From NCBI GenBank assembly GCA_026645815.1, contig JAPKMR010000003.1, positions 62,001-126,000 on the forward strand: a stretch of DNA of 64,000 nt. The letters are read 5' to 3'. The number at the start of each line of letters is the position of its first letter. The stretch's first letter is position 1. Source of the DNA: Anaerolineae bacterium (GTDB taxonomy: Bacteria; Chloroflexota; Anaerolineae; B4-G1; SLSP01). This document shows, piece by piece, positions 1 to 64,000 of this stretch. Both the position numbers and the translations under genes were made by a program. The notes under the pieces were generated by a model. The model made no database searches. It had not been told where the DNA came from and saw only the letters and a list, made by a program, of their open reading frames with translations.

Positions 1-289
1 ACAAGTAGCCATAGACGCAAATCTGTGCTATACTATCTTAGTGAGACTCAAACCATTTCCCACTGTGGAAATGGGCTTCGGAAATTGTTGGATGCGCCCA
101 ACGACTTTATCCGGATTCGAATGACTCTCCACACCCGTAGATGAAATAGACAACGACAGGACTTCTTATCATAAATTGTGGGATAGTCTTCATAGCAAGG
201 TGCCAAAGCAGGAGGTGCATCGCGCAACAGATAAGTTCAACACACCTGATCCTATAGTTGTCCTAATCCATCAAATAAGGAGTGCAACC

Positions 290-382
290 ATGTACGAGAC
301 CCCGATGATCGTTTTCGAAGGCGAGCTGGAAGTCCATGCTGGCAGCCCTGTCCAACTGGATGTGTTGCCTGGGCTCGAGTAA
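290..382 (+). CDS. 30-aa peptide MYETPMIVFEGELEVHAGSPVQLDVLPGLE, candidate RiPP (lasso-like) precursor
   Basis: ATG at 290 is preceded by AAGGAG with about 8-nt spacing; YxxP-x-I-x3-G leader-like motif; sits inside the longer 176..382 ORF in the same frame. Confidence 0.55.
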   Translation: MYETPMIVFEGELEVHAGSPVQLDVLPGLE

Positions 383-442
383 TTGACGAGCAGATAGGTT
401 CAGCATTCGCGGAACTCCGACGTGAAATGTTTTGCGGATGCA

Positions 443-475
443 AGAAGGGGGGAGAGACGCTCTTTCCCCCCTTCT
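443..475. terminator. Strong hairpin between peptide gene and sigma factor gene
   Basis: AGAAGGGGGG (443-452) pairs with CCCCCCTTCT (466-475); no clear T-run follows. Confidence 0.55.
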
Positions 476-541
476 ACTATGCAAGCCAGTGAAATAACCC
501 CCAGATTTTGAACCACATCCGCTTTTTGCACGACTATATTT

Positions 542-1111
542 ATGACGGATAAGATGCTTCAGCCCCTAAGTGACGTCGTACTCCTACAATGCATTAGCGA
601 AGGCAAAGAAGCAGCTTTCGAAGAGCTCTATCAGCGGTATAACCTGCCGGTGTTCAACTATCTCGTGCGCCTGACCCACGACAACGGTGTGGCCGAAGAA
701 CTGTTGCAAGATGTGTTCTTGATCATCTGGCAAGATGCAGGTTCATTTCGCGGTCATGCCAGCGTCAAAACATGGCTTTTCCGTATTGCGCACCATCGTG
801 CAGTCTCTTGGCTACGCCAACGTCCCGGAAACATCCAGGGAGATTTTGAGGATGTGGGCATCACCGACATCGCAACCGATCCTGAAGGAAAAGTCATCGA
901 AGCCTGGACGGTCAAACAAATTCGAGCGGCGCTTGATAGCCTCTCAAACAAGCACCGTGCTGTATTGGAACTGGCTTTTTTTTATGACTTACCCTATACG
1001 GAGATTGCGCAAGTCATTCAATGTCCAATAGGCACGGTAAAAAGCCGTGTCAGCTATGCACGGCGCTGTTTGCTCCAGTATCTGAAGAAACATGGGTTGA
1101 GCGAGCTCTAG
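542..1111 (+). CDS. RNA polymerase sigma factor, ECF/sigma-70 family
   Basis: FEELYQRYNLPVFNYLVRLTHD...AEELLQDVFLIIW (region 2) and YTEIAQVIQCPIGTVKSRVSYARR (region 4). Confidence 0.93.
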   Translation: MTDKMLQPLSDVVLLQCISEGKEAAFEELYQRYNLPVFNYLVRLTHDNGVAEELLQDVFLIIWQDAGSFRGHASVKTWLFRIAHHRAVSWLRQRPGNIQGDFEDVGITDIATDPEGKVIEAWTVKQIRAALDSLSNKHRAVLELAFFYDLPYTEIAQVIQCPIGTVKSRVSYARRCLLQYLKKHGLSEL

Positions 1112-1117
1112 GGAGAG

Positions 1118-1816
1118 ATGATTATGAGAGACCGATTCAGGTCCAGTATCAAAAAACTGGAATCCTACCTGCCCTGGTACGTCAACCGCACCCTCACTGC
1201 TGCTGCAAACCAAAAGGTGACGCAAGGCTTACAAGAAAACCCAGAGCTGGGCCATTCGTTACAGGAATGGGAAACAGTGCAGAGCCTGGTGAAAAAGCAA
1301 CCACTCCAGCAGCCCTCACCGGCAGTTCAGGAACGCTTGATGGCCCGCGTGCGCGCCTGCAATTTACCCCAGCGGAACATCATACCACTCTGGTTTAGCC
1401 GCGCCTGGGGCATAACGCTTGCAATCACGGCATTGTTGTTTTTGTGGGTGATGTTGCAGCCTGGCGTCCAGTTGCAGTGGAGCGTAAACCAGGCTCAGAT
1501 TGCCGCCTTCAACATCTACCGAGCGCCAGCAGGCAGTGTGGATTTTGCCCTGCTTTACGCAGCCACTGATCCCCCCAGAGCCAGGGAATACCGCTTTGTG
1601 GATACCGCCCTATGGAATGGGCGTGCGCATAGCTATCGCATCGTCGCGCTGGGTGCAGAGGGACAAGCGCTTTTCAGCAATGAGGTCATGACCGGAGCAC
1701 ACACAGCTCTTCCAGGCCAACTGGCGGTCATACTGACCAGCATCATCATTGGCTATGGTGCGGTAATGCTTATTGAGAATTGGCCCACTCCACCTCGCCG
1801 CTTTCAAATCTGTTGA
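1118..1816 (+). CDS. Anti-sigma-like membrane protein with fibronectin-like ectodomain
   Basis: N-terminal LPWYVNRTL...LQEWETV typical of anti-sigma cytoplasmic domains; TM near residue 90; IYRAP...YRFVDTAL...YRIVAL extracellular repeat; second TM; directly follows sigma gene with GGGAGAG RBS. Confidence 0.65.
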   Translation: MIMRDRFRSSIKKLESYLPWYVNRTLTAAANQKVTQGLQENPELGHSLQEWETVQSLVKKQPLQQPSPAVQERLMARVRACNLPQRNIIPLWFSRAWGITLAITALLFLWVMLQPGVQLQWSVNQAQIAAFNIYRAPAGSVDFALLYAATDPPRAREYRFVDTALWNGRAHSYRIVALGAEGQALFSNEVMTGAHTALPGQLAVILTSIIIGYGAVMLIENWPTPPRRFQIC

Positions 1817-1829
1817 GGAGCACATCGGC

Positions 1830-2333
1830 ATGAGGTGGAAAGCGCTTTTAGGGTTTGGCCTTGCGATATTCGTGATCTGTATTGCCTCAGAAAGCGCCAG
1901 CGCCTATGTTCGCTACAATCCCCAGGGTCCAGACCGCCTGCTCTTTCCCGGCTATCAATGGACCGTTTTGGCCGACACCACCACTGAAGAGCTGATCTGC
2001 ATGCGCTGGATAATTGCTCAAAACCCCACCTGGCATTACGCACACTGTCAGAGGGCCGAAGCGCCAGTAGATGCGTGGGTCTGTACCATCGCGGACGATA
2101 TTCCCGACGCCGAAGTGACTTACCAATTCTACAAAGCCTCCGCAGTAAGCGCCTGCGATCTTAACGGCAATACCTCGGAGTGGACTTCCCCTCATACTTT
2201 TGATACTGTTGTTGATTCAATCACCCTGAATAAACCCAATCTACAGACACCCTGTCTGCGTGCCAGTCTGATGGGCTTACTCTGGGTTATCTGTGGCGCC
2301 ATCGCTATCGGTTGGCGCCATCATCAACGCTGA
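1830..2333 (+). CDS. Small secreted/membrane protein with N-terminal signal and C-terminal TM, unknown function
   Basis: ATG at 1830 with upstream GAGGAG; MRWKALLGFGLAIFVICIASESASA signal peptide; C-terminal hydrophobic segment LMGLLWVICGAIAIGW. Confidence 0.6.
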   Translation: MRWKALLGFGLAIFVICIASESASAYVRYNPQGPDRLLFPGYQWTVLADTTTEELICMRWIIAQNPTWHYAHCQRAEAPVDAWVCTIADDIPDAEVTYQFYKASAVSACDLNGNTSEWTSPHTFDTVVDSITLNKPNLQTPCLRASLMGLLWVICGAIAIGWRHHQR

Positions 2334-2356
2334 TTCCTCTCCCTTATCCCCGACCG

Positions 2357-2410
2357 CGGGTGTTTTCGACTTCGGGGCAAAAGTAAGGCGATTACCACGC
2401 GAACGCCTCC
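2357..2410. repeat. Partial dispersed repeat (arm similar to elements at 39481-39642 and 47388-47493)
   Basis: GGGTGTTTTCGACTTCGGGGCAAAAGTAAGGCGATTACCA resembles GGGTGCGTTTTAACTTTGGGGTAAAAGTAAGATGGCTATCA. Confidence 0.45.
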
Positions 2411-2501
2411 CCCTTAATTGATTATGGGTGGCAGGGTCGAGCCTCGCAAAACCCCTCCTCCGAAACTACGGAAAGATGAACAGCCACTTTCCTAAAAATA
2501 C

Positions 2502-2530
2502 TTGACAACCCTCTCACTGAAGGGTATATT
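2502..2530 (+). promoter_or_regulatory. Sigma-70-like promoter for the C25 protease operon
   Basis: TTGACA (2502-2507), 17-nt spacer, TATATT (2525-2530). Confidence 0.8.
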
Positions 2531-2653
2531 CATACTACTTTTGCGGGTAAACACACTGTTGCCCGTGGTATATAAATGGGAAAACGCAACCCAACCAGCG
2601 ATGTGAAGCGGGGCAACCCCTTCAGAGATGGTGATGATAAATGCTTGAGGGTA

Positions 2654-5215
2654 ATGATGAACAAGAAAATTGCTTTTCGTTTGAGCGTGGTTTTGGCGCT
2701 CGTCGCAGTCGGACTCTTGTCAGTTTTGAGCATGGACCTCCCCACACAAGCCACTTTCATCCAGCAACCTGCTGCTCAAACAGCCACTCACGATCCAGTA
2801 CAAGATCCGCCAGATGATTTCTTTGCCCCTTCTCCCGCCGCAGATGCCCAGGCACCGGCAGAACCTGCTACGACCGCCACAATGCTACCGCTTACCTCGG
2901 CCACAACACCCTGGGCACTGCCAGACCCTGTATGGCGAGTCGGCATCACGCAGGATGGACTCTATCACCTGTCTTATGAAACCCTCGCCGCTGCTGGTGT
3001 GCCTGTCACCGAAGCCCTGATGACGAATTTTCAGCTCTGGTATCGGGGGATTGAAGTCGCCATCGAGATTGATGACAGCAACGAAAACGGGCTTTTCGAT
3101 CCAAACGAGGGCCTGATTTTCTATGGCGAGAAGTTTCACGGCAGCACGCAGGATGAGAAATACACAGATGAAAACGTCTATTGGTTGAGCCTGGAACCCA
3201 GCGCTACCGGCAAGCGTATGACATCACGCTCCGTGCTCCCGACTGGCGCTCCGGCAACCGGTATTTGTGTCGCCACGACAGTTGCAGAACAGAATCTGGA
3301 ACATTTTGCGCGCTGGAACAACAACCCCGGCACATCCACTACCTGGTTCTGGAAGCGCATGATTGCGCCACTGGGACAGGTCGTCACCAACACCTTCCCA
3401 ATCCCCTTGAGTAACATCGCCATGACGCCACACACTGCCACACTGCTCATCGAAGTTGCAGGAAGAAGCTACAACGTCTCCGTCAACCCTGATCACCACC
3501 TCAGAGTAACCTTCAACGGCACACTGCTCGGTGATGTTTTCTGGGACGGCGAGGTGGGGTACGTCGTCACACTCGATGTTCCCGGAACGCTTCTGCAAGA
3601 AGGGGATAACACGCTAAGCCTGGCATTAGTCGGGACAGATCTATATCAGGATATCTACTTCGATCGCGCCGAGCTCACGTATCTACGGGAGCCTGTGGCC
3701 ATAGAGGGTGTCCTCACCTGCGAGGTTTCTGAAACCGGCACGCACACTTATACCTTCGCCGGAATGCCCACTCAATCACGGCTCTACGATATCACCGATC
3801 CACTGAATCCGATAAAGCTCACAGATCACCAGGCTTTTACCTTCCAGGATACTGCTGATGCCGGAACACAGTATATCGGCGGCGTGCCATCAGGGGGAAC
3901 CGCAGCCTTCACCATCTACCTGCCGCTGGTGTTACGCAATAGCAGCAACACGGTGCAAAGCGCAACAACCCTACTCTCAGACAATACTTCGACCAACGCG
4001 ACTTTGCCAGCAATGACGATCACGGAGTATCACCCAGATACCAGCCTAATCACCCCCACAAACGGAGCCGATTTGCTCATCATCGCGCCGCATGAGTTCC
4101 ATACGGCACTGCAACCCCTAATCACGCGCCGCCAGACTCAGGGGCTGCGTGTAACCCTGGTAGCAGAGCAGGACATTTATCCGCTCTTCAACGGCGGCAT
4201 CTATCACCCTGAAGCCATTCGCGCCTTCGTCGCCCATACTTATGCAAGCTGGCCCACGCCAGCACCCAAATACCTGCTCCTGGTAGGTGATGGGCACTTC
4301 AACTTCAAGGGTTACGACCCGGAAACTTTCGGCGAACCTTCACGGATTTGGATTCCGCCCTACCTGGAATTCGCCGATCCAGATCAGGGTGAGGTGCCGG
4401 TGGATTCCCGCTTCGGTGACACAAACGGGGATGGCTTACCCGAACTCATGGTGGGCCGTATTCCTGCGAATTCCGAAACTGAACTCACGGGGTATCTCAA
4501 CAAACTGCTGGCATACGATATGCTACCCGCATCCGCATGGATGGAGACGCTATTGCTGGTCGCCGATGACGGCGCCACCACCCAGGAGCCTTATTTTGCC
4601 AGCGGTCTGAATTGGATCAGAGATAACCTGTTCCCCACCTGGGCGGTGAGCAAACAGGTGTACATGCAGGACTACTGCCCCAAACCACCCGCGAGCTGGA
4701 CCGCACCTTGTCCCGCAGCCACGATGGCATTGACTCAGACCTGGAGCCAGGGCGCGGCGCTATTATTCTATGCCGGACATGGAGCGCCTGGTGTGTGGGC
4801 GAACGAACCGCTGGTGCGTGGCTCACAGCTGGCGACGCTCCAGCCGGCTGCGGGGCAACCATTTATCATTGCGCTAGATTGCTGGGATGGTTTCTGGATG
4901 TTCCCCCATAACGTCAACGTGGGTGCGGGACGCGAAGCCATCTCCATCGGCGAACGCGCGACCATGGGGTGGGACGATCGTGGTGCCATCGCCGTCTTCG
5001 GACCCGCAGGTCTGGGATATATGACCGTGGAAGAGCAATTGGCGCGTGCGATGATGCAAGAAGCTTTCGAGCGCGGAGAACGTCGCGTGGGAGAGCTGAC
5101 GCAAGCAGGCAGGGCAGCCATCTGGAATCTAGGTTCAGGAAAATACCTTGCCCGCACCTACACCCTTCTGGGTGATCCTTCCATGCAATTGCGCCTCCAA
5201 GATATCACCCAATAA
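2654..5215 (+). CDS. Secreted peptidase C25 (gingipain/PorU-like) protein
   Basis: ORF 2576..5215, likely start at MMNKKIAFRLSVV; DGLYHLSYETLAAAGVP prodomain-like; PKYLLLVGDGHFNFKGYDP; FYAGHGAPG (His) and IALDCWDGF (Cys). Confidence 0.85.
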   Translation: MMNKKIAFRLSVVLALVAVGLLSVLSMDLPTQATFIQQPAAQTATHDPVQDPPDDFFAPSPAADAQAPAEPATTATMLPLTSATTPWALPDPVWRVGITQDGLYHLSYETLAAAGVPVTEALMTNFQLWYRGIEVAIEIDDSNENGLFDPNEGLIFYGEKFHGSTQDEKYTDENVYWLSLEPSATGKRMTSRSVLPTGAPATGICVATTVAEQNLEHFARWNNNPGTSTTWFWKRMIAPLGQVVTNTFPIPLSNIAMTPHTATLLIEVAGRSYNVSVNPDHHLRVTFNGTLLGDVFWDGEVGYVVTLDVPGTLLQEGDNTLSLALVGTDLYQDIYFDRAELTYLREPVAIEGVLTCEVSETGTHTYTFAGMPTQSRLYDITDPLNPIKLTDHQAFTFQDTADAGTQYIGGVPSGGTAAFTIYLPLVLRNSSNTVQSATTLLSDNTSTNATLPAMTITEYHPDTSLITPTNGADLLIIAPHEFHTALQPLITRRQTQGLRVTLVAEQDIYPLFNGGIYHPEAIRAFVAHTYASWPTPAPKYLLLVGDGHFNFKGYDPETFGEPSRIWIPPYLEFADPDQGEVPVDSRFGDTNGDGLPELMVGRIPANSETELTGYLNKLLAYDMLPASAWMETLLLVADDGATTQEPYFASGLNWIRDNLFPTWAVSKQVYMQDYCPKPPASWTAPCPAATMALTQTWSQGAALLFYAGHGAPGVWANEPLVRGSQLATLQPAAGQPFIIALDCWDGFWMFPHNVNVGAGREAISIGERATMGWDDRGAIAVFGPAGLGYMTVEEQLARAMMQEAFERGERRVGELTQAGRAAIWNLGSGKYLARTYTLLGDPSMQLRLQDITQ

Positions 5216-5293
5216 GGACAGTATTAACCCGTGTAGCCAACGCTTCGCAGGTCAAAGGCTACTCAATCCAAGAGTAAGGGAGAATTCTTCTGC

Positions 5294-6826
5294 TTGGTAA
5301 CGCAATTTGCGGATCAATGGCCCGAGTTACTGGCTGAAACGGCGACAAATGCCTATCGCCTACATGTGCGTGGGCGAAGTATGTGGCCCACGCTGCAACC
5401 CGGAGACGAGCTTCATGTCGTAAAGATCGAAGCGCAAGCGCTGCGCCCCGGCGATTGGGTTGTCATCCGCGCCCCATCAGGCCCTCTGGTTCACCGCTTT
5501 CTGAAGTTCACACGCGATGGGGGATTGCTCACCAAAGGAGATGCGCATCGCGCGCCGGATCCACGTTGGCCCCAAGAAGCGTTATTGGGACGCGTCACTG
5601 CAGTTGTTCGGCATGGCAACACCATGCCTGTACGCACGAATTCCTTCAGGGAAAGGATGAAAACTATGTTTCACCGAATTATAGCCGGCATCTGGCAACA
5701 ACGGCGCTCGCGCCGGCACATCGCAACACACCTCTTGCTTTTAGTAGTTTTATGGCTCAGTCTGGCATCACAACCCCTGTTAGCAGCGGTGACGCTCGCG
5801 GACTTTGGGGCGATAGCCCAGACCGCCGACATCAAAGTGTACTGGGAGACTGCCAGCGAAGTCAATATGTCGGTCTTCTATGTGTTGCGCGCCCCGAGCG
5901 AGACGGGAACCTATAATCGCATCTCCAACTTCATACCGGCGGAAGGTGACCTTGGCGGAGCCATCTATGAATACGTTGACGAGGATGTTGAAGCCGGTAC
6001 GACTTACTACTACAAACTAGAGGCAGTTGAAACTAATGGGTCCTCCGAATTTCACGGGCCTGTTTCAGCGCGCATTCCACTGCCGGGAGAAAACAATACC
6101 CCCACGCCCAGTCCTACTCCGACCCTCACACCAACACCAACTCCCACTACCCCACCCCCGACAACGCAACCCGGTCAACCCACAGCGACACCCGAACCTT
6201 ACGTGCGCTTCTGGACCGATCAAACCACCGTGCAAGCGGGACAGTGCGTCACCCTGCAATGGGAAACACGCGAAATCAGCGCGGCCTTTCTGGATGGATT
6301 AGGCGTTCCAGGAGTCAGCGCAAAAACCGTCTGCCCCTGTGAAGGTCAGACTTATACGCTGCGCGTTACGTATCGGAATGGGAGCAACGAAGACTTCACG
6401 GTCGCGCTCGCCGTGCAGGGCGTATGCACACCGGCGCCTCCCGGCAGCACAGCGACGCCAACCTTCCCGCCACCCGCAACCCTCACGCCGGGCCCGAATG
6501 AGACGACGCCGCCCACTGTGGAGAATGTCCCCCCCACGCCCACTCCGACATTGCAATCCCAAGCGCCCACCCTCGCTCCTGCGCCGCAAATCGAGCCAAC
6601 GACCTCCACCGGAGGCGAGGGAATGACCCCTGAACCCCTCACCATGGCGCCAGAAACAGGACCGACCGCAGCAACGATAACGACACCCACGCTGATACGC
6701 CCGGCGCTCGGAGGACAGGATGCGCCAACATCGTCATCAGGTTGGCTGTGGGGAGGTATCGGCGCCGGTGGGCTGCTAATCCTTCTAGGAGGAGCAGGAA
6801 TCTGGTGGATGCGAAAACGCTCATGA
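5294..6826 (+). CDS. Fusion: S26-type signal peptidase-like domain + fibronectin-like/Pro-Thr-rich surface protein with C-terminal TM
   Basis: GRSMWPTLQPGD, GDWVVI, VHRFLKF, LTKGDAHRAPD (S26 boxes); then LLLLVVLWLSLASQPLLA; VYWETASEVNMSVFYVLRAP; TPTP-rich linkers; C-term GGIGAGGLLILLGGAGIWWMRKRS. Confidence 0.75.
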   Translation: MVTQFADQWPELLAETATNAYRLHVRGRSMWPTLQPGDELHVVKIEAQALRPGDWVVIRAPSGPLVHRFLKFTRDGGLLTKGDAHRAPDPRWPQEALLGRVTAVVRHGNTMPVRTNSFRERMKTMFHRIIAGIWQQRRSRRHIATHLLLLVVLWLSLASQPLLAAVTLADFGAIAQTADIKVYWETASEVNMSVFYVLRAPSETGTYNRISNFIPAEGDLGGAIYEYVDEDVEAGTTYYYKLEAVETNGSSEFHGPVSARIPLPGENNTPTPSPTPTLTPTPTPTTPPPTTQPGQPTATPEPYVRFWTDQTTVQAGQCVTLQWETREISAAFLDGLGVPGVSAKTVCPCEGQTYTLRVTYRNGSNEDFTVALAVQGVCTPAPPGSTATPTFPPPATLTPGPNETTPPTVENVPPTPTPTLQSQAPTLAPAPQIEPTTSTGGEGMTPEPLTMAPETGPTAATITTPTLIRPALGGQDAPTSSSGWLWGGIGAGGLLILLGGAGIWWMRKRS

Positions 6827-8850
6827 AACACCTGAATCTGCTATCACTCCTGGCGCTATTATGGCTCATTCCGACATGCAACCGTAACGCCGTTCCAACT
6901 CCCATCGCAGGTGATTTCGTGCCGGGAGAACACCAGGCTTTTTTCATTGATGTCGCTGAAGAGGGTGGTGTTTGGCTGGCACCGGATACACTGAATGCAC
7001 TTGGGGTAGATGTAAACGCGGCTGACGCGCCAGCACTGCGGCTTTCCTGGAACGGACAGACCGTGCCAACGCGCAGCGTCGAAGATGAAGGAAAATGGGG
7101 GCTTTTCTTCTTTGCGCCCGCTTTCCACACGCGCTACACTCAGGAAACCAGTTTCTTGCTAGAACTCGACGCCACAGATACCCCGATTCCCACACAGACG
7201 CCGGCGGAGGCGACGATGCCTGCTCTTCCGGGGTTGACGCAAGTCACCTGGGAAGAAGACCGGCGCTATTTTCCCCAGGCTACTGCGGAAATTCCGTGGC
7301 TATGGCAACCCATCTATGCGCCCGGAGAGATTGCCCACACGCTCAGCCTCACCAACGCGGTAGCAGGTCCCATGACTGTGACCGTGCGCTTGTGGAGCCA
7401 CACTCGCTTCACGCCGACGCCGGACCACCGGTTGCAGCTCTATTGGGATGAAGAGCTCAAAGGGCAATGGGAATGGGCAGGGCAGGGCATGCAGACCCTG
7501 ACTGCAAGCTGGGATGAAGCCACGCCCCAGGGTAATCATACACTTACCCTGAACACACCTGCTGTCAGCGAGAGCGGCATAGCCATCGTCTGGATTGATG
7601 GATGGGATATCACCTATCCTCATGCCTCTGTACCCCCAAACGGATTGTTACAGGCGCAGGGCGCTACACTCAGCGCCGGAGAAGAGGGGTTGATGGTCCT
7701 CGATGTCACCGAAGGGCTTGCACCTGTTCATCTGGGGAAGACTGCTCCGGATGGGAATATCGGTGTGGAACCAGGGCATCGCTATTGGATCGGCAATTTT
7801 GAGGCAGCAACCACACCCGTGAGGGTGCGCCCCCCTCTGAGCCTGGATGTAGCTTCACTGGCGGATACAACTTATCTGGTGATTGCCCCAACTGCCGCCC
7901 ACGAAACCCTGGAGCCTTTGCTGGCACACCGGCGGGCAGAAGGGCTGGTGACCGCCATGGTCACGCCACAGGCAATATACGATACCTTTGGCGCAGGGCG
8001 TGCCGAACCGGCAGCCATCAACGCCCTCGTGCAAAGCTTGCCAGCATTGCGCTACTTGTTGCTCGCCGGCGATGCCGTCGCCGACCCGGCAGGCTACGAT
8101 ACTGAAGGTCAGCAATTGCGCGTGGTTGCTCCCTTCACCCGCACAGCGGTGCTCGGCGAGACTCCAGCCGATGGGCGCTACAGTGTCAATGCTGAGGGTT
8201 TTCCCACCGTTGCCGTGGGACGCTTCCCTGCCGAGACGGTCGCGGGGATCAAAGCCCTGGTCGAAAAGACCTTACTCTGGGAGACCACGGAGGAGACCCC
8301 AACGGTGGTCTTGGTCACCGATAATGAGCTCCGTTTTAGCGACATGCTGGATGCAATCATACCGCTGATCTCGGGCGGGGAGGACGCTGAGCGCATAGAT
8401 TCCGGCGAAGAGCGTAGCCGCGAGCGGTTGCTGGAAGCCCTCAATCGCGGACCAACGTGGTTCAATTACACCGGACATGGCAGTCTCACCCGGCTCTGCG
8501 ATGAGGAGATTCTGACCATCAATGACGGAGAGAACTGGAAGCAGCCTTCAGTTGTGGTTGCCTGGACCTGCCTCGCCGGGCATTTTGCACATCCGACGCA
8601 GGCCTCTATCGCAGAAGCCTGGATGCAAACCGCCGGTGGTGGCGCAGTAGCATTCCTGGGCCCGGTAGGAGAAACGACCACCTTCGAGCAGCGTCCTGCA
8701 GCCCAGGCTTTCTATGCGGCGTTGCCGCAACAACGCCGCATCGGTGACGCCTGGCTCAAAGCCATCCAAACCGAGACCGGCGCGCCTGATGTGCGCTGGG
8801 GTTTCCTTGTTCTGGGGGATCCCGCACTAGATGTCAAACCAGGACCTTGA
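6823..8850 (+). CDS. Peptidase C25-like protein, possible lipoprotein
   Basis: Start overlaps previous stop as ATGA (6823-6826); LLALLWLIPTC; LRYLLLAGDAVADPAGYD; FNYTGHGSLTRL (His), VVAWTCLAGHF (Cys). Confidence 0.8.
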   Translation: MKHLNLLSLLALLWLIPTCNRNAVPTPIAGDFVPGEHQAFFIDVAEEGGVWLAPDTLNALGVDVNAADAPALRLSWNGQTVPTRSVEDEGKWGLFFFAPAFHTRYTQETSFLLELDATDTPIPTQTPAEATMPALPGLTQVTWEEDRRYFPQATAEIPWLWQPIYAPGEIAHTLSLTNAVAGPMTVTVRLWSHTRFTPTPDHRLQLYWDEELKGQWEWAGQGMQTLTASWDEATPQGNHTLTLNTPAVSESGIAIVWIDGWDITYPHASVPPNGLLQAQGATLSAGEEGLMVLDVTEGLAPVHLGKTAPDGNIGVEPGHRYWIGNFEAATTPVRVRPPLSLDVASLADTTYLVIAPTAAHETLEPLLAHRRAEGLVTAMVTPQAIYDTFGAGRAEPAAINALVQSLPALRYLLLAGDAVADPAGYDTEGQQLRVVAPFTRTAVLGETPADGRYSVNAEGFPTVAVGRFPAETVAGIKALVEKTLLWETTEETPTVVLVTDNELRFSDMLDAIIPLISGGEDAERIDSGEERSRERLLEALNRGPTWFNYTGHGSLTRLCDEEILTINDGENWKQPSVVVAWTCLAGHFAHPTQASIAEAWMQTAGGGAVAFLGPVGETTTFEQRPAAQAFYAALPQQRRIGDAWLKAIQTETGAPDVRWGFLVLGDPALDVKPGP

Positions 8851-8870
8851 AAAGTCACTCGCCGCCTGTG

Positions 8871-8909
8871 TGTGATTGGCGACGCGGCAAAACTGCGTCG
8901 CCAATCACA
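8871..8909. terminator. Perfect 15-bp stem hairpin downstream of C25 operon
   Basis: TGTGATTGGCGACGC / GCGTCGCCAATCACA with GGCAAAACT loop. Confidence 0.6.
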
Positions 8910-9024
8910 GACATTGTCTGCATCGCCACCGAGGAGCAGAAATACGGAAGAAACGCCTCCAACCTTGCTCCTTTTGGGGTCTATTTCAGTTTTGAATGCC
9001 CCCTTCCCTTCTTTTGCTTCCCAC

Positions 9025-9053
9025 TGGACACGGATTTTGAAAAAGGGTATACT
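9025..9053 (+). promoter_or_regulatory. Putative promoter for molybdenum hydroxylase genes
   Basis: TGGACA (9025-9030), 17-nt spacer, TATACT (9048-9053). Confidence 0.5.
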
Positions 9054-9422
9054 AAAGTGGTCAGACATCTGGTGAACCTTAAGAAAAGCCTTGCCCGGCA
9101 ACGCAAAGTATCCCTACAAGAAAACACAAAACCGCGTGAGCACAGAGATACGCTGCAGTGTCGTGCTCTCCAGAGGTGAAGATCTACTGAAGAGTCTGAA
9201 CAGTCTGACTGTATGATGATCTATGAAATCGTGCAATGAGGGGGTATCACAAGATTGTCAGACAGTTGCAACAGTTAAATAGGGGCGGCAGTGCTTTCGA
9301 GGGATGAAAGCCTGTATCAGGCTGATCGTCCACCGGCCAATGATCCTGAAACACCTGCGGCATTTCGACTTTGAGATCCTTTGCCTATCCACTCACATAA
9401 GATTTATATCCTGAGGTTAACG

Positions 9423-9908
9423 ATGAGACTGGAATTTACGCTGAATCACAAACCGATGTTATTGGAAGAGCTGGCTGATGATATCTTGCTCCTGGATTTA
9501 CTGCGCGAGGTTTTGGGGCTTACCGGCACCAAACGGGGTTGCGATACTGGTTCCTGTGGTGCCTGCTCAGTACTGGTGGATGGGAAACTCACCCGTGCCT
9601 GTCGAACGCCTGCGGCAAAAGTCGCCAACTGCCACGTGATTACCATCGAAGGGCTGCGTGCCCCCGATGGTGGTCCCAATGATATGCAACGCGCCTTTGT
9701 GGAATTTGGAGCGGTGCAATGCGGCTTCTGCACGCCGGGCATGGTTATCGCCGCCGAGGCATTGCTACTGAAAAACCCGAACCCTTCACGTGAGGAAATC
9801 CGCAAAGCCATCATGGGCAACCTCTGTCGCTGCACAGGCTATCAGCAGATTGTGGATGCTATTGAAGTCACCGCGCAGCGGCGCGCCGCTGCCCAGAGAG
9901 GAGAATAG
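9423..9908 (+). CDS. (2Fe-2S)-binding subunit of xanthine dehydrogenase/aldehyde oxidase family
   Basis: GCDTGSCGACSVLVDGK and GAVQCGFCTPGMV...NLCRCTGYQQIVDAI cysteine motifs. Confidence 0.93.
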   Translation: MRLEFTLNHKPMLLEELADDILLLDLLREVLGLTGTKRGCDTGSCGACSVLVDGKLTRACRTPAAKVANCHVITIEGLRAPDGGPNDMQRAFVEFGAVQCGFCTPGMVIAAEALLLKNPNPSREEIRKAIMGNLCRCTGYQQIVDAIEVTAQRRAAAQRGE

Positions 9909-9910
9909 GC

Positions 9911-12193
9911 ATGGCAGACCTGAAGGTCATCGGCAAGCAAGAGACGCAAAATGTGGATGGTTTGGCGCGCGCGATGGGCGAGGCTCGCTATGTCTGCGAT
10001 ATGCACATACCGGGTATGCTGATCGCCAAAGCGCTGCGGAGTTCCCTGCCCCACGCCCGCATTGCACACCTCGATGTGGCGCCCGCTTTGCAGGTACCGG
10101 GTGTAAGAGCGGTCATCACCCAGGCGGATTTCGAAGGGCATAGCAATTTTGGTTGGCCCATCAAAGATGCCTACGCACTGGCTTATGAGCGTGTGCGCCA
10201 TGTGGGTGAAGCCATCGCCGTCGTCGCGGCAGAAACCGAAGCCGCGGCACAGGCTGGTGTAGCCGCCATCAAGGTGACACTGGAACCTCTGCCTGTCGTA
10301 AGCGATATGCACCGAGCGCTCGACCCCGATGCGCCAATCATCCCACAGGCACCCCCTACCGGCAAAGGCAATCTGTGCGATGTCTCGATTTTGCGCAATG
10401 GCGACCCCGCGCCCATTCTAGCGGAATGCCCGGTCATCCTGGATGAAAATTACTTAACGCCGCACCAGGAACATGTCTACCTCGAAACCGAAGGAGCGCT
10501 TGCCATTCCAGAACCCGATGGAAGTGTGACCATCTTCTCGAACAACCAAAGCCCCTTTATCAACCGCGATACTGTTGCCGCCCTGATCGCGCTCCCCCCC
10601 GAGCAGGTTCGGGTAATCCAACCGCCCATCGGCGGCACCTTTGGCGGCAAAGATGATGTACTCTACCAGACCTCAGCGCAGGTTGCCCGATTAGCAATGA
10701 TGACGGGACGTCCGGTCCGGCTCATTTTCGAGCGCACCGAATCCATGATCGCATCTTATAAGCGGCAAGCGATGGACATTCACCTGCGCCTAGGCGCCGA
10801 TGAGCAAGGCAATCTGCAAGCCGCGCAAGCCACCATGTTAGCCGACAGTGGCGCCTACGCTTCCATGACCTCTATGGCGGCATGGCGTGCCACGATGCAC
10901 GCGGCGGGCGCCTATCGCTACCGGGCAGTGCATGTGGATACACAGGTGCTCTACACCAATAACGGCTACTCAGGCGCCTTCCGGGGCTTCGGCAATACCG
11001 CTGCTGTAGCGGCGATAGAAATTGCCATAGATGAACTCGCCCACCGGTTAGGCCGTGATCCGATAGAGTTCCGACTGCAAAACTGCCTCCGCACAGGTGA
11101 TCGCACGATGGCCGGCGACGAACTCTCCCAAGAGGCGGGATTGACAGCGTGCCTGGAATGGGTACGCGAGCGCGCCGACTGGGATCATAAGCGCGCCAGC
11201 TATGCGGTACAGCCCGCCGACGCCGCCGTGCGACGCGGACTTGGCGTTGCGGCTTATTTCCATGGCAGCGGTTTGGGCGGTGAAGGTCTGGATTATGCTG
11301 CGAGCACCATCGCGGTCGAAGCCGATTACAGCATCGCGGTAACCTCTGGGCTAACCGATTTCGGGCAAGGTAGCCGCACGGTCTTTACACTCATCGCCGC
11401 GGAGACGCTTGGGGTGGCCCTTGAACGCGTCCATATTCTGCGCCCCGATACACGCACAGCGCTCGACTCAGGTCCTACGGTAGCCTCACGCTCCTCCATC
11501 ATCGGCGGCAATGCTGTGGCGCTCGCGTCACAGAAGCTACTGCACCTGCTCACACTCGCTGCCGCAGATGCCTTGCAGTGTGCGCCCGAACAGATTCTGC
11601 TCGAAGGGGAAACCTTCATTGGTCCCAGCGAGGAACCGCTCACATTTGAACAGGTTGTGAATCACGCGCGCGCCATGGGCTTTCAACTTTCGGTAGCAGC
11701 ACGCTGGCAAATGCCAGAGATTCACTGGGACTTTGAGACCGGCACCGGGAAGCCGTACTTTGGCTATGTTTTCGGAGCACAGATCGCCGAAGTAGAGGTG
11801 AACATCAAGACCGGAAGAGTGCGCGTCACGGGAATCTGGGCGGCGCACGATGGAGGAAAAATTCTCTATCCACGCGGCGCCATGGGGCAGATGTATGGCG
11901 CCATCGCGATGGGGTTGGGATTTGCGCTAATGGAAGGCTATCGCTTCGAGAATGCGCTCCCTCAGACGACCAATCTCAGTACGTATCGCATACCACGCGC
12001 CACGGATGTGCCGGAAATCGAGGGAACCTTTATCCAAACACAGCAGGGGTTGGGACCCTTTGGGGCGAAAAACCTTGCTGAACCGGTGATGGTGGGCACA
12101 GCGCCAGCGATTGCCAACGCCGTGTTCCAGGCAACCGGCATCCGCGTACGACAATTCCCCATCACCCCAGAGCTGCTCAAAGCGAAGGGGTAA
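9911..12193 (+). CDS. Molybdopterin-binding catalytic subunit, xanthine dehydrogenase family
   Basis: GGTFGGKDDVLYQ, YSGAFRGFGNTAAVAAIE, DFGQGSRTVF, GAKNLAEPVMVGTAPAIANAV. Confidence 0.92.
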   Translation: MADLKVIGKQETQNVDGLARAMGEARYVCDMHIPGMLIAKALRSSLPHARIAHLDVAPALQVPGVRAVITQADFEGHSNFGWPIKDAYALAYERVRHVGEAIAVVAAETEAAAQAGVAAIKVTLEPLPVVSDMHRALDPDAPIIPQAPPTGKGNLCDVSILRNGDPAPILAECPVILDENYLTPHQEHVYLETEGALAIPEPDGSVTIFSNNQSPFINRDTVAALIALPPEQVRVIQPPIGGTFGGKDDVLYQTSAQVARLAMMTGRPVRLIFERTESMIASYKRQAMDIHLRLGADEQGNLQAAQATMLADSGAYASMTSMAAWRATMHAAGAYRYRAVHVDTQVLYTNNGYSGAFRGFGNTAAVAAIEIAIDELAHRLGRDPIEFRLQNCLRTGDRTMAGDELSQEAGLTACLEWVRERADWDHKRASYAVQPADAAVRRGLGVAAYFHGSGLGGEGLDYAASTIAVEADYSIAVTSGLTDFGQGSRTVFTLIAAETLGVALERVHILRPDTRTALDSGPTVASRSSIIGGNAVALASQKLLHLLTLAAADALQCAPEQILLEGETFIGPSEEPLTFEQVVNHARAMGFQLSVAARWQMPEIHWDFETGTGKPYFGYVFGAQIAEVEVNIKTGRVRVTGIWAAHDGGKILYPRGAMGQMYGAIAMGLGFALMEGYRFENALPQTTNLSTYRIPRATDVPEIEGTFIQTQQGLGPFGAKNLAEPVMVGTAPAIANAVFQATGIRVRQFPITPELLKAKG

Positions 12194-12198
12194 ATAAG

Positions 12199-12241
12199 TT
12201 GGGGGTTTTGCGCGCGATCAAACCGCGCGCAAAACCCCCAA
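12199..12241. terminator. Bidirectional hairpin between convergent genes
   Basis: Perfect 18-bp stem TTGGGGGTTTTGCGCGCG / CGCGCGCAAAACCCCCAA. Confidence 0.8.
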
Positions 12242-12247
12242 GAAGGT

Positions 12248-12883
12248 TCAATCCACCTCAAAGAACGCTGGGTACTGTGTGCTCAGGCTCTGCAACACCG
12301 CACCGAAAATCGCCGGGCTGTGAGGAGCTATTTGTCTGAGCATCTCTACGGCGACGGCGCGAATCTCCCATTGCGCCTCCGGCGTGATACGCAACCGAAA
12401 GAAATGCAGCAGCTCACGGAAATTCATCGTCACGATGATGCGGGTGGTGGTGGCATTGGGTAAGACAAAGCGCGCATCCTCCTTGCGCACGCCGCGCTCG
12501 CGCAAGCCCTGGTATGCTGTTTGAACGCGCCCCGCAAACTCCTCCCAAATGCGCAATGCTTCCGGGTCGCCAGCAATGGCCTCCGGCAGTACCCACTCCG
12601 GCGCCGCCATATCCACATAACGCTGGCTTTCCTGGCTATATGAAGCCAAACGGTGCCGCACCAACTGGTGACTGCACGCGCGGCTGATACCGCTGAGTTC
12701 AAAGGTGGCGGCAGCATGTTCAATAATGCTTTCATGTCCATCGCGTAAGCGCGCCCGGATAAATGCACCGGCATCGCCACGAGATTCGCTCCGGTAACAT
12801 ACCCGCCCGGCATGCTCGATCAACTCCTCTGGAGCGCCCGTACCACGCAGGTAATGTGTGAGTGCCAGTAACTCGACACGCAT
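12248..12883 (-). CDS. thyX: Flavin-dependent thymidylate synthase
   Basis: ThyX motif region SHQLVRHRLASYSQESQRYV. Confidence 0.93.
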   Translation of the reverse strand: MRVELLALTHYLRGTGAPEELIEHAGRVCYRSESRGDAGAFIRARLRDGHESIIEHAAATFELSGISRACSHQLVRHRLASYSQESQRYVDMAAPEWVLPEAIAGDPEALRIWEEFAGRVQTAYQGLRERGVRKEDARFVLPNATTTRIIVTMNFRELLHFFRLRITPEAQWEIRAVAVEMLRQIAPHSPAIFGAVLQSLSTQYPAFFEVD

Positions 12884-12884
12884 C

Positions 12885-13544
12885 CTAGATACCTAATCCA
12901 AGCCGTAAGTGGCTGAGTGCATTGACGATAATCTGCACCGAGGCATCTACACCCCATTTACCACTATTGAGCACCAGGTGGTAGTTCAGCGGATCAGCCC
13001 AATCAATGCCATAGAAATTCTTCAGGTAAGCAGCTGTTGTCTGGTCGTTGTTGCGGGTAAGCGCTTCAGATTCACTGATGCTGATTCCCTGCTGCGCCTG
13101 TACGCGCATCACACGCGCGCCCAGCGTCGCCTCGATGCGCACATGCAGCACATCGGGCATGTCGCGCAGGATTGCCTGCCCGCCACGCCCCAAGATAACG
13201 ACGTTGCCATGCTTGTGCGCTGCGCGAACGGTGCTCTGGATCATGTTAATGCAGGCAACTTCGTTGAGTTCGGAAACGGTGAGCTCTTGTTGCCCGGTTG
13301 GGCCAATCGTCCACGTCTCCACCTGTGCCACAGCGCGTGGAGCAAAAAGGCGGTTGAAAAAGCCTCGGACCTTGTAATTCTCCTCAGAAAAATCAACCAG
13401 CTCGTGCTCCGAAAGCCCGACCTGCTCCGCGACCTGGAGCATCATTTTCTTATCGAAGTACTGGTACCCCAAAATTTCACAAAGCCGTTGAGCAATTTCA
13501 TCACCGCCGCTGCCATACTGTCTGGAAATTGTTATTACCGCCAT
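12885..13544 (-). CDS. Cytidylate kinase-like family protein
   Basis: MAVITISRQYGSGGDEIAQRLCEILGYQYFDKKMM P-loop; AGGAGGG RBS upstream of internal ATG. Confidence 0.82.
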   Translation of the reverse strand: MAVITISRQYGSGGDEIAQRLCEILGYQYFDKKMMLQVAEQVGLSEHELVDFSEENYKVRGFFNRLFAPRAVAQVETWTIGPTGQQELTVSELNEVACINMIQSTVRAAHKHGNVVILGRGGQAILRDMPDVLHVRIEATLGARVMRVQAQQGISISESEALTRNNDQTTAAYLKNFYGIDWADPLNYHLVLNSGKWGVDASVQIIVNALSHLRLGLGI

Positions 13545-13752
13545 CGTTTCCCTCCTGTTCTGGTGCTCGCGCATGAAGTTGATATGCGCCATAATTGAGA
13601 CGAATTCTCACTTTCAGTATACTTGAGATTTGATAAGTTGACCATTGCGAATTGGGTATAGGACAAATTATTGGGAAGTTCAGAGCTCGTATTGGTGAGG
13701 CCATGCGTTTAGACACTTTGACGCGCCAAAGAGACGCGGAGGGTGTTCTTTT

Positions 13753-13787
13753 ATTTTCGTGGACGGGCGAAGCCTCACCGCGAAAAT
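13753..13787. repeat. Imperfect hairpin
   Basis: ATTTTCGTGG / CCGCGAAAAT. Confidence 0.45.
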
Positions 13788-13809
13788 CACGCTTGCATAA
13801 AGAAGCGCC

Positions 13810-13839
13810 GAGTACGGCGGCGCAGAGTACGGCGGCGCA
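13810..13839. repeat. 15-bp tandem duplication
   Basis: GAGTACGGCGGCGCA x2. Confidence 0.85.
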
Positions 13840-13924
13840 GAGAGTTGAGCGCTGATGCGGGTTATTTGCAAGTGATAATCCTCTTAAAGAGGCTCTGCAA
13901 AACAGGCGAAGAGGATCCTTCCTT

Positions 13925-13971
13925 GTGTTTTTTGAACGCGGCGCCGAATACGGCGCCGCGTTCAAAAACAC
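13925..13971. repeat. Dispersed hairpin element, family 2, copy 1
   Basis: GTGTTTTTTGAACGCGGCGCCG-AATA-CGGCGCCGCGTTCAAAAACAC; flank AACACTTTTCTATCAGACGAAGCCAGGC shared with 33440 region. Confidence 0.7.
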
Positions 13972-14022
13972 TTTTCTATCAGACGAAGCCAGGCGAACGT
14001 GCCGCGCCTGAAAGGAGAGGGC

Positions 14023-17000
14023 TTATGCCTGCCCCTTCAGATAGGCAATCATCGGGTCGGTCACTAGCGGCACGACATCACCAATCATGTGAGGCATAAG
14101 ATTGTCCATCACCTTGGGCATGAGCTTGGGCATCTGCTCGGCCATATAATCGGGCATGGGAATCTGCGCTGAAACCCGCGCCAACATCGTATCCATCACC
14201 TTAGGCATCATCATGGGCAGTAATTTGGGAAAGAGCACCGGGAACATCGGCTTCATCATTGCCAACGCGCCGGGGACTTTTCCCATCGCTCGCATCATCT
14301 TGCCCATACCCAAAGGCATCGCATCAATCAGCTCGGGCCACATCGTTCCCATCAGCTCAGCAAAACCCTGTGGCGTCATCAACGCAATCATTGCCTCAAA
14401 GACCGCCCACTGCGCTCGCACCTCCGGGTGCGGATCGGGCAGATCGGTGTAACCCAAACGCTCCGCGCAGAAGCGCGCGAGATCTACAATTTCCACAGGC
14501 GATTGCGTCTTCTCACGTGACACACGGAACTGGAATTCACAGCAAGGGCAAGCCGCCAGCATCTTCTGTGCTCCCGCTTCGGCGGCTTCATCCAGACGGT
14601 GCTTTCCCACCACTGCAGCAACGGGCGGTTCTTTGATGAGCGTGAGCACACTGCCACAACAGTGCGCGTCATCGCGGTTGTATTCCATCTCAACGTATTT
14701 CACGCCGGGAATAGCTTGAATCACCGCACGCGGCTCCTCATAGATATGAGAAACACGTCCCATGTGGCAGGAATCGTGCCAGGTAACCCGCACCTCCGGC
14801 GCCTCACCCTCAGGAAGAGGCGGGAAGGCAAACTCACCCGTCTGCAATTGCTCCGCGACAACTTCGCTATAGTGTTTTGCCGTGATCGTGTACGGAATGC
14901 CCAGTTTCTTCGCCCACTCCGGATAGACATGGCGCCACATCATATTGCACGCCGGGCAGGAGGTGATAACCGTATCCGCCCCCGTTGCCTCTACGGCAGC
15001 AATATTCTTCCGCATGGTCTCCGCAAAGACTTCCCACTTGCCCGCCACAAGCATCGGTGTGCCACAACAATTCTCTTTTTTGCCCACATAGGTGAAATCC
15101 ACACCGGCTTCGTCTAACAGACGCACACTCGCCATGGCGATATCGTGCTCCACATAACTGGCTGTGCAACCGGCAAAGTATACGGCTTTCGACTTCTTGC
15201 CCACACCGTGTTTCGCTTTCAACTCGTCCGGGAACCAGGCATCGCGATCCTTCCGATAGCCCGCCCAGATATTTCCCTGATCGGTGAGCGCCGCCGCCAT
15301 CATCTCGAAGGGCGGGAAAGTCATGCGACCCTCTTCTTCAATCAGCTGCCCACGTAACTTCATCCACGAAGGTTCGATAGGCAGATTCGCCGAGCAACGC
15401 AGGTTACAGAGCTCACAAGTCGTGCAGACCAGGAATGTATCCACCATGAACTGATCCCACTTCTCACGTCCCTCAATATACTCGCGCAACCAGTACCACT
15501 TGCCGCGCGGGCTTTGGCTTTCCCAACCACGCCCATAATACTGATCGCACTCCTGCACACAATAGCCACACTGCGAACATGCATAGGCATACCAGGCAAC
15601 ATCAGCAGGGATGCCCTTAATGGATTTTTCGGGCAGTTTCTCACTGACGTCACTCGTCACCGCGTTACCAAAAGGACGCAAGAGTGGTTCAAAAGCATTG
15701 GCGGCGATCAAGGCGTTGCTAATGAGTGCGTTACCCACCACCTTGCCGGGGTTGAGTATCCCCGCAGGATCGGCTTTGCGCTTGAATTCCTTCAACATCC
15801 GCACGCGCTCCGCACCAAGAATCTTGTCCGCCATCTTGGTATAATACAATCCGGTGGCATAAGGACGACCACCATACTTTTCAGCGATACGCGCGATGGT
15901 GAGGGAAAGCGGGAAGACAAAGTTATAGGTAAACTTACGCTGATCTGCGGGGATGAAGCCCAGAATGACCACTTCGGGTTCGCCTTTCGGATTGTGTCCG
16001 TGGCGCACCATGACGCCTTCCTTAACAACCGGTTGCCCCACCTTCTGCTCCACCTCAGCCAGCATAGATCCCAACCCAGAGAGCGGCACGACAACTTCGG
16101 CAGGTACCAGGCTAGGTCCCAGACGCTTCACCGTCATAATGCGGAAGCGTTGTGACCACTCATGTTGAGCAATCTCATCGCTGAGCAACACGGCTGTGCA
16201 CTTCTCGCTCTGCATCCGCTGCGCAATCGCGGCGCGAATCTGCTCCGAATCCTGCTGACGGAAAGCTATGGTTACAATGTAGGTCTCAGGCAGTAGCACG
16301 CGATGTTCGGTAGGATGCCCCTGGTGGGTTTGCAGCGGCGCCTGATTTTTCAGCTTTGCCATCTGTGGGTTGATGAAATGCATGGACCAAATCGGCAAGT
16401 TGGCGGCGAGGAAACCTTCGAGCATGTATTGCAGGCTGTGCGCCTCAGCACAGCCCAACGACATAATCTCAAGGGGCATATCGGGCATCACTTTGATGGT
16501 GAGCTGCGTGATAAAACCGGTAATACCCTCGGCCTCGTAGATCATGTCGAGGTCATCGCCTTCAAACAAGCCCAACGAGCCATCACCCAAAATCACGCGC
16601 GCGCTGAGCACATTCTCACGGAACCAACCCGCTTCAAGCGCGCCAAATCCAGCGCCGCCTTGCGCCAACCAACCGCCGGCAGTAGCGGAGGGATAGCTGC
16701 TGGGATAAGTGCGTAGCGTTAAGCCATGTTTCTTGAGCTCGCGGTCCGCTTTCTCCCAGACAATACCCGCTTCAAGCGTCGCTGTCAGAGCATTGCGGTC
16801 TACTGCGATGACTTTATCCATGCGGAAAAAGTCCACCACAATACCGCCCTTCACGGGCAGCACGCCGCCATAGCCGGAAGTAGCCTTGCCGCGTGGCACC
16901 AGGGGAATGCCCGCTTGCCCTGCCCATTGAATCAGCGCGACCAGTTCGGCTTCAGATGCAGGCTGTACCACCGCATCCGCCATCGGCGTGCCAATCAATG

Positions 17001-17127
17001 GCTTGATCATGCTGGGCATCTCGCCCACATCGTGGCTGTAAAGCTTGCGCTCAACCGCACGGGTCGTTACGCGCTCGCCGAAGACACCTTCAAGCCAATT
17101 CAAGTGATCCTGGGATAACCGTGCCAT
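14023..17127 (-). CDS. FAD-linked oxidase / Fe-S (CCG-domain) oxidoreductase fusion (GlcD/D-lactate dehydrogenase-like)
   Basis: PLVPRGKATSGYGG FAD_binding_4; CSQCGYCVQECDQYYG and CTTCELCNLRC Fe-S motifs; CCGTPMLVAGKWE, DDAHCCGSV CCG domains; unusual Met-rich C-term. Confidence 0.9.
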   Translation of the reverse strand: MARLSQDHLNWLEGVFGERVTTRAVERKLYSHDVGEMPSMIKPLIGTPMADAVVQPASEAELVALIQWAGQAGIPLVPRGKATSGYGGVLPVKGGIVVDFFRMDKVIAVDRNALTATLEAGIVWEKADRELKKHGLTLRTYPSSYPSATAGGWLAQGGAGFGALEAGWFRENVLSARVILGDGSLGLFEGDDLDMIYEAEGITGFITQLTIKVMPDMPLEIMSLGCAEAHSLQYMLEGFLAANLPIWSMHFINPQMAKLKNQAPLQTHQGHPTEHRVLLPETYIVTIAFRQQDSEQIRAAIAQRMQSEKCTAVLLSDEIAQHEWSQRFRIMTVKRLGPSLVPAEVVVPLSGLGSMLAEVEQKVGQPVVKEGVMVRHGHNPKGEPEVVILGFIPADQRKFTYNFVFPLSLTIARIAEKYGGRPYATGLYYTKMADKILGAERVRMLKEFKRKADPAGILNPGKVVGNALISNALIAANAFEPLLRPFGNAVTSDVSEKLPEKSIKGIPADVAWYAYACSQCGYCVQECDQYYGRGWESQSPRGKWYWLREYIEGREKWDQFMVDTFLVCTTCELCNLRCSANLPIEPSWMKLRGQLIEEEGRMTFPPFEMMAAALTDQGNIWAGYRKDRDAWFPDELKAKHGVGKKSKAVYFAGCTASYVEHDIAMASVRLLDEAGVDFTYVGKKENCCGTPMLVAGKWEVFAETMRKNIAAVEATGADTVITSCPACNMMWRHVYPEWAKKLGIPYTITAKHYSEVVAEQLQTGEFAFPPLPEGEAPEVRVTWHDSCHMGRVSHIYEEPRAVIQAIPGVKYVEMEYNRDDAHCCGSVLTLIKEPPVAAVVGKHRLDEAAEAGAQKMLAACPCCEFQFRVSREKTQSPVEIVDLARFCAERLGYTDLPDPHPEVRAQWAVFEAMIALMTPQGFAELMGTMWPELIDAMPLGMGKMMRAMGKVPGALAMMKPMFPVLFPKLLPMMMPKVMDTMLARVSAQIPMPDYMAEQMPKLMPKVMDNLMPHMIGDVVPLVTDPMIAYLKGQA

Positions 17128-17191
17128 ACTTTCCTCCTATAAATCAGTGACTCAACCGGTTCATACAATCTCAAATAAGTAAGGATGCAAT

Positions 17192-17521
17192 TCAAGTAGC
17201 GCTCAACACGTGCGCGCCATCAGCCAGAAATTGGGCGACAATAGCGCGCATCATATCCAGAGCCTCTAAAATGCGCGGATTGCTCAGCGAATAATAGACG
17301 GCAGTCCCTTCTTTGCGCGCCTCAACCAAGCCACGATCACGCAGAATGCGGAGATGATGTGAGACAGTGGGCTGAGAGACTCCCAGAAATTCAGTGAGCT
17401 CGGAGACTTTACGAGGATGTTCGGCTACCAGGTAAAGTAAGCGCAGGCGCTTGGGATCGCCAACCCCCTCGCAAATGTAGCGGTGCAGCAAAATGGCTTC
17501 CTCATCAGTGATGGTGAACAT
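17192..17521 (-). CDS. ArsR-family HTH regulator
   Basis: DPKRLRLLYLVAEHPRKVSELTEFLGVSQPTVSHHLRILRDRGLVEARKEGTAVYYSL. Confidence 0.92.
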   Translation of the reverse strand: MFTITDEEAILLHRYICEGVGDPKRLRLLYLVAEHPRKVSELTEFLGVSQPTVSHHLRILRDRGLVEARKEGTAVYYSLSNPRILEALDMMRAIVAQFLADGAHVLSAT

Positions 17522-17537
17522 AATGGTCCTGTAGTTA

Positions 17538-17561
17538 ATATATGCGAATATGTCTATATAT
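17538..17561. promoter_or_regulatory. Candidate ArsR operator
   Basis: ATATATGCGAATATGTCTATATAT imperfect palindrome containing ATATGCGAATAT immediately upstream of the arsR-like start. Confidence 0.5.
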
Positions 17562-17734
17562 GATTATAAACAAAAACGAAGATGATGCAAGCGCCCGACA
17601 AACATTCAACGGTCTTTCGAATAGTCAGGTTGACACGAAGATGAAGCCAACTAGAATCAAAGCCACACAAATGAAGAACATCCCGGAGCAAATATCCCAC
17701 CACCGGCTTCGCTCCATTTTGCAGGAGGTCTGCT

Positions 17735-19081
17735 ATGTCCTATCACAGCTGGCTTGAATGTGTACGTGGCTGCGGACGCCGCTATTCCATCTATGATGTT
17801 ATCTATCGCTGCGAAGATTGCGGTGGTTTGCTCGATGTCACACACGACGTGGACGCACTTCGCGAGCACACCGCCGCCGAATGGGTAACGCTCTTCGAGG
17901 CGCGCACACATTCGCATGCCTGGTTCCATGGCAGTGGTGTATGGGCCAAAAAGGAATGGGTGTGTCCGGAAATTGCGGCGGAGAATGTGGTTTCGATGGC
18001 GGAAGGCAACACGCATCTCTTCCCCGCGTTCCGTTTGGGACGCGAGATTGGCGTGCCAGAATTATGGGTCAAGCTCTGCGGCAATAGCCACACCGGCTCC
18101 TTCAAGGACCTGGGTATGACGGTGCTGGTCTCGGTGGTCAAACAAATGCTCGCGGATGGTAAACCCATCCGCGCAGTAGCGTGCGCCTCAACGGGCGACA
18201 CCTCGGCAGCGCTGGCGGCTTATGCTGCTGCAGCAGGGATTCCCGCCGTGATTCTATTACCCAAGGGAAAGATCTCCACCGCACAGCTGGCACAGCCTAT
18301 CGCCAATGGGGCACTGGTGCTGGCGTTGGATGCGGATTTCGACGGTTGCATGCGTATTGTGCAGCAGCTCACCCACGATCCCACCATCTACCTGGCAAAT
18401 TCCATGAATTCGCTGCGCATCGAAGGGCAAAAGACCGTCGGTATCGAGATCGTCCAACAACTTGGCTGGGAAGTTCCCGATTGGGTCATCATTCCTGCCG
18501 GGAACCTGGGCAATGTGAGCGCGCTGGGCAAAGGGCTGCTCCTGCTGCGCGACTTGGGAATCATTCAGAAGCTCCCCCGCATCGCCTGCGCGCAAGCAGC
18601 ACATGCCAATCCCCTATACCGAAGTTTTCAAACCGGCTTCACACAATATACACCCATCCAGGCGCAGAAAACGCTGGCAAGCGCCATTCAGATTGGCGAC
18701 CCGGTGAGCTACGAGCGCGCGGTCAAAACCTTACGCGCCTTCGATGGTGTGGTGGAACAAGCCACGGAGGATGAACTCGCCAATGCCGCAGCGCGCGCCG
18801 ACCGCACAGGGCTATACACTTGTCCGCACACCGGCGTTGCCCTCGCGGCGCTGGAAAAGCTCGTCACGCGAGGTGAAATCAAAGCCAGCGACCGCGTGGT
18901 GGTCATCTCCACCGCTCACGGGCTTAAGTTCACCGATTTCAAGGTCGGCTACCACGATCACGAAGCAAGAGGCGCGTTGGAAGGTGTCGAGGCGCGCTAT
19001 GCCAATCCACCGCTCGTGTTGCCCGCCGAGTATGAGGCAGTCAGTGCAGCGATTGATCGGACCCTCGCCAAGAAAGGGTGA
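17735..19081 (+). CDS. thrC: Threonine synthase
   Basis: [32 protein letters not shown] lysine motif; [22 protein letters not shown]. Confidence 0.92.
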
Positions 19082-20334
19082 AAGCAAAGATGACGTCTGA
19101 ACCCTCTGAAAAACCGGCGTACCTGAAGACCCTCATCATCCTTGGCGATGGGATGGCAGACTTCCCCATCCCGGAACTCGACGATCGCACACCGCTGATG
19201 GCGGCGCACACTCCCGGAATGGACTTTTTGGCGCGCGAGGGATGTACAGGGCAATTTCTGACGGTTGAAGATGATTTGCCCCCCGGCTCCGAAATCGCCA
19301 ATCTCACAGTGTTGGGCTACGATCCCCATAAGGTCTATCAGGGCCGAGGGGTGTTGGAAGCTGCCAGCCTCGGGGTGGCGCTCGCCCCAGACGATGTCGC
19401 CATGCGCGTGAATCTGATCTGCATAGAAGAAGAGCGCATTCGCAGCCATTCAGCGGGTCACATTAGTAACGAAGAGGCCCATATTCTGATTCAAGACCTG
19501 CAGGCACATTTTGCCGGTTGGCCTATCCGTTTGACGCCAGGGTTGAGCTATCGCCACCTGCTGGTCATGCCGTATGGCGACCCTCACCTGGAATGTGCGC
19601 CGCCGCATGACCACGTAGGCGAAGCCATCACCGAACTGCGCGTGAAGCCGCTCAAACCGGAAGCGACTGCGACCGCTGAGGTCCTCAACCACCTGATTGC
19701 TGAATCGCAGGCGTTTCTGGCAGCGCATCCGTTGAATCACGCTCGCGTTGCGGCGGGCAGACAACCCGCCAATGCACTCTGGCCCTGGTCACCGGGACGC
19801 CGCCCGCAAATGGCGACCTTTCAGGAACGCTTTGGTGTGCGCGGAGCCGTTATCACAGCGGTGGACCTCATCAAGGGGTTAGGCATCTACGCCGGGATGG
19901 AAATCATCCCGGTGGAAGGTGCAACCGGTCTCTACGACACCAACTACGAGGGCAAGGCTGATGCGGCACTGGCGGCATTGGAAGATCACGACCTGGTCTA
20001 TGTCCATGTGGAGGCGCCCGATGAAGCCGGGCATGCCCGTGACCTGGCGCTCAAGGTCCGCTGCATCGAGGATCTCGACCGGCGCCTGATTCAGCACCTG
20101 CTCGATGGCTTAGGTCCTCGCCTGGAGGAGACGATTGTCGCCGTGCTTCCAGACCACCCCACCCCCGTTGCCACGGGGAATCACGTTCACGGGCCTGTGC
20201 CGGTTGCTATTCGCGATCCGCGGTTGTCGCCGGATGCTGTGCAACGTTACGATGAAGAGAGCGTCAAAACCGGAGCCTTGGGATTCCTGCACGGCGCCGA
20301 ATTCATCGAACGGGTGGTGATGAATCGTCGCTAA
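19078..20334 (+). CDS. ApgM-type cofactor-independent phosphoglycerate mutase family (possible homoserine kinase subfamily)
   Basis: [56 protein letters not shown]; alternative ATG at 19090. Confidence 0.88.
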
Positions 20335-20459
20335 CTGACTTTCTCACTTCCAGTCTTGGCTTAGGGTCTGTCCGAGAATCCATCTCGGTCCGTGATTTGC
20401 GCCTAAAGGCAGGGTCCCGAGGGAAGCCAGGTTTATCTGCAAAGAGTGTTACCAATAAA

Positions 20460-20498
20460 GTTGGTTCAAGCTACCGCAGAGGGCTAGCTTGAACCAAC
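20460..20498. terminator. Hairpin between convergent genes
   Basis: GTTGGTTCAAGCTA / TAGCTTGAACCAAC perfect 14-bp stem. Confidence 0.7.
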
Positions 20499-20574
20499 GT
20501 AGAGCCACAATCGGAAAATACACCAGAACACCAGGCACGAGTGGGAACAACGAGCAATACCCAACAGGACACAA

Positions 20575-21762
20575 CTACCCTACGACACCAAGACCCCGAC
20601 CCACTGCCTTGAACTGCTCCAAGCCAAAATCGAGATCCTCCCGTGTAAGCGCAGCCGAGACCATGACGCGAATACGCGCCAGACCCTTGGGAACGGTAGG
20701 GAAGCCCAGTGCCATAGCAAAGACGCCCCGCTCGAAGAGCTGCCGGCTGAATTCTTTGGCCAGCTTCACATCGCCCAACATCACCGGCGTAATGGGGGTG
20801 ACACTCTGACCCGTATCAAAGCCCAGCGCTTTCATCTCGCCCTTGAAGTAGCGGGTGTTCTGCCACAAACGGTCCACCAGTTCCGTGGACTCGCTCAGCG
20901 CATGCACAGCAGCAAGACACGCGGCAGTATCTGCCGGGGTAACGGCGCTGGAGAAGAGGAAGGGGCGCGCCTTCTGACGGATGTAGTCCACAATGAGTTT
21001 CTTGCCCGCGATGATGCCTCCAACGACACCAAAGGCTTTGGAGAAGGTTCCAATCTCAACATCGAATTTGCCGTGCAAGCCAAAATGGTCCACGATACCG
21101 CGCCCACCTCGGCCCACCACGCCCTCACCATGCGCATCATCCACCATCGTCAGCACGGCATAGCGCTCACAGACTTCATAGAGCTGGTCCAGTGGCGCGA
21201 GGTCGCCATCCATCGAGAAGACGCCATCGGTCACCATGAGACCACGCCGGTACTGTGGCAAATGCTCTTTGATCTTGGCTTCCAGGTCGGCAGGGTCATT
21301 GTGCTCATAGACAATGATCTTGGCGCGACTGAGACGTGCGCCATCAATAATGCTCGCATGATTGAGACGGTCGGAGAAAATCACATCTTCTGGGCCTACC
21401 AGCGGCGCAAGCGCCGCCTGATTCGCGAGGAAGCCGGCCTGCACGTAGAGCGCATCCTCGACGTTCTTGAATTCGGCCATCGCTTGCTCCAGCTCGCGAT
21501 GCAAACTGAGCGTCCCGGCGATGGTGCGCACCGCAGTGGGTCCAGCCCCGAAACAATCCAACGCTGCTTTAGCAGCCTGCACCAACCGAGGGTCATTAGC
21601 AAGGCCCAGGTAGTTGTTGGTACACAGATTGAGCACGCGCTTCCCATCCACCACCATCCACGCCCCGGCAGGCGACTCAATGGTGCGTAAATTGATGAAC
21701 AAACTTTGCTCTTTGAGTGCCGCGAGCTCGTCTTCAATCCAGCGCAACTTGGCTTCAGGCAT
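20575..21762 (-). CDS. kbl: Glycine C-acetyltransferase (2-amino-3-ketobutyrate CoA ligase)
   Basis: [47 protein letters not shown] before MPEAKLRW. Confidence 0.9.
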
Positions 21763-21809
21763 AGGTAATTCCTCCACAGTGATGATGAGCTATAGATAAC
21801 AAAACAGAC

Positions 21810-23156
21810 TCAAGGCTTTAGCCAGAAAAGCAATGGCGTCACCAGAGCCTCCAGTCGGGCGACCCAGGGTGAAGGCGTCGCAACAAACGACTGCTCTGCG
21901 GCGCCAAGGACCAATGGTAAATATAGACGATGCTTAGACGGCGTTGGTGGAGGTACAGGAGTGTGGGTGGGCGTAGGCGTATAAGTAGGTGTAGCAGTGG
22001 GCGTACTGGTAGGTGTGGCGGTGGGGGTGCTGGTAGGCGTGGCGGTAGGCGTACTGGTAGGTGTAGCAGTGGGCGTACTGGTAGATGTAGCGGTAGGGGT
22101 GAAAGTGGGCGGTAACGGAAGAGTTTGCGCCCACCCAAGGTCCTGTAGCAAGCCAAGGGTCACCGGACCAGGCGCGTGAATGGTGGACCCTGGCGCAATG
22201 GTGTAGACCATCAAGGCGTTTACAGTGCCGGCATACGTCGCATAATCCAGATGTGAATAGCTGGAAGCCGGTATCCAGGAAGTCGGTGCATACAGCTTTA
22301 CGCGCGTCCCACCGTTGGCAGCGTTGGCAAGTGGGCCATCGAACCAGACATTGTTGCTTCTCAGTGCAGCGCCTAACGCGGTTGAAGGATTAGGGTAGAT
22401 AGCGGTATTCATGAGCGCGTTACCGCTGGCATCTTGAGCAAAGTGATCATAGATATCGGCATAACTGCCCCCCGATCCCCAACTGCCCAGGCCGTCACTC
22501 ACATCCATCGAACCACCAAACCCCAGACCGTGCGTAACTTCATGTAATACAACCGAAACAAAGTCATACTGATTAGCCGGCGCGTTGCCGTCTGTGCCCA
22601 AGTACCAGGCCGCTGACCGATTATACGTTGTGACAATTTCAGGGGTGTTGCCGTTCAAATCAACACCTGCTAACGCATTGGCCAGAGACATGGGGTAATT
22701 GGTGTTGGACACCGGCGCCCCCTGGAAATTGCGCGCGCTATAGAAACCGCCCCAACCGAGATAACCGGGAATATCCCCCCAACAAGCCTGAATGGTGATG
22801 GGAACCGGGGAATTGATCTGCGAAGCCCAAATACTCGCAGCATAATCAAAAGCAGCACGCGCTGTTTTTGACCAGGTATAGCAATGCGTTCCCCAAACAT
22901 CATTCGCACCCTCAGGCAAGTATTGCACCGTAATGACAGCACTACTTCTGCCTTGCTCCAAAAAAACCACCGGTGGCGCAACATGGTGACTGGGACCATC
23001 CGGATCAGGTCGCAATCCGATTGGTCCATGTAACCCAACCTGCAAAACCGGCGCGGCCTGGCTGACAGGGGTGGGTAGAGAACCCAACATTCCGACCGCT
23101 AGCAGTAACGCCATCAGCAACCCTGCCATGGCAAAACGGGGCAGTTTCTTCGGCAT
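21810..23156 (-). CDS. Secreted metzincin-like zinc protease with PTATPTST repeat linker and YLPLV motif
   Basis: Signal peptide MPKKLPRFAMAGLLMALLLAVGML; VVLHEVTHGLGFGGS; 5x 8-aa repeat; HRLYLPLVLG. Confidence 0.7.
   Translation of the reverse strand: MPKKLPRFAMAGLLMALLLAVGMLGSLPTPVSQAAPVLQVGLHGPIGLRPDPDGPSHHVAPPVVFLEQGRSSAVITVQYLPEGANDVWGTHCYTWSKTARAAFDYAASIWASQINSPVPITIQACWGDIPGYLGWGGFYSARNFQGAPVSNTNYPMSLANALAGVDLNGNTPEIVTTYNRSAAWYLGTDGNAPANQYDFVSVVLHEVTHGLGFGGSMDVSDGLGSWGSGGSYADIYDHFAQDASGNALMNTAIYPNPSTALGAALRSNNVWFDGPLANAANGGTRVKLYAPTSWIPASSYSHLDYATYAGTVNALMVYTIAPGSTIHAPGPVTLGLLQDLGWAQTLPLPPTFTPTATSTSTPTATPTSTPTATPTSTPTATPTSTPTATPTYTPTPTHTPVPPPTPSKHRLYLPLVLGAAEQSFVATPSPWVARLEALVTPLLFWLKP
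21985..22104. repeat. 24-bp tandem repeat, 5 copies, coding for PTATPTST-type linker
   Basis: GTAGGTGTAGCAGTGGGCGTACTG; copies 1 and 4 are identical. Confidence 0.9.
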
Positions 23157-23284
23157 AATCACGCCGCTCCCTTAACGGCTGCAGATTTGGGGATGGCACG
23201 TATCAAGGTGTATCAGGAGTGGGGCTTGAAAATTGCAGCCAATTTCCGGTCCTGGACGTGCCATCCCATACTATTAGTAAAGCA

Positions 23285-24337
23285 TCACGCCCCCGGATAC
23301 ATCACAATCTTGCCGCTATTGCCGGAGGCCATAGTTTCCATCGCCTCATGCCAGCGACTGAGGGGGAATTCGTGGGTGATGATCGGTCGCAAGTCTACCA
23401 CACCGGAGGCAATAAGCGCGCGCATCTGATACCAGGTCTCCCACAGCCGGCGACCGGCAACCCCGTGCACAGTCACTCCCTTCATGATGACCAGGTTGTT
23501 CAAGTCAAAATCATTGAGGGTGCCGGGAGCCAACCCCAGAAGCGAGGCAGCGCCACCGGGTTTGAGCAAGCGCAAGCCCTGCACCAATGCCTGCGGCGCA
23601 CCCGACATTTCCAGCAGCACATCGAAACCTTTGCCCCGAACAGCATCTTGCGCCCGCTGCGTCAGGTCCGTCTCAGCAGGATTGATGGCAAGGTCTGCCC
23701 CCACTTTGCGTGCCAAATCCAGACGATAGGGGCTAAGATCGGAAGCCACGATGATTTCCGCGCCAAAAGCTCGCGCCACGGGAATCGCCATCAACCCCGC
23801 CGGACCACAGCCGGTCACCAAGACCGTCTTGCCGCGCACATCTACTGCAGCAACCGTGTGCACCGCGTTGCCGAAATTCTCCTGCAAGCTAGCCACAGGG
23901 ATGGGCATATCGGTGGGGTTTTTCCAGGCGTTCTCCACCGGAATCGCCACATACTCGGCATAACAACCGTTAGTATCCACGCCAATGATGCGCGTATTGG
24001 GGCAGATATGTCCCTGACCTAAACGGCATTGCTGGCATACACCACAGACAATGTGGCTCTCTGCCGAAACGTAGTCTCCCACACCTGGTTCACCAGGACG
24101 CACCTGTTCACCCACAGCGACAATCTCGCCCGTGAACTCATGTCCCACGATCAAGGGCGGCTTGATACGCCCTTGCGACCAACGGTCCCACTTGTAGATG
24201 TGAACATCAGTCCCACAGATTGAGGTGGCTTTGACCTGGATCAAAACATCACGTGGCCCAGGAACTGGGATAGGCGCTTGAATGGTTTCCATCCCTGGCG
24301 CCGGTTGCAGTTTGGCAACAGCCTGCATCAATGACAT
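23285..24337 (-). CDS. tdh: L-threonine 3-dehydrogenase (Zn-dependent MDR)
   Basis: CGTDVHIYKWDRW, VGHEFTGEIVAVG, CQQCRLGQGHIC; GGAGA RBS before ATG at 24337. Confidence 0.88.
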   Translation of the reverse strand: MSLMQAVAKLQPAPGMETIQAPIPVPGPRDVLIQVKATSICGTDVHIYKWDRWSQGRIKPPLIVGHEFTGEIVAVGEQVRPGEPGVGDYVSAESHIVCGVCQQCRLGQGHICPNTRIIGVDTNGCYAEYVAIPVENAWKNPTDMPIPVASLQENFGNAVHTVAAVDVRGKTVLVTGCGPAGLMAIPVARAFGAEIIVASDLSPYRLDLARKVGADLAINPAETDLTQRAQDAVRGKGFDVLLEMSGAPQALVQGLRLLKPGGAASLLGLAPGTLNDFDLNNLVIMKGVTVHGVAGRRLWETWYQMRALIASGVVDLRPIITHEFPLSRWHEAMETMASGNSGKIVMYPGA

Positions 24338-24580
24338 AGGCAATCTCCTTTCAAATCATCGAATGACGAATCAGAAAATCACACCGGTTAAGTCAGAAGT
24401 CAAGGAATTGAGCCAAGAGCAACAAACGACTAACACAAAGGGAATCCAGCATTAGTATAGCACCTACATACAAGTACTTCAACCGGCAAGTATAGGCAAA
24501 GCAGGATGACATCTGTTACCACTCTGCATGTAGAGTGTCCCCAAAACTGTGATCGTCTTTTTCTCGGCGGGTCTTCGTGG

Positions 24581-24586
24581 TATACT
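24581..24586 (+). promoter_or_regulatory. Extended -10 promoter for argF
   Basis: TGGTATACT, about 40 nt upstream of start. Confidence 0.5.
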
Positions 24587-24625
24587 TAATTTGTGACCCA
24601 AGATTCCACAAAATTGGAGGAAAAA

Positions 24626-25543
24626 ATGAGACACTTTTTAACTCTGGCAGACCTGACAACTGCGGAACTCAAAGACATTCTAAATCTGGCAATACAATTG
24701 AAGACAGAATGGAAGTCTGGCGGGAATCCCCCCTTGCTTGGTGGTAAGGTTCTGGGAATGATTTTCCAGAAGCCCAGCTTGCGCACCCGTGTTTCCTTCG
24801 ATATGGCTATGTTGCATCTCGGTGGACATGCCCTTTATCTCTCACCTAACGAGATTCAGCTCGGTAAACGCGAGAGTGTCGCAGATGTATCGCGGGTACT
24901 GTCACGCTTCGTGCAGGTCATTATGGCCCGCGTCTTCGATCATGCCGATGTCGTCGAGTTAGCGAAATGGTCATCTATCCCGGTCATCAATGGGCTATCA
25001 GATTACTCACATCCCTGCCAGGGCATCGCCGATTTCCTGACGATTCAGGAGCACAAGGGCGAATTTCAGGGCAAGAAGCTCACCTATCTTGGGGACAGCA
25101 ACAATGTAACCCACTCACTCATCTTCGGCGCCACTAAACTGGGGATGGATTTTGCCCTGGGGGCACCCGAAGGCTATAGTCTGCGACCCGATGTCATGGC
25201 ACTGGCGCAGCAATTCGCAGCGGAAAGTGGCTCGAAAATCACCGTCACCACCGACCCGCACGAAGCCATCAAGGATGCCGATGTGGTTTACACCGATACC
25301 TGGACCTCCATGGGGCAGGAAACCGAAGCCGAAGAGCGGCGCAAGGTTTTCCCGCCCTTCCAAGTGAACAATGCCCTGTTGGCTTATGCGAAGAAAGATG
25401 CCATTGTGATGCACTGCCTGCCCGCCCATCGCGGCGAGGAAATTACCGATGAGGTGGCGGATGGACCGCAATCGGCACTCTTTGACCAGGCAGAAAACCG
25501 CATGCACGGGCAGAAAGCCATTCTGGTTTGGTTGTTCGAGTAG
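24626..25543 (+). CDS. argF: Ornithine carbamoyltransferase
   Basis: FQKPSLRTRVSFDMAM (carbamoyl-P site), DYSHPCQGIADF, VMHCLPAHRGEEIT. Confidence 0.95.
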   Translation: MRHFLTLADLTTAELKDILNLAIQLKTEWKSGGNPPLLGGKVLGMIFQKPSLRTRVSFDMAMLHLGGHALYLSPNEIQLGKRESVADVSRVLSRFVQVIMARVFDHADVVELAKWSSIPVINGLSDYSHPCQGIADFLTIQEHKGEFQGKKLTYLGDSNNVTHSLIFGATKLGMDFALGAPEGYSLRPDVMALAQQFAAESGSKITVTTDPHEAIKDADVVYTDTWTSMGQETEAEERRKVFPPFQVNNALLAYAKKDAIVMHCLPAHRGEEITDEVADGPQSALFDQAENRMHGQKAILVWLFE

Positions 25544-25655
25544 TAACGAATCCGGCGAGAAGTGTCTTTCGTGAACAGCATTTCAGCCTTCACGAAAGAC
25601 ACACGCCGGCATAAACGAGTTCACCGGTTGATTCGCAGTTCTTGAGGAGGGCGCC

Positions 25656-27908
25656 ATGGCAGGCAATCGCCAGCGATTTGAACAAGCCGTGCAACGTGCC
25701 AACGAGCTGATATGGCAGAATAAATGGTCCGATGCTGTAGAAGCTTACCGCAAAGCGCTACAAGAGTTCCCGGAAGATAGTGCTGCGCTCATGGGCTATG
25801 CCTGGGCGCTGTTCAACTCCGGGGATTTGCAGACTGCGGCAGAAATCTACCGGCGGCTGGCTGCACTCGCCCCTAAGGATACCGGACCACGGGAGCGGTT
25901 GGCGGAGATTCTGGCGCAGCAGGGCCAGAGCGAGGAAGCAGCGACGCGTTATATTGAGACTGCGGACCTGTATCAAGGTCAAGGTTTGACAGATAAACGC
26001 ATCGCCGCGCTAGAAAATGCCACGCGCTGCAATCCCCACAATGATCGCGCCTGGGCCGATCTGCTGAAATATTACCAGGAGCAGGGCGCCATTCACAAAG
26101 CGCTACGTGCCACACTCTGGTTGGCACATCTATACCAGGAAACACATCAAAGCTGGGCTATCGAAGTCTGCCGTCAGATGCAGCGCTTCGCCCCCAATGA
26201 TCGCGTCTTGGGGCAGGTCATGCTATTGCTGCAAAGTGGGCGCCCGGTTCCCGTTCCTCCCTCCACGTCTGATCTCACTGGGGGTGCTTTCGAGGTTACC
26301 TGCGAAGAAATGGAGCTCGAGCTGGATAGTGAAACCGGCAGTGTGACGGAAATTGCTCGACAACGCGCGCTTGAATCGTTGGCAGAGTCTCTGTTCGATG
26401 ATGAGCGTCCGGCGATACCAGGGCTTTCCAGCGAAGAGGTAAGCCTGCTCATCGGGCAAGCGGTGGATGCACAAACACGCGGTGACCTGGAAACAGCCTT
26501 GAGCGCCTACGAACGTTTGGTAGCCGCCGGCACTTCAATGCCCTCTATCCACTTCAATCTAGGACTGCTCTACAAGGAGCAGATGCGCTTCGACGACGCC
26601 ATCGTCCAGCTGGAACGCTCACTCCCGGATCCAGGCTTCCTGCTCGGAAGTCATTTCGCTCTGGGAGAATGCTATCAAGCACAGGGGCATTTTGATGAAG
26701 CCCTCGAGCATTTCCTGGAAGCGGTCAAGGTCATTGACCTTACTACCGTGAGACGCGACCAGGTTGATGACCTGATCCGCGTTTACGAAGGGCTGGCACA
26801 AAACCTGGTCAACACGGGCGAACCTGAACGCGTCCAGCATCTAGTGAACTCGTTGGTCGGTTTTCTCGGGCAGCGGGGTTGGGAAGAAGAGGTAATCAAA
26901 GCTCGTAAACGGATTGACAGCCTGGCGCGCAGCGGCACGGTGCTGGGACTGGCGGAAGTTCTCAGTCTGGCAGGCTCAGAAGATGTGCTGCGCTCTGCAG
27001 CCATGGCGCAGGAATATATCCGGCGCAAGAAAACCTATTCGGCGCTCGAAGAGCTCAGCTACTCCATCGGTAAAGCTCCGCACTACCTGCCGCTGCACAG
27101 CATGTTGGCACAGCTTTATATTGAGAGCGGCAATTTAGAGAGTGCTATCGAAAAAATGCGCATGATTGCACAGGCCTATGAGACACGCGGGCAGATTCCG
27201 CTGGCGTTGGCAACCTATCAACAGATTCTCGAACTCTCGCCGCTGGATTTCACCATTCACACACGGATGATTGAGATGCTCACCCAGCGCGGGCAGATAG
27301 ACGACGCCCTGGGCTGGTACCTGGAACTCGCCGATGCCTATTACCAGCTGGCACAACCAGAACGCGCTCAAGAGACCTACAGCGAAGCCTTGCGCCTGGC
27401 GCCACGCGGCGCACCGGAAAAGAGGTGGACCGTGCGCATCCTGCATCGTGTAGCTGACCTGGCGATGCAGCGATTGGACTGGAAAAGCGCCATCAAACAC
27501 TACCAGGAAATCACCCGCCTTGCACCAGATGATGAACGCGCGCACCTGGGATTGATGCGTCTCTACCCCCGCATCGGGAGAGCGCACCTCGCGATTTCCG
27601 CACTAGATCAGCTGCTAAAACATTACATCACTACCCAACGCAGCGAAAAAGCCGGCGTCATTCTGGAGGACTTGATTCGCGAACAGCCGGAATCCATTCC
27701 CCTGCGTTTCCGAGCGGCACAGCTCTATCTCAATATGGGCAAACGCCAGAAGGCACTGGAGCATCTGGATGTGCTCGGCGATCTACAACTAGAAGCAGGA
27801 CAACAGGCGGATGCAATTAAAACGCTGGATGCTATCATCGCCCTGAAGCCAGCGAATATCGAGTCGTATATTAGCCTGAAGGAGCAACTGACGGGACCGT
27901 CCCAATAG
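25656..27908 (+). CDS. Large tetratricopeptide repeat protein
   Basis: Multiple TPR units, e.g. WSDAVEAYRKALQEFPEDSAALMGYAWALFNSGDLQTAAEIYRRLAALAPKD. Confidence 0.88.
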   Translation: MAGNRQRFEQAVQRANELIWQNKWSDAVEAYRKALQEFPEDSAALMGYAWALFNSGDLQTAAEIYRRLAALAPKDTGPRERLAEILAQQGQSEEAATRYIETADLYQGQGLTDKRIAALENATRCNPHNDRAWADLLKYYQEQGAIHKALRATLWLAHLYQETHQSWAIEVCRQMQRFAPNDRVLGQVMLLLQSGRPVPVPPSTSDLTGGAFEVTCEEMELELDSETGSVTEIARQRALESLAESLFDDERPAIPGLSSEEVSLLIGQAVDAQTRGDLETALSAYERLVAAGTSMPSIHFNLGLLYKEQMRFDDAIVQLERSLPDPGFLLGSHFALGECYQAQGHFDEALEHFLEAVKVIDLTTVRRDQVDDLIRVYEGLAQNLVNTGEPERVQHLVNSLVGFLGQRGWEEEVIKARKRIDSLARSGTVLGLAEVLSLAGSEDVLRSAAMAQEYIRRKKTYSALEELSYSIGKAPHYLPLHSMLAQLYIESGNLESAIEKMRMIAQAYETRGQIPLALATYQQILELSPLDFTIHTRMIEMLTQRGQIDDALGWYLELADAYYQLAQPERAQETYSEALRLAPRGAPEKRWTVRILHRVADLAMQRLDWKSAIKHYQEITRLAPDDERAHLGLMRLYPRIGRAHLAISALDQLLKHYITTQRSEKAGVILEDLIREQPESIPLRFRAAQLYLNMGKRQKALEHLDVLGDLQLEAGQQADAIKTLDAIIALKPANIESYISLKEQLTGPSQ

Positions 27909-27969
27909 CCTGTTTGAATCTTGAAGGTTCAGTTGTGCCTTCAAAAAAGATAACGAAAATTACTCTGGT

Positions 27970-28815
27970 ATGTGGGAACTTCAATGGTTAATTGAACGCC
28001 TGTCCTGGCCGGACATGGTGGACATCTTTCTGGTAGCGCTGTTATTTTTTGCAATCTTCTACGCGCTACGCGGCACACGTGCTGTGCCGCTATTGCGTGG
28101 CATCACAGCGCTGCTGATTACCTTGGCCCTGTTGAGCCGCATCGTGCGCTTGCAGGCGCTTAGCTGGCTGGTGGCGCAGGTCCTGCCGGTCATCCTGTTC
28201 GCACTACCCGTTATCTTCCAACCAGAACTGCGACGGGCGCTCGAACGACTTGGGCGCGGCAGTTTTCTCAGGCGCGTCCAATCCAATAGCAATACCCCTG
28301 AGACCATGCTCAATGCCACTGCTGCTGCCGCACGGTACATGGCAAAGCGCAAGACAGGCGCACTGATTGTCTTTGAGCGGGGCACAGGTTTACAGGAATA
28401 TGTAGAGACGGGTGTGGCTCTCGATGCCGAAATCACCTCTGAGCTGTTGACCACGATTTTCGACCACCATACCGTCTTACATGATGGCGCCGTCATCATT
28501 CGAGATCATCGCATCGCCGCGGCAGCTTGCGTCATGCCATTGACTTCAGCCTTTCTCTCCGACAGGCAATTGGGACTACGCCACCGCGCGGCAATTGGCA
28601 TTACTGAGGAAAGCGACGCAATCGCCTTAGTGGTTTCTGAAGAACGCGGGACGATTTCCATCGCGCACGATGGACGCATCATCCGCGATTTCGAAATCGA
28701 GCGTCTGGAAGCCGTTCTCAGCACTTTCTTCAATCAGAAGTACGCCTCAACCTCCGTGCGCCAGCGTAAGAACAACCCTGCTGGCGCGTCCCCAGAACGA
28801 CACAGGAGTCGCTGA
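27970..28815 (+). CDS. cdaA: Diadenylate cyclase (membrane CdaA type)
   Basis: DAC domain: TGALIVFERGTGL, HDGAVII, LRHRAAIGITEESDA; N-terminal TMs. Confidence 0.93.
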   Translation: MWELQWLIERLSWPDMVDIFLVALLFFAIFYALRGTRAVPLLRGITALLITLALLSRIVRLQALSWLVAQVLPVILFALPVIFQPELRRALERLGRGSFLRRVQSNSNTPETMLNATAAAARYMAKRKTGALIVFERGTGLQEYVETGVALDAEITSELLTTIFDHHTVLHDGAVIIRDHRIAAAACVMPLTSAFLSDRQLGLRHRAAIGITEESDAIALVVSEERGTISIAHDGRIIRDFEIERLEAVLSTFFNQKYASTSVRQRKNNPAGASPERHRSR

Positions 28816-28816
28816 G

Positions 28817-30043
28817 ATGAGCAATCGCCTCGGACAAAACCTGAGCCTCATCATCCTTGCACTCGTCCTGGCTTTCTTCTTCTGGGCTGTGGCAACTGAG
28901 ACTGGCGACCCCACAGAAGAACGCGCCTATGCGACGGCCATTCCCATCGAGGTGTTGGGGGTGCCACAAGATCGTATGGCAGCCTATGGCGCCGAAAATG
29001 CAAAAATCCGGGTGGTCCTACGCGCCCCCCGATCACTCTGGGAGATTCTTCAACCTGAAGATATCCATGCCTATGTTGATCTCAGCGCCACTGAACCAGG
29101 AAAAGACATTGCCGTGCCTGTAACCGTCGAAGTGCTTCGCGGGCCCGCACAGATTGTCGAGTATTCACCGGATCGCATCACGCTAAGCCTCGAAGCACTG
29201 GCGGAAAAGGATGTCCCGGTGCTCGTGGTGATAGATGGCAGCCCCGCATTGGGTTTCGTTGCCCGCCCATCCACCTATGTTCCGCAAACCGTGACCATGC
29301 GTGGTCCGGAATCCCTGGTCGAGGAGGTGACCAGGGCACAACTGCGGATTTCCGTCAAAGAACAGCGCCAGAATGTTACCGGGGATTTGCAGGCACAGCC
29401 GGTTGATCAAGCCGGCAATCTCGTCAACTATGTAGAAGTAATCCCCAAGAGCGTTTCGGTCAGCGTGCCCATCGAGCAACTCGGCAACATCCGCGACATG
29501 GCGGTCCGGGTGATTTTGCTGGATGAGCCGGCAGATGGCTATCGGGTAAGCCGCGTCACCGTTGATCCCCCCATTATCACAGTTATCGGACGGCAGGATG
29601 TGTTGCAGAACTCCTCCGGTTATCTGGAAACCGATCCAATCTCCTTGAGCGGCGCCGATGCCAGTTTCACGGCAACGGTAATGCTACAGATACCAGAAGG
29701 GCTTTCGGTCCTGATGACGCCGGAAGTATTGGTTGATATCACGCTTGAAGCACAGGAAAGCAAATTAACTGTGCCGGTAGAACCTCAGATACTAGGATTG
29801 GCGCCCGGTTACAACGTAGAGCTGCAACCCAACCGGCTGCGATTGGTGCTCGTTGGACCCTATGAAATCATCCGACAGCTGGATATTGCCAGCGTTCGGA
29901 TGTTCGCAGATTTGACAGAGCTTTCCCCTGGAAGACATACTGTCACTCCAACCATCACACTTCCTGATCCGCTCATCCGCATCGAAAGTATTCTGCCCCA
30001 ACCAACGCTCTCCGTGATGATCCGGCGGGAATTTGAGCCTTGA
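28817..30043 (+). CDS. cdaR: YbbR-domain protein, CdaA regulator-like
   Basis: MSNRLGQNLSLIILALVLAFFFW N-terminal TM; repeated YbbR-like beta domains; immediately after cdaA. Confidence 0.82.
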   Translation: MSNRLGQNLSLIILALVLAFFFWAVATETGDPTEERAYATAIPIEVLGVPQDRMAAYGAENAKIRVVLRAPRSLWEILQPEDIHAYVDLSATEPGKDIAVPVTVEVLRGPAQIVEYSPDRITLSLEALAEKDVPVLVVIDGSPALGFVARPSTYVPQTVTMRGPESLVEEVTRAQLRISVKEQRQNVTGDLQAQPVDQAGNLVNYVEVIPKSVSVSVPIEQLGNIRDMAVRVILLDEPADGYRVSRVTVDPPIITVIGRQDVLQNSSGYLETDPISLSGADASFTATVMLQIPEGLSVLMTPEVLVDITLEAQESKLTVPVEPQILGLAPGYNVELQPNRLRLVLVGPYEIIRQLDIASVRMFADLTELSPGRHTVTPTITLPDPLIRIESILPQPTLSVMIRREFEP

Positions 30044-30044
30044 T

Positions 30045-30791
30045 TTAGCGGTGCAAGTAGCGACGGAAACGCCATAGAAACCACGCCTGAATTCGGCGGT
30101 GGTAATGCAACACAAGCCAGAGTAGCCCTAGCAGGCCTGACCCCAAGATACCCAACATCCAGATAGGCAAGCGCAAAGCGCGATCTCCTAATAGCACCGC
30201 CGCAGCGACACCAGGGAAACGCGCCAACAGAGTCCAGCTAAACAATCGCCGCAAGGGAATATCCGTTAGCCCTGCCACAAAACAGAGCACATCATCGGGC
30301 AGCAGAGGCAGAGCAAAGACGAGCAAAATCAACGGCAGGCCCCAGCGATGCGCAAGACGATCCCAACGCGCCAACAGCGCAGCGCCCGTGAACCGTTCAG
30401 CCAGGCGACGTCCAAATACACGACTGAGACCCATGGCCAGCATGGAACCCAGCTGGACTCCCACGATGCTATAGAGAGTACCCCATAGCGGACCAAAAAG
30501 GTAGCCATTCAGCGGGGCGAAGATTTGTCCCGGAATTGGGGCCAACAGCACCTGCAAGATGTTCAGGCCGATAGATGCCAGCGGCGCCCATGCGCCCCAG
30601 CGTCGAATCGCAGACTCGACCCACGCACGATCCTGATAACGCTCAAGCCAAATCGAAAGCACCGGAAGCCAGTGTTCATGGGTCACCGCCAGCCCCAGCA
30701 CCAATATGGCTATCCACAGCCAGGATCCAAAGAAACGAAAACCCCCACGAGCCGGGCGGCTAGCAGGGGTCGAAGGGTTGTTTTGCAACAC
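30045..30791 (-). CDS. TVP38/TMEM64 family membrane protein
   Basis: PGQIFAPLNGYLFGPLWGTLYSIVGVQLGSMLAMGLSRVFGR; LPDDVLCFVAGL. Confidence 0.82.
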   Translation of the reverse strand: MLQNNPSTPASRPARGGFRFFGSWLWIAILVLGLAVTHEHWLPVLSIWLERYQDRAWVESAIRRWGAWAPLASIGLNILQVLLAPIPGQIFAPLNGYLFGPLWGTLYSIVGVQLGSMLAMGLSRVFGRRLAERFTGAALLARWDRLAHRWGLPLILLVFALPLLPDDVLCFVAGLTDIPLRRLFSWTLLARFPGVAAAVLLGDRALRLPIWMLGILGSGLLGLLWLVLHYHRRIQAWFLWRFRRYLHR

Positions 30792-30869
30792 ACAAGCTCC
30801 AAAGTACCACTATGATCGCGCCCATCCTCCAGCGATTTGCGGATCACGTTACAGCAGGCAACAGCACAC

Positions 30870-31253
30870 TTACAACCTGCCGCGTTCCTTAAGCCCCTTT
30901 TTCAGTGCGTTTACTGAAAGCAAAGCGCACTTCACCCGTCCCATACTCAAGCGCAAACCGCCCATCATCTCCTCAATATCCTGAAGTTCGAGTGCTGCCA
31001 CTTCTTGCGGCATCTTTCCCACCACCGCTTCGGTCAACATAGAGGCAGCAGCCATGCTAATGACGCAACCATGGCCCTCAAACATCACTTTGGCAATACG
31101 CCCTTCAGCGTCCAGTTGCGCGGTGAGATGAATGGTATCTCCACAAGTAGGGTTATCCAGGTGTACATCCACTTCCGCATCGGCTAAGACGCCGTAGTTC
31201 TGCGGCTCGTGGTAGTGCTCCAACATTTGTTCACGATAGAGGTCTCCCATCAC
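30870..31253 (-). CDS. sufU: SufU/IscU-like Fe-S scaffold
   Basis: EHYHEPQNYG, NPTCGD, GHGCVISMAAASMLTE, RVKCALL. Confidence 0.92.
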   Translation of the reverse strand: MMGDLYREQMLEHYHEPQNYGVLADAEVDVHLDNPTCGDTIHLTAQLDAEGRIAKVMFEGHGCVISMAAASMLTEAVVGKMPQEVAALELQDIEEMMGGLRLSMGRVKCALLSVNALKKGLKERGRL

Positions 31254-31274
31254 TACTCCTTCTTTTCTGTGCGT

Positions 31275-32501
31275 TTAACGCCGTAGCAGGGCAATGACCC
31301 GCAACAATCCGGCCACTAACGCATCCACATCGTCTGTGGTGTTATACACATAAAAACTCGCACGAGCGCTGGCAGGCAAGCCAAAACGCGCGTGTAACGG
31401 TTCGGCACAATGCAGACCCGCGCGGATACACACACCCTCAGCATCGAGCACCGAGGCAATATCATGCGGATGAATGCCCTCCAGCCAAAAGGAAACTGCA
31501 CCCCCGCGTTGGGAATGCATCGGACCCAGTATATGTAAGCCTGGCACCTCCGGCAAACGTTCCAGGGCGTATGCCACCAAAGCCTGCTCATGCTGGTGAA
31601 CCGCCTCCATCCCCAAGGAGGAGAGAAAGTCCACGGCAGCCCCAAAACCAACCGCCTCCGCGATTGCCGGCGTACCCGCCTCGAACTTATAAGGCAGATC
31701 ATTCCAGGTAGCGTTGTGTTTCTTGACGCTCAGAATCATGTCGCCACCATAGAGGAATGGCGGCATGGCTTCCAGAATTTGCCGGCGCCCCCAAAGTGCG
31801 CCGATGCCAGGGCCACCGAGCTTGTGCGCCGAAAACGCGAGGAAATCTGCACCCAGCTTGCCCACATCCACCGGCAAATGCGGCACCGCCTGCGCGCCAT
31901 CCACCACCACGACGGCGCCAGCCTGGTGCGCCAGGGCAATCAGCTCTGACGCGGGAGGAATGGTTCCCAGGACATTGGACATCAACGTAAAAGCGACAAC
32001 CCGCGTGCGACCATCCGCTAACAGCGATGGCAGTGCCGTAACGTCCAGCTCTCCCGCATCGGACACTGGCAGATAAGCCAGCTCCGCCTCCTTCTCCCGT
32101 GCGAGCGCCATCCAGGGGACCAGATTGCTGTGGTGTTCCATCTCCGTGATGACAATGCGGTCGCCGGCATGGATGTGCTGCCGCCCCCAGGCGTAGGCCA
32201 CGAGGTTCAACGCTTCAGTCGCATTGCGCACATAAATCAACTCTTCGGGATCAGTCGCCCCAATAAAGTGGGCGATTTTCTCCCGCGCCGCTTCATACCG
32301 CTCTGTTGCCGCCTCAGCCAGGCTGTAAAGCCCACGGTGCACATTGGCATACGCGGTCGCGTACACGGAGGTGATAGCATCCAAAACGACCTGAGGTTTC
32401 TGGGCGCTGGCAGCGCTGTCCAGGAAAACCAGGCGTTTGCCATTCACCGGATGGTTAAAGATAGGAAACTCACGCCGGATATCTGCAGCGTTCCAACCCA
32501 T
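31275..32501 (-). CDS. sufS: Cysteine desulfurase, SufS type
   Basis: FLDSAASAQKP, ITEMEHHSNLVPW, DFLAFSAHKLGGPGIGALWG, RAGLHCAEPLHARFG. Confidence 0.94.
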   Translation of the reverse strand: MGWNAADIRREFPIFNHPVNGKRLVFLDSAASAQKPQVVLDAITSVYATAYANVHRGLYSLAEAATERYEAAREKIAHFIGATDPEELIYVRNATEALNLVAYAWGRQHIHAGDRIVITEMEHHSNLVPWMALAREKEAELAYLPVSDAGELDVTALPSLLADGRTRVVAFTLMSNVLGTIPPASELIALAHQAGAVVVVDGAQAVPHLPVDVGKLGADFLAFSAHKLGGPGIGALWGRRQILEAMPPFLYGGDMILSVKKHNATWNDLPYKFEAGTPAIAEAVGFGAAVDFLSSLGMEAVHQHEQALVAYALERLPEVPGLHILGPMHSQRGGAVSFWLEGIHPHDIASVLDAEGVCIRAGLHCAEPLHARFGLPASARASFYVYNTTDDVDALVAGLLRVIALLRR

Positions 32502-32504
32502 GAC

Positions 32505-33296
32505 TTACCTCCGCACCAAAGCTGTAATCTCGCCTGCGATTTCCTCAACCGATTTCGCAGTCACACTTACCGTGCGCCAACCTCGCTCAGCACAGAGAAT
32601 CCGCGCCGCGCGCAATTCTTCCATGACATCCTCGATCGCCGCATACGAAGCCCCCGCCGGCAAACCAGAAGCCCGGGCGCGCGTGCGCCGCAGGTCCAGA
32701 AGCCTTTCTGGTGACATCACCAGGCCCAATACTTTGGCGCTGGGCAATTCAAAGAGCGCGGCAGGGGGCGTAATCCCCGGTACCAGCGGGACATTGGCTA
32801 CAAACCATCCGTGATATGCCAGGTAAATGGATACCGGGGTCTTCATAGTGCGAGAAACGCCCACGAGGACAATTTCGGCTTGCGCCAATTCATTCACGCG
32901 CTGTCCATCGTCATGCTGCAAGGCAAATTCGACAGATTCAATCAGCCGGTTGCGCTCTGCAGTCAGCCTGGCATAAAGGCCCGGCTGTTGCTTGGGCGCC
33001 TTTTTCAAGCCGAAAGCCAGCCGATCGAGCATAGGCCCCATAAGGTCCATTGCATCCACATGATAGAGGCGCGCCTGGTCAAGCATGAGCAGGCGCAGAT
33101 CATCGGAAACCAATGTGTGAACGATCAAGCCTTGCCGCTGTGAGGCTTCCTCGACCACACTGCGCACTTGCGCAGCCGTCGTCACGTCAGCACGGCGCAG
33201 CAGCTGGACCTCTACACCCTCAAACTGTAGTAGTGCGGCACGAACTACCTGTTCAGCAGTCATGCCTGAGCCATCAGATACAATGAAAACCAGCAT
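32505..33296 (-). CDS. Pyruvate, phosphate dikinase/PEP synthase regulatory protein family
   Basis: FIVSDGSGMTAEQVVRAAL; VGVSRTMKTPVSIYLAYHGWFVANVPLVPG. Confidence 0.9.
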   Translation of the reverse strand: MLVFIVSDGSGMTAEQVVRAALLQFEGVEVQLLRRADVTTAAQVRSVVEEASQRQGLIVHTLVSDDLRLLMLDQARLYHVDAMDLMGPMLDRLAFGLKKAPKQQPGLYARLTAERNRLIESVEFALQHDDGQRVNELAQAEIVLVGVSRTMKTPVSIYLAYHGWFVANVPLVPGITPPAALFELPSAKVLGLVMSPERLLDLRRTRARASGLPAGASYAAIEDVMEELRAARILCAERGWRTVSVTAKSVEEIAGEITALVRR

Positions 33297-33410
33297 CGGC
33301 ACTCCTTTGGTAACAGGAGCCCCTGCCTATAGTAAACCACGGGCAGAAGCAGTACCTCTTTTAGAAATAAGTATACCACAATCTTGTAAACGTTCAAAGA
33401 GTATTGGAGG

Positions 33411-33449
33411 AGTGTTTTTGGGACGCGCTTCGCGCATCCCAAAAACACT
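33411..33449. repeat. Dispersed hairpin element, family 2, copy 2
   Basis: AGTGTTTTTGGGACGCGC / GCGCATCCCAAAAACACT; flank AACACTTTTGTGTCAGACTAAGTTAGGC matches copy at 13925. Confidence 0.7.
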
Positions 33450-33504
33450 TTTGTGTCAGACTAAGTTAGGCCACCGTGCTGCGTTTGAACGGAATCAAAC
33501 GTGG

Positions 33505-33510
33505 TATAAT
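33505..33510 (+). promoter_or_regulatory. Extended -10 (TGGTATAAT) for DedA-like gene
   Basis: Sequence gTGGTATAAT, about 70 nt upstream of start. Confidence 0.45.
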
Positions 33511-33577
33511 TCAAAGGTGCGTCTGCGCAGGGATCAAATACATCCCTAGCTCAGGAAGTTTTTTAAGGAGTGGTCTG

Positions 33578-34234
33578 ATGGGCTTAAGTGGATTGTTGGA
33601 CAAGATTGCCATCTGGGTTCAGGGGATCATCGAGGCATTAGGGTATGTAGGCTTGGGCCTCGTCATGTTTATCGAAAACATCTTCCCCCCCATACCCTCT
33701 GAAGCCGTCTTGCCCATGGCGGGCTGGCTTGCCTTTGAAAAGCGCGGCGGATTCACGCTATGGGGCATCACGCTGGTTGGAGTGCTTGGCTCCGTGGCAG
33801 GCGCCATGGTCTTCTATGCAGCAGGACACTGGTTTGGTGAGGAACGCGTGCGGTATCTGTTGCGTCGCTTTGGCAAGTGGCTGCTGCTCTCAGAAGCCGA
33901 TTTCGACACCGCGCTCGCCTGGTTCAACCGTTATGGAGAGCTGGTGATCTTCTTTGGACGAATGGTGCCGATCGTGCGCAGTCTGATTTCCGTGCCGGCA
34001 GGTCTCGCGAACATGAATATGGGACGGTTTACCATCTACACTGCCATCGGCACGGCGCTGTGGAGCTTTCTGCTAGCTTTGGCCGGTTTCATTCTGGGCC
34101 AAAACTGGCAACTGGTCATGGAATGGATTGGACGCTACGAAAAGATCGTGCTGGTTCTGGGAGTTGTAGCGGTGGTGGTCTTTGTGGTCAAGCGTCTGCA
34201 CGGACGACGCCACCAATCCCAGGAAGCCGGCTAA
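33578..34234 (+). CDS. DedA family membrane protein
   Basis: [51 protein letters not shown]. Confidence 0.92.
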
Positions 34235-34268
34235 AATAGAGAGGAACCCAAGAGAAGGAGGAACAAAG

Positions 34269-35612
34269 ATGGCACCCATTATCCGTGTAGAACAAATCGC
34301 AGATTATGTTGGTCAAGAGGTCACGCTTCGCGGGTGGGTGTATAATCGCACGCACAAGGGCAAACTTGTGTTTCTCCTGATCCGCGATGGCTATGGCTTC
34401 GTCCAGTGTGTAGCCTTCAGCAAGGATGTACCCGCCGAAGTCTTCGAAATGGCTGTGCATATTCCCCAGGAATCCTCGGTGCTGGTCACCGGAGTTGTGC
34501 GCGCCGATCCCCGCGCGCCCGGAGTTCCCGGAGGTTATGAAGTTGGCATTACCGGATTGGAGACAGTGCAAGCCGTGGCGGAAGACTATCCCATCGCACT
34601 CAAAGAACACGGTGTGGATTTTCTGCTCGATAATCGCCATCTCTGGATTCGCACCCAGAGTCAATGGGCTATCCTGCGCATACGCGCTACGGTGATTCGC
34701 GCCATCCGCGACTGGTTGGATGATCACGGTTTCACCAACATGGACACCCCCATCCTCACGCCCGCCGCCTGTGAAGGCACGACGACGCTCTTTGGGACGC
34801 CTTATTTCGATGAGGGTATCGCTTACCTTGCGCAAAGCGGGCAGCTCTACAACGAAGCCAACATCTTCGCCTTCAGCCGTGTCTATTGCTTTGGACCGAC
34901 TTTCCGCGCAGAGAAATCCAAGACCCGCCGCCACCTCACCGAATTCTGGATGGTAGAGCCGGAAATAGCCTTCTGCGATCTAGACGAGCTGATGGAAATC
35001 GAGGAGCAATTCATCTCCTACATCGTCCAGCGGGTGCTGAAAGAGCGCGGGCCGGAATTGCGGGTATTGGGACGCGACACGAGCGCCCTGGAGCGCATCA
35101 CGCCCCCCTTCCCGCGCATCTCCTACGACGAAGCCGCTGAACGGCTGGCGCAGCTGGCAGCTGAAGCCGAGGATCCGGAACAGAAGGCGTTACTCGCCTT
35201 CGAATGGGGCATGGACTTTGGCTCACCGCACGAGACCGCGCTGACGCAACAATTCGACAAACCGGTGTTTGTCTACGGTTATCCCACCAAGGTGAAGGCT
35301 TTCTATATGGAGCCTTGGCCCGGACGCCCGGAGGTTTGCAAGAGCGTGGACCTGCTGGCGCCAGAGGGCTATGGTGAGATCATTGGCGGTAGCGAACGTA
35401 TCTCAAGCCCTGAGGTGCTCCTGGAGCACATACACCGCGATAAATTGCCAGAGGAAGCTTTCCAGTGGTACATCGAGCTGCGCAAATTCGGGAGCGTGCC
35501 GCACAGTGGTTTTGGTTTGGGCCTCGAACGAACTGTCACCTGGATCTGCGGTATCGAGCACATTCGCGAGGCGATTGCCTTCCCACGAACAATCAAGCGC
35601 ATCTATCCGTAG
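34269..35612 (+). CDS. asnS: Asparaginyl-tRNA synthetase
   Basis: OB fold [65 protein letters not shown]. Confidence 0.93.
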
Positions 35613-35661
35613 CGCACATGTAGTGCGGGATGACGCCTGGAAATCACTAAATCAAAAGGCC

Positions 35662-35705
35662 AAAACTCTCTCTGCGGTAACAGAGTATACCGCAGAGAGA
35701 GTTTT
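35662..35705. terminator. Bidirectional hairpin terminator
   Basis: AAAACTCTCTCTGCGGTA / TACCGCAGAGAGAGTTTT perfect 18-bp stem. Confidence 0.88.
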
Positions 35706-35713
35706 GCTGTGGA

Positions 35714-37312
35714 TTAGTGAGCCACCTTCATCACCAGGGGTAGATATATGGGTCTTACAGCTGGCGTCACCAACGCATAGCCATCTTGAGAACGCTCTGG
35801 AAGTCGCGAAATAGTTGCCACCACCCGTTGTTGCTCGACCTGGATTTGTTGCGAGTTAATCCCCGTAATCTCCCAGGCGCCCCCGCCTGACGCACCTGCC
35901 CGCAGCTCCAACTCAGCCACATCCGCGTTTTGGGGTAACGGCATGGGAAAGGTTGCGCGAACGGTGATTGGGATCTGAAACTCATAGCCAGGACGATGGA
36001 CTCCGAATTTGTACACTTTGAGCCAGAATCCCTGACCGGCAAAGTGATATTTGGGCAACGTGTTCGGACTCCAATCCGCGCAAAGGAGCGTCACCGTCTC
36101 AGTCACCGCATTTGGGGGGACCTCCACTTGAATAGGGCGACCATCCACACCTTCACAGGCTAATGTAGCACCAGTACTGGGACTTATCGGCGCAACCGAT
36201 GCCTCCGAACGCCCCAGAACCACGACCTGCCCCATCTCCCCGCCAGTTGATTTGTAAAGTGTAGCATAACCGAGATCGCTCACCGGATCCACCGCCACAT
36301 CCTCCGGCGAGTGCCCCACCGGCAGAAAAGTTTCGATGAGCAAAGTATCGCTCAGCACAGCTACCGTGCCAATATCCCCACGCCCGCCGACAACGTAGAT
36401 GTAACCGCTGCGCGGATTCACATCCACAGCGCGAGGGTCATTTCCCACCTGTGCCGTGGCGATAGGTACAGCTTGCGCATCCTGCAAAACGCTCAAGGAA
36501 CCGGCAATGCTATGAGAACCATTGTTCACCACATACACACGTCCATTTGCAGGGTTAACGGCAATATCACCAGGTGCTTCTCCAACATTCACTGTCCGTA
36601 TCACGGCCAGATTCTGGATGATGCTGACCGTATTGCTTGCGCTATTGGCAACATAGACATAGCCGTTCACAGGATTAACCGCTACTGCAACGGGGTTTTC
36701 CCCGACCGGAATAGTAGCAATGACGGAAGTTCCTGAGAGCACTGAAACAGTGCCTGATCTCAAATTGGCAACGTAGATGCGCCCGTTTGCCGGATTAGCT
36801 GCCAGAGCGTAAGGCTCAGTACCTACATTCACATATGTGACAGGCACGGTGCCATAGCCCTGGAATATGGCAACCTGATTGGCTTGGGGCAGAGCCACAT
36901 AGACATTTGAGGTGGTAGTAAGCACCACAGCAGCCCCAGAGACCTTGCCGCCTAACGAAACCATGCCGCGCAACGTCTTGCCTTCAAGAACGCGCACCGA
37001 TCCCTCGCCGATTTGAGTCACGTAGGCATAACCCCCTGGCTCAACAGCGATGTGGTTGGGACTGCCTCCGGAGAGTGTGGCAGTAATCTCCGTACCGGCA
37101 AAGACCCGGATCGCCCCCTGTAGATCCAACACATAAGCCAGTCCGCGCACGGAATCAACGCCGACCCGATAGGGGTGAGTATTAGCACCGGTGTCCTGGA
37201 TCGCCACAACATACGGCGGTGTGAGCGTCGAAGCCAAACCCACCGCATAAACAGTTGCCAACATGAGACATGTCAGCACCAACGCCAATATCAACATCCG
37301 ATAGCGTTTCAT
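35714..37312 (-). CDS. Secreted YVTN/NHL-like beta-propeller protein with C-terminal YLPLV motif
   Basis: Repeats IPVGENPVAVAVNPVNGYVYVANSASNTVSII; AAGGAGG RBS before MKRYRMLIL; C-term IYLPLVMKVAH. Confidence 0.85.
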   Translation of the reverse strand: MKRYRMLILALVLTCLMLATVYAVGLASTLTPPYVVAIQDTGANTHPYRVGVDSVRGLAYVLDLQGAIRVFAGTEITATLSGGSPNHIAVEPGGYAYVTQIGEGSVRVLEGKTLRGMVSLGGKVSGAAVVLTTTSNVYVALPQANQVAIFQGYGTVPVTYVNVGTEPYALAANPANGRIYVANLRSGTVSVLSGTSVIATIPVGENPVAVAVNPVNGYVYVANSASNTVSIIQNLAVIRTVNVGEAPGDIAVNPANGRVYVVNNGSHSIAGSLSVLQDAQAVPIATAQVGNDPRAVDVNPRSGYIYVVGGRGDIGTVAVLSDTLLIETFLPVGHSPEDVAVDPVSDLGYATLYKSTGGEMGQVVVLGRSEASVAPISPSTGATLACEGVDGRPIQVEVPPNAVTETVTLLCADWSPNTLPKYHFAGQGFWLKVYKFGVHRPGYEFQIPITVRATFPMPLPQNADVAELELRAGASGGGAWEITGINSQQIQVEQQRVVATISRLPERSQDGYALVTPAVRPIYLPLVMKVAH

Positions 37313-37432
37313 GTTTGTAACCTCCTTATAAAACATGAAGGTTGAGGGCGAGATAACGAACAATCTCGGACGACCTCCTGCTAAGGTCGAAGATGCAAAA
37401 GAACAGAACCGCAAGCCATTCTTGAGAAGGCG

Positions 37433-38431
37433 TCAGGGCAAGAAGTGGCTATCTATCGCCTCTGCGTATTCCACACTCGCATTGAGCAGCTCATTCACCC
37501 GTAACCATTGCACCACATCCTCGAATTGTTCCCTTGTGGGCGCCGTCGCGCCGGGATAATCCGGCAATGCATAGGTTCCTAACATAGACGGTGGAACGAG
37601 ATTCTGCGAACTCAACATCCCATCCCAGCGCGTTTTGTCTCCATTGATCTGTGACGATGCTCGCTCGATTGCAGCAAGGAAGCCGCGGATTGCCTCTGGT
37701 TGCGCGGTTGTGACCTCCCGACGGAAAGCGAAAACGCTACAACTGAATTCCGGATGGCGTGTATCGTCGAGGATAACCCGCGCCCCCTGCTGAACCGCGA
37801 GCGAAGCCAATGGCTCAGGGAGCGTTGCTGCTGCGATTTGCCCAGCTTCCAATAACGCCAAACGGTCCGGGATCTTAGGTACTGCCAGCCCCACAACCTC
37901 TGTCACTGCCAGTCCTTCCGCAGTCAATAACCGCTCGGTGACGTATTCAATCACCGTACCCTGAGAGATGCCAATCTGCACACCGCGCAGCTGCGCAGGC
38001 TCTATGATATCGGTGTTGCCCGCAACCAGAATGCGGAATTGCGGTATCGCGGATGTCGCCTGCATGGCATAACGTACCCCCACCAAACGAGAACCTTCCC
38101 GATTGTACAAGGCCAATGCCACCAAATCATTGATCACCCCATCAAGCTGCCCAGCCTGAAGCAACTGGTCGCGTTCCGCAGCCGAAGCAACCGGCACAAG
38201 GGTCACTTGCACTCCAGCTTCGGCAAAATACCCCTCGCTCTCTGCAACGTAAAGCGGCAAAGCATCCAGGATAGGGAGCACACCGATGCGCAGGGTCATA
38301 GCTTCAGGTGTGCGATCAGTACAGCCTGATACCACTGGCGTCAATATCAACACCAACAAACTCAAGGGGATCATTAGCGTCCGCAAGAGCGAGACGCTCT
38401 CTAGTTTCCCGCCTTCCATTTCAATTCGCAC
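37433..38431 (-). CDS. ABC transporter substrate-binding lipoprotein (NMT1/SsuA-like)
   Basis: LILTPVVSGC lipobox; LRIGVLPILDALPLYVAESEGYFAEAGVQVTLVPVASAAERDQLLQAGQLDGVIND. Confidence 0.85.
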   Translation of the reverse strand: MRIEMEGGKLESVSLLRTLMIPLSLLVLILTPVVSGCTDRTPEAMTLRIGVLPILDALPLYVAESEGYFAEAGVQVTLVPVASAAERDQLLQAGQLDGVINDLVALALYNREGSRLVGVRYAMQATSAIPQFRILVAGNTDIIEPAQLRGVQIGISQGTVIEYVTERLLTAEGLAVTEVVGLAVPKIPDRLALLEAGQIAAATLPEPLASLAVQQGARVILDDTRHPEFSCSVFAFRREVTTAQPEAIRGFLAAIERASSQINGDKTRWDGMLSSQNLVPPSMLGTYALPDYPGATAPTREQFEDVVQWLRVNELLNASVEYAEAIDSHFLP

Positions 38432-38447
38432 CTTGATCCTTTCGCCT

Positions 38448-39338
38448 TTACCCGTTCAACAGTGCGCCAAACACACCCAAGAAAAAAACAATACTAATAT
38501 AACCATTCATATTGAAAAACGCCATATTGACTCGCGAAAGGTCATCAGGTGCTACCAGGCGGTGTTCATACACCAAGAGAACGATGATGCCGCTCCATGC
38601 AAGCCAATAGAGCCAGGAAAGGCCCAACCCCCAACCCAACAACGCCAGAAATAGGACCACACCCACATGCGAGAAGCGCGCCCATCGCAATGCGGTAGCA
38701 ATCCCAAAGCGAGCAGGAATGGACTTCAAGTGTGCAGCGCGGTCGAAGTCCACATCCTGGCAGGCGTAGATGAGGTCAAAACCGCCAATCCATAGCGTTA
38801 CCGTTGCCAGCAAAACCCACGCGGGCCAATCGGTCGGCGTAAAAAGCGAACCGCGCACGGCAACCCAGGCGCCCATTGGCGCCAGCCCATCCGTGAAGCC
38901 GAGGATGAAATGTGACATCCATGTGAAACGTTTGGTATAGGAATATCCCAGAAGAAACACTAAAGCCCCGGGCAACAACAACAAGGGCAACGGGCCCAGG
39001 CGCCATGCTGCTACGACCAACAGCAAACCAGAGATTGCCGTGCCCAATGCTGCCGTCGAGACCGCTACTTTGCCGGTCACCAATGGACGTGCGGCTGTGC
39101 GCGGGTTGCGAGCATCCAGAACACGGTCTACCAGGCGGTTGAACCCCATCGCCATGGTTCGCGCTGCGCCCATCGCCACGGTAATCCAGAGAAACTCGGC
39201 CCAGGTAGGCCAATTAGAGGGATGTCCAGCCCAAGGTAACACCCTTGCAGCCAACAACATGCCCACATAGGCAAAAGGCAGCGCGAAAATTGTGTGCTCG
39301 AATTTGATGAGCCCCAGAAAATCCTTAATCCGTCGCAA
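38448..39338 (-). CDS. UbiA family prenyltransferase
   Basis: MGFNRLVDRVLDARNPRTAARPLVTGKV (NDxxDxxxD-like), YACQDVDFDRAAHLKSIPARFG. Confidence 0.92.
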   Translation of the reverse strand: MRRIKDFLGLIKFEHTIFALPFAYVGMLLAARVLPWAGHPSNWPTWAEFLWITVAMGAARTMAMGFNRLVDRVLDARNPRTAARPLVTGKVAVSTAALGTAISGLLLVVAAWRLGPLPLLLLPGALVFLLGYSYTKRFTWMSHFILGFTDGLAPMGAWVAVRGSLFTPTDWPAWVLLATVTLWIGGFDLIYACQDVDFDRAAHLKSIPARFGIATALRWARFSHVGVVLFLALLGWGLGLSWLYWLAWSGIIVLLVYEHRLVAPDDLSRVNMAFFNMNGYISIVFFLGVFGALLNG

Positions 39339-39480
39339 CTCGCTTCCCTACGCTCCTGCAAGCTGGTTCAAAATAGTGGCGAAACTATATAGATCGTCTA
39401 TGCCTGCGTGCATCTGCATGATTGCCACACGAAGGTATTATACCAGCATAATCGCTCAGGTTTGCAGGAGCGTGAATCTC

Positions 39481-39642
39481 GGTTGCGTTTCAAAACGGGG
39501 GTAAAAATCTCAAGCGCCCCTACAGGGCGCAGAAGAAAATTGATTTTTGGCGGCGGGGCTTTGCCCCGCCGCCAAAAATCAATCAAAGAAAGACATTTAT
39601 ATGATAGTCGTCTTGCTTTTGTCCCAAAGTTGAAACGCACCC
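39481..39642. repeat. Palindromic MITE-like element, family 1, copy 1
   Basis: Terminal inverted repeats GGTTGCGTTTCAA ... TTGAAACGCACC; perfect 20-bp stem 39540-39582 TTGATTTTTGGCGGCGGGGC/GCCCCGCCGCCAAAAATCAA; second hairpin GCGCCC-CTACA-GGGCGC 39514-39530. Confidence 0.75.
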
Positions 39643-39668
39643 TTCTGCAAACAGCAAACAGGCGAAGG

Positions 39669-39696
39669 TTGACGTCATTCTGTGATATGTTACAAT
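39669..39696 (+). promoter_or_regulatory. Putative sigma-70 promoter for LysM protein gene
   Basis: TTGACG, 16-nt spacer, TACAAT. Confidence 0.55.
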
Positions 39697-39815
39697 CTTC
39701 ATCTGAGTGTTAGCTTGAGATGTTACCTCGAAGAGCTGCGGAATTCATCCGCAAGCCGATGAGGGCAATCAAGTATCCATGATGACTGTTCAATTTTCAA
39801 AGGATGTGAAGTGCA

Positions 39816-41303
39816 ATGCAATTGAAACGTAGTTTTCTAATACTCTCCGTCCTGGTTCTGCTGGTGGGCGGACTTTATGTGACTTCAACACGCCAACCGG
39901 CAACGGCACAGGCGCAAAATCTCATTGTTAATCCCGGATTCGATATGCCTTATAACGACGGCGTAGCGAATGGTTGGGCTGCATGGTATGAAGATAGTGG
40001 CGATAAATGTAACACCAAACCCCCAGACTGGGATTTTGTTTGCCGCCCCGGCTGGAGCGAGGAAATGGACTACAATAGCCTGGGATTAACCCAGGGCGCA
40101 CCCTCGCAACATGTTGGTGTGCAATACATCACCTGGCACGGCGGCGTGTACCAGACCGTGAGTGTGCCGCCTGGGTCACAGGTGCGGTTCACCGTGATGG
40201 GCTACTCCCGCGCCGCGAATGAACAACCCCCCGCACCCTCATATACTGACTGGGCGCCACGCATGCAAGTGGGCATTGACCCCGAGGGCCGTGGTCAATG
40301 GTATACTGGCGTAGTTTGGAGCGGCGAGAACAATATCCGCGATAGCTGGCAGGCGCTGGCAATCGAAACTACTGCAGGAGCCAGCGGCAAGGTCACCGTT
40401 TTTGTGTCCAGCCAGTTCCGCCTGGTCGTGCCAGTAGCGCACATGGATTCCTGGTGGGATAACGCGCGGCTGGAAATTGTCGCCCCGGCAGTGCCCCCAA
40501 CCGCCACACCTGCGCCTACCTCAGCAGTGCCCCCAACGCCACGCTTCACCCCCACACCGCGCCCCGATGGCGCCGTGGTGCACATCGTGCAGTCTGGCGA
40601 TACGCTCTTCGGGATTGCGCTGCAATACAACGTCACGCTTGATGAGCTGCGCCGCCTCAACGCCGGAACGCTTGGCCAAAATGACCTGCTGCAGGTGGGG
40701 CAAGAGATTGTCATTTCTGGCGCGCCCATCACGCTGCCGACACCAACTCCCATCCCCACGGAAGCACCCCCCACCACAACGCCGGGTGAAACGCCTGCAG
40801 CACCTACCCAGTCTGCACCCGCTGGAGACATGGCGGGGCTGTGCGTGAGCGCCTACTACGATCGTAACGGCGATGGTTTCCAACAGCCGGAGTCCGAAGG
40901 CTTGCTGCCCAGCGCGGTCATTGCCCTGGTAGGTACAGCCGGCCCTGCGGGCACCTATACCACCGATGGCATCAGCGAACCCTACTGTTTTCAGAACCTT
41001 CAGCCGGGCAATTATGTGTTGCGACAAACACCCCCTGCGGGTTATCAGGCTGTCGGGCCTGGTGAGTGGGGAGTGATGCTCAGCGGGGGACAGGTATCGG
41101 CCCTGCAATTGGGCTATGCCAGAGCAGCAGAAGCCACGGGCGAGGCGCAACCCACAGCTCCCGCGTCAACCCCGACCGAAGAGGCTAGTGGAAGTGGACT
41201 GAGCAAAACGCTAAATACCATCGTCCGAATCAGCGGTATCATCGTTTTGCTATTGCTAATCAGCGTAGCCGCGTTATTCTTCCTATCCCGACGCGGGCGC
41301 TAA
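39816..41303 (+). CDS. Secreted LysM-domain protein with Pro/Thr linkers, SdrD-B-like domain and C-terminal TM
   Basis: HIVQSGDTLFGIALQYNVTLDELRRLNAGTLGQNDLLQVGQEIVI; AYYDRNGDGFQQPESEGLLPSAVIALVG; C-terminal TM + RRGR. Confidence 0.85.
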   Translation: MQLKRSFLILSVLVLLVGGLYVTSTRQPATAQAQNLIVNPGFDMPYNDGVANGWAAWYEDSGDKCNTKPPDWDFVCRPGWSEEMDYNSLGLTQGAPSQHVGVQYITWHGGVYQTVSVPPGSQVRFTVMGYSRAANEQPPAPSYTDWAPRMQVGIDPEGRGQWYTGVVWSGENNIRDSWQALAIETTAGASGKVTVFVSSQFRLVVPVAHMDSWWDNARLEIVAPAVPPTATPAPTSAVPPTPRFTPTPRPDGAVVHIVQSGDTLFGIALQYNVTLDELRRLNAGTLGQNDLLQVGQEIVISGAPITLPTPTPIPTEAPPTTTPGETPAAPTQSAPAGDMAGLCVSAYYDRNGDGFQQPESEGLLPSAVIALVGTAGPAGTYTTDGISEPYCFQNLQPGNYVLRQTPPAGYQAVGPGEWGVMLSGGQVSALQLGYARAAEATGEAQPTAPASTPTEEASGSGLSKTLNTIVRISGIIVLLLLISVAALFFLSRRGR

Positions 41304-41325
41304 CCACGTTATTGTTCAGCTCTCA

Positions 41326-41356
41326 GGAGCGCTGCGGTAAACGCGGCGCTCCTTTT
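41326..41356 (+). terminator. Intrinsic terminator after LysM gene
   Basis: GGAGCGCTGCG-GTAAA-CGCGGCGCTCC followed by TTTT. Confidence 0.75.
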
Positions 41357-41390
41357 GCGTTCAGTATTTTGCGTTTTTTGAGCTATTTTT

Positions 41391-41418
41391 TTGACTTTTT
41401 ATGTGAGTATGATAAGAT
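41391..41418 (+). promoter_or_regulatory. Putative promoter
   Basis: TTGACT, 16-nt spacer, TAAGAT. Confidence 0.45.
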
Positions 41419-41492
41419 TAACTCTAGGCCGCAACAAACGCACTTATTTATTCGTTTATTTAGGTTCAGATAAGTAAGATGAACGCCAGATC

Positions 41493-41520
41493 CACAGGCG
41501 GCCGCATGCGGTCGCCTGTG
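41493..41520. terminator. Hairpin in the 5' leader of the PIN/TRAM gene
   Basis: CACAGGCG / CGCCTGTG with inner palindrome, followed by CTTTATTATTT. Confidence 0.55.
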
Positions 41521-41558
41521 CTTTATTATTTCATACTTTTATTCTGGAGGACTCATTC

Positions 41559-42623
41559 ATGAAAAACGATCTTGTGACCCGAATTATTGGTGCAGTGGTG
41601 TTCCTATTAGCCGGCTTGACCCTGTCAGATCAACTTCTGCTGTGGTTCCCGGCACTGGAAGCCCATCTAATGCTGACACGCATTATCAGCAGCTTATTGG
41701 GAGCAGTGATTGGTTTCATCGTCTCACCCGCGATCAGCATCCGCCCGTTGCGACGATTGCGGCACACCGTTCAACAAGTCCCCATCCAGACGCTCATGTC
41801 CAGCATCATCGGTTTATTCCTGGGTTTAGCGTTGGGCGCACTGGTAGCCTATCCTCTCTCGTTGCTGCCCCGCCCGCTAGGGGAATTTCTCCCTTTCCTC
41901 GGCGCTGTGCTGGCAGGTTATCTGGGTGTCATGATCGCCACCATGCGCGCCGATATCGCGCACACAATACGCGAACGCTTTGGAGGCAAAACACAGGCCG
42001 AATGCAACGAACAAACAGGTGTAGCACATCGCTCCATTCTGCTGGATACAAGTGTTATCATTGATGGACGGATTGCTGATATTTGCACCACGGGTTTCAT
42101 TCAGGGAGAGTTGATTGTACCCCTGTTTGTGCTCAACGAACTGCAACACATCGCAGATTCAGCTGATACGCTGCGCCGCAACCGGGGTCGCCGAGGACTT
42201 GAAATCCTGCGGCAGCTGCAAGACAGCTCCCCCGTACCGGTACGGATTACCGATGAGGATGACGAGAATGTCAAAGAGGTGGATGACAAACTCATCACCC
42301 TGGCACGGAAACTTGATGCCCACATTCTCACCAACGATTACAATCTCAATCGCGTTGCCGAATTACAGGGTGTAGCGGTACTTAACGTCAATGAGCTGGC
42401 AAACTCGGTGAAGACGGTGCTACTGCCGGGCGAAAGTTTCTCGATCCACGTCATTCAAGCCGGTAAGGAAATGGATCAAGGCGTAGGTTACCTGGATGAT
42501 GGCACCATGGTGGTCGTCGAAGATGGGCGCGCGTATATAGGGCAGACCGTAGATGTCACGGTGAGCAAGGTACTACAAACGGCCGCCGGACGGATGATTT
42601 TCGCCCGCCGGGATTACGCATAG
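41559..42623 (+). CDS. PIN/TRAM domain membrane protein (YacL-like)
   Basis: LLDTSVIIDGRIADI, LTNDYNLNRVAELQGVAVLNVNELA; C-terminal TRAM; N-terminal TMs. Confidence 0.88.
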   Translation: MKNDLVTRIIGAVVFLLAGLTLSDQLLLWFPALEAHLMLTRIISSLLGAVIGFIVSPAISIRPLRRLRHTVQQVPIQTLMSSIIGLFLGLALGALVAYPLSLLPRPLGEFLPFLGAVLAGYLGVMIATMRADIAHTIRERFGGKTQAECNEQTGVAHRSILLDTSVIIDGRIADICTTGFIQGELIVPLFVLNELQHIADSADTLRRNRGRRGLEILRQLQDSSPVPVRITDEDDENVKEVDDKLITLARKLDAHILTNDYNLNRVAELQGVAVLNVNELANSVKTVLLPGESFSIHVIQAGKEMDQGVGYLDDGTMVVVEDGRAYIGQTVDVTVSKVLQTAAGRMIFARRDYA

Positions 42624-42653
42624 AAGCGCAGCTGGTTTTCCCAGGAGGTTCCG

Positions 42654-44105
42654 ATGGCACTCCACGTCTATAATTACCTCAGCCGCACGCTGGAACGGTT
42701 TGAACCACTGAAGCCTGGAAGGGTAAGCCTGTACGTCTGTGGTCCCACCGTCTATGATCACTCTCACCTGGGACATGCCAAAACTTACATTGCCATGGAT
42801 GTAGTGGCACGTTATCTTAAGTACCTGGATTACCAGGTGCGCCACGTTCGAAACATTACCGACGTGGGCCATCTGCTTGACTCCGGCGAAGACCGCATTC
42901 TCAAAGGGGCGCGCATGCACCACTTGGAGCCCATGGAAGTCGTCGAGACTTACATGATGAGTTTCTTCGACGATATGCAGGTCCTTGGGGTGCAACGCCC
43001 CAATATTTCCCCGCGCGCCAGTGGACACATTCCAGAGATTATCCAATGGGTGCAGGCTTTAATCGAAAATGGCGCCGCTTACGAAGTCAACGGCAATGTG
43101 TACTTTTCAGTAGAAGCATTTCCTGCCTATGGTAAGCTCTCCAATCGTAAGGTGGATGAATTGGAAGCCGGTGCACGAGTTGAGGTACGTGAGGAAAAGC
43201 GGCACCCCGCTGACTTCGCGCTCTGGAAACGCGCCGAACCGGAACACCTGATGCGCTGGCATAGCCCCTGGGGAGAAGGCTACCCCGGTTGGCATATTGA
43301 ATGCACGGTCATGTCCACCAAATATCTAGGGCAACCCTTCGATATCCATGGCGGCGGGCTGGAAAACATGTTCCCCCACAATGAATGCGAAATTGCCCAG
43401 GCAGAAGTGCTCCATGACACCACTTTCGCCAAATATTGGCTGCTTGCCGGTTCGCTCACGGTGAATGGGGTAAAGATGAGCAAGAGTCTCGGCAACTTCC
43501 TCACCATCAAAGAGGCGGTTGCCCTCTACAAGCCGGAAGCCATCCGCTATTTCGTCCTGAGTAGCCACTATCGGGGACCGGTGGATTTTAGCCGTGATGC
43601 CTTGCAAGCTGCACAGAGAGGCATTGAAAGGCTCCACAATACGGTGCTCAAGATTCACCGGCGCATGCAATCCGCACTACCAGCTGGCACTGCCGTGCTC
43701 TCCGATGTGTCCTCACTGGTGGACTACCGCGACGCCTTCGAAGAAGCCATGAATGACGATTTCAACACACCCAAGGCATTGGCGGTCATCTTCGACATGG
43801 TCAAAGAAGCCAACCGGCAATTGGACGAGAAAGTCAACTTGAGCATGGGCACTCTAGCAGCGATGGACAAACAGTTCCGCGACCTTGCCGGAAGTGTTCT
43901 GGGAATCCTCCCGGCTGAGATCCACGAATCCGCGCCAAGCGGGGAGCTGCTAGATGGACTGATGCAGATTCTGCTCGATTTGCGCCAGGAATATCGCGCC
44001 GCTAAAGATTGGAGCGCTGCCGATATGTTACGGAACCGGCTCGCACTTCTGGGCATCACAATCCAGGACGACGCCGCCGGAACCACCTGGCATATTGAGA
44101 GCTGA
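42654..44105 (+). CDS. cysS: Cysteinyl-tRNA synthetase
   Basis: [51 protein letters not shown]. Confidence 0.95.
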
Positions 44106-44165
44106 AAGGCCATAAACCCATTCCGAATCGGGTCCTAGCATGCCCGATGAACTTAAGGAGGTGTC

Positions 44166-44912
44166 ATGCGCGAAACCTTGTATGGTCGCCAGGCAGTCCG
44201 TGAGAGTCTCCGCGCCAGACGCCGGGATGTTTTCCGGCTTCTATTAGCAGATGGGGCAGTGAATGCGCCGATTCTGGATGAAATCATGGAGTTGGCGCAG
44301 GCGCGCCGAGTCCCCACCGTGCGATTCTCACGGCATGAAATGGAGTCCTTCACCGGAACAACCGAGCATCAGGGAGTAGCCCTGGAAGCTTCAGGCTATC
44401 CGTATGCTGAGGTTGATGCCATGCTCAACCTGGCCCAGGTCAAAGGCGAAGTTCCTCTGATTGTGCTGCTGGACCTGATTCAGGATGTACACAACCTGGG
44501 CAGCCTCATACGCACTGCCGAAGCTGCCGGAGCTCACGGGTTAGTCATCCAAAGCCGTCGGGCGGCAGGGATTACGCCGTCCACCGTCAACACGTCCTCG
44601 GGCGCTGTGGAGCACCTGCTGGTAGCACAAGTTGCCAATCTATCGCAGGAAATGGAACACCTCAAAGCAATGCAACTGTGGATCGTGGGCCTGGAAGACG
44701 TTTACGGAGCACAGCTCTATACCTCTATAGATTTCACCGTCCCGTTAGGGTTGGTCATTGGCAGCGAAGGCGAGGGGCTGCGCCGTCTGGTTCGCGAACG
44801 GTGCGACATTCTGGCTTCGCTTCCGATGCGGGGCGCTATCAACTCGTTGAATGCTGCCGTTGCCGGTTCCATCGCTCTCTACGAGATACTCCGCCAACGA
44901 GGCGCAGCCTAG
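44166..44912 (+). CDS. rlmB: 23S rRNA/tRNA 2'-O-methyltransferase, SpoU/RlmB family
   Basis: LLDLIQDVHNLGSLIRTAEAAG; LVIGSEGEGLRRLV; SLNAAVAGSIALYE. Confidence 0.92.
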   Translation: MRETLYGRQAVRESLRARRRDVFRLLLADGAVNAPILDEIMELAQARRVPTVRFSRHEMESFTGTTEHQGVALEASGYPYAEVDAMLNLAQVKGEVPLIVLLDLIQDVHNLGSLIRTAEAAGAHGLVIQSRRAAGITPSTVNTSSGAVEHLLVAQVANLSQEMEHLKAMQLWIVGLEDVYGAQLYTSIDFTVPLGLVIGSEGEGLRRLVRERCDILASLPMRGAINSLNAAVAGSIALYEILRQRGAA

Positions 44913-44924
44913 TTTTTCCGGCAC

Positions 44925-45479
44925 ATGCTCGCTATCTTTGATCTTGACCAAACTCTGGTCGAACGCTATACGGCCAATCCTCTGCCGGGTGTAGCGAAGG
45001 CTCTAGCAGAACTTGTCGCCAACGGTACACGACTGATGATCGCCACCAACCAGGCGGGACCCGCCTGGCGGTTGTGGACGGGCAAAGAACGTTTCCCCAC
45101 AACGGAGCAAGTTTGCGCGCGCTTCGAGGCTGTGGCACACGCCCTACCCGAATTGCGCACGGCAACATGGCTGGTCGCCGCTTATGATGCGCGGGTGGAC
45201 CTGACTTCAGTCCAATTCGGGGAACTGGCAGACGCCTTCAATCGAAACGCTCCCAGTCTGAACCTCCGCGCTGCCGCAGAACCGATCTGGCGAAAACCGC
45301 AACCAGGTATGTTATGGGAAGCGTGCCGTCTTGCAGGAGTAAGCGCAGCGAAGGCCTGGTTTGTAGGGGATATGGACAGCGATGCGCAAGCCGCACAACT
45401 AGCCGGAATAGTTTTCCATTCTGCCAGCAGCTACTTTTGCGAGCAAGCGACCAGCGGAATTATCGAGAGAAGCCCTTAG
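44925..45479 (+). CDS. HAD superfamily hydrolase (HAD-IIIA-like)
   Basis: FDLDQTLVE, MIATNQAG, WFVGDMDSDAQAAQLAG. Confidence 0.85.
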   Translation: MLAIFDLDQTLVERYTANPLPGVAKALAELVANGTRLMIATNQAGPAWRLWTGKERFPTTEQVCARFEAVAHALPELRTATWLVAAYDARVDLTSVQFGELADAFNRNAPSLNLRAAAEPIWRKPQPGMLWEACRLAGVSAAKAWFVGDMDSDAQAAQLAGIVFHSASSYFCEQATSGIIERSP

Positions 45480-45880
45480 TCAAGAAAAACCTCAACGTGT
45501 TCTCCATCCTCGTCATCAACCACATCAATCAACATCCCCGCCTCACCTTGCGCCAGGAAGGCTGACAACATTTCGGGATCCAGGGCATCCAGATCTGAAG
45601 TAAAACGTGAACCCAGCTTCAAGCCCGCACGCAACATAGCAGAGGGAAGAGTCACATTCACCCGCACCTTGCCTGTCGCCATATCCGTAACTCGAATGTG
45701 CAACCAATGCGCCTTCTTGGGCGTGACAGATGGCGTCTCCGCCCGGTTATCCAGTGCTTCCAACAACCGGGAAGCATCCTGAGGCGTGATTTTGCCTTCT
45801 TGTAACAACCGCAGAATGGTCAAACGTTCTTCACTTGAAGTCGGCACAGCGCACCTTCCTTTCCCAATGCCCCCACACAC
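45476..45880 (-). CDS. SHOCT-like domain protein
   Basis: ERLTILRLLQEGKITPQDASRLLEAL; start may be the internal GTG (VPTSSEERL). Confidence 0.6.
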   Translation of the reverse strand: MCGGIGKGRCAVPTSSEERLTILRLLQEGKITPQDASRLLEALDNRAETPSVTPKKAHWLHIRVTDMATGKVRVNVTLPSAMLRAGLKLGSRFTSDLDALDPEMLSAFLAQGEAGMLIDVVDDEDGEHVEVFLD

Positions 45881-45902
45881 AATTCAGGCATCAGACCGTC
45901 CA

Positions 45903-46883
45903 TCAATCCAATACACGATACATCTGCGTCAACAAACGGTGCCGTACAAAGCCCAGCTGCTGCAACACGTTCGCCAAAACCGTTTTTGAGTTCACAAATG
46001 TAACCACAGGCCAATGGCGGTGAGAGGATACACTTGCGAACGCCCTTGACACAGCTTCCTGCACCCGTGACTCATCCGCATCGGGCGATACCAATAATTC
46101 CCAAACATGAAAGCGACGCCTGAGATCCGTCTGAATACTTACCGCCAGTTGCGGGTCAGGTGTATCCTCGATCCAGGCCATCTCACGCTCACGATTGAAC
46201 CACAAATCCAGTATGCGCTCAAAGCCACCAAAAGTGTAAAGATCAGGGCGGATTTCCAGGACTTGCGCCTGTATCCGTGACATCGTTTTCTCAGCCAGAC
46301 CGGCCCACAATAGCCGGTCCAACGGCTGAGAACGCCGCCAGATAGTGCGCGGCGCATCCACGCGAGGCCAGGGAGTGCCAGAGTGCAGAAAATGCTCCAC
46401 AGCACCCACAGCGCGAAAACCCAAGTGTGTATAGAGCGCGTAAGCCGCAGCATTATCTGCCCGCACTTCCAAACCTAACCAACGCGCCCCCGCAGTTCGG
46501 CTGGTTGCTTCGGCTGCTTGCATGAGCGCCCGTGCAATGCCACGCCCGCGACATTCAGGGTGCACCACTACATTGCCAATGATACGACCGTCATTCCAGG
46601 CAGGTAAGGCTCTTCGCAGTGAGAGATTGCCCACCACCCGCCCCTGCTCTTCCCATACAAAACCTTCCAGGTTTAGTGGGCCACCCCAGAGAAGCTGCGA
46701 CCAAATCCCATAACATGCCCGGCGCCGCATCTGCGCCAGCAACTTCTGCCCTAGAGGGTCCATCTCCTCACGAAAGCCCAGCTCAATCAGCCCGACAATC
46801 TCAGGGAAATCATGTCGCGGGTCGAGCGGCCTAAGTCCCTGCACGGGAGACTGCCTCAGCAGTGATGCAGGGGAAGTGATCAC
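45903..46883 (-). CDS. GNAT family N-acetyltransferase
   Basis: GNVVVHPECRGRGIARALMQAAEATSRTAGARWLGLEVRADNAAAYALYTHLGF. Confidence 0.9.
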   Translation of the reverse strand: MITSPASLLRQSPVQGLRPLDPRHDFPEIVGLIELGFREEMDPLGQKLLAQMRRRACYGIWSQLLWGGPLNLEGFVWEEQGRVVGNLSLRRALPAWNDGRIIGNVVVHPECRGRGIARALMQAAEATSRTAGARWLGLEVRADNAAAYALYTHLGFRAVGAVEHFLHSGTPWPRVDAPRTIWRRSQPLDRLLWAGLAEKTMSRIQAQVLEIRPDLYTFGGFERILDLWFNREREMAWIEDTPDPQLAVSIQTDLRRRFHVWELLVSPDADESRVQEAVSRAFASVSSHRHWPVVTFVNSKTVLANVLQQLGFVRHRLLTQMYRVLD

Positions 46884-47290
46884 CCAACACGCCTCTGCTT
46901 GAGTTGTCGGATGGCTTCGGTGACATTAATCTGCCCCAGCGCCAGCGCATCCAATACCGATTGGCGGTCTTCAACCTCCTCTTCAGCTGCAGCTCCCACC
47001 TCGTAACCCAAAGCGTGGATCACATCATTCAGACGACTACGCACGGTGGGATAGGACAAATCCAGTTCGTCTTGCACACGCGTGAATTTACCTTCACAGC
47101 GCAGAAAGACCTCTACGAAGGCCCATTGCTCCGGCGTAAGACGCAGAATTCGTTGTAAAACAAACTCACCCTGAATTGCCGTATTACAGTTGCGGCATAT
47201 CAGGCGCTCCACAATCAATTCTCCATCACATACAGGACATCGCACCGGTAAAGGATACACGTAGGTCCTCCACAAAGTCAGCCGAGTCAA
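46880..47290 (-). CDS. DUF2089-type putative regulator
   Basis: RCPVCDGELIVERLICRNCNTAIQGEF zinc ribbon; LTPEQWAFVEVFLRCEGKFTRVQDELDLSYPTVRSRLNDVI HTH. Confidence 0.82.
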   Translation of the reverse strand: MTRLTLWRTYVYPLPVRCPVCDGELIVERLICRNCNTAIQGEFVLQRILRLTPEQWAFVEVFLRCEGKFTRVQDELDLSYPTVRSRLNDVIHALGYEVGAAAEEEVEDRQSVLDALALGQINVTEAIRQLKQRRVG

Positions 47291-47387
47291 TCCCGCTCAT
47301 CAATATGCTGCGCGCATTCACAGAAGCAGCGCTAATTTAGCTTCCATGATAATCCAAATACAGACCTGGTCAAACCTCAGGATCTAC

Positions 47388-47493
47388 GGGGTGCGTTTTA
47401 ACTTTGGGGTAAAAGTAAGATGGCTATCATACAAATGCCTTTTCTTTGAGTGTTTTTTTGCGGCGTGGCTGCGCCACACCGCAAAAAAACACT
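47388..47493. repeat. Dispersed hairpin element, family 1, copy 2
   Basis: GGGTGCGTTTTAACTTTGGGGTAAAAGTAAGATGGCTATCATACAAATGCCTTTTCTTTGA matches reverse complement of 39582-39642; hairpin AGTGTTTTTTTGCGGCGTGGC/GCCACACCGCAAAAAAACACT 47449-47493. Confidence 0.75.
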
Positions 47494-47534
47494 TTTATGA
47501 CATCCCGGCATAAAAATTCTCACTACTACAAAAG

Positions 47535-47562
47535 TTGCCTTTCCTCGGATTTGTTCTATACT
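47535..47562 (+). promoter_or_regulatory. Putative promoter for TPR gene
   Basis: TTGCCT, 16-nt spacer, TATACT. Confidence 0.5.
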
Positions 47563-47630
47563 TAATATGAAAAACCCTGAGCCGAGTGCAAGAGGCACAT
47601 CGGCACTATCAACAGGTCGGGGGGCATGGT

Positions 47631-49064
47631 ATGAGCAACTTGCGAGGATCCAAGACAACGGACGACGAGGAATTTGAAAGCCTGTTTGAGTCTCTGAGTG
47701 GTAGCGAATCACAGCCCGCACCCCAAAGAGAATCTAAACGGGAACCCGGTGAGCGATTTTCGATTTTCAAGCGCCGCCGTAAGGCAACCGAGGCGAGTGC
47801 TGCCATACCAACAGAGGAACCCGAAACAGAGATACCCACTTTTAACCCGGAGATGTTGAAATCCCCCCTCGATTTGGATGCTGCCCGACAGGAGTTGCTG
47901 GCACCCGAACCGATAGAGGAATCTATCCCGGTCGCAGCCCCAACTGCTGCGGATGAAGCGCGGGCACCTATCAGAAAGCCCAAGCGCGAGTCACGTAACG
48001 CCAGGGTCAAGCCGATCCAGTTAGCCATTCTAGGCGTGCTCTTCGTGCTTGTTTTAGCCATTTATGGTGCGCTGGCGCTCGTCATCACACGCACACGCCC
48101 CCAAGCTGTCGTCACCCCCATTTCCCTCCAGGAGCTCGAGATAGCCATCGCTCAGACCGCAACGCCCACCCCACGCACCGAACCAACTGCCACTGCTGCT
48201 CCGCCCATGCCTACCGCAACGCCTCAACCAGCAGTGTCAACGCAATACGACCTACAGCTATTACGCGATCCAAATAACAAAGACTTGCGCGTCAAGCGAG
48301 GTTATAAATACCTGGAGTTGCATGCCTACGACCTGGCAATTGGTGACTTTGAACACGTGCTGGCATCAGACTCGCAGGATTCCAGCAGTTACATCGGATC
48401 GGGGCAAGCGCATTTCTACGCCCGGCGATGGAAACAAGCAGAGACAGCATTGCGTGCCGCTCTCAATAATGACGAAAACAGTGAAGAGGCGCATTTTTGG
48501 CTCGGCACGGTTTTATATTACCAGGAGCGCTGTGATGAAGCCGCCGATGAATTCGACTGGGCAGCTGAACTCAATCCCGAGAACCCTCGCAACGAAGCCT
48601 GGTTGGCTTTGGCTGCAGCCGAATGTGGGCAGATACCAGAAGCAGAAGCCGCAGCTGAACGAGCATTGGCTCTAGATGATGGTTATATCCTCGCATATCT
48701 GGGACGCGCGCAAGTGCGTATTAGCCAGGGGAATATCGAAGCCGCACAAGGCGACCTGCTCTACGCACGCAATCTCGCGCCCTATAATTTCGACACCCTG
48801 CACATGCTGGGACGTTTCTATGCCGACAATATCCCAGAACGCATTGTCGAAGCGGAGCGCTTAATCCTACAAGCACAGAACTGGGCTACCTGGGATCTAC
48901 AACGCGCACAAGCCTTCCAAACCCTGGGACGTATTTACCTGGCGCAAGGACGCAAAGAAGAGGCGCGTCGAGTCTTCGTACAAGCCTCAGACCTGGCAAT
49001 GGTGGATGGGCAGATAGGGCTACCCGATTTAAGTGCAGACCTGGATCGTGCGCTCGTCCCGTAG
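47631..49064 (+). CDS. Membrane-anchored TPR protein
   Basis: TM LAILGVLFVLVLAIYGALALVI; TPR units YKYLELHAYDLAIGDFEHVLASDSQDSSSYIGSGQAHF. Confidence 0.8.
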   Translation: MSNLRGSKTTDDEEFESLFESLSGSESQPAPQRESKREPGERFSIFKRRRKATEASAAIPTEEPETEIPTFNPEMLKSPLDLDAARQELLAPEPIEESIPVAAPTAADEARAPIRKPKRESRNARVKPIQLAILGVLFVLVLAIYGALALVITRTRPQAVVTPISLQELEIAIAQTATPTPRTEPTATAAPPMPTATPQPAVSTQYDLQLLRDPNNKDLRVKRGYKYLELHAYDLAIGDFEHVLASDSQDSSSYIGSGQAHFYARRWKQAETALRAALNNDENSEEAHFWLGTVLYYQERCDEAADEFDWAAELNPENPRNEAWLALAAAECGQIPEAEAAAERALALDDGYILAYLGRAQVRISQGNIEAAQGDLLYARNLAPYNFDTLHMLGRFYADNIPERIVEAERLILQAQNWATWDLQRAQAFQTLGRIYLAQGRKEEARRVFVQASDLAMVDGQIGLPDLSADLDRALVP

Positions 49065-50367
49065 CAGGTATGGAGCGATCGAGCTCGTAGGCGATACCGG
49101 CACCAGAACAACCCCGGCGGCGTTGCTGTCAGCCTGCTTGCTGATCTTGTGTACGATCGGTTGTGTGGCGCCTTTAGTGCGTCACACGCCCCATCCCGAC
49201 CCGGCAACCACCATGCAATTTCCGGAGCTCCCACCCGCACAGGGTAGCGTCCCAGCGCCCGTAGCCACGCCGGCGCCCCGCCCACAACTGCAGCAACAGC
49301 CCGATGCTCAGGGTTTGTCACACCCCACTCTCGAAGACTTCTGGGATGGACGAGCAGAATTTGTTGTGGATGTGGTGGATGTAAAACTACCGATGGGAGA
49401 GTCTGATACCATCGTCATGAGCAATGGAGAGTTGTGGTCGTTTCTCCATGCCAGTTACCCGTCGGCAGGGACTGTGGATCGTTGTGGCAATGCGGTGAGT
49501 TTCCCGGGTTGTACGGTGATTTATCGCAGCACCGATGGCGGCTTCAGTTTTCAAGCCGAAGACCCGCCCGTATGCCAGTTCGATTGTCTCGCATGCCCCT
49601 GCGATTCGGATCTCGATCACATTGACCAGCAACAATACCCCCGAGTGGCCTATGGTGGAGAAACGCTGTTCCTGGTGTATGAATACCGGGGACGAGTGCG
49701 AATGCGACGTTCCAGCGATGGGCTTCAGTGGGGAGAGGCTGAGAGAATCAGCCCCTCGACCATCTGGAAGCGCTGGTTAAGGGATTGTTATCCAGAAGAA
49801 AGCATTGGACAACATCCCTTTGTTCCTTACGATTATGAATGCCTTGCCGGCGGTCCGCCTGGAATCGCCATTATAGATGACACAATCTATGTCTTCATGG
49901 CGTTGGGACAAAATCCCGGCTCAATGGGGTGTTACTATGGACCTACGAGCAGTGCGGCGATGGAGTTTCAGCGATGCCAGCATAATCCCCTCTTCACCGG
50001 CGCAGAAAGCTATGGACCTTTTGGGGCGTCAGGCGAGACGGCTAACCCCTACTTCGACTTCCGCATGATCAGCTCCGCCGAGGTACAACACATCAACGAC
50101 CGCTTCTATATGCTCTATGAAGGGATACGCGGACCAGGACCGGGCGATCACGGCGACACGCAATTTGCTCTAGGATTGGCTCGCAGCCTCGAAGCCCGTA
50201 TTGACGGACCATGGGAGAAATTCACCGGCAATCCGATTCTAGTGAACCTGCCTGGCAATGTCGGTTTAGGGCACGCTGACCTGATTGTCCTCGACGGACA
50301 AACCATACTGTACACGTCTCTGGATGGGAAGACCCGGAGCCGGCTCGTGCTCATCTGGCGCTCATAG
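49033..50367 (+). CDS. Putative lipoprotein with five-bladed-propeller (glycosidase-like) fold, unknown function
   Basis: LLILCTIGC lipobox; FRMISSAEVQHINDRFYMLYEGI, WEKFTGNPILVNLPGNVGLGHADLIVLDGQTILYTS; true start uncertain. Confidence 0.55.
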   Translation: MQTWIVRSSRSRYGAIELVGDTGTRTTPAALLSACLLILCTIGCVAPLVRHTPHPDPATTMQFPELPPAQGSVPAPVATPAPRPQLQQQPDAQGLSHPTLEDFWDGRAEFVVDVVDVKLPMGESDTIVMSNGELWSFLHASYPSAGTVDRCGNAVSFPGCTVIYRSTDGGFSFQAEDPPVCQFDCLACPCDSDLDHIDQQQYPRVAYGGETLFLVYEYRGRVRMRRSSDGLQWGEAERISPSTIWKRWLRDCYPEESIGQHPFVPYDYECLAGGPPGIAIIDDTIYVFMALGQNPGSMGCYYGPTSSAAMEFQRCQHNPLFTGAESYGPFGASGETANPYFDFRMISSAEVQHINDRFYMLYEGIRGPGPGDHGDTQFALGLARSLEARIDGPWEKFTGNPILVNLPGNVGLGHADLIVLDGQTILYTSLDGKTRSRLVLIWRS

Positions 50368-50556
50368 AATCCCAACACAGAGTTTGCACACGGTATCTCG
50401 TTGAATGAGTCAGCACAAGCATAGACTAAAAAACTCGGAAGAGTATAATCCAAACAAATGCAGAAAAGTAGCCCAATTTTGAGCGCGCAAAGCACGCAGA
50501 GGCAGCTTTTACCAAAATGAACGAAAGTAAATCGTTAGTTCAAGGAGCTCAAAGCA

Positions 50557-52062
50557 ATGAATGCTAAAGTTGAAGAACTGAAGAAGCATCTATACCAGGT
50601 ATACGATATCAGGTCGGCAGCGGCAGTGCTGGAATGGGATCAACAGATTCTCATGCCTGCAGGAGGGGCCACGGCGCGGGGAGAGCAGGTTGCGACCCTC
50701 AGCGCACTTGCACACGAGATAGCTATCTCTGAGAAGACAGGACGGTTGCTTGAAGCCGCAGAGGCAGAGGTTGTGGGGATGGCTTATGACTCCGACGACG
50801 CGAGTCTGGTGCGCGTGCTGCGCCGTGACTACGACAGAAATACCAAAATCCCCACAGAACTGGTCGCCGAGCGCGCCAAAGTCACAGCCATGGCTTACGA
50901 AGCCTGGAAACAGGCCCGGGCTGAAAACAACGTGGCCCTTTTCGAGCCGCATCTGGAGCGGGTTATGGATGTCATCCGCCGCGTTGCGGATGCACTAGGC
51001 TATGAAGAGCACCCCTATGATGCCCTGCTTCAGAATTTCGAGCCAGGGATGAGAACCTCGCAGGTCACCCAGCTCTTTGAGGATCTCAAAGCGGGTCTTG
51101 TGCCACTGCTCAAGGATATCACCGAACGCGGCAAGCCGATTGACGACAGTTTTTTGAGCCGCGACTATGACGTGAACCGGCAATGGGATTTTACCCTCGT
51201 CGTCCTGCGCGATATCGGTTACGACTTCAATCGGGGACGCCAGGATCAGGCGCCCCACCCCTTCACCACCACGTTCGCGTGCGATGACGTCAGATTGACG
51301 ACGCGCCTGTTTTCCAACCGTCCACAATCGGCAATCTTCAGCAGCGTTCATGAAGGCGGGCACGCGCTCTACGAACAAGGATCGCCGGCGCACTTCGACC
51401 GCACAGCTCTTGCGGGCGGCGCCACCATGGCATTGCACGAATCGCAATCACGCCTCTGGGAGAATATGCTGGGACGCAGCAAAGCCTTCTGGCAGCACTA
51501 TTTCCCTATCCTCAAAGCCTTCTTCCCAAAACCGCTGGCAGATGTGAATCTTGAACAATTCTACCGTGCCGTGAACGTTGTGCGCCCCGATTTCATCCGC
51601 GTAGAAGCCGATGAGGTCACATATAATATGCACATTTTCGTCCGCTTCGAGTTAGAGCAGGCGTTGCTCGCGGGCACGCTGGCCGTCAAGGATGTACCGG
51701 AGGCGTGGAATGCCAAATACCAAGACTACCTGGGCATCACACCACGTAACGATGCAGAAGGCTGCCTGCAAGATGTCCACTGGTGCAGCGGTCTGGTGGG
51801 GTATTTCCCCACCTACGCGTTGGGCAATCTGATCGGGGCGCAGCTGTATCGCCGGATGAAAGCTGACCTTCCAGATGCTGAGACGGGTTTTGCACGCGGG
51901 GAATTCCTGCCGCTGTTAGCCTGGATGCGCGGCCACGTGCATGGACATGGCGCCAAATTCACTGCAGCGGAATTGCTGGAACGCGAACTGGGCGAAGAGA
52001 TTAGCGCACAACCGCTGTTAGAATACATGCGCGACCGCTATAGTGAAATCTACGCGCTGTGA
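50557..52062 (+). CDS. Carboxypeptidase, peptidase family M32
   Basis: HEGGHALYEQG, FLSRDYDVNRQWDFT, VHWCSGLVGYFPTYALGNLIGAQ. Confidence 0.95.
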   Translation: MNAKVEELKKHLYQVYDIRSAAAVLEWDQQILMPAGGATARGEQVATLSALAHEIAISEKTGRLLEAAEAEVVGMAYDSDDASLVRVLRRDYDRNTKIPTELVAERAKVTAMAYEAWKQARAENNVALFEPHLERVMDVIRRVADALGYEEHPYDALLQNFEPGMRTSQVTQLFEDLKAGLVPLLKDITERGKPIDDSFLSRDYDVNRQWDFTLVVLRDIGYDFNRGRQDQAPHPFTTTFACDDVRLTTRLFSNRPQSAIFSSVHEGGHALYEQGSPAHFDRTALAGGATMALHESQSRLWENMLGRSKAFWQHYFPILKAFFPKPLADVNLEQFYRAVNVVRPDFIRVEADEVTYNMHIFVRFELEQALLAGTLAVKDVPEAWNAKYQDYLGITPRNDAEGCLQDVHWCSGLVGYFPTYALGNLIGAQLYRRMKADLPDAETGFARGEFLPLLAWMRGHVHGHGAKFTAAELLERELGEEISAQPLLEYMRDRYSEIYAL

Positions 52063-52092
52063 GTTATCATGGGTACAAGAACAAGGTTTGGA

Positions 52093-52113
52093 GAGCGGCG
52101 CTAAGCGCCGCTC
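52093..52113. terminator. Hairpin downstream of M32 gene
   Basis: GAGCGGCGC-TAA-GCGCCGCTC. Confidence 0.6.
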
Positions 52114-52215
52114 CTCAATAATCCACGCCAGCCTTCCGGGGGCATATCACAGCAAAACCTGCCCCTCCATCCTTAAAACATGACCATACTCACCCGAAGC
52201 ATGCACACACGGCTA

Positions 52216-52244
52216 TTGTCCCGCACTGTCGAATGTGCTACAAT
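52216..52244 (+). promoter_or_regulatory. Putative promoter for M20 gene
   Basis: TTGTCC, 17-nt spacer, TACAAT with TG extension. Confidence 0.5.
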
Positions 52245-52287
52245 TGATGGAATTGGGTAATTTCTATCTAAGGACCAGAGGCAATCC

Positions 52288-53463
52288 ATGAATATCCCCG
52301 AAGAGATTCGGTCGCTCGAAGCACAGTTAATTATCTGGCGACGTGATTTTCATCGCCAACCAGAACTTGGTCTGGAAGAGAAGCGCACCGCTCAAATCGC
52401 TGCGCAGACTTTGCGCACGCTGGGCTACGAAGTGCACGAGGGCATCGCACGCACCGGCGTCGTCGGGCTGCTACGCAACGGCGACGGACCTACGATCATG
52501 GTTCGCGCCGATATGGATGCACTGCCCATTCAGGAAGAAAACTCTGTGGACTATGCCTCACAGCGCCCCGGCATGATGCACGCTTGCGGGCATGATGGGC
52601 ATGTCGCCATCCTACTGGGCATCGCAACCGCAATGGCACAGCACCGCGAGCGCTGGCAGGGCACACTGATGCTCGTCTTCCAACCGGGTGAAGAGGGGCT
52701 GAACGGTGCGGAGATTATGATTCGCGAGGGGGTTCTAGAGCGCTTCAAACCCGACCGCGCGCTGGCGTTGCACCTCTGGAACGATCGCCCCGTAGGCATT
52801 GTGGATGCCACACCCGGACCGGTAATGGCAGCTGCAGAAACCTGGGAAGCCACCATCACCGGCAAGGGCGGGCACGCGGCACAACCAGCAGAGACGGTTG
52901 ACCCCGTTATCGCCGCAGCGATGACGGTGCTCGCACTGCAAACCATCGTCAGTCGCAATGTACCCGCTACCGATGCCGCAGTCGTCACCGTCGGGATGAT
53001 TCACGCAGGCGAGGCCTTCAATGTAATCCCCGATCAAGCGCAGTTACGCGGAACAGTGCGCACCTACAAACCGCAAGTGCGGGAAACCGTTTTGCGGCGA
53101 CTCGATGAAGTCATCCAGGGCACAGCAAAGATGCTGGGCGCGAGTGTCACGCTGAGACAATATCCGCTTACCCCCGCGTTGGTCAACGATGCTGAGACCG
53201 CACAAAGTGTCCAACAGTGCATTGTCACCGTATTGGGAGAGAAAGGCCTGAGCACGGGCTTACAAGTAATGGGCAGCGAGGATTTCGCCTTCTTCCTGCA
53301 GCAGGTTCCCGGCTGTTTCTTCTTTGTGGGGTCGGGAAAACCGGGGGCGCCACTGCTCCAGCACCACAACCCCCACTTCGATATTGATGAGCGCGCACTG
53401 ACCATCGGCGCCGCAGTCATGTTCGAAGCCCTGCAACAGCTGCTGCCACGACACGGAGTTTGA
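52288..53463 (+). CDS. M20 family amidohydrolase (hippurate/N-acyl amino acid hydrolase type)
   Basis: RRDFHRQPELGLEE, MHACGHDGHVAILLG, FQPGEEGLNGAEIMI, GSEDFAFFLQQVPGCFFFVG. Confidence 0.93.
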   Translation: MNIPEEIRSLEAQLIIWRRDFHRQPELGLEEKRTAQIAAQTLRTLGYEVHEGIARTGVVGLLRNGDGPTIMVRADMDALPIQEENSVDYASQRPGMMHACGHDGHVAILLGIATAMAQHRERWQGTLMLVFQPGEEGLNGAEIMIREGVLERFKPDRALALHLWNDRPVGIVDATPGPVMAAAETWEATITGKGGHAAQPAETVDPVIAAAMTVLALQTIVSRNVPATDAAVVTVGMIHAGEAFNVIPDQAQLRGTVRTYKPQVRETVLRRLDEVIQGTAKMLGASVTLRQYPLTPALVNDAETAQSVQQCIVTVLGEKGLSTGLQVMGSEDFAFFLQQVPGCFFFVGSGKPGAPLLQHHNPHFDIDERALTIGAAVMFEALQQLLPRHGV

Positions 53464-53464
53464 G

Positions 53465-54160
53465 ATGCCCCAGCGCGGTCCGCTTCAGTGGGTAGATGGT
53501 GAAGGGTGGCTCATTCTCGCCGGTGGCGGCGATTGGCGAAGAGGAGAAACAGATGTTGTTGACGCACACGTCCTCAGCATAGCCAATCTGGATCGCCCAA
53601 TCATCGCGCTACTCTCCGAGAATGATCGAGAACGCGGATACAGCGTTCTTGATCACTACGCCGCCCTGGGTGGGCCTGGCGGCGAGATGGTGATCCTTGA
53701 CGGGGCACAGCGGCAAGTGCTGCACGAACCCCGCTTCTTGTCGCTGATCGCTGAAGCCGGTATCCTCTATCTTGGCGGCGCCCAACCCTGGATTCTGACG
53801 CGTAGCCTGCAAAACACACCCGCGCTCGCTCAAATCCTAAAGGGCTACGGAACGCTCCAAGGATTGCTCATCGTCGGAGCAGACGGCGGCGCGGCAGCGC
53901 TTGGCGCCTGGATAGCCAGGCCCGGTCAAGAAACCAGCACTGCTCCTGGACTGGGTTTGATACGCAGCGCACTTATCGCACCACAATTTACCGGTGTTCA
54001 GGAAAATTCCAGTTTGCGCACGCAATTGCAGCTGCACCCCGGCTTCGTAGGGCTGGGTATTCCCCGCGGGGTTGCCCTGGCGCTCGGACCTCAAGGACAA
54101 GTGGAAACATGGGGACAGGGCGAAATAACCGCAGTAGTTCATGAAAGCCCTCTCGATTGA
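53465..54160 (+). CDS. Cyanophycinase/peptidase S51-like protein with altered nucleophile motif
   Basis: LYLGGAQPWILTRSL; LLIVGADGGAAALGAW in place of the usual G-x-S-A-G-A. Confidence 0.6.
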   Translation: MPQRGPLQWVDGEGWLILAGGGDWRRGETDVVDAHVLSIANLDRPIIALLSENDRERGYSVLDHYAALGGPGGEMVILDGAQRQVLHEPRFLSLIAEAGILYLGGAQPWILTRSLQNTPALAQILKGYGTLQGLLIVGADGGAAALGAWIARPGQETSTAPGLGLIRSALIAPQFTGVQENSSLRTQLQLHPGFVGLGIPRGVALALGPQGQVETWGQGEITAVVHESPLD

Positions 54161-54363
54161 AGCAAACACGGCTTCCGTGAGGCAGCGACCTGCTAAGGAA
54201 GGGACTGAGGGGACCAGAAAAGTTCTGGGAATTCACGAGATAAAGATTGACACACAGATATAGGGTGAGCGGGGGCATTTCAAGATTATTGCGGGAGCTC
54301 TGTGGGCCAAGGCGCGCAAAGCCCTGTACTCAAGTGTAAGAATGTGCTCTAGGAGGAGGCAGA

Positions 54364-56145
54364 ATGGGTATCAATACAAGGACCGTTGTTGTACGGATAG
54401 GGGGCGAAGCCGGCGAAGGTACCGTCACTTTGGGTGAGGTATTCACCCGTATAGCAGCACGCGACGGACTGGAAGTCTATACCTTCCGCACCTATCCGGC
54501 AGAAATCAAGGGCGGGCAAGTGCTGTTTCAAACCCGACTTGGGACTGAGCGGGTGCTCAGCGAAGGTGATGCCGCGGATGTCCTGGTCGCCATGAACCTG
54601 CAGGGTTGGGAAGAGAACCTCAATGATTTTCACCCACACGGCGTCCTGATCTACGATCCCGATGCGGTTCCCAATCCAGAGACACACGGACGCCAGGCCT
54701 ATCCTGTTCCAGTTACCAAAATCTCTAAGAGTTTCGACTTTGTACGCGGTAAGAACCTGGTCATGGTGGGTGCACTCGCCTGGATCTTCCGCCTCAAGCT
54801 CGAAACCGCCCGCGCAGTCGTGCAGAAGAGCATGGGGCGTCACGCGGAAGTCCTGGAGAAGAACCTGCAAGCTATCGAGGAAGGCTTTAATTACGCACGA
54901 GAGCACTTCCCCGAGATTTTCCCCTATGAACTGCCACTGCCCGAGAAATCCGCCGAACGGTTACTGCTTTCGGGAGCCGAAGCCATGGCTCTGGGAGCAC
55001 TAGAAGCCGGCTGTCGCTTCTTCGCCGGCTATCCCATTACTCCGGCAACAACGGTCATGGAGACGATGGCACGTTATCTGCCCATGTTTGGCGGCACGCT
55101 TGTGCAGGCAGAAGATGAGATTGCGTCCATCAACATGGCCATCGGCGCCTCTTATGGCGGATTAAAATCCATGACCGCCACCTCAGGTCCGGGGCTTTCC
55201 CTGATGATTGAAGGCTTGAGCATGGCAAGTATGGCCGAGATTCCGGTAGTGGTCGTGAATGTACAACGTGCATCGCCCTCCACCGGTATGCCTACCAAGA
55301 CCTCACAAGGGGACCTGTTCTTGTCGCTTTATGGAGGACATGGTGATGGCCCACGCTTCGTCCTGGCGCCCGACTCGGTAAAAGATTGCTATTACCAGAT
55401 GATCAACGCTTTCAGTCTGGCGGAACACTTCCAAACGCCGGTAATTGTGCTCTCAGATCAGGCGATGGCTTCACGTGTCGAGACGATCCCCTATCCAGAA
55501 GCCATCTGCGGGGTCTGGAGCGAATGCCTCGAGCGCATTCTGCCCACGCCGGAACAGCTTGAGCAAGATTACCGGCGTTATCGGATCACCGAGAGTGGGC
55601 TTTCACCGATGGCAATACCGGGCATGCGCGGTGGCATGTATTTGGCGGAGAGCCTCGAACACGATGAATATGGGCACCCGGCGCAATCGCCGGAGAACCA
55701 CAAGAAGATGATGCAGAAGCGCGCCCGCATTGTTGAGAGTGCGCGCAAACACCTCGTCAACTGGGATTCTTCAGTGCGGCGCTGGGGTGTCGCCAACGCC
55801 AAATTCGGCATCATGGGTTGGGGCAGCACCCGCGGCGCCGTCCGCGAAGCCATGGAGCGCCTGGCAGCTGAAGGTGTGGGAATCGAAGCGCTTTACCCGC
55901 ACACCTTACTGCCCATGCCTGATCAGGCTGTTGCTGAATTTCTGCGTGGAAAGAAAGCGATTCTGGTTCCCGAGCTCAACTTCACCTCGCAATTCGCCCG
56001 GGTGATCGAGCATCGCTATTACAAACAACTTGATGCTCGCGATATTCACGTTCACATGCTGGCGAAGGAGGAAGGCGTGCCCTTCAAGATCGAGGAAATC
56101 TATCAAGCGGCACGCAATATGATCCAGATCGAAGGAGGTCGCTGA
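54364..56145 (+). CDS. 2-oxoacid:acceptor (ferredoxin) oxidoreductase, fused gamma-alpha subunit
   Basis: IGGEAGEGTVTLGEVFTRIAARDGLEVYTFRTYPAEIKGG; FFAGYPITPATTVMETMARYLP; MTATSGPGLSLMIEGL. Confidence 0.92.
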   Translation: MGINTRTVVVRIGGEAGEGTVTLGEVFTRIAARDGLEVYTFRTYPAEIKGGQVLFQTRLGTERVLSEGDAADVLVAMNLQGWEENLNDFHPHGVLIYDPDAVPNPETHGRQAYPVPVTKISKSFDFVRGKNLVMVGALAWIFRLKLETARAVVQKSMGRHAEVLEKNLQAIEEGFNYAREHFPEIFPYELPLPEKSAERLLLSGAEAMALGALEAGCRFFAGYPITPATTVMETMARYLPMFGGTLVQAEDEIASINMAIGASYGGLKSMTATSGPGLSLMIEGLSMASMAEIPVVVVNVQRASPSTGMPTKTSQGDLFLSLYGGHGDGPRFVLAPDSVKDCYYQMINAFSLAEHFQTPVIVLSDQAMASRVETIPYPEAICGVWSECLERILPTPEQLEQDYRRYRITESGLSPMAIPGMRGGMYLAESLEHDEYGHPAQSPENHKKMMQKRARIVESARKHLVNWDSSVRRWGVANAKFGIMGWGSTRGAVREAMERLAAEGVGIEALYPHTLLPMPDQAVAEFLRGKKAILVPELNFTSQFARVIEHRYYKQLDARDIHVHMLAKEEGVPFKIEEIYQAARNMIQIEGGR

Positions 56146-56978
56146 TGGCACGCAAACCCAATGACTACAAGAGCAATGTCAAACCCATCTGGTGCCCTGG
56201 TTGCGGAGATTATGCCGTCCATGCCGCATTGATGCGCGCCTTCGCCGAGCTCGATTTGGCGCCTGAGAATATCGTCGTGGCCTCTGGCATCGGCTGCTCC
56301 AGCCGCCTGCCTGGTTTCATATCCACTTACGGTTTTCACGGCATCCACGGGCGTGTGCTCCCACTGGCAACGGGCATCAAACTGAGTCAGCCGGATAAAA
56401 CTGTTGTGGCTGTTGGCGGCGATGGTGACGGGCTGAGCATCGGAGGGGGACACTTTCCTCACGCCGCGCGTCGCAATATCGAGATCGCCTATATTATGAT
56501 GGATAACAGCATTTACGGTATGACGAAGGGGCAGGCATCGCCCACCTCCGAAAAAGGCACCAAACAAGCCGCATCACCCTACGGCACCATCGAAGCGCCA
56601 CTTAACCCTATTCTGCTGGCATTGGCGTACAACACCTCCTTCGTCGCCCGAGCTTTTTCCGGCGAGTTGAAGGAAATGGTAGAAATCTTCAAAATAGCCC
56701 TGCAACATCCAGGTTTCGCCTTTGTGCAGGTGCTTTCGCCCTGTGTCTCTTTCGCCAACACCTACGACCTGTTCCGCGAGATTACGGCGCCGCTGCCGGA
56801 AGACCATGATGTCACGAATATTACCGCTGCGATGCAACTAGCACAGAGCCAGGCGCCATTGTATCGGGGTATCTTCCATCATTCAGTGCGACCGGGATAT
56901 TCGGAACAAATAGCAGAAATACAGCAACGCGCCCCCAAAATCACCACAGCGGAGCTCATGGACCGCTACGAACGCTAA
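56145..56978 (+). CDS. 2-oxoacid:ferredoxin oxidoreductase beta subunit (TPP-binding)
   Basis: WCPGCGDYAVHAALMRA; GIGCSSRLPGF; GGDGDGLSIGGGHFPHAARRNIEIAYIMMDNSIYGMTKGQ. Confidence 0.94.
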   Translation: MARKPNDYKSNVKPIWCPGCGDYAVHAALMRAFAELDLAPENIVVASGIGCSSRLPGFISTYGFHGIHGRVLPLATGIKLSQPDKTVVAVGGDGDGLSIGGGHFPHAARRNIEIAYIMMDNSIYGMTKGQASPTSEKGTKQAASPYGTIEAPLNPILLALAYNTSFVARAFSGELKEMVEIFKIALQHPGFAFVQVLSPCVSFANTYDLFREITAPLPEDHDVTNITAAMQLAQSQAPLYRGIFHHSVRPGYSEQIAEIQQRAPKITTAELMDRYER

Positions 56979-57001
56979 CGCGACCTTTCCAGGAAAAGAG
57001 G

Positions 57002-57037
57002 TAGGAGCAGAGTAGAGTTAAATCTACCCTGCTCCTA
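57002..57037. terminator. Hairpin terminator after 2-oxoacid oxidoreductase operon
   Basis: TAGGAGCAG-A-GTAGA / TCTAC-C-CTGCTCCTA. Confidence 0.7.
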
Positions 57038-57080
57038 TCTTCAACCTGGCTAAAGAAAGCCAATTCACTAGAGCACAACC

Positions 57081-57923
57081 ATGTCCAACCTGCGTCTTAT
57101 TGCTACAGACATTGATGGCACCCTGGCAAATAACCAGGGTGAGCTTGCACCGGAGACCATCACGATGTTGCAGACACTCCTGCAACGCGGTATGCCCGTC
57201 ACCCTGGTCACCGGGTTGAATCCCTGGCCTGTAAGGCAGTATCTGGCGAAGATTAGCGAGGGACGCCACTTTCCAGAACTACGCGCGATTAGCTTTAACG
57301 GGATTTTTCTGCTGGAAGGTGAGGAACTCCATGAGGGCTGTTTTACGGCGCCAGAGGTGATTCGCGAGGCCATCGCTGTGATGTTAGAGGCGAAGCACGT
57401 CCCGCTAGTCTTCGGCGAAGATGGCATCACCCGTTTCTTCCCCCTGGCAGCGGGCATGGCAACCGTTGAGGCGCTGATTGCTGCGCGCCCCTACCAGCCC
57501 TTCGAAGCCGTCGTCAGCGCCGAAGCGCTATTCGCCGTACGACCTGCGCTCGTATCCATGACCGGCAGTGCAGAAGAGGCCGCGGACCTCTATCCACGTC
57601 TGGAAGCTGCGGTGGGCGAACGCGCCTATGTGGTATACCAACCAGGACTGCAGCGCAGTTGGGTGGAGGTAAATCACCACGAAGCGCGGAAGGATATCGC
57701 CCTACTGGCGCTCGCTGCGCGACTTGGCATCACACCGGAAGAAATCCTCTACTTTGGGGATAGCCTTAATGACCTGCCGGTTTTCGAGGCCGTTCCGCAC
57801 GCCGTCGCGGTCGAAAATGCCCGCCCAGAAATCAAAGCCCGCGCCTGGCGTATTGCTCCATCCAATGATGTAGCCGGGGTTGCGCGCTTTCTCGCAGAAC
57901 TGTTTGGGGGCGGAGAAGCATGA
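57081..57923 (+). CDS. HAD-IIB (Cof-type) hydrolase
   Basis: IATDIDGTLANNQGEL; FGDSLNDLPVFEAVPHAVAVENARPEIKARA. Confidence 0.92.
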   Translation: MSNLRLIATDIDGTLANNQGELAPETITMLQTLLQRGMPVTLVTGLNPWPVRQYLAKISEGRHFPELRAISFNGIFLLEGEELHEGCFTAPEVIREAIAVMLEAKHVPLVFGEDGITRFFPLAAGMATVEALIAARPYQPFEAVVSAEALFAVRPALVSMTGSAEEAADLYPRLEAAVGERAYVVYQPGLQRSWVEVNHHEARKDIALLALAARLGITPEEILYFGDSLNDLPVFEAVPHAVAVENARPEIKARAWRIAPSNDVAGVARFLAELFGGGEA

Positions 57924-57988
57924 GCGGAGCTCTGTCGCTCGACGTTTTCGCCCCGCAGCCACAGTTCTTAGTCCACTAGGTTAAACAC

Positions 57989-58981
57989 ATGACCGACTTT
58001 CCACGCGTGATTAGCTTCGACAGCGGCATCACCATGGTGGTGACGGATCTTCACGGGGACTGGAGGTTGTACGAGCGGTACCGCGAGCTCTTCCTGGCGC
58101 TCTACGAGCAGGGCCTGGCGCAACGCCTCGTCTTCACCGGAGATTTGCTACACCATATCGGACCAGAAGAAGAAGACCGTTCTCTCGGCATCATCCTCGA
58201 TCTGATGGCTCTTCAGAAGCAGCTGCCCAACACCATTTTCGTATTGCTGGGCAATCACGAGTTGCCCCATCTGTACCACATTCCCCTCTCGAAGGGCGAC
58301 TATGCCTTAACCCCGCGCTTTGAAGCAGCGCTAGGCCCTCAAAGGCAGCGGGTGATGGACTGGTTGGAGGCGTTGCCATTTTATGCGCGGACACGAGCAG
58401 GCGTAGCGCTCTGTCATGCGGGGGCCTTTCCCAAGGCGATGGAAAGCGATGCTCTGATGCAGCTGCTATTTTGGTCTCACCGGGCATTGCTGGCGGAGAG
58501 CGCCATGCGAGTACCGGAAGAAGCGCGTCATGCCTTGCGCGAGGAGCTGGGACGCCTTTTGGGCATCCCATACCCCACCCTTGCCCGAACGTACCTCGCC
58601 GTTACCGATATCAAGGATCCGCGCTACGATGATTTTCTCCTCGGGCAAATTGTCGCCAGCGACTCGCGTTTCGATGACCTCTGGTCGGCTTTTTTTACAC
58701 GGAACGAGCGCGAGTATGGAGAAGAACACTACGAGGTGATGCTGATAGCGCTACTGGCGCAACTCTCGCAAGGCTACGCCGCACAGCGCATCCTCGTGAC
58801 GGGACATCTCACCTGCCGCAACGGTTACCGTATCCTGGCAGATGACCGGCAGCTGCGTCTCGCCAGCGGCATCCACGCGGAGCCGCTGAGTTCGTGCCGC
58901 TATCTGCTCTTCGATGCAGGTCGCCCGATCATGCGGGCAAGCGAACTACTGCCGGGATTGGGCAATGTGTTCGAGCAATGA
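57989..58981 (+). CDS. PPP-like metallophosphoesterase
   Basis: VVTDLHGDW, FTGDLLHHIG, VLLGNHELPH, LVTGHLTCRNGYRIL. Confidence 0.8.
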   Translation: MTDFPRVISFDSGITMVVTDLHGDWRLYERYRELFLALYEQGLAQRLVFTGDLLHHIGPEEEDRSLGIILDLMALQKQLPNTIFVLLGNHELPHLYHIPLSKGDYALTPRFEAALGPQRQRVMDWLEALPFYARTRAGVALCHAGAFPKAMESDALMQLLFWSHRALLAESAMRVPEEARHALREELGRLLGIPYPTLARTYLAVTDIKDPRYDDFLLGQIVASDSRFDDLWSAFFTRNEREYGEEHYEVMLIALLAQLSQGYAAQRILVTGHLTCRNGYRILADDRQLRLASGIHAEPLSSCRYLLFDAGRPIMRASELLPGLGNVFEQ

Positions 58982-58982
58982 A

Positions 58983-59015
58983 AACCGGCTATCTGAGTGA
59001 GATAGCCGGTTGGTT
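58983..59015 (+). terminator. Terminator hairpin
   Basis: AACCGGCTATCT-GAGTG-AGATAGCCGGTT then GGTTTTC. Confidence 0.8.
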
Positions 59016-59070
59016 TTCATGGGTGATCGCCAGGCATCAGCCGTGTTTCACCGCAGCGAGGGGGCGATTA

Positions 59071-59466
59071 CTAGATGGTATGGGGTTGAATGAGGTCCCA
59101 CTTGTTGCCATATAGATCCATGAAGACCACGACCCAGCCGAAAGGCTCGTTGCGCGGTTCCTCGAGAAATCGCACCCCGTGTGCGCGCATATAGTCGTAA
59201 TCCCCCCAGAAGTTAGCGGTCTCCAGAAACAGGAAAACACGCCCGCCGGTCTGATCCCCCACACGGAGAACCTGCTCAGGCCCAACCGCTTGGGCCAGCA
59301 GCAATGCGGCGCCGGACAGTCCTGCCGGAGCTACACGCACCCAGCGTTTGCCATCCCCCAAGGGAGTGTCTTCGAGCACGGTGAAGCGCAACGCCTCAGT
59401 GAAGAAAGCTAGCGCCTCATCGTAATCGCGCACCAGAAACGTTAGCGAAGCAATCAAGTGTGCCAT
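59071..59466 (-). CDS. VOC (glyoxalase/bleomycin-resistance) family protein
   Basis: MAHLIASLTFLVRDYDEALAFFTEALRFTVLED...FMDLYGNKWDLIQP; upstream part of the ORF is antisense to proS. Confidence 0.88.
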   Translation of the reverse strand: MAHLIASLTFLVRDYDEALAFFTEALRFTVLEDTPLGDGKRWVRVAPAGLSGAALLLAQAVGPEQVLRVGDQTGGRVFLFLETANFWGDYDYMRAHGVRFLEEPRNEPFGWVVVFMDLYGNKWDLIQPHTI

Positions 59467-59494
59467 AAGTAAACCCCGGTTCGAAAGCGTCCCA

Positions 59495-60958
<1,464 letters not shown>

Positions 60959-61131
60959 TTATAGCCGAAGCTGCACTTTAGAAAAGCAGGCAGGCTATCG
61001 CCTCTGACTGTTCGGGGACTGTTTTGCTGACTTAAGACAGATGCAGCTAAAGGTCGAAAATGACCGCTTGTTTTTGGAGTCTGCGTTGCGGGAACGCGCC
61101 TTGCAGGAGGATCCTGAAGTGGTGCGATTTA

Positions 61132-61827
61132 TCAGCGGATAAGCCGCCCGAAGTTGATGCCGGCAGCATCCCATTCAATCAGGCGAAAGGGATAGACATT
61201 GACAACATCGGTGGCAAGATAGCGCGTTTGCCAGACTTGTGGACCATAAATGTGCTTATGCCCATGCAACAGCAAGCGAGGACGGAAATGCCGCATCAAA
61301 TTGACGAAGGCTGCGAAACCGAGATGGGCTGCATCAGGGCCATCATGGATGCCCGCGGCAGGGGCATGGGTAATCAAAATATCCAGGTACCGTCCAAAAC
61401 GCGCTCGATTCCACAGCAGGCGCAATCCCAACACGAGCACACGCACGCGCATCTGCTGTTGAGAATACTGATAGGGCGCATCGGGACGATAGCGGGTACA
61501 GCCCTCCAGTCCGGCAATAAGCAAATCGGTGTTCCGCAAGTGTACGGTACGACGGTCCAGGTTATGTAGACCACCAGGCTCCGCCAGTACACTCACGCCC
61601 TCCTCATGACTATCGTGATTGCCATGCACATAGAAGGCGTGTGGGGGGGTGAGATTGGTGACCAGAAATTCGAGATAAGAATACGGCAAATCGCCGCAGC
61701 TCAAGAGCAGGTCAATGTTGCCCACCAGATTTTTGACCCGTGGCTGATACAGGATTCGCGCCACCGTATCGCTGACCACCAAAATCCGTAAGGGACGCGA
61801 AACCGGAAAGATGGGCTGAGATTTCAC
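61132..61827 (-). CDS. Metallophosphoesterase
   Basis: ILVVSDTVARILY, LLSCGDLPYSYLEFL, YVHGNHDSH, LLHGHKHIYGP; likely GTG start. Confidence 0.85.
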   Translation of the reverse strand: MKSQPIFPVSRPLRILVVSDTVARILYQPRVKNLVGNIDLLLSCGDLPYSYLEFLVTNLTPPHAFYVHGNHDSHEEGVSVLAEPGGLHNLDRRTVHLRNTDLLIAGLEGCTRYRPDAPYQYSQQQMRVRVLVLGLRLLWNRARFGRYLDILITHAPAAGIHDGPDAAHLGFAAFVNLMRHFRPRLLLHGHKHIYGPQVWQTRYLATDVVNVYPFRLIEWDAAGINFGRLIR

Positions 61828-61828
61828 A

Positions 61829-62152
61829 TTATGTCCCTGCTTCGGATGAGGGAGCTTGTGGTCCAAAACGGCGATAATTCACAGCCAGTTTATCCATAAT
61901 CGCCTGTTCAAGGTCTATCTTCGTCAAATACGCCAGTTGGAGCAGGTAAAGCGCTACGTCGGCTAATTCTTCTGCCAGCGCCTCGGGAAGCGCCTCTTCA
62001 CCCCATTGGAAATGTTCCAGCACTTCCGCGGCTTCCAGCGAAAGCGAAATTGCGATGTTGCGCGGGTTTTGAACTAGAGGACTGTCGGCAGCGTACCAGC
62101 CCATCGCAGCGACGAAGGTATTCATTTCAGCAGTCAAGTCTTTGATATCCAT
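61829..62152 (-). CDS. MazG-like nucleotide pyrophosphohydrolase
   Basis: NIAISLSLEAAEVLEHFQWG...LAEELADVALYLLQLAYLTKIDLEQAI. Confidence 0.92.
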   Translation of the reverse strand: MDIKDLTAEMNTFVAAMGWYAADSPLVQNPRNIAISLSLEAAEVLEHFQWGEEALPEALAEELADVALYLLQLAYLTKIDLEQAIMDKLAVNYRRFGPQAPSSEAGT

Positions 62153-62201
62153 GGTTACCTCAAGTCAGTAGTATACGGCAGAATGCCATCCGGGCAACAA
62201 A

Positions 62202-62232
62202 AAGCCCCCAAAAGCCTGAGCTTTGGGGGCTT
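62202..62232 (-). terminator. Intrinsic terminator of pepA
   Basis: AAGCCCCCAAA / TTTGGGGGCTT with T-run on the minus strand. Confidence 0.88.
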
Positions 62233-62245
62233 GAAAAACACGCAA

Positions 62246-63748
62246 TCAGTCATTCCAACGGCGCAACGCCTCAACCAACAAGCGCACGCCATAACCGGTG
62301 CCGCCTCTGGGAATATAGGGACGGTCCTCATCCGCAATGCCCTGTGCAGCCATATCAATGTGCACCCAGGGTACGCCCTCGGGGACAAATTTGCTCAAGA
62401 AGAAGCCAGCTGTGATCGAGCCTCCCATACGGCTACCAACATGGCGCAGGTCCGCCACATCGGTCTTGAGCTGCTCACCATATTCTTCGAAGAGCGGCAT
62501 GGGCCAGACGCGATCATAGGTCGCGTTGCCGGCAGCCCGCAAACGTTCGATAAGCCCATCATCGCCCATCACTGCCGCAGCCGGCGACCCGAGAGCCACC
62601 GCTTGCGCGCCGGTCAAGGTCGCGATGTCTATAATCGCCTGGGGGTTGAACTGCGCCGCATAGGTCAGCGTATCAATCAGGACCATGCGTCCTTCGGCAT
62701 CAGTGCTGTGGATTTCAACCGTAAGCCCCTTGAGGGACTTCACCACATCACCGGGCTTGCTCGCCCAGGCATCCGGCATGTTCTCGGTGAGCGGCGCCAG
62801 AGCAACGACGTGTAATGGCAGGTCCAGCTGCGCTACGGCGCCAATGGCGCTGATAACTGCCGCAGCCCCCGCCATATCATCCTTCATCTTCCACATATCT
62901 TGCGAGGGCTTAATGGAGATACCGCCAGAATCAAAGGTGATGCCCTTGCCTACCAATACCACCGTGGGCAAATCCTCACGATCAGCATTGTGCTCCAGAA
63001 TTACCATCTTCGCCGGCTCGCCGCCGCCCTTGTTCACAGAAAGTAAGGCGCCCATACCCAGGGATTCCATCTCAGGTTTTTCCATGATGCGACACTGCAA
63101 GCCCACAACATCGGCCATAACCTGAGCCGTCTCCGCAATCCTGGAGGGGGTGGCGACATTCGCCGGGCGATTGACCAGATTGCGCGCCAGGCAAGTGGCT
63201 TCCGCAATGATTTGGCCCGCGCGCGCACCCGCCTTGATGGCATCGAGTTTCGCCGGATCAAGTTCGACCAAAACCAGGGTTTCCGGATCAGGGCGGACAT
63301 CATCGAGCTGTGTCTTGAGTTCCTGGTAACGATAAAGCCCCAGAATCGTTCCCTCAACAACAGCTTGTGCAGCGGTCTCGGTTTCGATGCCGCCAATGCC
63401 GGCGCCGTGAACGAGGGTGTGCAGCTGCGTCACACCTAAATCACGCGCCTTGCGCGCCACCGTTGCCGCTGCCTGGCGAATGCTCTCGACGGTGAATTTC
63501 TCTGCCTTGCCCAACCCGACCAACAACACACGTCGAGCAGGGAACTCGCCCACGGGATAGAGAACTGCCATCTCATTACGCTTGCCACGGAAATCGCCAG
63601 CAGCAATCAATGCACGAATCGCGCCGCCAAGCGCTACATCCACCGCACCCGTGGCGCCAGCCGGCTCAGTCACACCTTCAAAAAGATTAATGACGAGTGC
63701 TTGTGTCTCTTGTTCTTGAATCTTGCCCACGATAGTTTGAATTTGCAT
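62246..63748 (-). CDS. pepA: Leucyl (cytosol) aminopeptidase M17
   Basis: VGKGITFDSGGISIKPS, MKDDMAGAAAV, NTDAEGR-like STDAEGRMVLIDTLTYA. Confidence 0.95.
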   Translation of the reverse strand: MQIQTIVGKIQEQETQALVINLFEGVTEPAGATGAVDVALGGAIRALIAAGDFRGKRNEMAVLYPVGEFPARRVLLVGLGKAEKFTVESIRQAAATVARKARDLGVTQLHTLVHGAGIGGIETETAAQAVVEGTILGLYRYQELKTQLDDVRPDPETLVLVELDPAKLDAIKAGARAGQIIAEATCLARNLVNRPANVATPSRIAETAQVMADVVGLQCRIMEKPEMESLGMGALLSVNKGGGEPAKMVILEHNADREDLPTVVLVGKGITFDSGGISIKPSQDMWKMKDDMAGAAAVISAIGAVAQLDLPLHVVALAPLTENMPDAWASKPGDVVKSLKGLTVEIHSTDAEGRMVLIDTLTYAAQFNPQAIIDIATLTGAQAVALGSPAAAVMGDDGLIERLRAAGNATYDRVWPMPLFEEYGEQLKTDVADLRHVGSRMGGSITAGFFLSKFVPEGVPWVHIDMAAQGIADEDRPYIPRGGTGYGVRLLVEALRRWND

Positions 63749-63769
63749 AATAGGCTCCTGAAAGTCGTC

Positions 63770-63994
63770 TTAGAAACGATCCACAGGCAAAGCTGCTCGA
63801 CGCGCAGTAATATCGCCATAGGGTACGGGAAAAGCCGTTATCAATTTTCGTGCGTGAATCTGCAATTGTTCCCGCAGGAATTCGCCAGTAGCGGGGTTTT
63901 CCGGGAAACTAGTGACCAAGAATTCGAAGACGGTATTGATCTCAGAGTTTTCGATCTCATGGGCGAGCTGATAGGCATCCTCAAGATCAGTCAC
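63770..63994 (-). CDS. Hypothetical protein, possibly truncated by the window edge
   Basis: Open frame upstream of pepA on the same strand, reaching the window end. Confidence 0.4.
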   Translation of the reverse strand: MTDLEDAYQLAHEIENSEINTVFEFLVTSFPENPATGEFLREQLQIHARKLITAFPVPYGDITARRAALPVDRF

Positions 63995-64000
63995 AGCACC

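Follow-up and report, generated by a model that had tools for sequence, protein, structure and literature searches.

Linear polyphosphorylated peptides (LPPs) have been described from the lpp cluster of Paenibacillus alginolyticus (Popov et al., 2026; PMC13381572). Their precursors carry the leader YxxPxVLxHQxIxFET, with the tyrosine at position -16 and cleavage after Thr(-1), and the machinery comprises the RRE protein LppB, the HprK-like kinase LppK, which acts on Ser3 of the core, and the SpI-like peptidase LppS (S29/H68/D93). The clusters also encode an NTP transferase and an MsbA-like exporter, and contain no macrolactam cyclase. The specificity residues of LppB are Asn33/Asp70, and the Trp-type RRE of paeninodin has Gly42/Gln79 (PMC13381572). 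LPPs were stated by the authors to be restricted to Bacillota (PMC13381572). Among the phosphorylated lasso peptides (paeninodin, Bsf), the kinase BsfK phosphorylates Ser3 aided by its RRE and carries the motif H..GxSGSGK(S/T)..DD (PMC10368454).

The window analyzed here is a stretch of 64,000 nucleotides (contig C161, positions 62001-126000) from an Anaerolineae genome (G000; 4.94 Mb, 227 contigs, 92% complete, 6% contaminated), a draft assembly whose quality limits the weight of any absence. An ORF that starts with the ATG at 290 and ends with the TAA at 380-382 encodes MYETPMIVFEGELEVHAGSPVQLDVLPGLE, exactly as quoted in the earlier note, and the well-spaced ribosome binding site proposed there was confirmed, with a spacer of 7 nt. 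The ORF is a real gene, beyond a chance reading frame. A six-frame search for the 30-mer in relatives, a check that the earlier note had suggested, found homologues within the genus (97% and 80% identity) and in several other families of the class, with E-values from 3e-14 (same genus, 97% identity) to approximately 1e-5 (other families). A GGAG-type site lies upstream of 35 of the 37 distinct homologues. Conservation at the DNA level rather than in frame, also considered in the earlier note, does not fit the pattern of substitutions, as synonymous changes dominate: compared with G002 there are 8 synonymous and 1 non-synonymous codon changes, and third positions account for 7 of the 9 base changes. 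Compared with G004, of the same genus, 12 synonymous and 6 non-synonymous changes were counted, the latter nearly all in the last ten codons; in the aligned sequences the leader protein is almost the same and the last ten codons have diverged. Scans of the 30-mer against Pfam and NCBIfam gave no match.

At least 35 homologues could be aligned, and profile matches to the precursor occur in 41 of 199 genomes of the class (Chloroflexota). The leader follows the consensus YxxPxI(V/I)(Y/F)E(G/A)xLE(V/I)xA, after which the core starts with G(S/T)P. In the alignment Tyr2, Pro5, Glu10, Ala17, Gly18, and Pro20 are invariant, Leu13, Glu14, and Ser19 are near-invariant, and the distance from Tyr to Gly is 16 residues in 35/35. 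A hydroxyl residue always occupies core position 2 (Ser in 32 sequences, Thr in 2, and Tyr in 1), and the C-terminal parts vary freely in length and sequence. An Asp or Glu is present at core positions 7-9 in 23/35 and absent there in 12/35, which leaves the latter without a possible 7-9 ring. Since a fixed leader combined with a variable core is the pattern of RiPP precursors, we read the 30-mer as such a precursor, with a leader M1-A17 containing the motif YETPMIV, a predicted cleavage site at A17/G18, the core GSPVQLDVLPGLE, and a predicted phosphosite at Ser19. A RiPP precursor with a YxxP leader had been proposed in the earlier note, and this stands on the in-frame conservation, the leader/core pattern, and the PqqD-type RRE and kinase genes directly upstream; its placing of the core start at Gly18 is supported too, as signal-peptidase-like cleavage is predicted just there.

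Searching GTDB genomes with the leader DNA pattern yielded 38 stretches, mostly from Chloroflexota/Anaerolineae, and the exceptions look like chance. The match in Saccharopolyspora looks like the C-terminal end of an unrelated, longer protein and was regarded as fortuitous; the other matches outside Chloroflexota had no precursor-like ORF. No publication on this precursor family in Chloroflexota came up in literature searches; it is apparently a large family of this phylum that had not been described so far.

The precursor had been considered an orphan. This could not be upheld, because the PqqD-family gene ends 121 bp before the start of the window, 410 bp before the ATG of the precursor, and is preceded by the gene for an HprK-like kinase; the pair begins approximately 1.2 kb left of the window (Table 1). 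Inspection of the 20 kb to the left (L031), as the earlier note had advised, revealed an RRE, one of the genes that it had named, together with the kinase; no asparagine-synthetase-like cyclase was recognized among the ORFs of the cassette. The family of such cyclases, PF00733, is also a housekeeping family. Single-sequence phmmer searches of the RRE, the kinase, and the S26 protein against the PDB were weak, and a profile was therefore used for the RRE and fold searches for the other two. A whole-genome search located the RRE domain at C161:61667-61867, and PqqD domains occur in 20/20 peptide-bearing genomes. Lasso B1 models come closest to the RRE (NF033530, 2e-10, below cut-off); the RRE profile matches TbiB1 from a lasso system at 1e-12 and LppB (9x8z) at 3e-7, a score below that of TbiB1. 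Asn37 and Asp74, 37 residues apart, are invariant in 12 RREs. The kinase has kept the motif H..GxSGSGK(S/T)..DD, and its AlphaFold2 model (pLDDT 90.2) has PEP carboxykinase (2e-7) and HPr kinase (1e-5) as top Foldseek matches; its matches to HprK models are below curated cut-offs. From motif and predicted fold, the kinase looks functional. A transposase-like gene (L031:16621-18114) lies immediately left of the FN3/TM gene and is possibly the cause of the separation of cassette and NTP transferase.

Table 1. Features of the precursor locus; positions refer to the window unless a flank (L031) or contig (C161) is given.
Feature	Position	Strand	Basis
FN3/TM protein	L031:18362-18835 (left of window)		
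HprK-like P-loop protein (kinase)	L031:18832-19620 = C161:60832-61620 (left of window)		
PqqD-family protein (RRE)	L031:19604-19879 = C161:61604-61879 (left of window)		
Shine-Dalgarno sequence AAGGAG	277..282	+	read off sequence
Precursor peptide, 30 aa	290..382	+	in-frame conservation, 35-member alignment
Strong hairpin without T-run, attenuator- or stabilizer-like	~443..475	+	folding z-score -5.2 for 383-541
ECF sigma factor	542..1111	+	PF04542 3e-14, PF08281 6e-13
Anti-sigma factor-like membrane protein, FN3-like outer part	1118..1816	+	NF052375 2e-6 (below cut-off), predicted TM segments
Secreted/membrane protein, 167 aa from ATG	1830..2333	+	conserved with cassette in L032, L034; beside another precursor in L042
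C25 cysteine peptidase, PorU-/gingipain-like, predicted secreted	2576..5215	+	PF01364 5e-66; PorU NF033707 2e-55 (below cut-off)
Archaeal-type signal-peptidase-like (S26) protein, predicted leader peptidase	5294..6826	+	TIGR02228 4e-9 (below cut-off)
Second C25 peptidase	6742..8850	+	PF01364 4e-53

To the right, the precursor is followed by a hairpin, which probably determines how much precursor mRNA is present relative to the mRNA further downstream. Hairpins occupy the corresponding place in G002, G004, G005, and G010, with unrelated sequence in the last three. In G002, G004, and G005, too, the ECF sigma factor gene is the next one after the precursor. The first C25 peptidase contains His735/Cys769. 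The S26-type peptidase, which the earlier reading of the window had missed, consists of an N-terminal S26 domain, a TM segment, an FN3-like domain, and a C-terminal TM segment. Its Ser29/His67/Asp89 are invariant in four homologues, and Foldseek matched it with modest scores to SipA, SEC11, and LexA-type serine peptidases; on this triad and the predicted fold, it looks like a functional enzyme. According to the positive-inside rule, the positively charged flank of a TM segment is on the cytoplasmic side. As the TM segment after the S26 domain is flanked by RRSRRH, the domain would reside in the cytoplasm together with the unmodified precursor. An FN3-like outer segment (WxTASEVD..F.LYR) recurs in similar form in three different proteins of the cassette (1118-1816, 5294-6826, and L031:18362-18835), which may point to an extracellular partner that they have in common.

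Gene order is the same in G002, and the arrangement is the same in G004 and G005 as far as their contigs extend. The order precursor - C25 - S26 - (RRE) - C25 is found in many families (L035, L043, L047, L130-L133, L135, L136, L139, and others), and in some relatives the kinase and RRE genes come before the precursor. In G055 (L047) the series reads NTP transferase (NTP_transf_5), FN3/TM protein, kinase, RRE, two secreted proteins, precursor, C25, S26, and C25. The kinase/RRE pair is on another contig than the precursor in G009, G010, G012, G013, G020, and G022; in several of these it comes after a Wzz-like gene, and in G022 Wzy and NTP_transf_5 are also present, making this a surface-polysaccharide locus. 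An MsbA-like exporter is beside the peptide in G079 only (L093; PF00664, PF00005). Neither this exporter nor an NTP transferase is adjacent in the genome under study, which has five matches to the latter elsewhere; with matches in 145 of the 199 class genomes, NTP_transf_5 is too common to discriminate.

Presence of the precursor tracks the kinase and the S26 peptidase, rather than lasso B2. Among the 199 genomes, with 58 profile matches for the kinase and 64 for S26, the kinase is found in 34 of the 41 precursor genomes (p=4e-16) and S26 in 35 of 41 (p=2e-15). Shared ancestry inflates these p-values, but the contrast with PF13471 (B2) holds in the same sample: it occurs in 47/199 genomes without association (9/41 with and 38/158 without the precursor, p=0.84), and it is absent from all 20 of the peptide-bearing genomes that were tested for it. 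The spacing between precursor and kinase is 0.5-2.9 kb in 12 genomes, and that between precursor and S26 2.6-5.7 kb in 17.

The locus resembles LPP clusters in its YxxP leader with Tyr at -16 and variable core (35/35), in a discrete Tyr-type RRE with Asn37/Asp74 spaced like Asn33/Asp70 of LppB, in an HprK-like kinase (by motif, fold, and co-occurrence), in an archaeal-type SpI-like leader protease with Ser/His/Asp (Ser29/His67/Asp89 compared to S29/H68/D93 of LppS), in needing no lasso cyclase, and, in relatives, in nearby NTP transferase and polysaccharide (Wzz/Wzy) genes. The full consensus YxxPxVLxHQxIxFETxxS is not found in the leader, as HQ and FET are absent and agreement is limited to Y, P, and the hydrophobic spacing (-11, -10, -5, -3); the leader body is EGELEVxA instead of HQxIxFET. 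Gapless alignment places Ile at -11, Leu at -5, Val/Ile at -3, and Ala at -1, so that a classical signal-peptidase -3/-1 site stands at the LPP cleavage position. Further differences are the predicted cleavage residue (Ala instead of Thr(-1)), the predicted phosphosite (core Ser2 instead of Ser3), a shorter and acidic core, two C25 peptidases flanking the S26 gene, fusion of S26 to membrane and FN3-like parts, and the non-adjacent exporter. Since the leader lacks the HQxIxFET body and this locus has neither an exporter nor an NTP transferase gene beside it, we call the system LPP-like and not strict LPP; its RRE is likened to LppB by profile and residues. What is new is the phylum, Chloroflexota instead of Bacillota, and the conserved order of precursor, C25, S26, (RRE), and C25. 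The SynChlorMet cassette (NCBIfam ScmC/ScmD) likewise has HprK-like and PqqD-like proteins, to which ours match weakly and far below cut-off, but there they accompany paired radical SAM enzymes, of which this cassette has none.

Taken together, the gene at 290-382 is probably the precursor of an LPP-like RiPP that is linear, phosphorylated on the serine of the GSP motif, and cut after Ala(-1). The conservation of the precursor, the genes beside it with the folds or active-site residues of their products, and the co-occurrence are the observations from which we infer the following steps, including export and whatever part C25 plays. The PqqD-type RRE would bind the YETPMI leader, the HprK/PEPCK-fold kinase would phosphorylate Ser19, the hydroxyl residue in the second position of the core, and the S26 domain would cut after Ala17 (V-x-A/G); the linear phosphopeptide may then be exported and meet the secreted C25 peptidases encoded alongside. 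Against this LPP-like assignment stand the differences in leader, phosphosite, and neighboring genes listed above, the S26 and HprK model matches below curated cut-offs, and the fact that some copies in relatives adjoin a radical-SAM enzyme (L038, L048, L137, L138, L143) or no recognized machinery.

Among known systems, the C25 peptidases are closest to PorU and the gingipains of type IX secretion: both match PF01364 strongly, and the first matches PorU partially. The papers found do not describe C25 genes linked with a cassette of RRE, kinase, and precursor. The first being PorU-like and predicted to be secreted, and the kinase/RRE pair having a polysaccharide context in relatives, a role at the cell surface is suggested. 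A specific form of this, in which the phosphopeptide (maybe with a nucleotide, sugar, or polysaccharide) is a substrate or acceptor of the adjacent PorU-like C25 in a cell-surface system and not a secreted natural product, is speculative and on balance unlikely. If true, RiPP chemistry would feed a surface protein-attachment or processing pathway.

It is less probable still that the 30-mer acts unmodified as a small regulatory or structural peptide, for example a sigma/anti-sigma partner or a C25 inhibitor, with the RRE as a mere chaperone. In many families a C25 gene comes immediately after the precursor, and sigma/anti-sigma genes are adjacent in its own genus and in G005; however, these lie outside the wider cassette, the kinase that accompanies the peptide across genomes has its active-site motif intact, and the invariant Ala/Gly junction, the small hydrophobic residue at -3, and the hydroxyl at the second core position are consistent with processing and phosphorylation.

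Modification mainly by a radical-SAM/SPASM enzyme is very improbable. In two relatives the peptide is directly upstream of a QhpD/PapB-like radical-SAM gene (L038:6501-9121, L048:8664-11121), in L137, L138, and L143 such genes are beside variant precursors, and the genome under study has radical-SAM genes on other contigs. However, there is none in the cassette or the syntenic loci of G002, G004, and G005, the core has no Cys, and in L038 and L048 the enzyme is followed by a Cys-rich Tat-signal protein that could be its true substrate. The variant precursors in L137, L138, and L143 have Cys in the core (with WxEP instead of YxxP in L138 and L143) and neighbor kinase and C25 genes as well; they are a possible hybrid branch. 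Elsewhere in the genome under study, a second RiPP-like cluster (about 8000-13400 of L089, which is C170:14001-29217) combines a pair of radical-SAM/SPASM enzymes and a pair of small PqqD-like proteins with an S26-like peptidase, an ECF sigma factor, and an HprK-like protein, and is SynChlorMet-like with an added signal-peptidase-like protein.

The lasso peptide of the earlier note, with a Gly1-Asp7 macrolactam closed by B2/C enzymes encoded elsewhere, is hardly credible: the YxxPx(L/I) leader with Gly1, the nearness of the RRE to B1 models, and the acidic residues at core 7-9 in part of the family agree with it, but there is no Thr(-2), and as B2 is missing, Asp7 is replaced in G004 (GSPIGPLTLPGLE), and 12 of the 35 cores have no acidic residue at 7-9, the macrolactam is not a family feature. 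Phosphorylated lasso peptides (PMC10368454) likewise have a YxxPxL leader, a discrete B1/RRE, an HprK-like peptide kinase, and a nucleotidyltransferase; the present family differs from them in showing no association with B2 (PF13471), no conserved ring acceptor, and no Thr/Ile(-2).

For the LPP-like reading, the gene logic reported in 2026 as confined to Bacillota would now extend to many families of Chloroflexota, adding dozens of natural variants of leader, RRE, and peptidase. The connection with gingipain/PorU-like peptidases, and with loci for surface polysaccharides in relatives, offers a lead to the role of the phosphopeptides, which may be tested in small synthetic operons.

Follow-up and report, generated by a model that had tools for sequence, protein, structure and literature searches.

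A conserved, putatively RiPP-like peptide gene linked to a pair of PorU-like C25 proteases in Anaerolineae

The stretch of DNA analyzed here (the window; 64,000 nucleotides) covers positions 62001–126000 of its contig, within the 4.9-Mb draft genome of an uncultured member of the Anaerolineae. Between positions 290 and 8850, a small peptide (PEP), an ECF sigma factor, an anti-sigma-like protein, a small protein (SEC3), a C25 protease (C25A), an S26-FN3-TM protein (S26F), and another C25 protease (C25B) are encoded on one strand (+). Every gene named in an earlier note on this DNA is present there, in the order and shared direction that it gave. The unit starts about 1.6 kb ahead of the window, where three same-strand genes lay outside the view of that note. 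Directly upstream of the window (locus L036) are an FN3-membrane protein (14362–14835), an HprK-like kinase (14832–15620), and a PqqD-type RiPP-recognition protein (15604–15879). The last matches PF05402 over the cut-off (8e-15), and its nearest NCBIfam model is the lasso PqqD (2e-10). The kinase matches TIGR04355 (3e-8) and ScmC (6e-6), all below cut-off, and on these scores the HprK-like assignment is weak. These three upstream genes moved our view of the locus toward RiPP-type chemistry. Directly downstream are ordinary molybdenum hydroxylase genes (2Fe-2S and large subunit; window 9423–12193), which by conservation lie outside the module. A search with a single protein gave four named close relatives, which are metagenome-assembled genomes labeled Anaerolineae bacterium.

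PEP (290–382, +) is a 30-residue YxxP precursor-like peptide, MYETPMIVFEGELEVHAGSPVQLDVLPGLE, recognized through its HMM family and its substitution pattern. Relative to the orthologue in L041, nine codons differ, eight synonymously and one non-synonymously, and seven of the nine base changes fall at codon position 3; by this pattern, PEP is a real coding gene under purifying selection. HMM searches find the family in 70 of 396 Anaerolineae genomes (70+ members), with the consensus YxxPxIxYEGxLExxAGSP. Y, P, E, A, G, and P are invariant across 29 aligned members, and these include the Tyr and Pro of YxxP, a characterized (lasso) RRE recognition motif (PMC12710340). The residue after the Ala-Gly is Ser in 65, Thr in 5, and Tyr in 1 of the 71 members parsed. 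No Pfam or NCBIfam model matches the family. In an even sample of 400 genomes of the phylum, PEP occurs in only three, two of them in Anaerolineae, and the sole PEP found outside the class stands before a C25–FN3–C25 run (L206). In the window's genome, 411 bp separate PEP from the PF05402 protein, which places a short precursor-like peptide near an RRE protein, and PqqD is found within six genes of 19 PEPs. Most of the PEP loci sampled show no C25, PqqD, or HprK within six genes, so PEP needs no adjoining module. Solitary PEPs of family f37 (L183, L186–L202) are flanked on one side by an nrdJ/nrdR/ftsZ/ftsA-like gene run and on the other by a large, lamin-tail-like secreted protein, with no C25 or PqqD seen nearby. 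In L089, L094, and L101, the gene 19 bp after PEP encodes a radical SAM/SPASM maturase whose N-terminal region is PqqD-like; in L089 and L094, the next gene encodes a Cys-rich, Tat-like protein that contains PDxC repeats.

Downstream of PEP, the sequence from 383 to 541 folds with −57.6 kcal/mol (z = −5.2) and contains a terminator- or attenuator-like hairpin at about 442–474 (+); a hairpin stands at the matching place in three relatives (L041, L086, and L087). It has no Rfam match and is not among the hits of the terminator scan, for which a T run is required. The ECF sigma factor (542–1111, +; Pfam Sigma70_r2 3e-14, r4_2 6e-13) is followed by the anti-sigma-like membrane protein (1124–1816, +), which carries an FN3-like domain between two TM helices. 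This protein matches NCBIfam putative anti-sigma models at about 1e-6, below their cut-offs, and shares a BLAST cluster with FN3 small proteins; its structure model was discarded (pLDDT 36). The succession of sigma and membrane anti-sigma is that of an ECF sigma/anti-sigma pair, predicted here from sequence, and was seen only in the window locus, L041, L086, and L087, that is, in the window's genus and one neighboring genus. SEC3 (1830–2333, +) combines an N-terminal signal, a C-terminal TM, and an RHHQR tail; its homologue L098_1 has the canonical TAVTL-TM-RRK tail and adjoins a PEP in G009. Ahead of C25A is a sigma-70-type promoter (TTGACA-17-TATATT, 2502–2530, +; 11 of 12 matches), which is kept in two relatives (L041 and L086). 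With the sigma/anti-sigma pair seen in only two genera and a sigma-70-type promoter before C25A, the sigma control on which the earlier note built its module is not supported as a defining feature. Sigma and the FN3-bearing anti-sigma may be a lineage-specific regulator that reads the surface through FN3, and their grouping with the module could be due to chance.

C25A (2657–5215, +; PF01364 4.7e-66; likelier start corrected to 2657) and C25B (6805–8850, +; PF01364 3.9e-53; corrected to overlap S26F by 22 bp) are the first and second members of the pair. All complete C25 members read retain the catalytic His and Cys of the family. The nearest solved structure to both is PorU (6za2; 1e-9 for C25A and 3e-37 for C25B, the latter with a family profile). 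Because C25A has an N-terminal signal and most C25B homologues have lipobox-like N termini, both should act outside the membrane. In a midpoint-rooted tree of 50 C25 domains, 21 of 21 first members and 19 of 19 second members fall on opposite sides, in two clades (deep support 94/96) that branch alike internally; nine lone members lie within one or the other. The motif YLPLV(L/M)(R/K), found at the C termini of large secreted Anaerolineae proteins (L037, L045, L052, L055, and L098), also occurs in C25A at about 4000–4060 of the window, just ahead of the catalytic domain, and may be a second signal for sorting or processing. The window's genome (G000) encodes three further C25 proteins (C22, C163, and C75) with no S26 or PEP nearby, one of them about 1775 residues long with DUF11-like repeats.

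S26F (5294–6826, +) matches an archaeal signal peptidase model (4e-9) and, just under the cut-off, Peptidase_S24 (6e-5). Its S24/S26-type domain (about residues 20–110) is followed by a TM (about 148–166), an FN3 domain (about 165–260), a PT-rich linker, a second beta domain (about 303–378), another PT-rich linker, and a C-terminal TM (485–503) ending in MRKRS. Foldseek supports the FN3 fold, for which alone the structure model, of medium quality (pLDDT 50), was used. The S26 domain resembles the S24/S26 peptidases of the archaeal/ER signal peptidase type and the Ni-SOD maturation protease, with Ser in GxSMxP, His in HR, and Asp in KGD, which we take to be the catalytic residues. Unlike in those peptidases, the catalytic domain here stands ahead of the TM or is soluble, and in the window's family, it is fused to an FN3 stalk and a C-terminal TM. 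In all 26 S26 proteins, no TM precedes the domain; the fusions have a TM after it, with an Arg-rich stretch ahead of the first TM, and nine stand-alone homologues (165–191 residues) have no TM at all. On this topology, the domain is expected on the cytosolic side, in the same compartment as the peptide. The order of type I signal peptidases, an N-terminal TM and then an extracytoplasmic catalytic domain, is seen in none of the 26, and a cytosolic position makes a secretory signal peptidase role unlikely. In this, our reading departs from the signal-peptidase-like enzyme of the earlier note. Because the S26 and FN3 parts are split elsewhere, sometimes with a PqqD gene between them, the protein of the window is a fusion of two genes.

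Nineteen loci from 11 families carry two C25 genes on the same strand, separated by a few genes. An S26 gene stands between the paired C25s in 15 of the 19, as does an FN3 gene, and the scatter of C25 and S26 genes apart from each other that would have spoken against grouping them was not seen. PEP lies within seven genes of the pair in 14 of the 19 loci, PqqD is near it in 11, and HprK is near it in 6; contig ends account for several of the negatives (L042, L043, and L055). Two more families show the module set (L208 and L206), one of them outside the class. Loci in which S26 and FN3 are split keep the order PEP–C25A–S26–PqqD–FN3–C25B (L109, L176, and L177) or are close to it (L173, L172, and L185). 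PEP and the C25 pair also co-occur by genome (8/15 versus 13/84, p = 0.003, among the matches listed, counted by hand). Together with the two C25 clades, these loci bear out the proposal that the peptide, the two C25s, and S26 form one conserved module, and the comparative evidence from sequence that the parts belong together is strong. Our literature searches returned no earlier description of this gene combination. In L185 (8086–8556, −) and L052 (16224–17186, −), the peptide module has an NTP_transf_5 nucleotidyltransferase as a neighbor, an arrangement shared with phosphoglycosylated lasso clusters.

How might these parts work together? At the level of sequence, the gene linkage, the catalytic residues, the S26 topology, and the coding and conservation of the peptide are established; we infer leader binding, phosphorylation, the cut site, export, and the C25 substrate. 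We hold it slightly more probable than its contrary that the module couples a RiPP-like peptide pathway to two extracytoplasmic PorU-like surface proteases. Inside the cell, the PqqD-type protein would bind the YxxPxI leader of the 30-residue peptide, and the HprK-like kinase would modify the hydroxyl residue (Ser, Thr, or Tyr) after the invariant Ala-Gly, or another residue. Lasso precursors are phosphorylated by HPr-kinase homologues (PMC8498205). The S26 domain, at the inner face of the membrane, would then cleave off the leader; the cut may fall between Ala and Gly, which would fit the preference of signal peptidases for a small residue ahead of the cut. The product would be exported and meet C25A, which is predicted to be secreted, and C25B, which is lipoprotein-like; these may process the peptide or employ it in the cleavage of FN3/TM-tailed surface proteins. 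Counted against this reading are the many PEPs with no C25, PqqD, or HprK seen nearby, the weak HprK-like assignment, the 411-bp gap and the sigma genes that set PqqD apart from PEP here, the lack of a dedicated exporter gene in the operon of the window, and the possibility that the C25s could serve only neighboring surface proteins. Of the roles named in the earlier note, maturation by proteolysis, whether of the peptide or of proteins at the surface, is still the best reading, with sigma control set aside. Radical SAM RiPP maturases adjoin other PEPs and stand beside the C25 pair in L208; the window's genome has no maturase of the PEP-neighbor type at E≤1e-20, and radical SAM modification was dropped as a core step there.

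The RiPP-like parts have relatives in known systems. The HprK-like kinase adjoins a PqqD-like protein, as in SynChlorMet and the HprK-related kinase A/B systems of NCBIfam, but the scores are all below the curated cut-offs, and the Scm models matched here include neither the C25 pair nor the AGSP peptide. Lasso and other PqqD-dependent clusters of the paeninodin/pseudomycoidin type (HPr-kinase homologue plus nucleotidyltransferase) share with our loci the YxxPx(L/I) leader, a stand-alone PqqD, the HprK-like kinase, and, in some loci, NTP_transf_5, an ABC exporter, or a radical SAM maturase. If the peptide is cut between Ala and Gly, YxxPxI spans −16 to −11, near the −17 to −12 of YxxPxL in lasso precursors (PMC10368454); a Gly stands at the putative core start, and an acidic residue is often found at core position 7–9. 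It is nevertheless very improbable that the locus is a lasso cluster in disguise. No B2 transglutaminase (PF13471) passes the cut-off in the 25 PEP-bearing genomes (one sub-threshold match, in G102), and no asparagine-synthetase-like cyclase was recognized by eye among the neighboring genes in the loci read; an S24/S26-type peptidase and two extracytoplasmic C25s stand instead. For want of a B2 over the cut-off, we rejected lasso identity. A gathering of unrelated genes by chance seems scarcely more credible, even though C25 and FN3 proteins abound in Anaerolineae genomes (77 of 99 relatives have C25), because the gene set recurs in no fewer than 11 families and in one case outside the class; for C25A–S26/FN3–C25B, chance grouping is refuted.

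A different emphasis would make surface-protein sorting the main task, with C25A and C25B cutting and anchoring FN3/TM-tailed proteins (TAVxLxxLxA-TM-RKR) in the manner of PorU in T9SS, and the peptide an accessory or the attached group. PorU, which acts by a sortase-like mechanism (PMC4560394), is the closest solved relative of both C25s, and S26F, the anti-sigma, and large surface proteins have FN3 in common. TM-RK tails are commoner in PEP neighbors than in other genes of the same loci (19/136 versus 26/715, odds ratio 4.3, p = 1.4e-5), but the tail expression was written after inspecting PEP neighbors, which makes this p value optimistic and the result suggestive; a looser definition, tested first, gave p = 0.056. 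In L211 (10242–13070, −), a 942-residue FG-GAP-like surface protein has a TAVTL-TM-RRK tail running in frame into a PEP sequence, but this fusion is one instance only, from an assembled genome, and apart from it, the six apparent long reading frames containing PEP are upstream read-through rather than fusions. Both C25s share with PorU a secreted or surface location, the His/Cys dyad, and matches to NF033707 (2e-55 and 2e-33). Unlike PorU, they score 188 and 115 bits against an equivalog cut-off of 420, and the two paralogues flank an S26/FN3 gene in a genome without the T9SS tail family. Por_Secre_tail cargo is absent from G000 and marginally matched in 2 of 12 genomes, and a search for the SprA/Sov translocon had no match in the 12 genomes or in the control genomes. 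With no cargo tail in its own genome and a PorU score far below the cut-off, T9SS identity was rejected; sorting as the main task is unlikely, though it deserves more credence than the other alternatives. A specific form of it seems improbable, in which the C25 pair would be a transpeptidase that cuts C-terminal TM tails and joins surface proteins to the exported, modified peptide through its new N-terminal Gly (GSPLG...) as nucleophile, the peptide being a covalent anchor or tag; if true, this would be a transpeptidase sorting system distinct from sortase/LPXTG, exosortase/PEP-CTERM, and T9SS/PorU. Quite unlikely, too, is a module that modifies or regulates machinery for exopolysaccharide or capsule export or assembly. 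Wzz/BY-kinase-like and O-antigen-ligase-like genes lie beside the module in L052, L109, L113, and L116, and glycosyltransferase/DUF2723- and DUF4012-like genes lie beside it in L047, L053, L118, and L170 (names that we assigned from sequence), but no such gene adjoins the window's locus or several other modules (L041, L105, and L172).

The preferred reading is thus of a RiPP-like system whose parts are linked and whose chemistry we infer. It would join RiPP-type peptide maturation (PqqD, an HprK-like kinase, and a YxxP leader) to surface proteolysis of the gingipain/PorU type, a link not found in the literature searched. The near-invariant positions of PEP predict PqqD binding, modification of the Ser, Thr, or Tyr after Ala-Gly, and cleavage between Ala and Gly. 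For part of the abundant C25 proteases of the Chloroflexota, this reading would offer a testable role.
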